DNA of 44,226 bases from NCBI GenBank assembly GCA_029624815.1, contig JARSSH010000070.1:1-44226 (forward strand), in the 5' to 3' direction. The DNA is from Candidatus Competibacter sp. Lineage in GTDB: Bacteria > Pseudomonadota > Gammaproteobacteria > Competibacterales > Competibacteraceae. This document shows positions 1 through 44,226 of the stretch, one piece after another; position 1 is the first letter of the stretch, and the number at the start of each line of letters is the position of its first letter. Below the pieces are notes generated by a model. The model did no database searches. It was not told the origin of the DNA and saw nothing but the letters and a program-made list of their open reading frames with translations. The position numbers and the translations under genes are program-made.

Positions 1-719
1 TCACCCACCGCATCCCGTCTCCTTTTTTCCAGCAACAATAAGACTTGACCCTTTCTCTCTTTGGCGATAGAACCTTCATCGTTGTTTTACAGCCTATTCA
101 ATTGTCGTGCCATTAAGGTTTAATTACTGAATCATGAAAAATTCAATCTGGGATTATGACCTTGTTTTTAGTGTGCGTCACAGATGAATTTTTCCGTTTT
201 CTTTCGATATATTGACTTGTTAAATTCAATCCAGCCGATCGACACCGCTTATTTGTGCTTTTCATGAGCATCGATCTTTGCGTGTTTTATCTGAACGGTA
301 GATGAACGACATCGTTGTGGGAATAGGATCCATGGTGATCGCGATTGTATTAAGACAGGGTTGATCGATTATTCAGGCGCACTCGATTTGGGCAATAGAA
401 CTCAATACATCACTGTAATAGTGCAAACTCGACATGTGCTCACTAAGAGCACGCATCGAATTACCATCCAAAAACAAAGGGCGTTCTAAAATCGATCGGA
501 TTGTGGCGATAAGGAGAGAAAGGCGTATGCGGAATCATGGCGAGCGCCATACCAAGTACGCGGTTTTGGTGATGGTCACCGCCCCGACTGGGCCGAAGCC
601 ATCGTTCCCAGCTTGGGCAAAGATGGCCGGTGAGGAGTGTCCGGGGAAACCGAATTTAATCCCTGTCCGTTATACCTCTCTATAAGATCATGGTTTTTTT
701 GTGATTAAAAATTGGAAAT
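1..719. other. AT-richer non-coding leader
   Basis: This stretch is visibly poorer in G and C than the rest of the window. I see no convincing gene: the only longer open frame (434-685, plus) has no recognisable motif, no good ribosome-binding site and a composition unlike its neighbours. Positions 661-672 are a perfect 12-base inverted match to 822-833 in the repeat region that follows. The stretch may be an intergenic spacer or an eroded insertion. Nothing here identifies a mobile element. Confidence 0.5.
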
Positions 720-720
720 T

Positions 721-910
721 CCCTCCCCCTTGTGGAAGAGGGCGAAAGAGAGAGGGGGTTAGGTTCAATCGCAACCCCCCACCCCAACTCTCACCCCCAA
801 GGAAGGAGGGAGACTGGTGTGTAACGGACAGGGTTCAATCCCTTGTCGTATCGCGGAAATAGCCCGATGGATGGCTGAGGGAGACTGGTGTGTAGGACAG
901 GGTTCAATCC
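721..910. repeat. Intergenic repeat cluster with two near-identical direct repeats
   Basis: Positions 721-742 form a short inverted repeat (CCCTC ... GAGGG) in the pyrimidine/purine-rich style that recurs at 10106, 12227 and 39400. A direct repeat follows: 806-841 and 877-910 are the same sequence (beginning GAGGGAGACTGGTGTGTA, ending GACAGGGTTCAATCC) except for a two-base indel. The GGTTCAATC core also occurs near 771. The inner segment 822-833 is repeated inverted at 661-672. The cluster lies downstream of tRNA-Glu with respect to tRNA transcription. No coding capacity is apparent. Confidence 0.6.
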
Positions 911-974
911 TGCCACTTCGTAGCGGATGGCATCGCTCTAGTGGCATAACCCGTTGATGATGAATATATCGTGC

Positions 975-1050
975 TGGCGCTCCCTAGGGGTTTCGAACCC
1001 CTGTTCCCGCCGTGAGAGGGCGGTGTCCTAGGCCACTAGACGAAGGGAGC
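975..1050 (-). tRNA. tRNA-Glu (CTC)
   Basis: A 76-base cloverleaf reads on the minus strand. The 7-bp acceptor stem is GCTCCCT/AGGGAGC, followed by discriminator G and an encoded CCA (975-977). The anticodon stem CCGCC/GGCGG encloses the loop CTCTCAC, giving anticodon CTC for the GAG codon. The T arm carries GTTCGAA. The sequence closely follows the bacterial tRNA-Glu pattern. CTC is less usual than TTC in gammaproteobacteria and fits a GC-rich genome. Confidence 0.95.
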
Positions 1051-1081
1051 GTAATGACTGGCGTCTTGGAAGGAAAGTAGT

Positions 1082-1109
1082 ATTATACGAATGTTCTAAA
1101 TGCATACAA
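1082..1109 (-). promoter_or_regulatory. Probable sigma-70 promoter of tRNA-Glu
   Basis: On the minus strand a perfect -10 box TATAAT lies at 1087-1082. A -35-like TTGTAT lies at 1109-1104, with 16-base spacing. Transcription would start about 25 bases before the mature tRNA 5' end at 1050. The -35 element falls inside the first of three tandem repeats at 1094-1138. Not tested; judged from match and position. Confidence 0.6.
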
Positions 1110-1138
1110 GTTCTAAATACATACTAAATACATACAAG
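1094..1138. repeat. Three tandem 14-17 bp repeats upstream of tRNA-Glu
   Basis: The units are 1094-1110 (TTCTAAATGCATACAAG), 1111-1124 (TTCTAAATACATAC) and 1125-1138 (TAAATACATACAAG). They sit between the divergent tRNA-Glu and pcnB genes and overlap the tRNA -35 element. They could act as an AT-rich upstream element or a binding site, or be slippage repeats. Confidence 0.6.
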
Positions 1139-1154
1139 AGTTTGCGAACATTCC

Positions 1155-2507
1155 TTGGAAGCACGAATCTCGAATCCCCAACCTGTCGTTATTCCTCGTC
1201 CCGCCCATAATATCTCGCGGGCCAATATCAGCCCCAGCGCGGTCAAGGTGCTGTACCGGCTGCGCGAGGCCGGTCATCGCGCCTGTCTGGTCGGCGGTGG
1301 AGTGCGGGATTTGCTGCTCGGCCGCGAGCCCAAGGATTTCGATGTCGCCACCGACGCCCGGCCCGAACAGGTTCATGCCCTTTTTCGCAATTGCCGGCTG
1401 ATCGGCCGCCGCTTCCGGCTGGCCCACGTTCAGTTTGGCCGGGAAATCGTCGAAGTCGCCACCTTTCGCGCCTGCGGCGAAATCGGCGACGAGGGCGACG
1501 GCCCCGCCGTGGAGCGGGCCAAGGACGGCCGCATCCTGAGCGACAACGTCTACGGCAGCATCGAGGACGACGCCTGGCGGCGGGATTTCACCATCAATGC
1601 CCTGTACTACGACATCGCCGATTTCGCGGTGCTCGACTACGTGGGCGGCATGGCCGACCTCCAGACCGGCCTGATCCGGCTCATCGGCGATCCGATCGAG
1701 CGCTACCACGAAGACCCGGTGCGGATGCTGCGAGCCGTGCGCTTCGCCGCCAAACTCGGGTTTCGACTCGACCCCGCCACCGAGGCGCCATTGCAGCGGC
1801 TGGGCCATCTGCTGGAGCAGATTCCCCCGGCCCGTCTGTTCGACGAAATCCTGAAGCTGTTCATGGGCGGCAACGCGATCCAGACCTTCGAACTATTGCG
1901 TCATTATCGCCTGTTCGGTTGGTTGTTCCCGGCGACCGAGCGTTGTCTGAATCACCAGCAGCGCCATTACCCCAAAACCCTGCTGACGCACGCGCTGGCC
2001 AACACCGATCAACGCTTGGCCGAAGGCAAGTCGGTCCATCCGGCGTTCCTGTTCGCCGCCCTGCTCTGGGAACCTCTTCGGGAGCGGCTGCGACATCTCG
2101 AAGCGGAGGAGTCGGACGCGCGCGAGGCCCATCAGGTCGCCGCCGAAGCGGTGGTCCAGGCGCAAATCCGCCACACCTCCCTGCCGCGCCGCTACAGCCT
2201 GCCGATGCGGGAAATCTGGGAAATGCAGCAGCGCTTGACCTGCATCACCGGCAAGCGCCCGCTGCGGTTGTTGGCCCATCCCCGGTTCCGCGCCGCCTAC
2301 GATTTTCTGCTGCTGCGGGCCGAGGCCGACGAACTGGCGGGGGAACTGGCCGACTGGTGGACCCGGTTTCTGACGCAGGACGCGAACGGACGCGAGCGGA
2401 TGACTCAGCCGGCGGCCCAGGCGAAGAAGAGCAAGCCGCGCCGCCGGCGCAAATCCCGATCGGCCGGCAAGGGCGAACGGGGCGCATCGCCGGCGCCGGA
2501 AGCCTGA
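1155..2507 (+). CDS. pcnB: Poly(A) polymerase I
   Basis: This enzyme adds 3' poly(A) tails to RNA and so promotes RNA decay. It belongs to the class II nucleotidyltransferases related to CCA-adding enzymes. Visible signs are LVGGGVRDLLLG (residues 45-56), the metal-binding DFD (61-63), RRDFTINALYYD and EDPVRMLRAVRFAAKLG, all characteristic of PcnB. The tail is strongly basic (PRRRRKSR), as in E. coli PcnB, and would bind RNA. At 450 residues it is of usual family length. The start is a TTG: the frame is closed by a stop just upstream, no ATG occurs before the conserved VVIPR segment, and the Shine-Dalgarno is poor. Its stop overlaps the folK start (TGATG). Confidence 0.93.
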   Translation: MEARISNPQPVVIPRPAHNISRANISPSAVKVLYRLREAGHRACLVGGGVRDLLLGREPKDFDVATDARPEQVHALFRNCRLIGRRFRLAHVQFGREIVEVATFRACGEIGDEGDGPAVERAKDGRILSDNVYGSIEDDAWRRDFTINALYYDIADFAVLDYVGGMADLQTGLIRLIGDPIERYHEDPVRMLRAVRFAAKLGFRLDPATEAPLQRLGHLLEQIPPARLFDEILKLFMGGNAIQTFELLRHYRLFGWLFPATERCLNHQQRHYPKTLLTHALANTDQRLAEGKSVHPAFLFAALLWEPLRERLRHLEAEESDAREAHQVAAEAVVQAQIRHTSLPRRYSLPMREIWEMQQRLTCITGKRPLRLLAHPRFRAAYDFLLLRAEADELAGELADWWTRFLTQDANGRERMTQPAAQAKKSKPRRRRKSRSAGKGERGASPAPEA

Positions 2508-3022
2508 TGCCCGGCGGCGAGCACATGCGGCCGGCGCGGGCCTATGTCGGCATCGGTAGCAACCTGGGCCACCCGTTCATCCAGATGCGCCACGCGTTTT
2601 TGGCCTTGCGCAAACTCCCCGCCAGTCGCTGCGTGGCCTGTTCGCCGCTGTACCGCGGCGCACCGGTCGGCGGTCCATCGGGCCAGCCCGATTACCTCAA
2701 CGCCGCCGCCGCCCTGGACACCATGCTCGCGCCGGACGAACTGCTGACGGCGCTGCAGGCGATCGAAACCGCGCGGGGGCGAATCCGGACCGTGCGTTGG
2801 GGACCGCGCACCCTGGATCTGGATCTGTTGCTGTACGATCGACTCGTTCTTGACGGATCTCGGCTGACCCTGCCGCATCCCCGCCTGCACGAACGGGCGT
2901 TCGTGCTGTATCCCCTGTACGATATTGCGCCGGATCTGGACATCCCCGGTCATGGATTGTTGACCGAATTGCTCACAAAATTCCCGCAAACGGCGCTTGT
3001 CCGTCTGGACAGCGCCGAATAA
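2507..3022 (+). CDS. folK: 2-amino-4-hydroxy-6-hydroxymethyldihydropteridine pyrophosphokinase
   Basis: HPPK transfers pyrophosphate from ATP to hydroxymethyl-dihydropterin in folate synthesis, in the cytosol. The 171-residue protein carries the family signature RWGPRTLDLDLLLY (97-110), with the two metal-binding aspartates, and an N-terminal YVGIGSNLG. The first ATG (2507) overlaps the pcnB stop. An internal ATG at 2525 starts closer to the conserved region and is an equally possible start. The pcnB-folK-panB-panC order is conserved in many gammaproteobacteria and suggests one transcript. Confidence 0.93.
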   Translation: MPGGEHMRPARAYVGIGSNLGHPFIQMRHAFLALRKLPASRCVACSPLYRGAPVGGPSGQPDYLNAAAALDTMLAPDELLTALQAIETARGRIRTVRWGPRTLDLDLLLYDRLVLDGSRLTLPHPRLHERAFVLYPLYDIAPDLDIPGHGLLTELLTKFPQTALVRLDSAE

Positions 3023-3127
3023 GCGATTACGATACTCCCGCCGGTTTCCTCCGACAGACTTTTCTCCTTCGAATTCGCCGTCGCCGTTGCCTGTCGCAAA
3101 GTGGCGCGGCCCCAGTCAGAGCACGCC

Positions 3128-3946
3128 ATGTACAAAGACGCACCGACCCGAAAGCCGATCACGGTTGCCACCCTGGCGAAGATGAAACGCGACCGGGAGA
3201 AATTCACGGTTTTGACTGCTTACGACGCCAGCTTCTCGACGCTACTGGAAACAGCGGGCGTGGAAGTTTTGCTGGTCGGCGATTCGCTGGGCATGGTCGT
3301 CCAGGGCCAGCACACCACCGTGCCGGTCACGTTGGACGACATGATCTATCACACCCGCCTGGTGGCGCGTGGCCGTCAAACCGCCCTGCTGATGGCGGAT
3401 ATGCCGTTCGCCAGCTATGCCACGGTCGAACAGGCGATCCACAACGCCGCTCGGCTGATGCAAGAAGGCGGCGCCCAAATGGTGAAATTGGAGGGCGGCG
3501 GCTGGTTGGCGGAAACGGTGCGCCAGCTCAGCCGCAACGGCATTCCGGTCTGTACCCATCTGGGTCTGCTGCCGCAGTCGATTCATAAGCTGGGCGGCTA
3601 CCGGGTGCAGGGTCGCGAGGAAGCCGCCGCTCGCCAGATCATCGACGAGGCGCTGGCGTTGCAGGACGCCGGGGCCGACGTGGCGCTGGTGGAGTGCATC
3701 CCGGCCGAACTGGCGGCGCGGCTGGCCGGGGCATTGACGATTCCGCTGATCGGCATCGGCGCCGGGCCGGGCTGCGATGCCCAGGTTCTGGTCAGCTACG
3801 ACATGCTGGGCATCACGCCCGGCCGCCGGCCGCGGTTCTCCAAGGATTTCCTGGCCGGTCAGGATAGCCTGCAAGCAGCGGTGGAAGCCTACGTGCGCGC
3901 GGTCAAGAGCGGCGAATTCCCCGGTCCCGAGCACTGCCTCGCCTGA
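3128..3946 (+). CDS. panB: 3-methyl-2-oxobutanoate hydroxymethyltransferase
   Basis: PanB makes ketopantoate from 2-oxoisovalerate and methylene-tetrahydrofolate, the first committed step of pantothenate synthesis. Typical segments are LTAYDASFS, LLVGDSLGMVVQG, ADMPFASY, MVKLEGG, THLGLLPQS and LIGIGAGPGCDAQVLV. These include the metal-binding Asp of VGDSLG. The ATG at 3128 gives 272 residues, near the family norm. The frame is open to a GTG at 3101, but that extension is not family-like. panC begins 19 bases after the stop. A 105-base spacer after folK holds no gene and may contain a promoter that I could not define. Confidence 0.95.
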   Translation: MYKDAPTRKPITVATLAKMKRDREKFTVLTAYDASFSTLLETAGVEVLLVGDSLGMVVQGQHTTVPVTLDDMIYHTRLVARGRQTALLMADMPFASYATVEQAIHNAARLMQEGGAQMVKLEGGGWLAETVRQLSRNGIPVCTHLGLLPQSIHKLGGYRVQGREEAAARQIIDEALALQDAGADVALVECIPAELAARLAGALTIPLIGIGAGPGCDAQVLVSYDMLGITPGRRPRFSKDFLAGQDSLQAAVEAYVRAVKSGEFPGPEHCLA

Positions 3947-3965
3947 TTCCCCAAGAGCGCGCGCC

Positions 3966-4817
3966 ATGCAAACCATATACACCATTGCCGAGTTGCGCGC
4001 CCGGATCGCTGCCTGGAAACGGGCCGGCGAGCGGGTGGCGTTCGTGCCGACCATGGGCAACCTGCACCGCGGCCATCTCCATTTGGTCGAGCGCGCCCGC
4101 GCGCTGGCGGCGCGCAGCGTTGCCAGCATTTTCGTCAACCCGATGCAATTTGGCGCCAACGAAGACTATGCCGGTTATCCCCGCACCCTGGAGGACGACA
4201 GCCGCCAGTTGGAAGCGGTCGGGCTGGATTTGCTGTTCGCGCCCAGGCTGGCTGAAATCTACCCGCGCCCGCTGGCGGACATGACCCAGGTGACGGCGTC
4301 GGAACTGTCCGCGGTTCTGTGCGGAGTCAGCCGGCCGGTGCATTTCAGCGGGGTGACCACGGTAGTGGCCAAGCTGTTCAACATGGTGCAGCCGGATGTG
4401 GCGGTGTTCGGCGAGAAAGACTGGCAACAACTGGTCATCATCCGCCGGATGGTGGCCGACCTCGACTTTCCGGTCGAAATCGTCGGCGTGCCGACCGTGC
4501 GCGAACCCGACGGACTGGCGATGAGCTCGCGCAACGGTTATTTGTCGGCCGAGGAACGGGCGCGGGCTCCAATGCTGTACTCGATCTTGCGGGCGACGGC
4601 GGGACGCCTGCGGACCGGCGAACGGGATTGCGCGGCGCTGGAGGTGGAGGCGAAGACACAACTGGAAGCGGCGGGTTTCCGCCCGGATTACTTCGAGATC
4701 CGCTGCTCCGACAGCTTGCGGCAACCGATTCCGGCGGATGTCGATTTACGGATTTTCGCGGCGGCTTGGCTGGGTCGAGCCCGGCTGATCGACAATTTGG
4801 CGGTGGTGCTGGATTAG
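3966..4817 (+). CDS. panC: Pantothenate synthetase (pantoate--beta-alanine ligase)
   Basis: PanC joins pantoate and beta-alanine with ATP, completing pantothenate, the coenzyme A precursor. The 283-residue protein is exactly of family length. It shows FVPTMGNLHRGHL (the HxGH nucleotide-binding motif), IFVNPMQFG, YPRTLEDD, VFGEKDWQQL and the KMSKS-equivalent MSSRN. It is the last gene of the pcnB-folK-panB-panC run. The tRNA-Arg that follows is on the opposite strand. The start at 3966 is the only ATG consistent with the conserved N-terminus. Confidence 0.96.
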   Translation: MQTIYTIAELRARIAAWKRAGERVAFVPTMGNLHRGHLHLVERARALAARSVASIFVNPMQFGANEDYAGYPRTLEDDSRQLEAVGLDLLFAPRLAEIYPRPLADMTQVTASELSAVLCGVSRPVHFSGVTTVVAKLFNMVQPDVAVFGEKDWQQLVIIRRMVADLDFPVEIVGVPTVREPDGLAMSSRNGYLSAEERARAPMLYSILRATAGRLRTGERDCAALEVEAKTQLEAAGFRPDYFEIRCSDSLRQPIPADVDLRIFAAAWLGRARLIDNLAVVLD

Positions 4818-4840
4818 TTGTGGTCGGTCCGTACTTCCAT

Positions 4841-4917
4841 TGGCGCCCCGAACAGGAATTGAACCTGTGACCTCACCCTTAGGAGGGGTGCGCTCTATCC
4901 ATCTGAGCTATCGGGGC
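4841..4917 (-). tRNA. tRNA-Arg (CCT)
   Basis: A 77-base cloverleaf on the minus strand. The acceptor stem is GCCCCGA/TCGGGGC, with discriminator G and an encoded CCA (4841-4843). The anticodon stem CACCC/GGGTG holds the loop CTCCTAA, giving anticodon CCT for the AGG codon. The T arm is ACAGG-TTCAATT-CCTGT. It lies 43 bases downstream of the AlkB-like gene on the same strand, so it may be read from that transcript or from its own promoter; I saw no clear one. Confidence 0.94.
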
Positions 4918-4960
4918 CAAGTCGGAGGGGGTTGTGGAAGCAGGCGACCCGTGGCCGGGC

Positions 4961-5647
4961 TTATTGACAGGATGATTCAAGCATAGCCGATGGGGGCTCG
5001 TCCGGACAAGAGGACGGGTTTCGAGGACCGTGAATCCGGCGAAACGTCAGGTTGATTCGCGGTCCTACCGGCAGGCGGGTCTTGGGCACATGATGCCGCC
5101 AGCCGTGCTGGGTGGTCCCGCCCAGCACCAGCACGTCGCCGTCTTCCAGCGACCACTCGAATCGCAGTCGTCGTTTCTTGTGCCGTAACAGAAAGCGGCG
5201 GGTGGCGCCGAAGCTGACCGAGGCGATCAACGGATTGCGGCCGAGTTCCGGCTCGTCGTCGCTGTGCCAGCCCATGCTGTCCTGGCCGTCGCGATACAGA
5301 TTGAGCAGCACGCTGTTGAAACGAGCCATCGCCAGCGTTTCCACCCGTTCCCGCACCTCCAGCAGCGTCGGAGTCCACGGAACCGGTTCCAGCCGCAGAC
5401 CGGAATAGCGGTAAACGGCGTCGGGATCGCCGTGCCAGGCGCTCAGCCGGGGCGAGGCGATCGAGCGGCCGTACAAGACGATCGCCTGCTGTCGCCAGTC
5501 CGTCTCTCGTTGCAGTATTGCGAACAGGCGGGCGCTTTCCGCTGGCGCGAACGCCCGCCGGAACAATACGCCTTCCCCGTCCGGGAAAGCCAGTGACTCG
5601 ACGGTCAACCCGGTCGCGGTTGCCGGCGGTGGTCCGGATTCGCTCAT
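4961..5647 (-). CDS. AlkB-family 2-oxoglutarate/Fe(II) dioxygenase
   Basis: Members of this family demethylate alkylated bases in DNA or RNA by oxidation, using 2-oxoglutarate and Fe(II). The 228-residue protein resembles the bacterial ALKBH2-like group. The iron ligands are visible as H128-x-D130 (MGWHSDDEPELG) and H185 in GTTQHGWRHHVPK. The 2-oxoglutarate-binding arginines lie in RINLTFR (197-203). SPRLSAWHGD and YSGLRLEPVPW match the substrate-lid region. The ATG at 5647 overlaps the stop of the preceding NRDE gene by 4 bases, so the two are probably translationally coupled. Substrate (DNA, RNA or other) cannot be decided from sequence. Confidence 0.88.
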   Translation of the reverse strand: MSESGPPPATATGLTVESLAFPDGEGVLFRRAFAPAESARLFAILQRETDWRQQAIVLYGRSIASPRLSAWHGDPDAVYRYSGLRLEPVPWTPTLLEVRERVETLAMARFNSVLLNLYRDGQDSMGWHSDDEPELGRNPLIASVSFGATRRFLLRHKKRRLRFEWSLEDGDVLVLGGTTQHGWRHHVPKTRLPVGPRINLTFRRIHGPRNPSSCPDEPPSAMLESSCQ

Positions 5648-6417
5648 GCCGAACTCGCCGGAACCGGCCAGTCCAGCCGATATTCCCGCCGACCGCCGTC
5701 GAGCCAGGTCGCTTCCACCATTCGTGCCTGTCCGCGGCCGTCCGCCAGCAGCAAGGTCGAGGAGCGGGTGCCGTAACCTGGTGCGTCGATGAAGATCGGC
5801 GACAGCCAGCGCTCCCATTCCAGCGAGACGCCGGTGCGCGGCAGTTCGGGGTCGGGCGCCGGGGTCCGGTCCATGAGTAGGCCAAGCAGATCGTCCGGCG
5901 CCGGATCGGAGTCGGCGTCCAGCACGTTGCGTAGCAGCGACACCCCTCGTTTCAGCTTGGGCCAAGGCGTGTCCAGCAGGTGATTGCTGAGGCCGTGCCA
6001 TCCCGGCGGCACGCGTTGGGGCGAGCCAGCGCGATTGGAGTAGTAATATAAACCCGCCGTATCGCCCAGCAGCAGGTTGAAGCCATTGTAGCGGTTGGCG
6101 CGCGGTAGTAAGCGTTCGAGATACGCGGTCGCTGGTGTCGAGTCTTGCAGGTAAGCGCTGACCAGATGGCCTCGCGACGGCGCGTTCGCCAACACCCGGC
6201 CGGGTTCCCGGTAGTTGGTGATGGCGGCAAACCGACCGGTTCGGGTAACACCCATCCAGGTGCCGCCTTCCTTGAGATCGCGCCCGGCCAGCACTTGAGG
6301 CGCATCTTCCCAGAAGGCCAGGGGTGCGGTGGGACGGTCATGAAATTCGTCGCGGTTGGCCGCGACCAGTAGTTCATGGCCGGGATGACAGCGGTAGGCT
6401 ATAAGAATCAGACACAT
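5644..6417 (-). CDS. NRDE (TANGO2-like) family protein
   Basis: The N-terminus MCLILIAY, followed by AANRDEF, is the hallmark of the NRDE/TANGO2 family. Its Cys2 is placed like an N-terminal-nucleophile residue. Further family segments are GRDLKEGGTWMGV, AAITNYR, SRGHLV, YNGFNLLLGD and GLSNHLLDTPWPK. The ATG at 6417 is chosen so the protein begins with Met-Cys, giving 257 residues; the frame extends upstream to 6453 but the extra 12 residues are not family-like. The biochemical role is unsettled: animal homologues are linked to Golgi, haem and lipid handling. It forms a coupled pair with the AlkB-like gene and starts 32 bases after the upstream response regulator. Confidence 0.85.
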   Translation of the reverse strand: MCLILIAYRCHPGHELLVAANRDEFHDRPTAPLAFWEDAPQVLAGRDLKEGGTWMGVTRTGRFAAITNYREPGRVLANAPSRGHLVSAYLQDSTPATAYLERLLPRANRYNGFNLLLGDTAGLYYYSNRAGSPQRVPPGWHGLSNHLLDTPWPKLKRGVSLLRNVLDADSDPAPDDLLGLLMDRTPAPDPELPRTGVSLEWERWLSPIFIDAPGYGTRSSTLLLADGRGQARMVEATWLDGGRREYRLDWPVPASSA

Positions 6418-6449
6418 GGCGGTTTCAGGGGAACGCGCTGGGCTGGCGT

Positions 6450-7088
6450 TCAATCTTCCATATCATAGATCTTGAGAATACCGATCATCATCGCCATCCG
6501 AATCAATTGCGACAAGGTGTCGGCGCGCGTCTTCTGCATCACCTTGGCCCGATGCACTTCCACGGTCTTGCGGCTCAGGTTCAACAGTTCGGCGATTTCC
6601 CGGTTGGACAAGCCTTCCACAACCTGTCGCAGCACCTCCTGTTCGCGCGGGGTCAGCGTGTCGAAGCGGTCCATCAGATCTTGCCGCCGCGCTCGGGCGC
6701 GGCGGCGCACCACATCCTCGGCCAGTGCGTTGTGGACGCAATCCAGTAACAATTGGTCGTTGAACGGTTTTTCGATGAAATCCAGCGCACCCTGTTTCAT
6801 GGCGGTCACCGCCGTCGCCACATTGCCGTGACCGGTAATGATGATGACCGGCACATCGACGCCCCGCTCGCGCAACTGTTGTTGAGGGTTTGGATCGCCG
6901 CGCCCGGAAGCCCGGATATCCAGTAGCAAACACGCGGGCTGCTCAGGTTGGTAGACCGTCAGAAAGGCGTCGATATCGGTGAAAGCGCAGGCCTGCAAGC
7001 CCACGGATTCCAGCAGGCATTGCAGCGAGTCCCGTAAGGCGGGATCGTTGTCCACGATGTAGATGATCGGGGTTGTGGGTATCTTCAT
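6450..7088 (-). CDS. FixJ-like response regulator (REC + LuxR-type HTH)
   Basis: This is a two-domain transcription regulator of 212 residues. The receiver domain has its phosphoacceptor at D57 (LLLDIRASG), acidic residues in VDNDP, T85 in IITGHGN and K107 in IEKPF. The C-terminal HTH reads DTLTPREQEVLRQV, LSNREIAELL and SRKTVEVHRAKVMQK, as in FixJ/TtrR-type regulators. After D57 the usual MPGMDGLELQ-like loop is replaced by a divergent RASGRGDPNPQQQ, which may affect phosphorylation signalling. ATG 7088 is preferred over the TTG at 7094. No histidine kinase is adjacent. The gene is divergent from the fatty-acyl genes at 7388, a possible target by position only. Confidence 0.88.
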   Translation of the reverse strand: MKIPTTPIIYIVDNDPALRDSLQCLLESVGLQACAFTDIDAFLTVYQPEQPACLLLDIRASGRGDPNPQQQLRERGVDVPVIIITGHGNVATAVTAMKQGALDFIEKPFNDQLLLDCVHNALAEDVVRRRARARRQDLMDRFDTLTPREQEVLRQVVEGLSNREIAELLNLSRKTVEVHRAKVMQKTRADTLSQLIRMAMMIGILKIYDMED

Positions 7089-7387
7089 CGGCAAGCGATT
7101 GGGGTCATGCCGGTTTATCCGCCACCAAGTCCGGCAAGTTTTTGGTCAATTCGAATGGCGGCGGCCATTTGGGAGGATGTTGCAAGTCGCGCATAGAATC
7201 CGTTTCCATCGTTCCGGCAAAATGAGAATCCAATAACCATTTGAAAAATAATACATGTGTTTGCCAATTGGGCGGATAGCATTTACCGGATTGGAATTTC
7301 GAGTATAAAAAGCGTGCGCCCGTTCGTCGAGGCGGTCGCATCACAATTTTCGACACCTGAAATCACCCCAACTTGAGGAGCCCCGCC
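7089..7387. other. Divergent intergenic region
   Basis: This spacer separates the FixJ-like regulator (minus) from the crotonase-family gene (plus) and must hold promoters for both. A TATAAA element at 7304-7309 could be a plus-strand -10 box, but no good -35 box precedes it. A minus-strand frame from 7209 to 7105 could encode a 34-residue peptide just ahead of the regulator. I see no motif or strong ribosome-binding site and do not call it a gene. Confidence 0.45.
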
Positions 7388-8185
7388 ATGAGCGCGTCCC
7401 ACTATTCCGATGACATGTTCGTGCTGCGCCAGGACGAAGCCGGCGTCGCCACACTGACGCTCAACCGCCCCAAACAGTACAACGCGCTGTCGCAGACCAT
7501 GCTGGGCGCGTTGCAAGCGGCGCTGGACGCCGTCGCGGCCGACGAAACCGTCCAGGTCGTGGTCGTCGCCGGGAACGGCGCGGCGTTCTGCGCCGGACAC
7601 GACCTCAAGGAAATGCGCGCCTACACCGATCCGGCTTTCCACCAAGCGCTGTTCGCGCAATGCGGACAGGTGATGCTGACCATCAACCGCTTGCCGCAAC
7701 CGGTGATCGCGCGAGTGCACGGCATCGCCACCGCCGCCGGCTGCCAGTTGGTCGCGGCCTGCGATTTGGCGGTCGCCTCCGACAATGCCCGGTTCGCGGT
7801 TTCCGGCATCAACGTCGGACTGTTCTGCGCTACCCCAGGCGTGGCCTTGAGCCGTAACCTCGGCCGCAAGCAGGCGCTGGAACTGCTGTTGACCGGGGAG
7901 TTCATCGACGCGCCGACCGCCCAGCGTCAGGGCCTGATCAATCGGGTCACGTCCCCGGATCAACTGGACGCGGAGATCGGGAGGTTGACCGACGCCATTT
8001 GCGGCAAATCCCCGCTGGCGATTCGCATGGGCAAGGAATTGTTCTATCGGCAGTTGGGGCTGCCCCTGGAAGAAGCCTACGCCCGAGCCAGCGAGGCCAT
8101 GGCCTGCAACATGAACAGCGAAGATGCCCGCGAAGGCATCGACGCCTTCATCGCCAAGCGCAAGCCGACGTGGAAAGGCCGTTAA
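7388..8185 (+). CDS. Crotonase-family protein, ECHDC3-like (enoyl-CoA hydratase-related)
   Basis: The 265-residue protein has the crotonase fold. TLNRPKQYNALS and GAAFCAGHDLKEM form the CoA-binding and oxyanion-hole regions, and HGIATAAGCQLVAACDLAVAS is the second oxyanion strand. It matches the ECHDC3 subfamily, whose typical segments are FAVSGINVGLFCATPGVAL and the C-terminal FIAKRKPTW. The two catalytic glutamates of true enoyl-CoA hydratases appear absent: the first is Q120 (GCQLVAACD), and the second position falls in SGINVG. Hydratase activity is therefore doubtful. The ATG follows TTGAGGAG with good spacing. The acyl-CoA synthetase gene starts 96 bases downstream, and its ribosome-binding region is similar. 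Confidence 0.88.
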   Translation: MSASHYSDDMFVLRQDEAGVATLTLNRPKQYNALSQTMLGALQAALDAVAADETVQVVVVAGNGAAFCAGHDLKEMRAYTDPAFHQALFAQCGQVMLTINRLPQPVIARVHGIATAAGCQLVAACDLAVASDNARFAVSGINVGLFCATPGVALSRNLGRKQALELLLTGEFIDAPTAQRQGLINRVTSPDQLDAEIGRLTDAICGKSPLAIRMGKELFYRQLGLPLEEAYARASEAMACNMNSEDAREGIDAFIAKRKPTWKGR

Positions 8186-8281
8186 GCTCCGTCAATACTT
8201 AATGACCGCTTGTTTTTCCGCGTCTCCCGCGCATTCCGCGGTAATGCCACAACGACAACCAAACCGCCTGAGGAACCCGCC

Positions 8282-9928
8282 GTGAGCCCCAGCACCCATA
8301 ATATTTATGAAATGAGCCTGGATCGGAATCCGGCTAACTATGTGCCGTTGACCCCGTTGACTTTCATCGAGCGGGCCGCTTCGGTCTATCCCCACTACAC
8401 CGCCGTGGTGCACGGTCCCGTCCGGCGCGACTGGGCGGAAACCTACGCCCGCTGCCGGCGGCTGGCCTCGGCGCTGCAAAAACGCGGCATCGGTCTTGGC
8501 AACACCGTTGCGGCGATGCTGCCCAATATCCCGGAAATGTTCGAGGCGCACTTTGGCGTCCCGATGTCCGGCGCGACGCTGAATACCCTGAATATCCGAC
8601 TGGATGCCGAAACCATTGCTTTTATGCTCGAACACGGCGAGGCGAAAATCCTGCTCACCGACCGCGAGTTTTCCGAGACCATCGGCAAGGCGCTGCGGCT
8701 GGTGCCAGCGGACAAACGGCCGCTGGTGATCGATGTGGACGATCCGCAGTTCGTCGGCGGCGAGAAACTGGGCACGCTGGACTACGAGAGCTTGCTGGCC
8801 GAGGGCGACCCGGAATTTGCCTGGCCGCTTCCGGCCAACGAGTGGCAGGCCATCACCCTGAACTACACTTCCGGCACCACCGGCAATCCCAAGGGCGTGG
8901 TCTATCATCATCGCGGCGCGTATCTGAACGCGGTCAGCAACGCCCTGGTATGGGACATGGGCCTGCATCCGGTCTATCTATGGACCTTGCCGATGTTCCA
9001 CTGCAACGGTTGGTGCTTCCCGTGGACCCTCGCCGCCACGGTCGGCACGAATGTCTGCCTGCGTCAGGTGCGCGCTGACCTGGTGTTCGATCTGATCAAG
9101 CGGGAAAAGGTCAATCACTTCTGCGGCGCGCCGATCGTGATGAACCTGCTCAAGAATGCCCCGGACGAGATGAAGGCCGGCATCGATCACCCGGTCAAGG
9201 CGATGACCGCCGGCGCCGCGCCGCCCGCCGCCGTGATCGAGGGCATGCAGCGGATGAATTTCGACGTCACCCATACCTACGGTCTGACCGAGACCTATGG
9301 GCCGTCGGTGGTGTGCGCCTGGCATAACGAATGGGATGAACTGAGCCTGCCCGAACGGGCGGCGCTGAAGTCCCGTCAGGGGGTGCGGTACCCGATGCTG
9401 GAGGGGCTGATGGTGGCCAATCCCCAGACCCTGGAACCGGTGCCGAAGGATGGCGAGACCATCGGCGAAATCTTCATGCGCGGCAACGTGGTGATGAAGG
9501 GCTATCTGAAGAATCCCGCCGCCAGCGAGGAGGCGTTCCAGGGTGGCTGGTTCCACAGCGGCGATCTGGCGGTCTGGCATGAAGACGGTTATATCGATAT
9601 CAAGGACCGTTCCAAGGACATCATCATCTCCGGTGGCGAGAACATTTCCACCATCGAGGTCGAGGATGTGCTGTACCGGCATCCGGCGGTGATGGAAGTG
9701 GCGGTGGTGGCGCGGCCCGACGAAAAGTGGGGCGAGACGCCCTGTGCCTTCGTGACGGTCAAGCCGGGCATGGAGCATGTGACCGAAGAGGAGATCATCG
9801 AGTTTTGCCGTGGCCAACTGGCGCGGTTCAAGGCGCCCAGGACCGTGGTGTTCGGTCCGTTGCCCAAAACCTCCACCGGCAAGATGCAAAAGTTCATCCT
9901 GCGCGAGCAAGCCAAGCAACTCTTGTGA
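8282..9928 (+). CDS. Acyl-CoA synthetase (AMP-forming)
   Basis: This ANL-superfamily ligase activates a carboxylic acid to its CoA thioester through an acyl-adenylate. Motifs in order are YTSGTTGNPKGVVYHHRG (P-loop), GLTETYGP, SGDLAVWHEDGYIDIKDR, DIIISGGENIS and the C-terminal PKTSTGKMQKF with the catalytic Lys (K534). It resembles medium/long-chain or plant-AAE-like acyl-activating enzymes; substrate length is not evident. The GTG at 8282 is chosen because TGAGGA precedes it at proper spacing and the alternative upstream start (8210) adds a non-family stretch. Length is 548 residues. It is probably co-transcribed with the ECHDC3-like gene for fatty or aromatic acid use. Confidence 0.9.
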   Translation: MSPSTHNIYEMSLDRNPANYVPLTPLTFIERAASVYPHYTAVVHGPVRRDWAETYARCRRLASALQKRGIGLGNTVAAMLPNIPEMFEAHFGVPMSGATLNTLNIRLDAETIAFMLEHGEAKILLTDREFSETIGKALRLVPADKRPLVIDVDDPQFVGGEKLGTLDYESLLAEGDPEFAWPLPANEWQAITLNYTSGTTGNPKGVVYHHRGAYLNAVSNALVWDMGLHPVYLWTLPMFHCNGWCFPWTLAATVGTNVCLRQVRADLVFDLIKREKVNHFCGAPIVMNLLKNAPDEMKAGIDHPVKAMTAGAAPPAAVIEGMQRMNFDVTHTYGLTETYGPSVVCAWHNEWDELSLPERAALKSRQGVRYPMLEGLMVANPQTLEPVPKDGETIGEIFMRGNVVMKGYLKNPAASEEAFQGGWFHSGDLAVWHEDGYIDIKDRSKDIIISGGENISTIEVEDVLYRHPAVMEVAVVARPDEKWGETPCAFVTVKPGMEHVTEEEIIEFCRGQLARFKAPRTVVFGPLPKTSTGKMQKFILREQAKQLL

Positions 9929-10220
9929 ATACGCCCGTCGTTCGCCGCCCGAGTGAATCTCACGTTGGCCCTGACCTGACGGCCAAATTCGCCGCGCCCC
10001 TGCGTTTCAACCGGGAAGATCCGTTAGGTAGCGCTCCAAACGTGGGTAACTGACTAAAGGGAATGACCTTTTTCCCAGGCTCTCGATTTGGAAACGGGTG
10101 CGAAAAACCCTCTCCCGCACGCGGGAGAGGGTTGGGGAGGGGTAAGGACTGTTTTGTAACGGTTGGCTGGCCAGGGGCTGTACGAAACCTCCAAGCCCAA
10201 GGGAAACCGTCAACGCCGGT
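9929..10220. other. Convergent intergenic spacer
   Basis: The spacer lies between the 3' ends of the acyl-CoA synthetase and prpE. Apart from the strong hairpin at 10106-10133 (listed separately), I see no gene or tRNA. Confidence 0.6.
10106..10133. repeat. Perfect palindromic hairpin (REP-like), possible bidirectional terminator
   Basis: The arms AACCCTCTCCCGC and GCGGGAGAGGGTT pair perfectly over 13 bp around a two-base centre. They are followed by TGGGGAGGGG, as in the widespread CCCTCTCCC-type intergenic repeats. The position between two convergent genes suits transcription termination, but there is no uridine tract. Confidence 0.65.
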
Positions 10221-12113
10221 TCAATGTTGCCCGATGGCCCGGCGCACTTCTTCCAGCGAGTTCGGATCGTCCAGGGTAGACAGATCGCCGGGGTCGCGCC
10301 CTTCGGCCAGTGCTTGAATCGAGCGTCGCAGCAGTTTGCCGGAACGGGTTTTCGGCAGCGCGCTGACAAAGTGAACGGCATGGGGTTTGGCCACCGCCCC
10401 CAGCAGTTCCTGCACCTTGGCGATGATTTCCTTCTCCATCTTCTCGGTGGCGCCCGCCGCGTCGAGCTGCGTCGGATCCTTCAGCCGGCAGAAGCCCACT
10501 GGTACTTGGCCCTTGACCTTGTCGGCCACGCCGATCACCGCCACTTCGGCCACCGCCGCATGGGACTGAATCGCTTCCTCGATTTCTCGGGTGCCCAAGC
10601 GATGGCCGGCGACGTTGATCACATCGTCGGTGCGGCCCAGGATGAAGAAGTAGCCATCCTCGTCGCGCACCGCCCAGTCGGAGGAGGTGTAGAGCAAGTC
10701 CTTGAAGCTGGAGAAATAGCTCTGCACGAAGCGCTTGTCGTCGCCCCACACCGTGCTCAGGCAGCCCGGCGGTAAAGGCGGCTCGACCACCAAGACGCCC
10801 TTTTCGCCACGGGGCACTTCCTCGCCGGTGCCTTCGTTGATCACCCGGATGTTGTAGCCGTACACCGGGAACCCTGGCGAACCGAAACGGTTCGGCTTCA
10901 GGTCCACGCCTGGCAGGTAGGACAGCATCGGCCAGCCGGTCTCGGTCTGCCAGTAATGGTCGATGACCGGAATCTTCAGTGCGTCGGTGATCCAGCGCGA
11001 GGTCGGCTCGTCCAGCGGCTCGCCGGCCAGGAACAGATAGCGCAGGCAAGACACGTCGTGCATGGTCATGTACTTCTGATCCTGACCTTTCAGCACCCGT
11101 ACCGCGGTCGGCGACGAGAACATGGTGCGCACTTGGTATTCGTTGACGATCTTCCACCAGATGCTGGGATCCGGTCGGGTCGGCATCCCCTCGTAGAAGA
11201 TGGTCGGCGAGCCGTTGATCAGCGGACCGTAGACGATATAGGAATGCCCCACCACCCAGCCGATGTCGGAGGTGGCGAACATGGTCTCGCCGGGATTGAT
11301 GTGGTAGAGGTGCTTCATGGTCGAAGCCAGCGCCACCGCGTAGCCGCCGACATCGCGCTGCACGCCCTTGGGAATGCCGGTGGTGCCGGAGGTGTAGAGG
11401 ATGTAGCTGGGTTCGTTCGATTCCAGCCAGGTGATCGGCACCTCGGCGTCCATGTGTTGGGCGCGCAGCGTGGCGTAATCGACGTCGCGGCCTTCGACGA
11501 GCGTCAGGCCCTTGTCCAGGCCCCGGTTGCACATCACCACTTTTTCCGGCGGGAACTTGGCCAGATTGCAGGACTCGTCGACCAAGTGCTTGTAGGGCAC
11601 CGCCTTGCCGTTGCGCATGCCGGCGTCGGAGGTGACCATGACTTTGGGTTTGGCGTCGTCGATGCGCACCGCCAGGTTGTAGGCGGCGAACCCGCCGAAC
11701 ACCACCGAATGAACGGCGCCGATCCGGGCGCAGGCCAGAATGGAGAACAGGGCTTCGGCGATCATCGGCATGTAAATGATGACCCGGTCGCCCTTGCCCA
11801 CCCCCAGCGATTGCAGCACGGCGGCGAAGCGGTTCACTTCGCGATGCAACTCGGCGTAGCTGTAGATGACCGTCTCGTTGGTTTCGGTCGAGATGTAGAT
11901 CAATGCATTCTGATCGGCGCGATCGGCCAGGTGCCGGTCCACGGCGTTGTAGCACAGGTTGGTCTCGCCGCCGACAAACCACTTGCAAAACGGTGGGTTG
12001 CTGTAATCCCGAACTTTTTGCGGCGGCTTGTTCCAGTGGATCAACTGGGCTTGTTCGCCCCAGAAGCCCTCGGGGTCGTCGATGGACCGGCGATGGAATT
12101 CTTCGTAATTCAT
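10221..12113 (-). CDS. prpE: Propionyl-CoA synthetase
   Basis: PrpE converts propionate (and less efficiently acetate) to its CoA thioester with ATP. The 630 residues match the family. The N-terminus MNYEEFHRRSIDDPEGFWGE is the acetyl-CoA synthetase-like cap. YILYTSGTTGIPKGV is the P-loop, ATSDIGWVVGHSYIVYGPL is typical of PrpE, and WQTETGWP and SSDWAVRDEDGYFFILGR follow. PKTRSGKLLRR carries the catalytic Lys (K593), the residue controlled by acetylation in homologues. Start ATG 12113 has GAAGGA upstream. It lies downstream of mdh on the same strand, 146 bases away across a hairpin. No prpBCD genes are near, so the propionate pathway must be completed elsewhere. Confidence 0.93.
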   Translation of the reverse strand: MNYEEFHRRSIDDPEGFWGEQAQLIHWNKPPQKVRDYSNPPFCKWFVGGETNLCYNAVDRHLADRADQNALIYISTETNETVIYSYAELHREVNRFAAVLQSLGVGKGDRVIIYMPMIAEALFSILACARIGAVHSVVFGGFAAYNLAVRIDDAKPKVMVTSDAGMRNGKAVPYKHLVDESCNLAKFPPEKVVMCNRGLDKGLTLVEGRDVDYATLRAQHMDAEVPITWLESNEPSYILYTSGTTGIPKGVQRDVGGYAVALASTMKHLYHINPGETMFATSDIGWVVGHSYIVYGPLINGSPTIFYEGMPTRPDPSIWWKIVNEYQVRTMFSSPTAVRVLKGQDQKYMTMHDVSCLRYLFLAGEPLDEPTSRWITDALKIPVIDHYWQTETGWPMLSYLPGVDLKPNRFGSPGFPVYGYNIRVINEGTGEEVPRGEKGVLVVEPPLPPGCLSTVWGDDKRFVQSYFSSFKDLLYTSSDWAVRDEDGYFFILGRTDDVINVAGHRLGTREIEEAIQSHAAVAEVAVIGVADKVKGQVPVGFCRLKDPTQLDAAGATEKMEKEIIAKVQELLGAVAKPHAVHFVSALPKTRSGKLLRRSIQALAEGRDPGDLSTLDDPNSLEEVRRAIGQH

Positions 12114-12226
12114 GCTTGGGTATCCTTCAACTTCGATGGTTTGGAAACGCGACGTTTATGTTGGTCGGCGGCAATTAGTGTAGTTGCTTACTTGGAAATT
12201 TCCTGTCGTAACCGCTCGACTCCCTA

Positions 12227-12250
12227 CCCTTCCCCCCGAGGGGGGAAGGG
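12227..12250. terminator. Hairpin downstream of mdh
   Basis: CCCTTCCCCCC and GGGGGGAAGGG are perfect 11-base arms around a two-base centre. The element lies 10 bases past the mdh stop on the minus strand, ahead of prpE. It belongs to the same pyrimidine/purine-arm style as the repeat at 10106. No U-tract is visible, so termination is an inference; it could equally be an RNA-stabilising intercistronic element. Confidence 0.5.
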
Positions 12251-12259
12251 AACCGCTGC

Positions 12260-13240
12260 TTACTTCAATAGATCTTCAATGCTGGCGCGTTCCTCGCGCA
12301 ATTCCTTGTCGGTAGCGTCCATCTTGCCGCGGCTGAACTCGTCGATCGGCAGGCCCTGCACGATCTCGTAGTCACCATTCTTGCAGACGCAGGGGTAAGA
12401 GTAGATCACGCCCTCGCCGATGCCGTAGGAACCGTCGGCGGGTACCGCCATGCTGACCCAGTCGCCCTCGGAGGTGCCCAACGCCCAGTCGCGCATGTGG
12501 TCGATGGCCGAAGAGGCGGCGGAGGCGGCCGACGATGCGCCGCGCGCCTTGATGATCGCCGCGCCGCGTTGCTGCACGGTGGGGATAAAGGTCTCGCGAT
12601 ACCAGCCCTGCTCGACCAGCGCAGCCGCCGCCTGCCCCTTGACAGTGCATTGGCTGATGTCGGGATATTGAGTCGCGGAGTGGTTGCCCCAGATCGTCAT
12701 CTTCTTGATGTCGTTGACGTGGCAACCGGTTTTTTCAGCCAATTGGCTCAGGGCGCGGTTGTGATCCAGCCGGGTCATGGCATGGAACTGACGCGGGCTC
12801 AGATCGGGCGCGCTGCTGGCGGCGATCAGGGCGTTGGTGTTGGCCGGATTGCCGACCACCAGCACCTTGACGTCGCGGGCGGCATGGTCGTTCAGCGCCT
12901 TGCCCTGCGGCCCAAAAATGGCGCCGTTGGCGGTCAGCAGATCCTTGCGCTCCATGCCGGGGCCGCGCGGGCGGGCGCCGACCAGCATGGCATGGTTGGC
13001 GCCGGAGAAAGCGGTTTTCAGGTCGTCGGTGGCGACCACGCCGGCCAGCAGCGGGAAGGCGCAGTCGTTCAGCTCCATCACCACGCCCTGCAAGGCTTGC
13101 AGCGCCGGGGTAATTTCCAGCAACTGCAGGATCACCGGCTGATCGGGACCGAGCATGCTGCCCGAAGCAATCCGGAAGGCCATGGCATAACCGATGTTGC
13201 CAGCAGCACCGGTGATGACGACGCGGACGGGTTGTTTCAT
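12260..13240 (-). CDS. mdh: Malate dehydrogenase
   Basis: Mdh interconverts malate and oxaloacetate with NAD in the citric acid cycle. The 326-residue protein is of the 'long' bacterial/cytosolic-like group. [19 protein letters not shown] is the NAD-binding glycine-rich loop. [16 protein letters not shown] carries substrate-binding arginines. [13 protein letters not shown] and TRLDHNRA follow, and [13 protein letters not shown] contains the catalytic His. The start ATG 13240 is preceded by GAAGGAG at ideal spacing. It heads the mdh-prpE pair and is divergent from cysZ across about 450 bases. Confidence 0.95.
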
Positions 13241-13691
13241 GTTTGTACTCCTTCAGGGGTGGGTGATGACACGAGTGTCGCTTGAAAAGCCCCGAAACCG
13301 CGGCGCGGATCGGGAGCGGAGGGTATCGTTGGCGGCCTGATCGCGGAAACGCGCGCTCGAAGAGTCAGCGGACGGCGAGAGGGAAACGGGCAAACGAAAA
13401 TCGACGGACGCCACCGTCGGGAGGGACGAAAACGCGGGCCTGAACGGTAACCGGCGGCCGCCGGGTTTTCTCGAGCGCTGTGAATTGCCATGCTCCGTGG
13501 GGGCGCAATGGCCGCGGGACAACCGGAACGAGTGACCGGATGGGTGAACTGACGGTCGGAACCGCGGCGACAAGTCTTATAATGCGACGCCGCGCGCCTG
13601 GGGTGGCGGCGTCTGATTGGAGAGAAATAGTAACGTAGATCGCCGCGCATTGAAACGAATGCCGGCACTTGCCATGAGGGTTTCCAGTACG
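13241..13691. other. Divergent spacer between mdh and cysZ
   Basis: These are about 450 GC-rich bases without a supportable gene. Open frames on the minus strand here are compositional and carry no motif. A TATAAT element at 13578-13583 (plus strand) is a probable -10 box for cysZ, although the -35 region is weak. The start of the cysZ frame could lie inside this stretch (ATG at 13674). Confidence 0.5.
13578..13583 (+). promoter_or_regulatory. Possible -10 element for cysZ-waaA
   Basis: A consensus TATAAT stands alone in a GC-rich spacer, about 110 bases before the cysZ start. No convincing -35 hexamer lies 16-18 bases upstream (GTCGGA or GGTCGG). Confidence 0.4.
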
Positions 13692-14435
13692 ATGAGTGCT
13701 TCCCCGATCAACGGTGCAAGCTACGTATTGACCGGCTTGCGCTGGTTGCCCAAGAGCGGCTTGCGTGGTTTCGTGGCGGTTCCGCTGCTGATCAACACCC
13801 TTTTGTTCGGCGCCGGCATCTGGTGGAGCGCCGGCCAGTTCGAACGGCTCGACCGGGCCGTGACCGGTTGGCTGCCGGACTGGTTGGGCTGGCTGCACTG
13901 GCTGTTGTGGCCGCTGTTCGTCTTGACCGCGCTGGTGGTGGTGTTTTACACCTTCTCGGTGGTGGCCAACGTGATCGCCGCGCCGTTCAACGGCTTGCTG
14001 GCCGAACGGGTCGAAAAAATGGTCAACCCGGCGGGCGCAGACCGACCAACGGCTGGATTGACCTGGAAAGAACTGATGCTGAGTCCGCTGGGGGAACTCA
14101 ACAAGTTGCTGTACTTCATCGGTTGGGCGATTCCGCTGCTGGTGCTGTTTTTCGTGCCGGTGATCAACGTGGCCGCGCCGGTGCTCTGGGCTTTGTTCAG
14201 CGCCTGGATGCTCGCCTTGGAGTATTCCGACTATCCGCTCGGCAATCGCGGTTTGTCGTTCCGGGACCAGCGCCGGCTGCTGCGCAAGCACTGGCCGCGA
14301 ACCTTGAGCTTCGGTGGCATGACCCTGTTGCTGACCCTGATTCCGGTGCTGAATTTTCTGGCCATGCCGGCGGCGGTGATCGGCGCGACCCTGATGTGGG
14401 TCCGGGAGGCGCCCGCATCGGAAGTCGGAGGATAG
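13692..14435 (+). CDS. cysZ: Sulfate transporter CysZ
   Basis: CysZ is an inner-membrane protein that lets sulfate in for cysteine synthesis. The 247-residue product aligns well with E. coli CysZ in pattern: GLRWLPKSGLRGFVAVPLLIN, PDWLGWLHWLLWPL, FSVVANVIAAPFNGLLAE, VINVAAPVLWALFSAWMLALEYSDYP and LIPVLNFLAMPAAVIGATLMW. It has four clear hydrophobic segments. The start at 13692 gives the family-like N-terminus; ATG 13674 and TTG 13617 are in frame upstream, and the ribosome-binding sites do not decide between them. No other cysteine-pathway gene is adjacent. waaA starts 9 bases downstream. Confidence 0.9.
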   Translation: MSASPINGASYVLTGLRWLPKSGLRGFVAVPLLINTLLFGAGIWWSAGQFERLDRAVTGWLPDWLGWLHWLLWPLFVLTALVVVFYTFSVVANVIAAPFNGLLAERVEKMVNPAGADRPTAGLTWKELMLSPLGELNKLLYFIGWAIPLLVLFFVPVINVAAPVLWALFSAWMLALEYSDYPLGNRGLSFRDQRRLLRKHWPRTLSFGGMTLLLTLIPVLNFLAMPAAVIGATLMWVREAPASEVGG

Positions 14436-14444
14436 GGAGGCAGT

Positions 14445-15737
14445 GTGCCCAATCCCATGCGCCCGATCTATACCGGCCTGCTCTATTTGATGCTGCCGTT
14501 GGCGCTGCTGCGGCTGTACTGGCGTGGTCGTCGGGATATTGGACATCGCCAGCGCTGGCGGGAGCGGCTGGGCTTCGTCCCAACGCTGTCACCCGACGGC
14601 TTGTGGGTTCACGCCGTGTCGGTGGGCGAGACTCGCGCCGCCCTGCCGCTGATCCGTGCGTTGCTGGATCGTTATCCCAATCTGCCGCTGCTGGTGACCA
14701 CCACCACGCTGACCGGTTCCCGCCAAGTCCGCGAAGCGCTGGGCGAACGGGTGCATCACGTCTACGCGCCCTACGATCTGCCTGGCGCGGCGCGGCGCTT
14801 CTTGCGGCGCGTCCGGCCCAGGCTGGCGGTGATCATGGAAACCGAGTTGTGGCCGAACCTGCTGCGGCAATGCGCGACGACCGGCATCCCGGTGCTCTTG
14901 GCGAATGCCCGGCTGTCGGAACGCTCGGCGCGCGGTTACGGCCGGATTCGCGGGCTGACCGCCGCCATGCTGCGGGATGTGACGCTGATCGCCGCCCAGG
15001 CCGATGCCGACGCCGCCCGTTTCCGCGCGCTGGGCGCGTCATGGGTCGAGGTGGCCGGCAATCTCAAATATGATCTGGCGCTGCCGGCCGAACTGCCCGA
15101 ACAGGGACGACGGCTGCGGCGGGATGTGCTGGGAGAGCAGCGGCCGGTCTGGATCGCCGCCAGCACCCATGCCGGCGAAGACGAGCCGATCCTGGATGCG
15201 TTCGCCCGGTTGCGCGCCCGCTGGCCGGCCTTGCTGCTGCTGTTGGTGCCGCGCCACCCGGAACGTTTCGACAGCGTGGCGGCGCTGTGTCGCCAGCGGG
15301 GATTTTCCGTGACTCGGCGCGGCGGCGGGAACGCCTGCACGCCGGACACCGCCGTGTTTCTCGGCGACAGCATGGGAGAATTATTGCTGTTCTATGCCGC
15401 CGCCGATCTGACCTTCGTCGGCGGCAGCCTGGTCGCCACCGGCGGTCATAACGTGCTGGAACCGGCGCTGCTGGGGCTGCCGGTGCTGTTCGGTCCGCAC
15501 ATGTTCAATTTCACCGAGGCGGGTGAACGCTTGCTGAAGGCGGAAGCGGCTTGGCGAGTGGCGGACGCCGGCGGGTTGGCGGCGGCGGTTGACCGGCTGC
15601 TGGCCGATCCGGAACTGCGCCAGGTCGCCGGTCAGCGCGGCCGGGCGGTGGTGGAACGCCATCGCGGCGCGCTGGCGGCGCTGCTGAATTTTGTCGAGCG
15701 ATTGTTACGCTCGCTGTCTCCGGCTGAGCCGCCATGA
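14445..15737 (+). CDS. waaA: 3-deoxy-D-manno-octulosonic acid (Kdo) transferase
   Basis: WaaA adds Kdo to lipid IVA, linking lipid A and core in LPS synthesis at the inner face of the cytoplasmic membrane. The 430-residue protein begins with a hydrophobic anchor (GLLYLMLPLALLRLYW). It then shows GLWVHAVSVGETRAA with the catalytic Glu, VTTTTLTGS, VIMETELWPN, LLANARLSERS, GNLKYDL, AASTHAGED, LLLVPRHPERF, GDSMGEL and VGGSLVATGGHNVLEPA, all GT30 signatures. The GTG at 14445 has AGGGAGG only 4 bases upstream; an ATG at 14457 is the alternative. It ends 34 bases from the convergent pth gene. Confidence 0.95.
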   Translation: MPNPMRPIYTGLLYLMLPLALLRLYWRGRRDIGHRQRWRERLGFVPTLSPDGLWVHAVSVGETRAALPLIRALLDRYPNLPLLVTTTTLTGSRQVREALGERVHHVYAPYDLPGAARRFLRRVRPRLAVIMETELWPNLLRQCATTGIPVLLANARLSERSARGYGRIRGLTAAMLRDVTLIAAQADADAARFRALGASWVEVAGNLKYDLALPAELPEQGRRLRRDVLGEQRPVWIAASTHAGEDEPILDAFARLRARWPALLLLLVPRHPERFDSVAALCRQRGFSVTRRGGGNACTPDTAVFLGDSMGELLLFYAAADLTFVGGSLVATGGHNVLEPALLGLPVLFGPHMFNFTEAGERLLKAEAAWRVADAGGLAAAVDRLLADPELRQVAGQRGRAVVERHRGALAALLNFVERLLRSLSPAEPP

Positions 15738-15771
15738 ATCCGGGTCGTGGCCCAACCCGCGGTTTTGGGCT

Positions 15772-16410
15772 TCACGGCTTCGCGGCGGGCCTGGCTGGAA
15801 CCGGAGCAGGTAGCGGTTCGATCCGTCGCCCGTGCAGGGCTTGCACGGCCCTTTGCCACTGGCCGGTCAGGATGCGCGGCAGTTCGCGCAGCGTATCGAG
15901 GATGGCCTGTTCGATCAGTGTCTGCTCGGAATGCGGGGGGCGACGCAGTACATAGTCGAGCACCTCGCGACTGTCGCCGGGATGGCCGATGCCCAGCCGC
16001 ACCCGCGCGAAACCGTTGCCGCCCAGATGGGCGATCAAGTCGCGCAGGCCGTTGTGACCGCCGTGTCCACCGGCCTGCTTCAGCCGCACCGTGCCCGGTG
16101 GCAGATCCAGATCGTCGTGCGCGACCAGGATCGCCGCCGGTGGAATTCGATGGAAGCGCCCCAGCGCCGCGACCGCCTGCCCGCTGCGGTTCATGAAGGT
16201 CATCGGCTTCAGTAGCCACAGATCCTGTCCGTCCAGCGCAATCCGACAGGTTTCGCCGTGGTATTTCGCATCGGGGCGAAACTGGCCGCCGTGCTGGCGA
16301 GCCAGTTCGTCCGCCAGCCAGAAGCCGGCGTTATGGCGGGTGCCGGCGTACTGGGGGCCAGGGTTGCCCAACCCCACCAGCAGTTGCGGCGCCGGCGCCG
16401 GTTCCGACAT
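15772..16410 (-). CDS. pth: Peptidyl-tRNA hydrolase
   Basis: Pth recycles peptidyl-tRNAs released from stalled ribosomes. Family marks are VGLGNPGPQYAGTRHNAGFW (with the catalytic His of RHNAG), KPMTFMNRSGQAV, VAHDDLDLPPG and KQAGGHGGHNGLRDL. Length is 212 residues, with a slightly extended proline-rich C-terminus. It lies 33 bases downstream of rplY on the same strand, as in Pseudomonas-type genomes. The ychF gene that often follows is not here; waaA converges instead. Confidence 0.95.
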   Translation of the reverse strand: MSEPAPAPQLLVGLGNPGPQYAGTRHNAGFWLADELARQHGGQFRPDAKYHGETCRIALDGQDLWLLKPMTFMNRSGQAVAALGRFHRIPPAAILVAHDDLDLPPGTVRLKQAGGHGGHNGLRDLIAHLGGNGFARVRLGIGHPGDSREVLDYVLRRPPHSEQTLIEQAILDTLRELPRILTGQWQRAVQALHGRRIEPLPAPVPARPAAKP

Positions 16411-16443
16411 GATTTCGCCTGCCTGGGAAAGTCGGGGTCGGCC

Positions 16444-17073
16444 TTAGTCGGCCGCCGGTTCGTCGCCAGTGGCTTCTTCTTCGCCGCCACTGTGAGCGTG
16501 GTGAATGCTGACCACGAGCACGTCCGACTCGGAGCCTGGGTCGATATGGCTGGTCAGCGCCACCCCGGCTGGCAGTTTGATCTCGGACAGACGAACGCTA
16601 TCGCCCAGTTCCAGGTCGGCCACGTCGATTTCGATGAATTCCGGCAGGTCGCTGGGCAGGCATTCGATTTCGATTTCGATCAGCGCGCGGCTGATCATGC
16701 CGCCCTGCAGCTTGACGCCGCGCGCGGTGGTTTCATTGGTGAAATGGAGCGGTACATGCGCGCGCAGCTTGCGGTCGGCCCGCACCCGCAGAAAATCCAA
16801 GTGCAGAAAGGTCGGCTTGAAGGGGTGGCGCTGGATGTCGCGCAACACGGCCTGCTCGGTGTGGTCGCCCAGATTCAGGGTGAGCACATGCGAATAGATC
16901 GCCTCGTTCTTGAAATGATTCATCAGATCCAGTTGATCCAGCAACAGCGGCATCGGATCTTGCCCGCCGCCGTACAAAATGGCCGGCACCTTGCCGGCGC
17001 GGCGCAGGCGGCGGCTCGCACCTTTGCCCAATTTGCCGCGCGGATCGGCTTTCAGTTCGAACGTGGTACTCAT
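16444..17073 (-). CDS. rplY: 50S ribosomal protein L25 (CTC/TL5 type)
   Basis: L25 binds 5S rRNA. The 209-residue protein is the two-domain CTC form. The N-terminal L25 domain has GKGASRRLRRAGKVPAILYG and HVLTLNLG. It is followed by the C-terminal TL5-like beta domain (VPLHFTNE, GGMISRALIEIEIECLPSDLPEFIEIDV). An acidic, Ala/Glu-rich tail ends the chain. E. coli has only the short form, whereas Pseudomonas and many others have this longer one. It sits between prs and pth, 92 bases after prs. Confidence 0.95.
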   Translation of the reverse strand: MSTTFELKADPRGKLGKGASRRLRRAGKVPAILYGGGQDPMPLLLDQLDLMNHFKNEAIYSHVLTLNLGDHTEQAVLRDIQRHPFKPTFLHLDFLRVRADRKLRAHVPLHFTNETTARGVKLQGGMISRALIEIEIECLPSDLPEFIEIDVADLELGDSVRLSEIKLPAGVALTSHIDPGSESDVLVVSIHHAHSGGEEEATGDEPAAD

Positions 17074-17137
17074 CGGATTGTGCTCCAGTGGTAAAAAAAC
17101 ACGGCGCGCCCGCGACCAGGCGCACCGCTTGGATTGA

Positions 17138-17156
17138 CCGCCCGTTCGACGGGCGG
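17138..17156. terminator. Intercistronic hairpin between prs and rplY
   Basis: CCGCCCG and CGGGCGG are a perfect 7-bp stem with loop TTCGA, 9 bases past the prs stop. No U-tract follows on the minus strand, so it may attenuate or protect the mRNA rather than end transcription. Confidence 0.45.
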
Positions 17157-17165
17157 GGACGGCAT

Positions 17166-18101
17166 TTAAAACAGCGAACTGACCGATTCCTCAAGGTGGA
17201 TGCGGCGCATGGTTTCGGCCAGCAGGCCGGCCACGCCGATCTGACGGATATTCGGGCAGGCGATCGCCTCGGGACGCAGCGGGATGGTATCGGTCACCAC
17301 CAGTTCATCCAGCGCCGAACCGCGGAGATTATCGATCGCGGGGCCGGACAGCACGGCGTGGGTACAGTAGGCGCGCACCGAGGCGGCGCCCCATTCCTTT
17401 AGCGCCAGAGCGGCTTGGCACAGCGTGCCGGCGGTATCCACCATGTCGTCGACCACGATGCAGTGTTGTCCCTCCACATCGCCGATCACATGCATCACCT
17501 GGGTCTGATTGGGCGCCGGCCGGCGTTTATCGATGATCGCCAGATCCGAGTCGTCCAAGCGCTTGGCCAGGGCGCGGGCGCGCACCACGCCGCCCACATC
17601 CGGCGACACCACCATCAGATCGTCGCCGAGGTTCTGCGCGCGGATGTCGCTCAACACGATCGACGTGGCGTAGACGTTGTCAACCGGAATGTCGAAAAAG
17701 CCTTGAATCTGGTCGGCGTGCAGATCGACCGTCAGCACCCGGTCCACGCCGACGCTGGTGATCATGTTGGCGACCACCTTGGCGGAAATCGGCACTCGCG
17801 CCGAGCGCGGGCGGCGATCCTGCCGCGAATAGCCGAAATAGGGGATAACCGCCGTGACCCGCACCGCCGAGGAGCGCCGCAGGGCGTCGGCCATCACCAG
17901 CAGCTCCATGATGTTGTCGTTGGTCGGATAGCAGGTGGGTTGGACGATGAAGACATCCTTGCCGCGCACGTTCTCCATCAGTTCGATCATGACCTCGCCG
18001 TCGCTGAAGCGGCCGACGACTGCTTGACCGAGGGGCAGTTGGAGATGACCGACGATATCGCGGGCCAGTTGCGGGTGGGCGTTGCCGGCGAATACCATCA
18101 T
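17166..18101 (-). CDS. prs: Ribose-phosphate pyrophosphokinase
   Basis: PRPP synthetase makes phosphoribosyl pyrophosphate for nucleotide, histidine and tryptophan synthesis. Family marks are [45 protein letters not shown]-like [32 protein letters not shown] and the PRPP-binding loop [14 protein letters not shown]. At 311 residues it is of family length. Tandem ATGs at 18101 and 18098 are both possible. A GTG at 18116 would add five residues. tRNA-Gln lies 49 bases upstream, and ispE precedes that. Confidence 0.95.
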
Positions 18102-18150
18102 TCGACCTTCGTACACGACGCAACCCCCCGTTGTCGGTCTCTGTGGTGGA

Positions 18151-18225
18151 TGGCTGGGCCGCCAGGATTCGAACCTGGGAATGCCGGATCCAAAATCCGG
18201 TGCCTTACCGCTTGGCGACGGCCCA
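18151..18225 (-). tRNA. tRNA-Gln (TTG)
   Basis: A 75-base cloverleaf on the minus strand. The acceptor stem is TGGGCCG/CGGCCCA, with discriminator G and an encoded CCA (18151-18153). The anticodon stem CCGGA/TCCGG holds the loop TTTTGGA, giving anticodon TTG for CAA codons. The D arm GCCAAGCGGTAAGGC and the T arm with GTTCGAA match tRNA-Gln. It sits between ispE and prs, a placement known from related gammaproteobacteria, and is probably excised from a shared transcript. Confidence 0.95.
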
Positions 18226-18241
18226 AGAAATCGCAGGTGCT

Positions 18242-19114
18242 TCAGGCGGGCGCCACGCATTCCCGCGCCAGCCGCTCGTGCAGCGGCGAACGATTGCAAC
18301 CGCGGGCGACGAACCCCTTCCAACCCGGTGGCAGCCGGTCCAGCACGCGCCGGGCGTGGCCGGCGCTCGAAAAGGCGGCGAATACGCATGCGCCGGTGCC
18401 GGTCAAGCGCGCCGGCCCGTGCCGCGCCAGCCAGGCGGCGGCGGTGGCGACTTCCGGGTAGCGGCGGTAAACCACCGCCTCGCAATCGTTGCCGCCAGTA
18501 CCCATCATGAAGTCGGTTATTGTGATCAGCGATGAGTTTCTTGTCAATTCCGAATCGCCGAACACCGTGCCCGTGGCGACGTGACAGGCCGGAGTCAGCA
18601 CCACGAACCAGGGTTCGTCCAGATCCAGAAAGGTCAGCCGTTCGCCCACGCCTTCCGCCCAGGCCGCCCGACCCTGCACGAACACCGGCACATCGGCGCC
18701 CAGCCGCAGGCCGAGTTCGGCCAGTTCCGCCAGCGTCAATCCGGTTCGCCAGTAGTGGTTGAGCGCGACCAGCGTGGTGGCGGCGTCGGAACTGCCGCCG
18801 CCCAGGCCGCCGCCCATCGGCAAGCGCTTGTCGATGCGGATGCGCGCGCCCCGGCCGATGCCGGTCGCCTGTTGCAGCAGGCGGGCGGCGCGCACCGTCA
18901 AATCGAGATCGGCGGATACCCCGGACACCTCGCCGTGGCGCTGAATCAGGCCGTCGTCGCGGGGTTCGAACCACAGCCAGTCGCCGTAATCGAGGAACTG
19001 AAACACCGTTTGCAGCAGGTGGTAGCCATCGGCGCGCCGGCCCACGATGCGCAGCATGAGATTGAGTTTGGCGGGGGCGGGCCAAGCGGCGGGGTGGGGC
19101 GCTAGAGCGTCCAT
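18242..19114 (-). CDS. ispE: 4-diphosphocytidyl-2-C-methyl-D-erythritol kinase
   Basis: IspE phosphorylates CDP-methylerythritol in the non-mevalonate isoprenoid pathway. This GHMP kinase shows [20 protein letters not shown], the ATP-binding [15 protein letters not shown] and [21 protein letters not shown]. The C-terminal [10 protein letters not shown] is GHMP motif 3. It has 290 residues. ATG 19114 overlaps the end of lolB by 13 bases, implying coupling. The segment around [26 protein letters not shown] corresponds to the usual F-x-N-D-E region and matches the family consensus only loosely. Confidence 0.94.
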
Positions 19115-19728
19115 TGTTCGATCACCAGCTTGACGCTGAGATCCTGTCGCCGGGCCATGATGCGCTCGGGCAGGTCGAGATTCGGGATGGACGTGGGGAC
19201 ATAGGCGGGATACTCGATCACCCAGCCGTTCTGTTCCAACCGGGTCAAGCGGCCGGCGGCATCGGTTTGCAGGAGGCTGGTCGGACCCGGCGCCGGCAGA
19301 CCGCGCGCCCAGTAGCGCAGGCCGGTCACCGGCAGGCGCGTGCCGATGGTCTGTTCCAGGAGGGTGTCGGGATCGGGCGCGGTCCGGTTCTGGCCGTCCT
19401 GGGTCTGAATGCGCACCGCCCGATTGTCCCCCTCGATCGAAACCCGGCCCTGGCCGAGCGGACCGATCAGATCGATGCGGTAGCCGTTGTCCTGCTGCGC
19501 CCACTGGAAACTGGCATGCCAGCCGTCCTGGTCGTTGACCACGCCGATGCGTCCGGTGGCGTGCCACCGCGTCGATCGAGTCAGGACGGACTGGCGGGTG
19601 GTCCAGGCATCTGGCGCGGTAAGCGAGGAGGGGGGAGCTACCGTGCAGCCAGACAGCAAGGCGACCAGCAGCGCCATCAAGGCCATGACCCGAATTCGCG
19701 GCATACGCCACCGGAAATCGTGCGGCAT
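19102..19728 (-). CDS. lolB: Outer-membrane lipoprotein insertion factor LolB
   Basis: LolB receives lipoproteins from LolA and anchors them in the outer membrane. The protein starts with a lipoprotein signal ([15 protein letters not shown]); the Cys of LLSGC would be lipidated. After it come [62 protein letters not shown] and a final [11 protein letters not shown], all LolB-like. The ATG at 19728 gives 208 residues (E. coli LolB has 207); ATG 19704 is possible. It is preceded 11 bases upstream by the TPR lipoprotein gene and overlaps ispE. Confidence 0.92.
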
Positions 19729-19739
19729 CCGCGGCGCTT

Positions 19740-21449
19740 TCACCACCCCAACCGCTCTTGCAGCTTGCGCAAATGCGAGCTGTTCGGCGTTTTGGTCAAT
19801 GCGTCCCGCCAGAGTTTTTTGGCTTCCTCGCGCTGGCCGCTGGCCCACAACACTTCACTGAGATGGGCGGCGATTTCCGCGTCCGGATTCTTTTGATAAG
19901 CCTGTCGCAAGTACTGCAAGGCCTTGACGTTGTCGCCCAGCCGGTATTGCACCCAGCCCATGCTGTCGAGCACGGCGGCGTCGTCGGGCAGCAAGGCCAG
20001 CGCCTGCTCGATATAGCCCAGCGCTTCCTGGTGGCGGTCGGTGCGATCCGCCAGAGTGTAGCCGAGGGCGTTGAGCGCCTGGCCGTTCTTGGGGTCGCTG
20101 GCGAGAATGGCGCGCAGATCCCGTTCCAGCACGTCAATACGGTCGAGTCGCTCGGCCACCAGCGCCCGGGCGTACAGCAGTTCCTTGTCGTCGGCATGCA
20201 GGGCCAGTCCTCGATCCAGCGTATCGAACGCTTCCTGATAGCGCTCCCCCTCGCGTAGCGCTTCGGCTTCGGCCAGATATAGATTGATGCTGTTTTTCGG
20301 ATCCTTGCGACGTAGCGTGTCGAAATGCTGGTTGACGGCGGTAGTATCGCCGGCCTTGGCCAGAACCGCGCCCATCCGCATCTGGGCGGTGAGGTAGCGG
20401 TCGTCGCTGGTCACCCGCTCGTACCACTCGTTGGCCTTGGCGTAATCGCCACGCTGCTCCTCGATCCGGCCCAGCTCGAAGTAGGCGTCGGCCAAGCGGG
20501 TGTTGCGCTTGATCAGGTCGAGAAAATAGCTTTCAGCCAGGTCGAATTGGCGGGTTTCGGTCGCCAGTACGCCGAGGGCGTACACGGAGTCGGTGTCCTT
20601 GGGGTTCTGGTTGAGCAGGATGGCGAACTCGCGGCGGGCCTTGTCCAACTGGCCGGTATCGACCAGCAGCCGGGCGTAATCCATCCGCAAGTTACGGTCG
20701 CGCGGCATGGCGCGAACCGCTTTGGCGAGCCCGGCCAGCGCCGCGTCCTTTTCTCCTTGATCCAGCAGGATGCGGGTGCGCAGCAGGTGGGCGGGGATCA
20801 GCTTGGGGTCGTGGGCCAGCGCCTCCTTCAGGCTGGCCAGCGCCTGCTCCCGCTCGCCGGCCACCGCCGCCAGCATCGCGTGGTAGTATTGGGCGAAGGC
20901 CTCGCGCGGGTAGCGGTCGCGGAGTTGCCGCATCACCCGCAGCGCCGCCTGCTTGTCGTCCATTTGGTTTAGCAGCGAAGCCACGGTGGCGAAACCCTGT
21001 TGTTTGTCCTTGGCGCGGGCGGCCTTGCGGATGGCGTCCAGCGGGACCGCGGCCTCGTCCACTCGCCCGTTGCGCAACAGCGCCAGCGCCAGCGCCTGTC
21101 GAGCCTGGTCGCTGGCGGGGTCGAGCGTCTGCCAGCGCCGCGCCAGATCCAGGGCGGCGGCATGGTCCTTCATGATCAGCGCCAGCATCGCCGCCCGTTC
21201 GGCCACCCGGGGATCGTTGCTGGCGACCGCGGCTTGACGGTAGTGGGTCAGCGCCACGTCGAGACGGTCGCGCTTGCCGGCCAGTTCCGCCAGTAGCACC
21301 TGGTACATCAGTTCGGCGCGGGGGCTGGGTTGCAGCGCCGGTCGGATCGCGTACTCCGAGGCAGCGGGAGCCTGCGCGTCCACCACTGTCGCGCAGCCAC
21401 CCAACAGCAGGACGCTCAAGCCCAAGACTTTCAAAAGCAATCTATTCAT
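19740..21449 (-). CDS. TPR-repeat outer-membrane lipoprotein
   Basis: This 569-residue protein begins with a lipoprotein signal (MNRLLLKVLGLSVLLLGGCA; lipobox LGGC). It is built of tandem 34-residue helical repeats; examples are AYFELGRIEEQRGDYAKANEWYERV, ALNALGYTLADRTDRHQEALGYIEQAL and LDSMGWVQYRLGDNVKALQYLRQAY. It is the conserved TPR protein found beside lolB and hemA in gammaproteobacteria (Pseudomonas PA4667 type). TPRs mediate protein-protein contacts, and an outer-membrane assembly or lipoprotein role is an inference from the lolB linkage. It is divergent from hemA across 217 bases. Confidence 0.88.
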   Translation of the reverse strand: MNRLLLKVLGLSVLLLGGCATVVDAQAPAASEYAIRPALQPSPRAELMYQVLLAELAGKRDRLDVALTHYRQAAVASNDPRVAERAAMLALIMKDHAAALDLARRWQTLDPASDQARQALALALLRNGRVDEAAVPLDAIRKAARAKDKQQGFATVASLLNQMDDKQAALRVMRQLRDRYPREAFAQYYHAMLAAVAGEREQALASLKEALAHDPKLIPAHLLRTRILLDQGEKDAALAGLAKAVRAMPRDRNLRMDYARLLVDTGQLDKARREFAILLNQNPKDTDSVYALGVLATETRQFDLAESYFLDLIKRNTRLADAYFELGRIEEQRGDYAKANEWYERVTSDDRYLTAQMRMGAVLAKAGDTTAVNQHFDTLRRKDPKNSINLYLAEAEALREGERYQEAFDTLDRGLALHADDKELLYARALVAERLDRIDVLERDLRAILASDPKNGQALNALGYTLADRTDRHQEALGYIEQALALLPDDAAVLDSMGWVQYRLGDNVKALQYLRQAYQKNPDAEIAAHLSEVLWASGQREEAKKLWRDALTKTPNSSHLRKLQERLGW

Positions 21450-21666
21450 CGCCGGGTATATCCATCACTCGGCTTCGGTGGTCGGAGAACCGCCCGAAGC
21501 GGTATTGGCGCAAGACGGGAGCGCCAGCTTCCAGGCTACGGCGCGCCGGTGCGTGAAAAGGGAGCGCAACCGTTCGTATGATCATCCATCAAAGAACTAT
21601 GACCTTGTCATTCGCCTATTGTATCCCGCAGAATCCCACCGTTTTTCAGCCGAATCAAATGTGTCC

Positions 21667-22935
21667 ATGCCGCTGTTGGCCCTCGGTCTCAACCATCAAA
21701 CCGCTCCCGTCGGCGTTCGCGAGCGGGTCGCGTTCGCGCCCGAGCGGTTGCAATCCGCCCTGCGCAACCTGCTCGACCGCGGTGTTGCCCGCGAAGCGGC
21801 GATTCTATCGACCTGCAACCGTACCGAAGTGTACTGCGGCCTGAAGGACGAGAACGGTCGCCAGGTGGTGGAATGGCTGGGCGATTATCATAGGTTGCGC
21901 ACGGCCGATTTGCAGCCCCATCTCTACCGGTATGCCGATCAACGGGCGGTGCGCCACATCCTGCGGGTCGCCTCCGGGTTGGATTCGCTGGTGCTGGGAG
22001 AGCCGCAGATCCTCGGTCAAGTCAAGGCCGCCTATCGGGTCGCCAATGGCGCCGGCACACTCGGCGCCCGGCTGGAGCGGTTGTTTCAACACACCTTCGC
22101 GGTCGCCAAGCAGGTGCGGACCGATACCCGCATCGGCGCCAGCCCGGTGTCGGTGGCGTTCGCGGCGGTCGGCCTGGCCCGGCAGATTTTCGCCGATCTG
22201 CCCTGCTGCGTTGCCTTGCTGGTCGGCGCCGGCGATACCATCGAGCTGGTCGCCCGCCACCTGCACGAGAATGGGATCGGGCGACTGATCGTGGCCAACC
22301 GCACCTTGGAGCGCGCTCACGCGCTGGCGGCTTCCTTCGCCGGTTACGCCATCGCTCTGGACGAAATTCCCACCCATCTGGGCGAGGCCGATATCGTCAT
22401 TGCATCCACCGCCAGCCCCGATCCGCTGTTGGGGGCGGCGCTGGTCCGGCAGTGCCTGAAACAGCGCCGCCACCGGCCACTATTCATGGTCGATTTAGCC
22501 GTGCCGCGCGACATCGATCCGGCGGTCGCCGAATTGGACGATGTGTATCTGTACACGGTGGATGATCTCAAGGATATCATTCAGGACAATCTGCGTTCGC
22601 GCCAGGCCGCCGCCCAGCAGGCCGAGGAGATCATCGATACTCAGGTTGAGCACTTCATGGCCTGGTTGCGCGCCCAGGACAGCGTTGCCGGCATTCGCGC
22701 CCTGCGCCGGCAGGCCGAAACCGCCCGCGACGAAGCGATGGACCGCGCTCGCCGTCAGCTCGCTCAGGGCAAGGATCCGCTTGCCGTGCTCGATATTCTG
22801 GCCCACACCCTGACCAACAAGCTTCTTCACGCGCCCTGCGCCGGCCTGCGCGACGCCGCCGCCGAAGGCGACGCCGCCATGCTGAATCTGATCAAAACCC
22901 TGTATCGCCTGGGCGATGGAGATCCTTGCCGATGA
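21667..22935 (+). CDS. hemA: Glutamyl-tRNA reductase
   Basis: HemA reduces glutamyl-tRNA to glutamate-1-semialdehyde, the first step of the C5 haem pathway. The catalytic Cys is C50 in [11 protein letters not shown]. Other marks are [32 protein letters not shown], the NADPH-binding [16 protein letters not shown] and [11 protein letters not shown]. At 422 residues it is of family length. The ATG at 21667 begins at the conserved [10 protein letters not shown], although the frame is open far upstream. Its stop overlaps the prfA start (ATGA). A weak promoter candidate is TATGAT at 21577-21582. hemA-prfA-prmC is a classic gammaproteobacterial operon. Confidence 0.95.
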
Positions 22936-24014
22936 ACGCTTCCATGCGGGCCAAGCTGGAGCAACTGACGGACCGCCATCAGGAGGTCGGCGCGCTGCTG
23001 GCCGATCCGGAAATCATCGGCGACAACGACCGTTTCCGCGCCCTGTCGGTGGAATATGCGCAACTGGCGCCGGTGGCCGACGGGTTTCTAGCCTACCGCC
23101 GCACCCTGGACGATCTGGAAAGCGCCCGCGAGATGAGCCAGGACGGCGACCCCGAACTGCGCGCCCTGGCCCAGGAGGAAGTGCAGGAGGCCGAAGCGCG
23201 CCGCGCCGGGCAGGAGCGGGCGCTGCAACTGCTGTTGCTGCCGCGCGACCCGCACGACGCCGGCAACGTGTTCCTGGAAATCCGCGCCGGCACCGGCGGC
23301 GACGAAGCGGCGCTGTTCGCCGGCGATCTGTTGCGCATGTACGCCCGCTACGCCGAACTGCGCGGTTGGGCGCTGGAAATCCTCAGCGAGAATTCGGGCG
23401 AGCACGGCGGCTACAAGGAGGCGATCACCCGCGTCATCGGCCAGGGCGCCTATTCGCGGCTCAAGTTCGAATCCGGCGCGCACCGGGTGCAGCGAGTGCC
23501 GGCCACCGAGGCGCAGGGCCGCATCCACACCTCCGCCGCCACCGTGGCGGTGCTGCCGGAACTGGCGGAGGTCGAACAGATCGAGATCAACTCCAACGAG
23601 CTGCGCATCGACACCTACCGCGCGTCCGGGGCGGGCGGCCAGCATGTCAACAAGACCGATTCGGCCATCCGCATCACGCACCTGCCGAGCGGGATCGTGG
23701 TGGAATGTCAGGACGAACGCTCCCAGCACAAGAACCGCTCGCGGGCGATGTCTCTGTTGCAGGCCAAATTGCTGGCGGCCGAGCGGGAAAAACAGACCAG
23801 CGCCCAAGCGCGGACCCGCAAGCTGCTGGTCGGCAGCGGCGACCGTTCCGAGCGCATCCGCACCTACAATTTCCCGCAGGGGCGGGTGACCGACCATCGC
23901 ATCAACCTGACCCTTTACAAGCTTGGCGAGGTGCTGGCGGGGAGCCTCGATCCGGTGATCGATCCATTGATCAACGAGTATCAGGCCGATTTGCTGGCGG
24001 CGCTGGCCGAGTGA
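22932..24014 (+). CDS. prfA: Peptide chain release factor 1
   Basis: RF1 ends translation at UAA and UAG. The peptidyl-hydrolysis motif GGQ lies at residues 235-237 ([15 protein letters not shown]). The stop-codon-reading tripeptide is P190-A-T192 (PxT), which marks RF1 rather than RF2 (SPF). The 360-residue length is normal. The ATG at 22932 overlaps the hemA stop, and its own stop overlaps the GTG of prmC, the methyltransferase that modifies the Gln of GGQ. Confidence 0.96.
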
Positions 24015-24859
24015 GCGCCGCGACCCTCCGCGATTTGCTGGATCAAGCCACCCAGCGGCTGGCCGCAACCGGCGAGACCCCGCGACTGGAGGCCGAATTG
24101 CTGCTGGCGGCGGCGTTGGAGCGACCCCGCGGCTACCTTCATGCGTGGCCGGAGCGGGTGCCGGAACCGGAACGGACAGCCCGTTTCGTCGCTTGGCTGG
24201 ACCGGCGTCGCGCGGGCGAGCCGATCGCTTATCTGCTTGGCCGGCGCGAATTCTGGTCGCTGGAGCTGGAAGTCACGCCGGATACGTTGATTCCCCGCCC
24301 GGAAACCGAATTGCTGGTGGAACTGGCGCTGGAGCGCTTGCCGGCCGGTCGGCCGCTCGCGATCGCCGATTTGGGCACCGGCAGCGGCGCGGTCGCGCTG
24401 GCCCTGGCGGCGGAGCGGCCGACCGCGCGCGTCGTCGCCACCGACCGCAGCCCGGCGGCCCTGGCCGTGGCCCGGCGCAACGCCCGGCGGCTGAACCTCC
24501 CCAGCGTCGAATTCCGCGAAGGGGACTGGTGCGCGCCGCTGGCCGGCGAGCGCTTCGAGTTGATGGCTTCCAATCCGCCCTACGTCGCCGCCATCGATGC
24601 TTGTTGGCGGCGGGGCGATTTGCGCTTCGAGCCGACGGAAGCGCTGGTGGCGGGCGAGGACGGGTTGGACGCCTTGCGGTTGATCGTCGCGCACGCACCG
24701 GCTTGTCTGCGGAGCGGCGGCTGGCTGCTGCTGGAACACGGTTACGATCAGGGCGAGGCGGTGCCGGCGCTACTGCGGGAACGCGGCTTTGTGGACGTGA
24801 GCGATCACCGGGACGTCGCCGGCCTCAGCCGGACCAGCGCCGGGCGCTGGCCGGCTTGA
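24011..24859 (+). CDS. prmC: Release factor glutamine methyltransferase
   Basis: PrmC methylates the Gln of the release-factor GGQ motif using S-adenosylmethionine. Motifs are the N-terminal helical domain (ARLEAELLL-like [13 protein letters not shown]), [25 protein letters not shown], the SAM-binding [16 protein letters not shown] and the catalytic NPPY at 188-191. [18 protein letters not shown] follows. It starts at GTG 24011, which overlaps the prfA stop by 4 bases (GTGA). It has 282 residues. Confidence 0.95.
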
Positions 24860-24936
24860 AACGGCGTGCGCCAGCGGCTACGGTTGTTATATTGATATGC
24901 CCCGCAGCGATCCGGCAGCCGTGGAGGGAAAGCGTC

Positions 24937-25347
24937 ATGCACGCCGACACCGAAGAGCTGTACAAGCACCGCACCATTCAATTCTGCCGTCTTCATGAAG
25001 ATCCCGATCAGGCGGGCTCGGCGGCGGCCTGGCTGCGAGGGGTGGCCGGCGTCCATGCCGTCCAGTACCTGTCGCCGCACGCCCTGATCGTGGTTTACGA
25101 TCTGCGGCGGGTTACCCTGCAATCCATCGAACACGCCTTGGGCGAACTCGGTTACCACCTCGATAACAGTCTGCTGTGCAAGCTGAAGCGGTCACTGTTC
25201 TACTACGTCGAGGAAACCCAGCGGGAAAACCTGGCCATCGCCCAGGAAGGTCAGGCCATCCGGCAGGACGTGTTCATCAACCGCTACCAGCACCTCACCC
25301 ACGGCTGCCGCGATCCGCAACCGGAGTACTGGCGGGAGTATCAGTAA
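24937..25347 (+). CDS. Small protein of unknown function, ferredoxin-like (HMA-like) fold suspected
   Basis: This is a 136-residue protein with no named family that I recognise with certainty. The middle (VAGVHAVQYLSPHALIVVYD, then VTLQSIEHALGELGYHLD) follows the beta-alpha-beta rhythm of heavy-metal-associated domains. The metal-binding CxxC is missing, so metal transport is unlikely. The C-terminal half (SLFYYVEETQRENLAIAQ, then NRYQHLTHGCRDPQPEYWREY) is polar, with aromatic residues. There is no signal peptide or membrane segment. The ATG at 24937 has TGGAGGGA upstream, a strong site. It may be the last gene of the hemA-prfA-prmC run (77-base gap) or have its own promoter; TATATT at 24888-24893 is a possible -10. 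Confidence 0.75.
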   Translation: MHADTEELYKHRTIQFCRLHEDPDQAGSAAAWLRGVAGVHAVQYLSPHALIVVYDLRRVTLQSIEHALGELGYHLDNSLLCKLKRSLFYYVEETQRENLAIAQEGQAIRQDVFINRYQHLTHGCRDPQPEYWREYQ

Positions 25348-25365
25348 ACCCCCGCCCGTCTTCCT

Positions 25366-26484
25366 TCATCCGGCGAGCGCCGCGCGGGGTTCGACGTACT
25401 CGTAGCCGAGGTCGTCGGCCACCGCCTTATAGGTGACCTTGCCTTGGCAGACGTTGAGCCCTTCCAGGAAATTGGGATTGTCCAGCAGCGCCTTTTTGTA
25501 CCCTTTGTCGGCCAGCGCCAGGGCGTAGGGCAGGGTGACGTTGTTGAGGGCGTAGGTGGAGGTGTTGGGCACCGCCCCCGGCATGTTGGCGACGCAGTAA
25601 TGCACCACGCCATCCATCACATAGGTCGGCTCGGCGTGGGTGGTCGGATGCGAGGTCTCGAAGCAACCGCCCTGGTCGATGGCGACATCCACCAGCACCG
25701 AACCCGGCTTCATCCGCCGCACCATGTCGCGGGTCACCAGCTTGGGCGCCTCGGCGCCGGCCACCAGCACCCCCCCAATGACCAAATCGGCTTGCAGCAC
25801 GTACTCTTCAAGCGCGGAGCGGGTGGAGTAGACGGTCTTGAGCGCCGCGCCGAAGCGTTGCGCCAAGCGCGCCAGCACATTCACGTCACGATCGAGCACG
25901 GTCACGTCGGCGGCCATGCCGAGGGCCATGTAAATGGCGTTCTCGCCGACCACGCCGCCGCCGATCACCACCACTCTGGCCGGGGCCACGCCGGGAACTC
26001 CGCCCAGGAGAATGCCGCGTCCGCCCTTGGCCCGCTCCAGCGCCGAGGCGCCGGCCTGAATCGACAGCCGCCCGGCCACCTGCGACATCGGCGCCAGCAG
26101 CGGCAGCCCGCCATGGCCGTCGGTCACGGTTTCGTAGGCGATGCAGATCGCGCCGCTGTCGACCAAATCCCGGGTCTGGTCCGGATCGGGAGCCAGATGC
26201 AGATAGGTGAACAGGATCTGCCCTGGGCGCAACATCCGGCGCTCCGTCGCCTGCGGTTCCTTCACCTTCACGATCATCTCGGCCTGGGCAAGGATTTCGG
26301 CGGATGTGGCCGCGATCTCGGCGCCGGCGGCGCGATAGTCGTCGTCCGAACTGCCGATGCCGGCGCCGGCGTGGGTTTCCACCAGCACGCGATGGCCGTG
26401 GGCGGTGAATTCCCGCACGCTGTCTGGCGTGAGGCCGACCCGGTATTCGTGAACCTTGATTTCTTTGGGGACGCCGATACGCAT
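25366..26484 (-). CDS. ald: Alanine dehydrogenase
   Basis: Ald interconverts L-alanine and pyruvate plus ammonia with NAD. The 372 residues equal the family length. Marks are [49 protein letters not shown], the catalytic-region [30 protein letters not shown] (NAD loop) and [17 protein letters not shown] 26484 follows CAGGAGGATC, a near-perfect ribosome-binding site, so upstream in-frame starts are rejected. It converges with the small gene ending at 25347 and is divergent from creA. A palindrome in its upstream region (26552-26565) may be an operator. Confidence 0.95.
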
Positions 26485-26551
26485 TGCCAGATCCTCCTGA
26501 GGAGAGTGGGGGGGGGTAGCCGGCCGATCATCCAATAAATTTCACAGGATG

Positions 26552-26565
26552 TTAACCCGCGTTAA
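26552..26565. promoter_or_regulatory. Inverted repeat upstream of ald, candidate operator
   Basis: TTAAC and GTTAA form a perfect two-fold symmetric pair around CCGC, 68 bases upstream of the ald start in the ald-creA divergent region. Symmetry and location suit a dimeric repressor or activator. No cognate regulator is encoded next to it. A short palindrome can arise by chance. Confidence 0.3.
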
Positions 26566-26721
26566 ATGGACTCGAAATTGGGCGGGATGGTTTCTCGGAC
26601 CGATTGAACGGCCGGCTCTTGAGGGTTGGGCGCACCCGCGACGCTTCGGTTCGCCGAGGCTGAGTCCGGTAGCGAGTTGCGCTATCCTCCCGGATACGGT
26701 CAAGCAACGGAGAAACCGCGG

Positions 26722-27219
26722 ATGAATCGCACGATGAAAACTCATTGGCTGAGCGGTTGGCTCGGCGGGGTTCTGGCCATGGCGCCGCTGGCCCACGCCG
26801 ATGAAATCGGCAGCGTGGACACCGCCTTCCAGTGGCTGGGGCCAAATCACAAAATCGTGATCGAAGCCTTCGATGACCCGAAGATCGACGGCGTGACCTG
26901 TTACGTCAGCCGCTCCCAGACCGGCGGCATCAAGGGCGGGCTGGGGTTGGCCGAGGACACCTCCGACGCCTCGCTGGCCTGCCGCCAGACCGGGCCGATC
27001 CACGTCAAGGAGAAATTCAAGAACGGGGAGGAAGTGTTCACCGAGCGCCGTTCGCTGCTGTTCAAGAAAATGCGGGTGGTGCGCTTCCTCGACCAGCCGC
27101 GCAACACCCTGGTGTATCTGGTCTACAGCGACAAGCTGGTGGAAGGGTCGCCCAAGAACTCGGTTTCGGCGGTGGCGATGATGCCCTGGGGCGACAAGCC
27201 GCCCAAGACGGCGCCGTAG
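26722..27219 (+). CDS. creA: CreA family exported protein
   Basis: This 165-residue protein closely follows E. coli CreA. It has a signal peptide ending [20 protein letters not shown], then [42 protein letters not shown] and [22 protein letters not shown]. The function of CreA is unknown. In E. coli it sits with the CreBC two-component system, which is not present here. Two conserved cysteines (in VTCYVS and SLACRQ) could form a periplasmic disulfide. ATG 26722 follows CGGAGAAA. The gene converges with pbpC, 54 bases away. Confidence 0.9.
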
Positions 27220-27273
27220 GCGCAAAACCCAGGCTTTCATACCCCGGAACAACCCGGAAAAAAAGGAAAGTCG

Positions 27274-29382
27274 CTATTCCCTTGCGGCCCGACTGATCCA
27301 TACCTCGGCGCTGGCGGCCTGCCCCGCCTGATCCAGCACGGTGATTCGCGCCAGCCCCTCGCCGTCCGGCGGCCAGAACGCATTCCGCCGCCACGGGTCC
27401 GCCGACAACGGCCGGCCGTTCACCAGCCAGCGCAACGGTCGGACCCCGCCGGTCGCGGTCAGCGGCAGTTCGGCCAGCCGGCCATCTTGCGCCGGCAATT
27501 CCACCGTGGTTCCCGCCACCGGGAAGCCGATGCCGAGCGGTGGCGCGCTGGCCGTTTCTCGCGCTGGCCGGGTGCGAAAATAGCGCAGGCGTTCCGGCAA
27601 TTGTTCGCGGCCGACCACCCGCAGCACGGTGGCGGGCGGCGGCGCGGGCGAGGTCTTCGGCTCCGGCAGCAGATCGAACACCCGCAACAGCAGCGGCGCG
27701 GCGGTATTGCGGCCGTAGTGGCCGGGGCTGGGCGAACCGTCCGGCCGGCCGACCCAGACCCCAACGGTGTAGTCGGCGTCGAAGCCCAGCGCCCAGGCGT
27801 CGCGGAAACCGTAGGAGGTGCCGGTCTTGTGAGCAATGAAGCGCGGCCGGGCGGCGCTGCCCGGCGGAGTCGCGTTTTGCGGCGTCGGCGAGCCGCGCAG
27901 GATGTCGTTCAGATACCAGCAGGCGGTCGTCGTCAACAGTTCCCGGCCCGCTACGATGGGATCGGCGGGGGAGAAACGCAAGGGCGCGATCCGGCCGCCG
28001 CTGGCGATGCCGGCGTACAGCGTCACCAGCTCCTCCAGGGTCATGCCGACCCCGCCCAGCACCAGCGGCAGACCCGGCCGGGAATGGGCCGCGTTCCAAT
28101 GCAGCGGCAGGCCGACCTCGCGCAGCCGCGTCGCCACCCGCGCTGGCCCGACCTGTTCCAGCACTGCCACCGCCGGAATGTTCAGCGATTGTTGCAGCGC
28201 TTCGCGCACCGACACCTGCCCGGCATAGGTATGGCGGAAGTTGCTAGGGCTGTAATCGCCGAAGCGGGTCGGCGCGTCTTCGATCAGGGTTTCGGGATGG
28301 ATCAGCAGATCGTCGAAACCCAGCCCGTACACCAGCGGCTTCAAGGTCGAGCCCGGCGAGCGCACCGCCCGCGTCATGTCCACCTGCCCGGCGCGGCGCG
28401 GGTCGAAAAAATCGCTGGCGCCGACATAGGCCAGCACCCGCCGGTCGCGGTTGGCCACCACCAGCAGCGCGATGCTGCTGGCCGATTCCAGCGCACTCTG
28501 CCGCCGATGAGCCAGCGTTTCCAGGGTTTGTTGCAAATTTCGGTCGATGAAGGTGCGCGCCGCCGGCGCGTCCGGTTGCGCCGCGCGCAGCCGCTCGGCC
28601 AGATGCGGCGCCAGAAAGGGCAGGAACCGCCGGCGCTGGGGAACCGGTTCCTCGCGGGATTCTTCCACCTGGCGCGGGGTCAGCACGCCGAGTTGGCCCA
28701 TGCGCGCCAAAACCTTGTCGCGCGCCGCCCGCGCCCGCGCGGGATAGCGATCCGGCCGCAACCGCGAGGGAGCCTGCGGCAACACCACCAGCAGCGCCGC
28801 TTCCGCCGCCGTCAGCCGAACCGGCTCCTTGCCGAACCAGGCCAGGGCGGCGGCGCGTATCCCTTCCAGATTGCCGCCGTAGGGCGCCAGGGTCAGGTAG
28901 AAACCGAGAATTTCATCCTTGGAATAACGGTGTTCCAGTTGCAGGGCGCGCAGCATCTCACCCAGCTTGCCGGGCAGATCGCGCCGGTGCGGCTCCAACA
29001 GGCGGGCGGCCTGCATGGTCAGGGTCGAGGCGCCCGACACCACCCGGCCGTGGCGCAGCCATTGCCCCAGCGCCCGCCCCACCGCCAGCGGATCGATGCC
29101 GAAATGGGTGGTAAAGCGCTGGTCTTCGTAGGCCGTGAGCATGGCGAGATACAGCGGGTCCACGTCTTGCGGCCGCGCCGGCAGTCGCCACACGCCCGGC
29201 GGCGCGGCGAAGGCGCGCAGAAGGCGATCGCCGGAATCCAGCACCCGGATCGACACGCGCCCGGCGCGTTCGACCGGCGGTGGCCGCCAACGATCCAGCG
29301 CCAGGAACGCGCAAGCGATGGCGATCGGCAGCGCCAGCCCGAAACCGACGCGCCGGCCGGTGAGGAGCCGGTTGTTGCTCAC
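27274..29382 (-). CDS. pbpC: Penicillin-binding protein 1C (bifunctional transglycosylase/transpeptidase)
   Basis: PBP1C polymerises and cross-links peptidoglycan on the periplasmic side, anchored by one N-terminal membrane helix (LALPIAIACAFLALD). The GT51 domain shows AYEDQRFTTHFGIDP with catalytic E86 and GASTLTMQAARLL. The transpeptidase domain has SPGSTLKP (S345-x-x-K348), SLN (399-401) and HKTGTS (KTG at 519-521). The C-terminal BiPBP_C domain ends the protein (VRPLRWLVNGRPL). The length of 702 residues is somewhat short for 1C. The GTG at 29382 overlaps the kaiC stop by 4 bases. The usual partner gene, an alpha-2-macroglobulin-like protein, is absent; being coupled to kaiC is unusual. 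Confidence 0.93.
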   Translation of the reverse strand: MSNNRLLTGRRVGFGLALPIAIACAFLALDRWRPPPVERAGRVSIRVLDSGDRLLRAFAAPPGVWRLPARPQDVDPLYLAMLTAYEDQRFTTHFGIDPLAVGRALGQWLRHGRVVSGASTLTMQAARLLEPHRRDLPGKLGEMLRALQLEHRYSKDEILGFYLTLAPYGGNLEGIRAAALAWFGKEPVRLTAAEAALLVVLPQAPSRLRPDRYPARARAARDKVLARMGQLGVLTPRQVEESREEPVPQRRRFLPFLAPHLAERLRAAQPDAPAARTFIDRNLQQTLETLAHRRQSALESASSIALLVVANRDRRVLAYVGASDFFDPRRAGQVDMTRAVRSPGSTLKPLVYGLGFDDLLIHPETLIEDAPTRFGDYSPSNFRHTYAGQVSVREALQQSLNIPAVAVLEQVGPARVATRLREVGLPLHWNAAHSRPGLPLVLGGVGMTLEELVTLYAGIASGGRIAPLRFSPADPIVAGRELLTTTACWYLNDILRGSPTPQNATPPGSAARPRFIAHKTGTSYGFRDAWALGFDADYTVGVWVGRPDGSPSPGHYGRNTAAPLLLRVFDLLPEPKTSPAPPPATVLRVVGREQLPERLRYFRTRPARETASAPPLGIGFPVAGTTVELPAQDGRLAELPLTATGGVRPLRWLVNGRPLSADPWRRNAFWPPDGEGLARITVLDQAGQAASAEVWISRAARE

Positions 29383-30908
29383 TCCTCGTCGTGGTTGGCG
29401 AACAGCGTGTCCAGCCGCTTGATTTCGTGCGGCTCCACATGGCGCGGATGGCCCGAGAGGATGCCGGTGACGTTGCGGAAGGACTGGCCGATGTGCATGC
29501 CGCTGGCGTCGATGGAAAACTCGCGGATTTCCTTGTCGTGGGCCGAGCCGCGCATCTTCAGCACGGTGATGCCCCGGGTGATTTCCCCGAACATTTCCAC
29601 GTAGCGCAGCAGGATGATGGAGTCGGTGATGGTGGAGATATGGGCCTCGGTAATCGATTCGCCGCCGATCAGCCGGGCGGTGGTGGCGGTGAACAGACCG
29701 GCGATTTCGCGGTGCTTGATGAATGAGGTCAGGCCGATCACGAATTCGCGGTAGCCCTTGACGGTGGAGACCCGCTCCAGCGCCGACAGGCTGTCCACCG
29801 CCACGCGGCTCGGTTGAAATTCGTCGATGGCGGATTTGATGGCGATCAGATGGTCTTCGAGTCCCATGGTTTCCGGGTAGACCGCGATGACCTTGAGCAT
29901 GCCCCGGGATTCCAGATCCTCGAAGTTCTTGCCCCAACCGGCGGCGTTGCGCGACAACTGATCCCGGCTTTCCTCGAAGGCCAGAAACAGGCACCGTTCG
30001 CCGCCGGCCGCGCCGCCGGCGATGAATTCGGTGGAGATCAGCGTCTTGCCGCAACCGGTGGCGCCGGACACCAGAATGATCGAATCGCGGAAAAAGCCGC
30101 CGCCGCACATGGCGTCCAGTTCGCGGCTGCCGGAAGTGATGCGGGTGTTGGAGGAGCGCTGCTTGAGTTCGATGGCCGACAGCGGGATGACCACGATACC
30201 CTGGCCGGGGAGCACGGTGAAGGGGTATTCGCCCTTCTGATGCTCGGTGCCGCGAAACTTGAGCAGTTCCAGGGTCCGCCGCCGTTTTTCGCCGTCCAGC
30301 ACGTTGCGCAGGATCATGACGTTATCGACCACGAATTCCTCCACGCCGTAGCGGCTGATGTCGCCGTACTCCTCGGAACGCTCGGCGGTCATGATCGCGG
30401 TGATTTTCATCAGCTTGAGCGCCGCCGCGATGCGGAACAGCTCGCTGCGGATCAGGGCGTGGTTATTGAAGTGGCCGAACAGGGAACCCAGCGAATCCAT
30501 CGCCAGCCGCCGCGCGCCGACCCGGTTGACCGCGGCTTCGATGCGAGCCAGCAGCGCGCCGAGATCGTATTCGCCGGCGACGATCTCGTCCTCGCCGGGC
30601 AGCGGCGAGGCATCGACGAAGGTCCAGCGGCCCTCGGCTTCCCAGGCGGCGATGTCCCAACCCAGTGTGGCCATGTTGCGGCGGATGTCGGCCGGCGCTT
30701 CCTCGAAGGTGACGAACACGCCGTGCTGGCCGAACTGGCGGATGCCCTCGGCGAGAAACTGGACGGCGAATACGGTCTTGGCGCTGCCGGCGGAACCGGC
30801 GAGTAGCGTCGTGCGCCCCTCGGGCAGCCCGCCCTTGGCGATCGCGTCGAGGCCGGGAATGCCAGTGGTCAGTTTGCGGATGGCGCTCTGGATGGGGTTG
30901 GCGGACAT
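29379..30908 (-). CDS. kaiC: Circadian-clock-type protein KaiC (double KaiC domain)
   Basis: KaiC is a hexameric ATPase with autokinase and autophosphatase activity. This 509-residue protein has both RecA-like domains. In CI the P-loop is GSAGSAKT (38-45; Ala replaces the last P-loop Gly), the catalytic pair is E69-E70 and Walker B is AMDSL. In CII the P-loop is GATGCGKT (282-289), the pair E312-E313 and Walker B AVDSLS. The segment EAHISTITDS places S425 and T426 at the S431/T432 phosphorylation sites of Synechococcus KaiC. The C-terminal tail (SGHPRHVEPHEIKRL) is present but short. The start ATG 30908 is 23 bases after kaiB. Its stop overlaps pbpC. Confidence 0.95.
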   Translation of the reverse strand: MSANPIQSAIRKLTTGIPGLDAIAKGGLPEGRTTLLAGSAGSAKTVFAVQFLAEGIRQFGQHGVFVTFEEAPADIRRNMATLGWDIAAWEAEGRWTFVDASPLPGEDEIVAGEYDLGALLARIEAAVNRVGARRLAMDSLGSLFGHFNNHALIRSELFRIAAALKLMKITAIMTAERSEEYGDISRYGVEEFVVDNVMILRNVLDGEKRRRTLELLKFRGTEHQKGEYPFTVLPGQGIVVIPLSAIELKQRSSNTRITSGSRELDAMCGGGFFRDSIILVSGATGCGKTLISTEFIAGGAAGGERCLFLAFEESRDQLSRNAAGWGKNFEDLESRGMLKVIAVYPETMGLEDHLIAIKSAIDEFQPSRVAVDSLSALERVSTVKGYREFVIGLTSFIKHREIAGLFTATTARLIGGESITEAHISTITDSIILLRYVEMFGEITRGITVLKMRGSAHDKEIREFSIDASGMHIGQSFRNVTGILSGHPRHVEPHEIKRLDTLFANHDEE

Positions 30909-30931
30909 GGTCGGTATTCCTTCGGCTTTGA

Positions 30932-31210
30932 TCAGGGCAGCGACTTGAGATCCAAGCCCAGCAAGACGCGCTCTTTGTCGGACAGATCGCCGATGACGCG
31001 CCGTAGGGGCGGCGGCAGGCTCTTGACCAGCGTCGGCGTGGCGATGATGCGGTCGTTTTCCGCTAGTTGAGGATGCTCCAGCACGTCGATGACCTCCATC
31101 TCAAATTGATCTTGCAACTCGGTTTCGCAGATCCGGCGCAAATTGCCGATGGCGCGCTCGCTTTGCGGGGTGTGTCCGGTGATATAGAGCTTGAGCACGA
31201 ACTTACTCAT
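30932..31210 (-). CDS. kaiB: Circadian-clock-type protein KaiB
   Basis: KaiB binds phosphorylated KaiC and, in cyanobacteria, sequesters KaiA after switching to a thioredoxin-like fold. This 92-residue protein is the stand-alone form. [49 protein letters not shown] and [17 protein letters not shown] match cyanobacterial KaiB nearly residue by residue. The start at 31210 has AACGAGGAG upstream; an in-frame extension to 31327 is not family-like. It is followed 23 bases later by kaiC and preceded by a 132-base spacer and the receiver/KaiA-like gene. Confidence 0.96.
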
Positions 31211-31342
31211 AAAAAACTCCTCGTTCCGAAAGCGCTGCCTGGATTGCCGCGAACCTCGCGTCCTTGCACATGGCCTGTCCCGAAAGGTTCCTCTCGCCGT
31301 GAACGGAGTCGAAGCCAGGGCTGGCATGGCGGAGACGGGCCA
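31211..31342. other. Spacer inside the kai gene series
   Basis: These 132 bases separate the receiver/KaiA-like gene from kaiB, the longest internal gap of the series. On the minus strand they contain TTCGACTCCGTTCACGGCGA, in the style of common proteobacterial intergenic repeats. No A/T-rich -10 box is visible. An internal promoter or processing site is possible but unproven. Confidence 0.4.
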
Positions 31343-32221
31343 TCAGGCATTCCCGCCCTGCTCGGCGGACCCGGCGTGCAGCACGTCCCGGTAGAAGCGC
31401 CGGTAGTAGTTGACCAGATATCCCATCAGTTCCAGCGCCATCAGCCGCCCCTCGTCGGCGTAGAATTTGGCGGCGTACTTGGCGCCGTCTTGCAGCGTCA
31501 TTTCCAGCGCGCGCGAATGCAGGTCGATGATGTCCCGCGGCCCGGCCTTGAGGAAGCCCAGCCGTTCGGCCAGCGCGGCCAGCTCGTGGCTGACGGCGTG
31601 TTCGACCTTGAACGCCTGTTGCTCCACCGCCCGTTCCAACAGGGTGTGATAAGCGCCAACCAGCATCTCGAACAGCACCGGATCGTAGTCGGCCAGCGCT
31701 TTTTGGCTGTAGAGCAGCGCGGTGACCGGCGCGGGGCTGCGTCCCAGTTGCGCCAGCGCGAGCCGCTCCCGCTGGCGCTGCGCCTGCTCGCGCTCGGCCT
31801 CGACGCGCTGTTGCAGGTGATGGCGCTCCACGGCGTACTTCAAGGTGCGGGACAGCAGGTATTCCGGTTCGAAGCGGCCCTTGACCAGATAATCCTGGGC
31901 GCCGGCCTCCACCGCCGCCGCGCCCAGGGATTCGTCGGCATGGCCGGTCAGCACCACGATCGGCAGTTCCGGCGCGGCCTGGCGCAGCACTTTCAGGGTG
32001 GCCAGCCCCTGGCTGTCCGGTAGCCCAAGATCCAGCGCCGCCAGATCGAAAACGCCTTCGCGCAGCCGCAGCCGGGCCTCGGCCAGGGTGGCCGCGTGCG
32101 TGACGGCGAAGCCGAACGGATCGGCGTCGCGCAGCCACTCGCGGGTCAGCCGGGCATGGCCGGGGTCGTCCTCCACCAGCAGCAGGCGCAGCGGTTTGGA
32201 AGGGGTCGGCGGAATGTTCAT
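31343..32221 (-). CDS. Receiver-domain protein with KaiA/RsbU-N-like C-terminal helical domain (candidate KaiA-like)
   Basis: The 292-residue protein has a complete receiver domain (about 10-130): acidic LLVEDDP (E17-D19), phosphoacceptor D64 (AALDLGLPDS), T92 (VLTGH) and K114 (YLVKG). A charged coiled coil (about 131-158) follows, then a helical domain (about 165-283). Its segments DIIDLHSRALE (230-240) and LMALELMGYLVNYYRRFYRD (260-279) recall the C-terminal bundle of KaiA (VVEIHMELMDE ... LCEMYRRS) and the RsbU N-terminal domain (EIISIHRKVL). Cyanobacterial KaiA is a pseudo-receiver plus this bundle, about 284 residues. A response-regulator/KaiA chimera (KaiA3) is known in Synechocystis. 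Position directly before kaiB-kaiC supports a KaiA-like role. The domain match was made by eye. Confidence 0.72.
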   Translation of the reverse strand: MNIPPTPSKPLRLLLVEDDPGHARLTREWLRDADPFGFAVTHAATLAEARLRLREGVFDLAALDLGLPDSQGLATLKVLRQAAPELPIVVLTGHADESLGAAAVEAGAQDYLVKGRFEPEYLLSRTLKYAVERHHLQQRVEAEREQAQRQRERLALAQLGRSPAPVTALLYSQKALADYDPVLFEMLVGAYHTLLERAVEQQAFKVEHAVSHELAALAERLGFLKAGPRDIIDLHSRALEMTLQDGAKYAAKFYADEGRLMALELMGYLVNYYRRFYRDVLHAGSAEQGGNA

Positions 32222-32225
32222 GTCG

Positions 32226-32687
32226 CTAGTTGGGACAGGAGGGCAGTCGCACGATGGAGAACCAAAAATTTTCGATATTGGACACGACCTTGATCAGTTG
32301 ATCCAGATCCACCGGCTTGGTGACATAGCAGTTGGCTTGCAACTGGTAGGCGCGCAGTATGTCTTCCTCGGCCTGGGACGTGGTGAGCACCACCACCGGC
32401 AGCATCTTCAACAGCGGGTCGCTCTTGATCTCGGCCAGCACCTCCCGTCCGTCCATGCGCGGCATGTTCAGATCGAGCAGCACGATGTCGGGACACGGCG
32501 CGTCCTGATAGGGCGGCAGCCGGCGCAGGAACGCCATGGCCTTGATGCCGTCGTCCACCACATGGATGCGGTTGGCCACCTTGCCGTCGGCCAGCGCCTC
32601 GCAGGTCAGCCGCGCGTCGGCGGGGTTGTCCTCGGCCAGGAGAATGTCGATCGGGCGGCCGGAGTTTTTGCTGAAATCGGCGTTCAT
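32226..32687 (-). CDS. Single-domain response regulator, Rcp1-like
   Basis: A 153-residue stand-alone receiver. Key residues are E19-D20 ([10 protein letters not shown]), phosphoacceptor D72 ([12 protein letters not shown]), T102 ([11 protein letters not shown]) and K124 (YVTKPVD). The C-terminal [12 protein letters not shown] is the hallmark of the Rcp1 family, the response regulators paired with cyanobacterial-type phytochrome kinases. With no output domain it would act as a phosphorelay intermediate or by protein contact. The ATG at 32687 overlaps the kinase stop by 4 bases, and the receiver/KaiA-like gene starts 4 bases after its end. This strongly suggests kinase to Rcp1-like to Kai-linked receiver signalling. 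Confidence 0.93.
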
Positions 32688-34531
32688 GGCGGCTCGGGAG
32701 TGGGGGGCGTCGCGTGGGCGCCGGGTCGGGGAATGGGATCAAGCATAGGCGGATGATCGGGTAAAAAGAAAGAGAAACAAGCGCCCTGCTCCGGCGCCGA
32801 CTCCACCCAGATCCGCCCGCCGTGGCGTTCGACGATTTTCTTGCACACCGCCAGGCCGATGCCGGTGCCGGGGTATTCCTGCCGGGTGTGCAGGCGCTGG
32901 AAGATCACGAAAATGCGTTCGAAAAAGCGCGGCTCGATGCCGATGCCGTTATCCCGCACCGAGAACAGCCAACCGGAAGCCTGCCCGTCCAGCGGCGGGC
33001 GGCGCGCGTGGTCCAGCCGTTCGGCGGCGATGCTGACCTGGGGCTGTTGGCCCGGCCGGTGGAAGCGGATGGCGTTGACGAGCAGGTTTTGCAGCAGCAT
33101 ACGCATTTGCGCCGGGTCGGCCAGCACCGTCGGCAGGGGTTGACGGTGGATGTCGGCGGCGTGTTCCTGGATGGCGGTTTCGAGATTGGCCAGGGTTTCG
33201 GTCAGCGCTTGTTCCATGTCGGTTGGAGCGTAGGGTTGTCCACGGGTGCTGACGCGGGAAAAGGTCAGCAGGTCGAGAATCAGTTGCTGCATGCGCTTGG
33301 CGCCGTCCACGGCGATGGCGATGAACTCGCGGGCCGAGTCGTCCAGCTTGTCGCGGTAGCGGCGCTCCAGCAGTTGCAGATAGCCGGTGACCATGCGCAG
33401 CGGTTCTTGCAGGTCGTGAGAGGCGACGTAGGCGAATTGCTCCAGATCGGCGTTGCTGCGCCGCAATTCCAGTTCGCGCTGCTTGAGCAGGGAGACATCG
33501 GTATGCAGTTGCAGCGTGCGGCCGCCGGGCAGGGCGCGCTCCCGCACCAGCACCCAGCGGCCGTCGCGCAGGCGGCGCTCCAGCAGGCGGGCATCGGACG
33601 CGCCCGCCAGCGCCACTTCTTCGCCGACCGTACCCTGTTGGACCAAGGCGGCGTCGATGGCCGCCAGCGCCCGCCCCTCGGCCCAGGGCGCGGCGGCGTC
33701 GGCTCCGTACAATTCGTTCAGGCGCGGGCTGATCAGCAGCGCCACGCCTTCGGCGTCGAGCAGCGCCAAACCCTCGGTCATGTGGGTGAGGGCGTAATCG
33801 AGATGCCGGCGAGCGATTTCGGAGCGGGAGCGCTCGCCGGCGTAGAGCCCGGCCAGCTTGCGCCGGGTCTGGTTGATGCTGGCGACGACCACGTCCAGTT
33901 CGTCCGCGCCGCCGGGGGGCGGCGGGGCGCGGTCCAGCCGCAGATCGCCCGGATCGCGCTCGAACTCCAGGGCCTCGATGTAGCGGGCGATGGCTTGCAA
34001 GTGACGGGTCAGGTAGCGGGACAGGAACAAAATCACGAACAGCGTCAGCGCCACGATTTCCACCGCCGTGATGCTGAGCCGCTGCCCCAGGCGGCGGATC
34101 AGTTGGGCGCGGATGGCGTCCTCGCCGGCCACCACCCGCAGACGGGCGATTTCGGCCGGGGCCTGGCCTTCGGGCGCGAACCGCAACGGTGTCTCGAACT
34201 CGACCGGATGGCTAACCGAGGACTGGCCGGCCCGCGCCCGGACCTGACCGTGCTCCACCACCTCGGCGTAGTACAGATCGGGCATGTTGACCAGACTGTC
34301 GAGCAGGGCCCGGATTTGCGCGTCGTTCTCGGTCCAGATCGCCAGGCTCAGGCTGGAGTCGGCGATTTGGCTGACTTGTTCGAGAGTCGCGCGCAAACCG
34401 GCGAGTCCGATCCGATAGTCGCGGTAAAACTGAACGGCGGTCGCGCCGAGCATGACCAGCAGGCTCAGCAGGGCGATGCCGGCGATCAGGGTCCGGCCGA
34501 CCCGGCTGCGCAGGGTGGCGCGCAGGTTCAC
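32684..34531 (-). CDS. Membrane sensor histidine kinase, phytochrome-kinase-type core
   Basis: The 615-residue kinase has a first membrane helix (about 13-33), a roughly 120-residue periplasmic sensor segment, a second helix (about 153-171) and a HAMP-like linker. A PAS-like module (about 240-350) and a coiled coil follow. The HisKA helix has phosphoacceptor H372 in [14 protein letters not shown]. The ATPase domain carries NLLVNAIRF (N box), DNGIGIEP and GTGIGLAV. The SHDLQEPLR form is that of phytochrome-type kinases, but no PAS-GAF-PHY chromophore region is present. The start is GTG 34531, overlapping the stop of the solute-binding gene. Its stop overlaps the response regulator start. The ligand is unknown; the solute-binding neighbour is a candidate co-sensor. 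Confidence 0.92.
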
Positions 34532-35322
34532 GGCGCGCCTTCGCCGGTCCCGCGCAGGGGTTCGAGCAACTGGTCAACCAAACGCTGGTAGCTGCCGTCC
34601 TGCTTCATGGCGCGCAGCGCGGCGGCGATGCGCGGCGCCAGCGCGGCGTGGCGCTGGTGGAGGTAGATAAACATCTCGCGTTCGGTCAGCGGCGGTTCCA
34701 CCACCGTGATGTCGGTCAAGCCGAGCTGCTTGAGCAGATAGCGGCCCGACCACAGTTCGTACAACGCCAGTTCGGCCCGGCCGGCGTGCAGCATACGAAA
34801 GAGTTGATCGGGTTCGGTGACGGTCACGGCGGTGCGGGGGTGATACGCCAATATGCCCTCTTCAAAGAGTTTCCAGCCCCGAAGCAACACCACGTTGCGA
34901 TCCCGGACGATCTCCCAACCGCCTTCATGCAAGGTCAGACCCGGCGGCGCAAAAGCGACAAAGACCATATCCATGATCTTTTCCGGTACCGGAATCAGAT
35001 GTGGGAACAGCCTTTCGAGGCCAGCGATACGCACGAGATTGCCGTCGTATTCGCCCTCGTCCGCGGACTTGATGGCGCGCGCGTTGGGGAGCAGTACGAT
35101 CTCGGCTTCGATCCCCGCTCGGCGCATCGCTTCGAGAATCACCCGGTCGAGAAAGCCATCGTGGGCCTGGTTGATCAACGGTGGGAATTCGCTGGTGGTG
35201 AACCGCAGCGCCGGCGGGGATTCGGCCGCCCGCGCGCCGGCGGCCGCCAGCCACGAGAGCAGTATCAGCAGGCACAGCATCGGGCGGGCCATGGCCGCGC
35301 GGTCAGGGAAGGCGTTTTTCAT
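34528..35322 (-). CDS. Periplasmic solute-binding protein, family 3-like
   Basis: The 264-residue protein has a signal peptide (MLCLLILLSWLAAAGARA, cleavage near residue 32) and a bilobed binding-protein pattern: LRFTTSEFPPLINQAHDGFLDRVILEAMRRAG, NARAIKSADEGEYDGNLVR, VFVAFAPP, LFRMLHAGRAELALYELW and the C-terminal ALRAMKQDGSYQRLVDQLL. No ABC permease or ATPase gene is near. Its last codons overlap the kinase GTG start, so it is more likely a sensory accessory than a transporter part. ATG 35322 follows TGGAGAAG. The substrate cannot be named. Confidence 0.85.
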   Translation of the reverse strand: MKNAFPDRAAMARPMLCLLILLSWLAAAGARAAESPPALRFTTSEFPPLINQAHDGFLDRVILEAMRRAGIEAEIVLLPNARAIKSADEGEYDGNLVRIAGLERLFPHLIPVPEKIMDMVFVAFAPPGLTLHEGGWEIVRDRNVVLLRGWKLFEEGILAYHPRTAVTVTEPDQLFRMLHAGRAELALYELWSGRYLLKQLGLTDITVVEPPLTEREMFIYLHQRHAALAPRIAAALRAMKQDGSYQRLVDQLLEPLRGTGEGAP

Positions 35323-35372
35323 GAAGTGCTTCTCCAGTGCGCCGAGGGGGCGTGCGATGTCGCCGCGCCTGG

Positions 35373-37505
35373 TCAAGGGGTCGGCGTGATGACCGGATGA
35401 ACCGGATGGGCCAGCAGGCCGCGCAAATACGCCGTCATGTCGGCGGCGGGCAGCGGTTTGCCGTACAGCCAGCCCTGGGCGTAGTCGCAGCCGATATACA
35501 ACAAGTGCGCGGCTTGCGCCTCGGTCTCGACCCCTTCGGCCACCACCCGCTTTTTCAAGCCGTGCGCCACGTTGACGATGGCCCGGGTCAGCAGCGCGCT
35601 GCCGGGATCGTCCAGCAGATCGACGATGAAGCTGCGGTCCACCTTGACCACGTCGAAGGGCAGTTGCTTGAGCAGGCCGAGCGAAGAGTAGCCGACGCCG
35701 AAATCGTCCATGTGCAGCTCGATGCCCTGCTCGCGCAGGGCGCGCAGGATGTGCAAGGCCCGCACTTGATCCTGCATCACCGCGTTTTCGGTCAGTTCCA
35801 GCTTGAGCGCGTTGGGCCGCAAATCGTTGCGCGCCAGCAAATCCTGGATGGTCTGGATGAAGTCCTGGTCCGCCAGTTGCTTGGGGGAAATGTTGACCGC
35901 CACGGGCACGGGGTCGAGTCCGATATGGCGCCATTCCCGCATTTGCCGGCACGCTTCCGCCAGAATCCAGTCGCCGACCGGCAGGATCAGGCCGGTTTCC
36001 TCCAGCAGCGGGATGAAGTCGTTGGGCGGAACCAGACCCCGATCCGAGCGCCGCCAGCGCACCAGCGCTTCCATGCCGATCGGCCGCCGGGTGCGCAGGT
36101 CGATCTGAATTTGGTAGTGCAGCACGAACTCGTTCCGGTCCAGGGCATGGCGCAGGCTGTTTTCCAGGGACAAGCGATCACGGTTGCGCGTATCCAGTTC
36201 CTTGGAGTAGAAGCAGATATGCAGCTCCTTGTGGCGTTTGGCGTGATACATGGCGCTGTCGGCCAGTTGGATCAGCGTCTCGGCGTCGTCGGCATCGTCG
36301 GGGTAGAGGCTGACGCCGATGCTGGGAATCGCGAACAGCTCGCCGGCTTCGGTCGGAATGGGTTGGTCAAACAGGTCGCGGAGTTTTTTGGTCAGTGCGC
36401 CGGCTTGCTCCCGGCCGTTCAACCCTTCCAGCAGCACGATGAATTCGTCGCCGCCCATGCGGGCCACCGTGTCGGACTGGCGCACCGCGTCGGCCAGGCG
36501 GGAGGCTACCTGCTGGAGTAGTTGATCGCCGATCTTGTGGCCCAGACTGTCGTTGACCTCCTTGAAGCGATCCAGATCCATGAACAGGATCGCCGCCTTG
36601 ACGCCGCCGCGCCGGGCGCGCAACAACGCCTGGTCGAGGCGGTCGGCGAACAGCGCGCGGTTGGGCAGCCCGGTCAGGCTGTCGTGCTGGGCCAGGTACC
36701 TGACTTGAGACTCGGCCGCCTGGCGCTCGGTGATATCGTGCAGCATCAGCAGGTGGGCCGGTCGATGCCGCCACTGGGTTTCGGTCACGGTCAATTCGGC
36801 CGTGCCCCGCCGGCCGTCAGGGCGCAGGACGGTGATTTCGGTTTTCCCCCCCACCGCCGGAATGCCGAACTCGCTGCCCACCAGCGTCTGGCCGTCGCGG
36901 CCGAGCAGGGCTTCCGCCGCGGGGTTGGCGAACAAAATGACGCCGGCCATGTTCACCAGCAGGATGCCGGTGCGGTTTTTGCGCACGACGTTATGAAAGC
37001 TTTCCTCGCTTTCGTGCAGCGCCCGCGTCTGCTCGTCGACCCGCGACTCCAGCCGTTCCTTGGCGACCCGCAACTCGTCCAGCAGCCGCAGGTTCTCGAC
37101 GTGCAGGCGGACGTCCCGGATGGCGTTGCTCAACAACGCGCGCAGCTCCAGGGGATCCCAGGGCTTGGCCAGGTAGGCGTAGATGCGGCCCTCGTTGATC
37201 GCCTGGATCGCCGCCGTCAGATCGGGGTAGCCGGTTAGCAGAATGCGGACGGTGTTCGGCTGGCTTTGGTAGACCTCGCGCAGAAACTCGGCGCCGCTGG
37301 CGTCCGGCAGGCGCTGGTCGGCGATCACCACATCCACCGGATGCCGGTCGAGCAGAACCCGCGCCTGGTTGGGCGTGGTGGCGGTGAGGACATGGAACTC
37401 GCGCCGCAACTGGCGACGCAGGGTCGCCAGAATATCCGCTTCGTCGTCGAGCACCAGCACGGTGCCGGTTGGCGGGACGCTGTCTTGGACGGTCGGTTCG
37501 TTCAT
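35373..37505 (-). CDS. Response regulator with PAS, GGDEF and EAL domains
   Basis: A 710-residue cytosolic c-di-GMP enzyme. The receiver domain (about 14-130) has D63 in VIADQRLPD and K114. A coiled coil (about 135-168) leads to a PAS domain (about 168-262). The GGDEF domain has an intact GGDEF at 351-355, with the inhibitory-site RQSD (342-345) correctly five residues upstream. The EAL domain has E479-A-L481, ELTEN, MDDFGVGYSS, KVDRSF and VAEGVE. Both diguanylate cyclase and phosphodiesterase activity are therefore possible. ATG 37505 gives the receiver's normal N-terminus. The gene is first in the minus-strand series; the solute-binding gene starts 50 bases after its stop. Confidence 0.93.
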   Translation of the reverse strand: MNEPTVQDSVPPTGTVLVLDDEADILATLRRQLRREFHVLTATTPNQARVLLDRHPVDVVIADQRLPDASGAEFLREVYQSQPNTVRILLTGYPDLTAAIQAINEGRIYAYLAKPWDPLELRALLSNAIRDVRLHVENLRLLDELRVAKERLESRVDEQTRALHESEESFHNVVRKNRTGILLVNMAGVILFANPAAEALLGRDGQTLVGSEFGIPAVGGKTEITVLRPDGRRGTAELTVTETQWRHRPAHLLMLHDITERQAAESQVRYLAQHDSLTGLPNRALFADRLDQALLRARRGGVKAAILFMDLDRFKEVNDSLGHKIGDQLLQQVASRLADAVRQSDTVARMGGDEFIVLLEGLNGREQAGALTKKLRDLFDQPIPTEAGELFAIPSIGVSLYPDDADDAETLIQLADSAMYHAKRHKELHICFYSKELDTRNRDRLSLENSLRHALDRNEFVLHYQIQIDLRTRRPIGMEALVRWRRSDRGLVPPNDFIPLLEETGLILPVGDWILAEACRQMREWRHIGLDPVPVAVNISPKQLADQDFIQTIQDLLARNDLRPNALKLELTENAVMQDQVRALHILRALREQGIELHMDDFGVGYSSLGLLKQLPFDVVKVDRSFIVDLLDDPGSALLTRAIVNVAHGLKKRVVAEGVETEAQAAHLLYIGCDYAQGWLYGKPLPAADMTAYLRGLLAHPVHPVITPTP

Positions 37506-37804
37506 GGAGCATTCCCGTTGACTATTCGTACTCCGAACGCAAATCCCGGAGCGAAATGGGCTTTCGCACGATCGGTGATCAGTGATCTCTCTAACGGGTC
37601 GAATCGAGGACGATCGCGGGCGCGCTGCTTGCAACGCACCGCTACTCAAGCCATTTCTGTCAGAGGCTCGAACGCTCGTTTAAGCAATTGTACGTCATCC
37701 CCAACGCCCGGCGGAATAGTGCACGTAATCATATTATCGTAATTGTCTATTTTTATTACATCTGATAAGCAGAGAATGCCATTCCAATTCCGGGCAGTCT
37801 TTTT
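37506..37804. other. Upstream region of the signalling/kai gene series
   Basis: These 299 bases hold no gene. The part near 37725-37770 is AT-rich (CATATTATCG, then TATTTTTATTACATC) and is the likeliest place for a promoter driving the minus-strand series. No convincing -35/-10 pair with proper spacing was found. GATCAGTGATC near 37575-37590 is a short repeat. The sirtuin remnant ends at 37805. Confidence 0.4.
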
Positions 37805-38152
37805 TCACCCAGGGGCGAGGCGCAATCGTTCCAGCAGGCCGGTCAGCGCCGCTTCGCGGTTCCGCTCCACTTTCAGGATCGAGTCGCCGTCGGCCTGGGT
37901 GCGGCCGAGGTTGAGCACGGCGATGGGTTGGCCGCGGGCGATGGCCCGCTTGCAGAAGCGATAGCCGGAAAACACCATCAGCGAGGAGCCGATCACCAAC
38001 AGGGCGTCGGTCTCGGCCAGCCGCTGGCCGGCGCGTTCGATTCGGGGTTTCGGCACCGTCTCGCCGAAAAACACCACCGCCGGTTTCAGGACGCCGCCGC
38101 AGCGCGAGCACTCCGGAACCTGGAAATCGTTGAAATCCGCATCTGGGAGAAC
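37805..38152 (-). pseudogene. 5'-truncated Sir2-family (sirtuin) deacylase
   Basis: The C-terminal 115 or so codons of a SIRT4-type sirtuin are readable: LPDADFNDFQVP, then the second zinc CxxC (ECSRCGGVLKP), VVFFGETVP, DALLVIGSSLMVFSGYRF, PIAVLNLGRTQADGDS and the C-terminus. The N-terminal half is absent: no GAGIS-type NAD loop, no catalytic HG and no first zinc pair. Homology stops near 38152, and the DNA beyond is the upstream region of a gene on the other strand. No start with a ribosome-binding site precedes the fragment. It is probably a deletion remnant and not a working enzyme. Confidence 0.82.
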
Positions 38153-38308
38153 GCATGGTCGCGACGAGGCGCTGGACGGCGGAATCGGGCGTGGTCCGCA
38201 AGCTCGGGGTCGGCGCGATGCGAACCGGCTCCGTGGCGAATTGCCGGCGCGGTACGAATACACTATGGCGGATACTGAACGATTTCGCACGACTCGTGGA
38301 GGTTGATC

Positions 38309-38521
38309 ATGGCGCTCACCCTGGAAGTTCGCCGTTTTCCTTGTACCGCGAACCTGGATAAGCCCTATGTGGCCATGTTGATGGAGGATGGCGAACTGAT
38401 CGAACAGTTCGCCTATTTCCCCGACGCCGAGGCCGCGATCGCCGCCGGGCTGGCCTGGGTGCGCGAACACCGCGCCGACACCGAGCCGACGGTGGCGGTA
38501 GTGGTGGTTCCCGATCCGTGA
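38309..38521 (+). CDS. Small unknown protein (70 residues)
   Basis: The sequence alternates charged and hydrophobic stretches (LTLEVRRFPCTANLDKPYVAMLMEDGELIEQFAYFPDAE in pattern) and ends TVAVVVVPDP. It suggests a compact alpha/beta domain with beta strands at both ends. There is no signal peptide, membrane helix or known motif. The ATG at 38309 is preceded by TGGAGG at good spacing, and codon usage is like the neighbours, which supports a real gene. It converges with the DUF1223 gene 19 bases away. Function unknown. Confidence 0.7.
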   Translation: MALTLEVRRFPCTANLDKPYVAMLMEDGELIEQFAYFPDAEAAIAAGLAWVREHRADTEPTVAVVVVPDP

Positions 38522-38540
38522 GGGCGCGGCGGCGGGCCGC

Positions 38541-39332
38541 TCAATCGGCGCAGGCGGCCAGCGCCAATGCCTGCACGACTTCTCCACTCTGGAGCCGTTG
38601 CAGGAAAATCACCACGCCGGCATCGCGCGCCACGAATTCGCCCGGTAAGGGAACCGAGACGGTGTGGGCGAAACGCCCGTCGGGATCGATGGCCAAAGGT
38701 CCGAGCAGCGCCCGCACTACCCGGTCGTGGCGTAACCGTTCTCCGGCGTTCTCGCCCGTCGTGACTTGGCTGTCGAGACGGTCCTGGTAAACCGCCACGA
38801 ACACGCCGATCTCGCCGCGCGCCACCGGCGCGCGCACGTGCCCGCCGGCCTGTACCCGCCACTGTTCTGGCCCTGGAAACAACTCGGCCCGGAGATCGGC
38901 CGGCGCCGGCTGCGCGGTAAGATGGGCGATTTCCTGCTGGAATACTTCCGGCCGTTGCCATTGCGGCAGGCTCCGACCGCTGAGCAAGACTTGCGGCGTG
39001 TATACGGTCCGGGAGCCCTGCTGCGCCGCCAATGCCCGTTGCCGCGCGCTGAATGCAGGCTGCGCGAAGCGATCCTTCCAACCCAGGCGATCCCAGTAAT
39101 CGACGTGGAACGCCAATGCCGCGACTTGGCGCGTATCCCAGCTCCCCGCTGTTTGACGACTCAGCCAGCGGTCCGCCGGCGGGCAACTGTTGCAGCCCTC
39201 GGAGGTGTAGAGCTCCACCAGCGCGACCCGGGTCGGCGGGCCGACCGCCGCGCAGCCGGCGGGTTTCGCCAACAGGGTAGGCGTCCATGCCAGCGTCAAA
39301 ACCAGGGCGATGGCTAACGAGGGTGTCTTCAT
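38541..39332 (-). CDS. DUF1223 exported thioredoxin-like protein
   Basis: A 263-residue protein with an N-terminal signal (MKTPSLAIALVLTLAWTPTLLA). It then reads VALVELYTSEGCNSCPPAD, the DUF1223 hallmark with a CxxC, a thioredoxin-like redox motif. AFHVDYWDRLGWKDRFA, RQRALAAQQGSRTVYTPQVLLSG and the C-terminal beta domain are also typical. The family's biochemical function is not established; a periplasmic redox role is inferred from CxxC and export. ATG 39332 is chosen to give a proper signal peptide. The gene stands alone, with repeat-rich DNA upstream. Confidence 0.88.
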   Translation of the reverse strand: MKTPSLAIALVLTLAWTPTLLAKPAGCAAVGPPTRVALVELYTSEGCNSCPPADRWLSRQTAGSWDTRQVAALAFHVDYWDRLGWKDRFAQPAFSARQRALAAQQGSRTVYTPQVLLSGRSLPQWQRPEVFQQEIAHLTAQPAPADLRAELFPGPEQWRVQAGGHVRAPVARGEIGVFVAVYQDRLDSQVTTGENAGERLRHDRVVRALLGPLAIDPDGRFAHTVSVPLPGEFVARDAGVVIFLQRLQSGEVVQALALAACAD

Positions 39333-39399
39333 GGCTCGCTTCCCATTGGGTAATCGATGCAATATACCGCGCACGGCGCAATCGTCGGAATATAGCCAT

Positions 39400-39465
39400 C
39401 CCACGCCCTCACCCCGACCCTTCTCCCGGCGGGAGCGCGTCCGCGCGGGGCGAGGGTGTGGCGGG
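39400..39465. repeat. REP-like GC-rich imperfect palindrome
   Basis: CACGCCCTCACCCCGACCC on the left and GGGGCGAGGGTGTGG on the right are imperfectly complementary. An inner stem CTCCCGGCGGGAG and a second stem (GCGCGTCCGCGC) lie between them. It is in the style of the CCCTC-type repeats at 721 and 10106. Confidence 0.55.
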
Positions 39466-39555
39466 CGGCAACCACAACTGATCTAGGATCGCTATAGATA
39501 CCGCGCATGGCGCGGTTGTCATACCGTTTCTCAATAGATTTTATGATTCAGAGGG

Positions 39556-39636
39556 GTAGGGCGGGTTAGGGCGTCGGCCCGTAACCCGCCGATTTGATTG
39601 TGACTTCGGCGGGTTACGCTGCGCTAACCCGCCCTA
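39556..39636. repeat. Nested inverted repeat (81 bp)
   Basis: The outer arms are 39556-39572 (GTAGGGCGGGTTAGGGC) and 39620-39636; the right arm's complement is GTAGGGCGGGTTAGCGC, so 16 of 17 match. The inner arms are 39580-39592 (CGTAACCCGCCGA) and 39606-39618, a perfect 13-base match. The GTAGGGCGGGTTAGCGCAGCGTAACCCGCC-type element is a known style of dispersed intergenic repeat in proteobacteria. It can fold as a long RNA or DNA hairpin and has no coding capacity. Confidence 0.75.
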
Positions 39637-39892
39637 CGCGGGAAATATAAAACTTACCGGGAATTGGTATCAGCATATCTATGGAGCTTGTGGGGCCTGT
39701 TGCCGATCCGCGGCGCGGATCGGGCAGGTCGGCCAAATACGGATGAGAGTCGAGCCGTTGGAGTCGCACCGGTTTTCTCCATACCAACGTTGTTTTTCCC
39801 TATCCGGGCAACGCGGCGCTTGTCGATCCCCTACATGGCGCGATGGCCCTGGCGGCCCTTCCGGGGCGCTGGCGTGGTTGGGGTTGTGCGGC

Positions 39893-39898
39893 TACAAT
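39893..39898 (+). promoter_or_regulatory. Possible -10 box of tRNA-Ser
   Basis: TACAAT lies 12 bases before the mature tRNA 5' end, so transcription would begin about 5 bases upstream of it. The -35 region (TGGCGT at 17-base spacing) is a poor match. Confidence 0.4.
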
Positions 39899-39909
39899 CC
39901 CAGCCGTCC

Positions 39910-39997
39910 GGAGAGGTGGCAGAGCGGTCGATTGCGGCGGTCTTGAAAACCGTTGATCCGCAAGGGTCCGGGGGTTCGAATCCCTCCCTCTCCGCCA
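39910..39997 (+). tRNA. tRNA-Ser (TGA)
   Basis: An 88-base type II tRNA with a long variable arm. The acceptor stem is GGAGAGG/CCTCTCC, with discriminator G and an encoded CCA (39995-39997). The anticodon stem GCGGT/ACCGT-like encloses the loop CTTGAAA, giving anticodon TGA for UCA codons. The T arm carries GTTCGAATC. It is followed 89 bases later by the amidotransferase gene. Confidence 0.95.
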
Positions 39998-40086
39998 GGC
40001 TTCGATCCATTCGCCCGTTATTTCCCACCACCGACAAGCGGCGAGCGCAGGGTCGTCCAATCTCCCCAGCCACCACGAGCGCGTCC

Positions 40087-40791
40087 ATGAAAACCGTTCT
40101 CGCCATCCGCCATGTGGCCTTCGAGGATCTCGATGCTTTTACCCCGGTGTTGGTCGAGCGCGGCTATGCCGTGCGCTATCTGGAAGCGGGCTACGATGAC
40201 TTGAGCGCGCTGGACCCCTTGGCCGACGCGCTGCTGGTGGTTCTGGGTGGCCCCATCGGCGTCTACGAAGACGACGCCTATCCCTTTATCCACGATGAGT
40301 TGCGCGTACTGCGGGCACGGCTGGACGCCGGCCGGCCGACGCTTGGCCTCTGCCTGGGTTGTCAGATGATCGCTCGGGCGTTGGGGGCGCGAGTCTATCC
40401 GGGCGGGCGGAAGGAAATCGGTTGGAAACCGCTGACGCTGACCGCGGCCGGTCGAAAAAGCCCTCTGGCCGCGTTCGCCGACGAGGCGCCGGTGCTGCAC
40501 TGGCACGGCGATACCTTCGATCTGCCCGAGGGCGCCGAACTGTTGGCCTCCACCGATCTCTATCCCAATCAGGCGTTTGCGTGGGGCGATCATGCGCTGG
40601 CGCTGCAATTTCATGTCGAAACCACCGCACGGGGATTGGAGCGCTGGTTCATCGGTCACGCCTGCGAGATCGGCCAGACGCCGGGTCTGGGCGTGGCGGC
40701 GCTGCGGGCCGATGCCGCCCGTTGCGCCGCCGACGCCGCGGCGCTGGGCCGGCGCTGTTTCGCCGCCTGGCTGGACCGGGTCGGCCTGTGA
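40087..40791 (+). CDS. Class I glutamine amidotransferase-like protein
   Basis: The 234-residue protein has the triad-hydrolase fold of GMP-synthase-like amidotransferases. Nucleophile C89 lies in [15 protein letters not shown], with H176 and E178 in [22 protein letters not shown] and [12 protein letters not shown] are further family segments. It has no synthetase domain, so the acceptor is unknown. Stand-alone members include gamma-glutamyl hydrolases and GMP synthase-like proteins. ATG 40087 starts the conserved KTVLAIRHV; the frame is open upstream through the tRNA but that is accidental. The methyltransferase gene begins 55 bases downstream. Confidence 0.88.
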
Positions 40792-40846
40792 GTCGGCCGC
40801 GCCAATCCGGCCGCCGCCGGGCAACCGTCGGTCGCACACGGAGACC

Positions 40847-41467
40847 ATGAGCCGCTATTACGCCGCCGATCGGCAGGATCTGGTGGATTTCTTGCGTCCT
40901 CACGGCCACTTCGGCGTGGTGTTGGACATCGGTTGCGCTGGGGGCTGTCTGGGCCGGCAACTGCTCATGACCGGTCTGGCCGAGCGCTGCGATGGGATCG
41001 AGCCCAATGAGGAAGCGGCCACCCAGGCGGCGGATCGGCTTCACCGAATTTGGGTGGCCGACCTGGCGGCGGTCGCGGAGCAGGTGCCCTGGCCCGACTA
41101 CGATCTGCTGATCATGGCCGATGTGCTGGAACACCTGATCGATCCTTGGCAAGTTTTGGCGGAATTGCATCGCCGCGCCCGGCCCGGCGCACGCTTGTTG
41201 CTGAGCGTGCCCAACGTGCGCCATAAAAGCGTCGTGCTGCCCCTGCTGTTCCGGGGCCGCTTCGACTACGCCGACGCCGGTATCCTGGATCGCACCCACC
41301 TGCATTTCTTCACCCGCTCCAGCCTGCTGGACGCGGTCGGTCGAGCCGGCTGGCGGGTCGCAACCATCGCGCCTTTCATCAAACCCAAATACCGCCGCTG
41401 GTGGTTTCCACACCGGATGCTCGGCGAGTTTCTGGCGGTGCAGTATTTTCTGCTGGTGGAAAAATGA
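40847..41467 (+). CDS. Class I SAM-dependent methyltransferase
   Basis: The 206-residue protein contains the SAM-binding VVLDIGCAGGCLG (24-36), an acidic IEPNEE, DLLIMADVLEHLIDPW (motif resembling UbiE/Methyltransf_23) and LLLSVPNVRH. HFFTRSSLLDAVGRAGWRV is typical of polysaccharide- or lipid-linked methyltransferases. The C-terminus is basic and aromatic (KPKYRRWWFPHR), possibly membrane-facing. ATG 40847 has GGAGACC just upstream. Its stop overlaps the glycosyltransferase ATG (ATGA), suggesting that both modify one cell-surface glycan. Confidence 0.88.
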   Translation: MSRYYAADRQDLVDFLRPHGHFGVVLDIGCAGGCLGRQLLMTGLAERCDGIEPNEEAATQAADRLHRIWVADLAAVAEQVPWPDYDLLIMADVLEHLIDPWQVLAELHRRARPGARLLLSVPNVRHKSVVLPLLFRGRFDYADAGILDRTHLHFFTRSSLLDAVGRAGWRVATIAPFIKPKYRRWWFPHRMLGEFLAVQYFLLVEK

Positions 41468-42381
41468 GTCTGCCATTGGTCAGCGTGGCGGTGCCCGCCT
41501 ACAACCACGCCGCTTTTCTCGGCGCTTGTCTGGAGTCGGTGCGGACTCAGAGCTATCCCCGGCTGGAACTGGTGGTGGTGGACGATGGCTCCACCGACGC
41601 CACCCTGGCGGTGGCCGAACACTTTGCGGCAACGCATGCCGAGCGCTTCGAGCGGCTGGACGTGATCCATCAGGCCAATCGAGGGGTGAGCGCCGCTTCC
41701 AATCGCGCCATCGCGGCCTGTCGGGGCGAATGGGTGCATCTGCTGGGTTCCGACGACCTGCTCTATCCGGACAAGATTCGGCTCCAGCAGCAGGCCATCG
41801 ACGCCTGGGACGACCCTCGCCTGGCGTTGGTCTATGCCGATGTGGATTTTATCGACGCGGCGGGCCAAATCTTGTCCTCGGCGACCCGGAACCGCCGGCC
41901 GCCCGGCCCCGATCACCAAGCCTATCTGTGGCTGCTGCGCTATAACGACATCGCCAATCCGACGGTGGCCTTGCGCCGCGAGGCGTTTTTGGCCATCGGA
42001 GGTTTCGATGAGTCCTTGCCTCTGGAAGATCTGGATTGCTGGCTGCGTTTGTCCGCGCGCCATGCCGTGGCGCGAGTGGCTGGCCTGCTGGCGGCGTATC
42101 GGCGGCACGACGGCAACGCCAGCCGTCGCCAGTTGATGATGTTCGAAGCGAACTGGGATACGCTGGCCAAGTTCGCCGAGCAGCACGGAGATTTGATTCC
42201 GCCGGCGCTGTGGCGGGCCTGTCTCCGTCGCCGGCTGCGCAGCTTTCTGCGCTGGGCGCGCAAACACGCGCCTGCCTTGGTGCCGACGATTCTCGGCGAC
42301 GCCGTGCGCAGTCTGGCATGTACTCCGAAACCCGCCGTCTGGCGCCGCTACGCCGCGCGCTGCCGCGCGTTGCAATCCTGA
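41464..42381 (+). CDS. Family 2 glycosyltransferase
   Basis: A 305-residue GT-A enzyme. VSVAVPAYNHAAFLGACLESV is the nucleotide-binding start. LVVVDDGSTDATL and WVHLLGSDDLLYPDKI hold the acidic metal/sugar-nucleotide residues. NPTVALRREAFLAIGGFDESL and LEDLDCWLRLS contain the catalytic-base region. The last 70 residues are basic (LRRRLRSFLRWARKH). It probably adds a sugar to a surface polysaccharide or glycolipid; donor and acceptor are not deducible. It is coupled to the methyltransferase by a 4-base overlap. Confidence 0.9.
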   Translation: MSLPLVSVAVPAYNHAAFLGACLESVRTQSYPRLELVVVDDGSTDATLAVAEHFAATHAERFERLDVIHQANRGVSAASNRAIAACRGEWVHLLGSDDLLYPDKIRLQQQAIDAWDDPRLALVYADVDFIDAAGQILSSATRNRRPPGPDHQAYLWLLRYNDIANPTVALRREAFLAIGGFDESLPLEDLDCWLRLSARHAVARVAGLLAAYRRHDGNASRRQLMMFEANWDTLAKFAEQHGDLIPPALWRACLRRRLRSFLRWARKHAPALVPTILGDAVRSLACTPKPAVWRRYAARCRALQS

Positions 42382-42504
42382 CATTTCCCCGTCCGACCGT
42401 GTGTCTTTTAGAAAAAATTGTCTTTAATTAAAATGTTATACTTGGATCAGTCACTGGCTTGAACGAGATCGCTCCCAACGGCCAAACCTATAATCCCGAC
42501 CATT

Positions 42505-42536
42505 GCGGGAATCCCGCCCTCGGGGAGGGTTCCCGC
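42505..42536. other. Stem-loop upstream of the ETF-QO gene
   Basis: GCGGGAA (42505-42511) and TTCCCGC (42530-42536) pair perfectly. The inner CCC/GGG can extend the stem after one mismatch. It lies 34 bases before the GTG start, so it is in the probable 5' untranslated region or is a leftover terminator of the glycosyltransferase transcript. The 188-base spacer also contains an AT-rich segment with TATACT near 42436-42441, a possible -10 box. Confidence 0.45.
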
Positions 42537-42569
42537 CACTGCCAACCAACGCTTGATAAGGAGTGAACG

Positions 42570-44204
42570 GTGGAACGCGAAAGTATGGAATACGATGTGG
42601 TCATCGTCGGCGCCGGCCCTTCCGGCCTGTCGGCGGCCATCCGCCTGAAACAACTGGCGGCGGAGCAAAATCAGGACATCGGTGTCTGCGTGCTGGAAAA
42701 AGGCTCCGAAGTCGGCGCGCACATCCTGTCTGGCGCGGTGGTGGAGCCCCGCGCCCTGGACGAACTGATTCCGGACTGGAAGGAACGGGGCGCGCCGCTG
42801 AACACGCCGGCCACGGAGGACCGATTCCTGTTCCTGACCCGCGAGACCTCGTACCGCTTGCTCACGCCGCCGCAGATGAACAATCACGGCAACTACATCA
42901 TCAGTCTGGGCAACCTGTGCCGCTGGCTGGCCACGCAGGCCGAGGAATTGGGCGTGGAGATCTACCCCGGTTTCGCCGCCGCCGAAGTGCTGTACAACGA
43001 CAGCGGCGCGGTGGTGGGCGTCGCCACCGGCGACATGGGCGTCAGCCGGGAGGGCCAGCCGACCGAACAGTTCGCGCCGGGCATGGAACTGCGCGCCCGC
43101 TACACGATCTTCGCCGAAGGCTGCCGCGGCTCGCTGACCAAGACCCTGTTCGACCGCTTCAATCTGCGCGACGGCGTGGACCCGCAAACTTACGGCATCG
43201 GCATCAAGGAGCTGTGGGAAGTGGACCCGGCCCAGCACCAGCCGGGCAAGATCGTGCATACGGTCGGCTGGCCGCTGGATGCCAGCACCTACGGCGGCTC
43301 TTTCCTGTATCACATGGAGGACAACCAGGTGGCGGTGGGCTTCGTGATCGGCCTGGGCTACGAGAACCCACATCTGTCGCCGTTCGACGAATTCCAGCGC
43401 TTCAAGACCCACCCCGACCTCCGTTCCACCTTCGAGGGCGGCCGGCGCATCGCCTACGGCGCGCGCGCCATTTCGGCCGGCGGCTTTCAGTCGATTCCCA
43501 AGCTGACTTTCCCCGGCGGCCTGCTGATCGGCGACACCGCCGGCTTCCTCAACATGCCCAAGATCAAAGGCACCCACACGGCGATGAAATCCGGCATGGT
43601 GGCGGCCGAGGCGCTGTTTGGGGCGGCGGCGGCGGGGCGCGGTGCCGACGAGGTGGCGGAGTATCCCGAGCGGCTTCGCCAGAGCTGGTTGTGGGAAGAA
43701 CTCTATCAGGTTCGCAACGTCAAGCCGTCGTTCAGTTGGGGGCTGTGGGCGGCGATCGCCTATTCGGCGCTCGATACCTACCTGTTCCGGGGCAAGGCGC
43801 CGTGGACCTTTCACCACAAGCCGGATCACGCCAAGCTGAAGAAGGCGTCCGAATGCCCGAAGATCGAGTATCCCAAGCCGGACGGCGTGATCAGCTTCGA
43901 CAAGCTGTCCTCGGTGTTCATCTCCAACACCAACCATGAGGAAGATCAGCCCTGCCACCTGACGCTGAAGGATCCGACCGTGCCGATCCAGGTCAACCTG
44001 GCGCTGTACGACGCGCCCGAGCAGCGCTACTGCCCGGCCGGGGTGTATGAAATCGTTCGCGACGGCGAGGGCGGCAATCCCCGCCTACAGATCAACGCCC
44101 AGAACTGCGTGCATTGCAAGACCTGCGACATCAAGGATCCGACCCAGAACATCAACTGGGTCACGCCGGAAGGCGGCGGCGGACCGAATTATCCGAATAT
44201 GTAG
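42570..44204 (+). CDS. Electron transfer flavoprotein-ubiquinone oxidoreductase
   Basis: ETF-QO passes electrons from reduced ETF, fed by acyl-CoA dehydrogenases, to ubiquinone in the membrane. The 544-residue protein has the FAD-binding [50 protein letters not shown] and [20 protein letters not shown]-terminal 4Fe-4S ferredoxin region follows ([28 protein letters not shown]), ending [10 protein letters not shown], all standard. The start is GTG 42570 with AAGGAG at ideal spacing. It links functionally to the fatty-acyl genes at 7388-9928, though it is not adjacent. The window ends 22 bases after its stop. Confidence 0.96.
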
Positions 44205-44226
44205 CAGCTTTCGCGGCTTCGGAAGA

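Follow-up and report, generated by a model that had tools for sequence, protein, structure and literature searches.

A candidate KaiA3-KaiB3-KaiC3 timer locus with an upstream kinase-regulator gene pair in Candidatus Competibacter sp.

Introduction

Does a kai gene cluster of Candidatus Competibacter sp. encode a complete three-part timer, and what might feed into it? The cluster lies on the minus strand of contig JARSSH010000070.1, within a 44,226-nt stretch of DNA that was analyzed as a whole and is referred to here as the window. An earlier note on this DNA had proposed a KaiA-like gene ahead of kaiB and kaiC, and had remarked that most kai loci outside the cyanobacteria are described as kaiBC only. 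We also find a complete non-cyanobacterial trio, but it is not the first. A KaiA3-KaiB3-KaiC3 set was described in 2024; according to the excerpts of PMC11372060 used here, the proteins from Synechocystis oscillate in vitro, and the non-cyanobacterial genera Rhodospirillum, Bradyrhizobium, Roseiflexus, Chloroflexus, and Chloroherpeton had already been named.

Results

Gene order and identity of KaiB and KaiC

The open reading frames of the window place a gene for a receiver plus helical protein (31343-32221) first, followed by kaiB and by a gene for a two-domain KaiC (29379-30908), all on the minus strand, as the earlier note had reported. The gap between the kaiA-like gene and kaiB is 132 bases, and that between kaiB and kaiC is 23 bases. 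Pfam searches bear out the identities given to the latter two: KaiB is a stand-alone KaiB-domain protein (PF07689, E 2e-29, above the cut-off), and KaiC matches PF06745 twice (E 2e-116). The KaiB frame had been listed as 30932-31327, which sets its start too early. Because the KaiB domain begins only at residue 46 of that frame, an ATG at 31210 follows an AGGAG-like site, and the KaiB of the close relative L015 has 92 residues, we assign kaiB to 30932-31210 (92 aa, minus strand).

KaiC (509 aa) contains two P-loop ATPase domains and adjacent Ser-Thr phosphosites (S425/T426) in the motif HISTITD, and its tail (GILSGHPRHVEPHEIKRLDTLF) is short, not of the long KaiC2 type. A quick tree, whose rows exclude KaiC proteins of less than 440 residues (L017, L035) and loci without KaiC (L024, L031, L037), grouped it in a 21-row clade (SH-aLRT 99) with the second-copy KaiC of three cyanobacteria. 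This clade is separate from the KaiC1 and KaiC2-like rows, at whose joins long-branch warnings were raised. The window KaiC thus falls in the putative KaiC3 clade, the KaiC3 and KaiC2 labels having been assigned from gene context and tail in a tree that has no named KaiC3 among its rows. KaiC1 proteins are only 51-54% identical to the window KaiC. Five other members of the window's family carry KaiC proteins that we label KaiC2-like, with long tails and 32-33% identity; the KaiC clade and the short tail rule out a KaiC2-type hourglass set in the window.

The C-terminal domain of the third protein

The kaiA3-like gene (31343-32221, minus strand) encodes a 292-residue protein consisting of a receiver, a long helix, and a KaiA-like four-helix domain. 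The receiver (residues ~12-118; 31868-32188, minus strand) matches Response_reg PF00072 in Pfam (E 6e-20) and contains D64 and K114. Among the 21 of 29 relatives with a BLAST-detectable receiver, the aspartate is kept in 20 and the lysine in all 21. The four-helix domain spans residues ~181-287 (31361-31681, minus strand).

Taken as a single sequence, the protein matches neither KaiA (PF07688, E <= 10) nor RsbU_N (PF08673) in Pfam, where no family reaches its cut-off over residues 150-292. NCBIfam returned the receiver and no KaiA among the best 25 of 94 families, and phmmer against solved structures returned receivers among the best 60 of 258 matches. A first profile search for KaiA-likeness gave no match; a 27-row profile retrieved KaiA chains from the solved structures only at E 0.56-3, amid unrelated chains; and NCBIfam gave no KaiA across 27 family members.

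A direct comparison of family profiles did give a match. An initial hhalign run had drawn on 15 of 23 canonical loci chosen by motif, 14 of which were used and one short frame omitted. For the repeat, 21 of the 23 were taken, omitting L067 and L068 (two pieces of one genome), and the duplicate family row L008 was dropped. The family C-terminal domains (n = 30) aligned with canonical KaiA (n = 21) with a score of 34.1, an E of 1e-4 for this one comparison, and a probability of 58%. None of 200 column shuffles scored as high (best shuffle 21.7), and the score was 35.4 after removal of L019, L021, L022, and the cyanobacterium-labelled L017. The earlier note had held that a profile match to neither KaiA nor RsbU_N would speak against a KaiA-like domain; KaiA is matched. 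When 309 frames from the 23 canonical kai loci were ranked with the family profile, the top 20 were all KaiA frames; the KaiA frames L055 and L058 were outranked by unrelated frames, and the listing lacked the L068 piece. The distant family member L044 passes the Pfam cut-off for KaiA (PF07688, E 6e-5). A histidine that is near-invariant in the last helix of canonical KaiA (20/21) is Tyr268 in the window protein, and is His in just 8 of the 30 family members. Plasmid records searched with a cyanobacterial KaiA3-like protein yielded 16 matching records, each spanning less than 80% of the query, and no named KaiA3; the alignments of the 15 that were listed are confined to the receiver part (residues 1-141).

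The AlphaFold model of the domain is a four-helix bundle (pLDDT 88.5). KaiA accounts for eight of the nine best rows in VIA-align at Z 10.0-11.0, a level within chance reach of helical bundles, and the stressosome protein 3zta scored 10.7. Foldseek gave no match at E <= 0.001.

Conservation of gene order is the third line of evidence. Across named loci of many phyla, kaiB-kaiC follow the kaiA-like gene in 22 of 25, and in a phylum search 25 of 26 loci have KaiB next to it, the exception stopping at a contig edge; chance adjacency to kaiBC is ruled out by this order. In Chloroflexota, KaiB is found beside the KaiA-like domain in just 9 of 15 loci (L145, L146, L153, L156, and L157 have no neighboring KaiB, and L147 stops at a contig edge). 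A strong KaiA-like match and a KaiC of 79-92% identity (the window's own aside) occur in exactly the same genomes, 4 of 58 including the window's. In a class sample, 13 of 17 KaiB-bearing genomes have no KaiA-like gene within ~1.5 kb of KaiB. Other lineages carry a PAS, protoglobin, MASE3, or MEDS sensor in the receiver's place before the KaiA-like domain. From the family profile, the predicted fold, and the gene order, we conclude that the C-terminal domain of the third protein is KaiA-like, in agreement with the original proposal.

A kinase-regulator pair lies immediately upstream

On the same strand, immediately upstream of the kaiA-like gene, are genes for a single-domain response regulator and a CHASE5 histidine kinase. 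The regulator gene (32226-32687, 153 aa, likely phospho-acceptor D72) ends 4 bases before the kaiA-like gene and overlaps the kinase gene (32684-34531; CHASE5, HAMP below cut-off, PAS, HisKA, HATPase) by 4 bases. Kinase, regulator, and kai genes apparently share one operon. Pfam detected neither a KaiB domain nor a DNA-binding domain in the two proteins. The earlier note had stated that a KaiB-domain kinase (SasA) and an RpaA-type DNA-binding regulator were both missing nearby. Its statement on SasA is correct, and a SasA elsewhere in the genome (3.6 Mb, 99.97% complete) is ruled out as well, since the whole genome contains a single KaiB-domain match; the adjacent kinase and regulator had been overlooked.

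The gene at 34528-35322 (minus strand) shares 4 bases with the kinase gene and encodes a possible solute-binding-like protein (SBP_bac_3 weakly, E 0.0017, below cut-off); L015 has an open reading frame in the equivalent position. Farther upstream, Pfam domains identify a receiver-PAS-GGDEF-EAL protein (35373-37649, minus strand), whose membership in the kai system would be a guess. Genes of this kind likewise lie upstream in L015 and L016.

A related regulator was found upstream in 20 of the 26 loci of the phylum search, and in 6 of the 25 named loci plus G152. The kaiA-like genes preceded by it include ones from records bearing the titles Magnetococcales, Verrucomicrobia, and Magnetocorallium, as well as one from a further genome of the window's class. 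At the other 19 named loci, including L036, which shows no upstream DNA, the regulator was not seen, and the kinase is present at fewer still. The pair is not seen at most named loci and is therefore not obligate.

Discussion

Because the C-terminal domain is KaiA-like, the gene order is that of a kai trio, and KaiC falls in the putative KaiC3 clade, the window trio is, judged from sequence, a KaiA3-KaiB3-KaiC3 system. With Synechocystis sp. PCC 6803, as described in the excerpts of PMC11372060, it shares a receiver with its aspartate kept joined to a KaiA-like domain, a kaiA3 gene before kaiB, and a KaiC3-type KaiC with adjacent Ser-Thr phosphosites. Synechocystis KaiA3 (Sll0485) was likened by description, and the cyanobacterial relatives compared in sequence were L019, L021, and L022. 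Unlike Synechocystis, the window host is not a cyanobacterium, kaiC is adjacent rather than elsewhere in the genome, kinase and regulator genes lie upstream, and there is one KaiB instead of three. The Synechococcus elongatus system has the same gene order, a four-helix KaiA domain, KaiB, and KaiC, but its KaiA bears a pseudo-receiver without the aspartate (PMC11372060, excerpts), its KaiC is of the more distant KaiC1 type, and it has the SasA that the window genome lacks.

We propose, with a probability of roughly 0.75, that the locus encodes a post-translational timer of the KaiA3-KaiB3-KaiC3 type that receives its input from a two-component pair of its own. By analogy with Synechocystis KaiA3 and with KaiABC systems generally, we infer that the KaiA-like domain would dimerize and bind the KaiC tail, stimulating autophosphorylation at S425/T426. 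Phosphorylated KaiC would recruit KaiB onto its first ring, KaiB would then capture the KaiA-like protein, and KaiC would dephosphorylate. Going by gene order, the CHASE5 kinase may sense a signal outside the membrane and phosphorylate D64 of the KaiA-like receiver, the small regulator, or both, so that KaiA availability, and hence how fast or in what phase the timer runs, would follow the environment.

The analogy with Synechocystis allows for a true oscillator. A credible minority reading is that the KaiA-like protein and the kai trio work only as an hourglass or a stress-response switch that is reset externally. To our knowledge the window's lineage is not phototrophic, which we count for such a switch, as we do the presence of the set in just 4 of 37 sampled genomes of the window's family, its own included, by which the set must be dispensable. 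For KaiB-KaiC systems of other bacteria, the excerpts used from Kobler et al. cite an hourglass timer as well as functions independent of a clock. The hourglass cited there, Rhodobacter KaiB2-KaiC2, also comes from a proteobacterium and has KaiB and a two-domain KaiC, but it is described without KaiA and with an extended KaiC tail, whereas the window has a KaiA-like gene and a short tail; in vitro, the KaiA3-type trio of Synechocystis does oscillate. It is unlikely, in our judgment, that the kinase-regulator pair is instead an output arm, with either the small regulator or the c-di-GMP protein reporting the state of the timer. Such a role would parallel the cyanobacterial kinase-regulator pair SasA-RpaA, an output according to the same excerpts, and GGDEF/EAL or HD genes lie upstream of the kaiA-like genes in the window, L015, L016, L017, L020, and L029. 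However, the kinase carries a periplasmic CHASE5 sensor and lacks a KaiB-like domain, the KaiA-like receiver is intact, and other sensors take its place elsewhere, which together point to input at KaiA.

That the C-terminal domain is instead RsbU_N-like, or a helical interaction domain of another kind, aimed at a target other than KaiC and placed before kaiBC incidentally, we regard as very improbable. The KaiA and RsbU_N folds are described as alike (PMC11372060, excerpts), some Chloroflexota copies lie apart from kaiB, and among 27 family members Pfam matched RsbU_N weakly in five (best E 0.0066), against KaiA in two (best E 3e-5). The RsbU N-terminal domain, a related helical bundle, reached only Z 5.7 in VIA-align, well below KaiA, and the kaiB-kaiC neighborhood described above argues against an incidental placement.

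The cognate kinase of KaiA3 had not yet been identified, according to its authors (PMC11372060, excerpts). With kinase and regulator genes immediately upstream, the question of KaiA3 input becomes testable at the window locus, and the recurrence of a related regulator before kaiA-like genes across phyla offers concrete pairs for such tests. A genome with a single KaiB is also a simpler KaiABC test bed than Synechocystis. More tentatively, at a little under even odds, the KaiA domain may be an exchangeable output module through which lineages outside the cyanobacteria couple sensors of various kinds (receivers served by a kinase of their own, paired PAS domains, protoglobin, membrane-bound MASE3, MEDS) to the same KaiB-KaiC timer, with environmental signals acting directly at KaiA. 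If so, a share of the loci regarded as kaiBC-only would be complete KaiA-driven timers whose KaiA went unrecognized. KaiA-like genes next to kaiBC may go unnoticed in other organisms such as the magnetotactic XS-1, described with kaiBC clusters in the excerpts of PMC10278575 used here; on the XS-1 contig L025, a KaiA-like gene precedes two kaiB-kaiC pairs.

Organization of the kai locus

In the window, transcription on the minus strand runs from a receiver-PAS-GGDEF-EAL gene (35373-37649) through a weakly SBP-like gene (ATG at 35322), a CHASE5 histidine kinase (32684-34531), a single-domain response regulator (32226-32687) and a receiver plus helical protein (31343-32221) to KaiB (30932-31210) and KaiC (29379-30908). 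Fifty bases separate the first two genes, and the gaps starting from the SBP-like gene are -4, -4, 4, 132 and 23 bases. Given the tight spacing of the kinase, regulator and KaiA-like genes, these look like one operon. KaiB starts at 31210, downstream of its ORF start. The whole genome contains one KaiB-domain match, hence no SasA, and one protein matching KaiC at E ≤ 1e-50. Several lineages, the window's included, carry a gene encoding GGDEF-EAL, GGDEF or HD domains in front of the kaiA-like gene (elsewhere at L017:539-2254, L020:4258-5553 and L029:2361-4910).

The three-gene kai locus described in the earlier note is confirmed, and the KaiA-B-C kind is already known. KaiA3 has been reported outside cyanobacteria in five genera and the Synechocystis set oscillates in vitro (PMC11372060); kaiABC occurs in a Propionibacteriaceae and a Planctomycetaceae bacterium (PMC8113500), and kaiB and kaiC are present in Defluviicoccus (PMC9041414). 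The literature searched, with most subscription journals outside its scope, contained no report of the window locus, the linked kinase or the sensor swaps. Novelty, open to testing, lies in the two-component pair that accompanies the locus and in the modular way in which the KaiA-like domain is used.

The third protein is best read as a KaiA homologue

Searched as a single sequence, the third protein returned a receiver and nothing further. Relatives were gathered from two sources: genomes belonging to its family and class, and named genomes, which supplied 25 loci. When a profile of the C-terminal domain was run against the 309 reading frames that 23 canonical kai loci contain, 20 KaiA frames occupied places 1-20, with weak E-values (3e-4 to 0.24, as calculated for so small a set); two further KaiA frames placed lower. 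Profile-profile comparison of this family with KaiA gave a score of 34.1 (E 1e-4 for one comparison, probability 58%) that was reached by 0 of 200 column shuffles and did not drop (35.4) once three cyanobacterial rows and one cyanobacterium-labelled row were removed. The two align collinearly, down to a final R-L...acid...L...Y-R pattern that they have in common; D230, E264, G267 and Y273 are invariant in 30/30 rows. Tested individually, 2 of 27 family members reached Pfam KaiA (best E 3e-5) and 5 of 27 reached RsbU_N (best 0.0066).

In the full-length model (pLDDT 82.9) the receiver is followed by a long helix (121-161), which a loose linker connects to a bundle (181-287); the C-terminal domain is predicted to be a four-helix bundle (pLDDT 88.5). 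KaiA accounted for eight of the nine best VIA-align rows (Z 10.0-11.0 across 90-103 residues), while a stressosome protein scored 10.7 and RsbU 5.7. Foldseek placed KaiA first, with no match at E ≤ 0.001. Each of these tests is modest alone; taken jointly, and with gene order added, they are best explained by KaiA homology. The KaiA-like reading made from sequence alone is supported by family profile, predicted fold and gene order.

The window KaiC shares 69-70% identity with the second KaiC copy found in three cyanobacterial genomes alongside canonical KaiA, and 51-54% with KaiC1. A quick maximum-likelihood tree built from 43 rows placed it with these three second copies in a 21-row clade (SH-aLRT 99), separate from 12 KaiC1 rows (97) and six KaiC2-like rows (99), with long-branch warnings for the KaiC1 and KaiC2-like joins. 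It retains the Walker motifs, the paired glutamates and HISTITD (S425/T426) and has a short tail. In Synechocystis KaiC3, phosphorylation takes place on two neighbouring residues, Ser423 and Thr424 (PMC11372060). A long-tailed KaiC adjoining a KaiB is present instead in five further genomes from the window's family (L089-L093).

Distribution of the gene set

At 22 of the 25 named loci (exceptions L024, L031 and L037), kaiB and kaiC lie behind the kaiA-like gene in the same orientation, with a largest gap of about 435 bases (L033). A record titled Candidatus Competibacteraceae (L015) encodes a KaiA-like protein 82% identical to the window's; one sampled genome, G001, is of the host's genus. Among 58 relatives, a KaiC of 79-92% identity occurs, the window's own aside, in exactly the three genomes that have the strong KaiA-like match; one more genome has a weak match to the domain (E 2e-4). 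KaiB was found in 17 of 252 genomes of the class sample, and a KaiA-like gene adjoins it in four (G000, G152, G266 and G267), so kaiBC without a KaiA-like gene is commoner there, as the earlier note had expected.

Across the phylum sample the domain is present in 22/398 genomes, own included, and KaiB adjoins it in 25 of 26 loci besides the window, the other (L118) being at a contig edge. In Chloroflexota the domain occurs in 11/151 genomes and of the 15 loci that carry the gene, 9 have KaiB beside it; no KaiB lies within ~1.5 kb of four receiver-type copies (L145, L146, L156 and L157) and one PAS-type copy, and one further copy is at a contig edge.

Other arrangements were also seen. At L135, L136, L137 and L141 the kaiA-like gene has a kaiB on both flanks, giving the order B-A-B-C, and the order is B-A-C at L134, L046 and L140. 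Ca. Magnetocorallium paracelense XS-1 is described as having kaiBC clusters (PMC10278575), whereas one contig here carries two tandem kaiA-like/kaiB/kaiC sets (L025:2606-8313). Genome G152 has the regulator, A, B and C, then a divergent second A, B, C set in tandem (L081:3205-9479). The record behind L017:2274-5223 bears the title Synechococcaceae cyanobacterium SM1_2_3. From its near-identical match identity and mirror-image coordinates it appears to be G034, a genome belonging to the window's own family, so its label looks wrong. Its kaiC is split across two reading frames.

A linked two-component pair

A related regulator lies upstream of the kaiA-like gene in six of the 25 named loci (L015, L016, the first of two L025 sets, L032, L033 at a distance of 319 bases, and L038) and likewise in G152; a kinase precedes it at L015, L016, L032 and L033. 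The phylum search found the regulator upstream in 20 of 26 loci, mostly from two families and counting L032 and L038 again. In the distant L025, L032, L033, L038 and G152 the regulator is 47-61% identical to the window's, above the adjacent KaiA-like proteins (29-42%). At L025, the first set has a KaiC that falls outside the 21-row clade, so the regulator-kaiA link is either old or arose more than once. Of 29 relatives of the KaiA-like protein examined, 21 have a BLAST-detectable receiver, and 20 of these keep its aspartate. Kobler et al. note that KaiA3 could theoretically take a signal from a cognate kinase, as yet unidentified (PMC11372060).

Sensor swaps at the N-terminus

Pfam finds no N-terminal receiver in the following eight genes, and all except L037 lie upstream of kaiB-kaiC. 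The N-terminus is PAS in L018, L026 and L028, and MEDS plus PAS in L036; L037 has no Pfam domain there. Two Desulfobacteraceae genomes fuse a MASE3 membrane sensor to the KaiA-like domain (L034:4768-6339 and L035:4777-6351). In Methylobacter the fusion partner is a protoglobin (L030:5323-6414), a possible gas-sensing timer. This variety of sensors ahead of kaiB-kaiC suggests a general role for the KaiA-like domain as an output module. In Chloroflexota, L148, L149, L150 and L154 have two N-terminal PAS regions, and KaiB adjoins all four.
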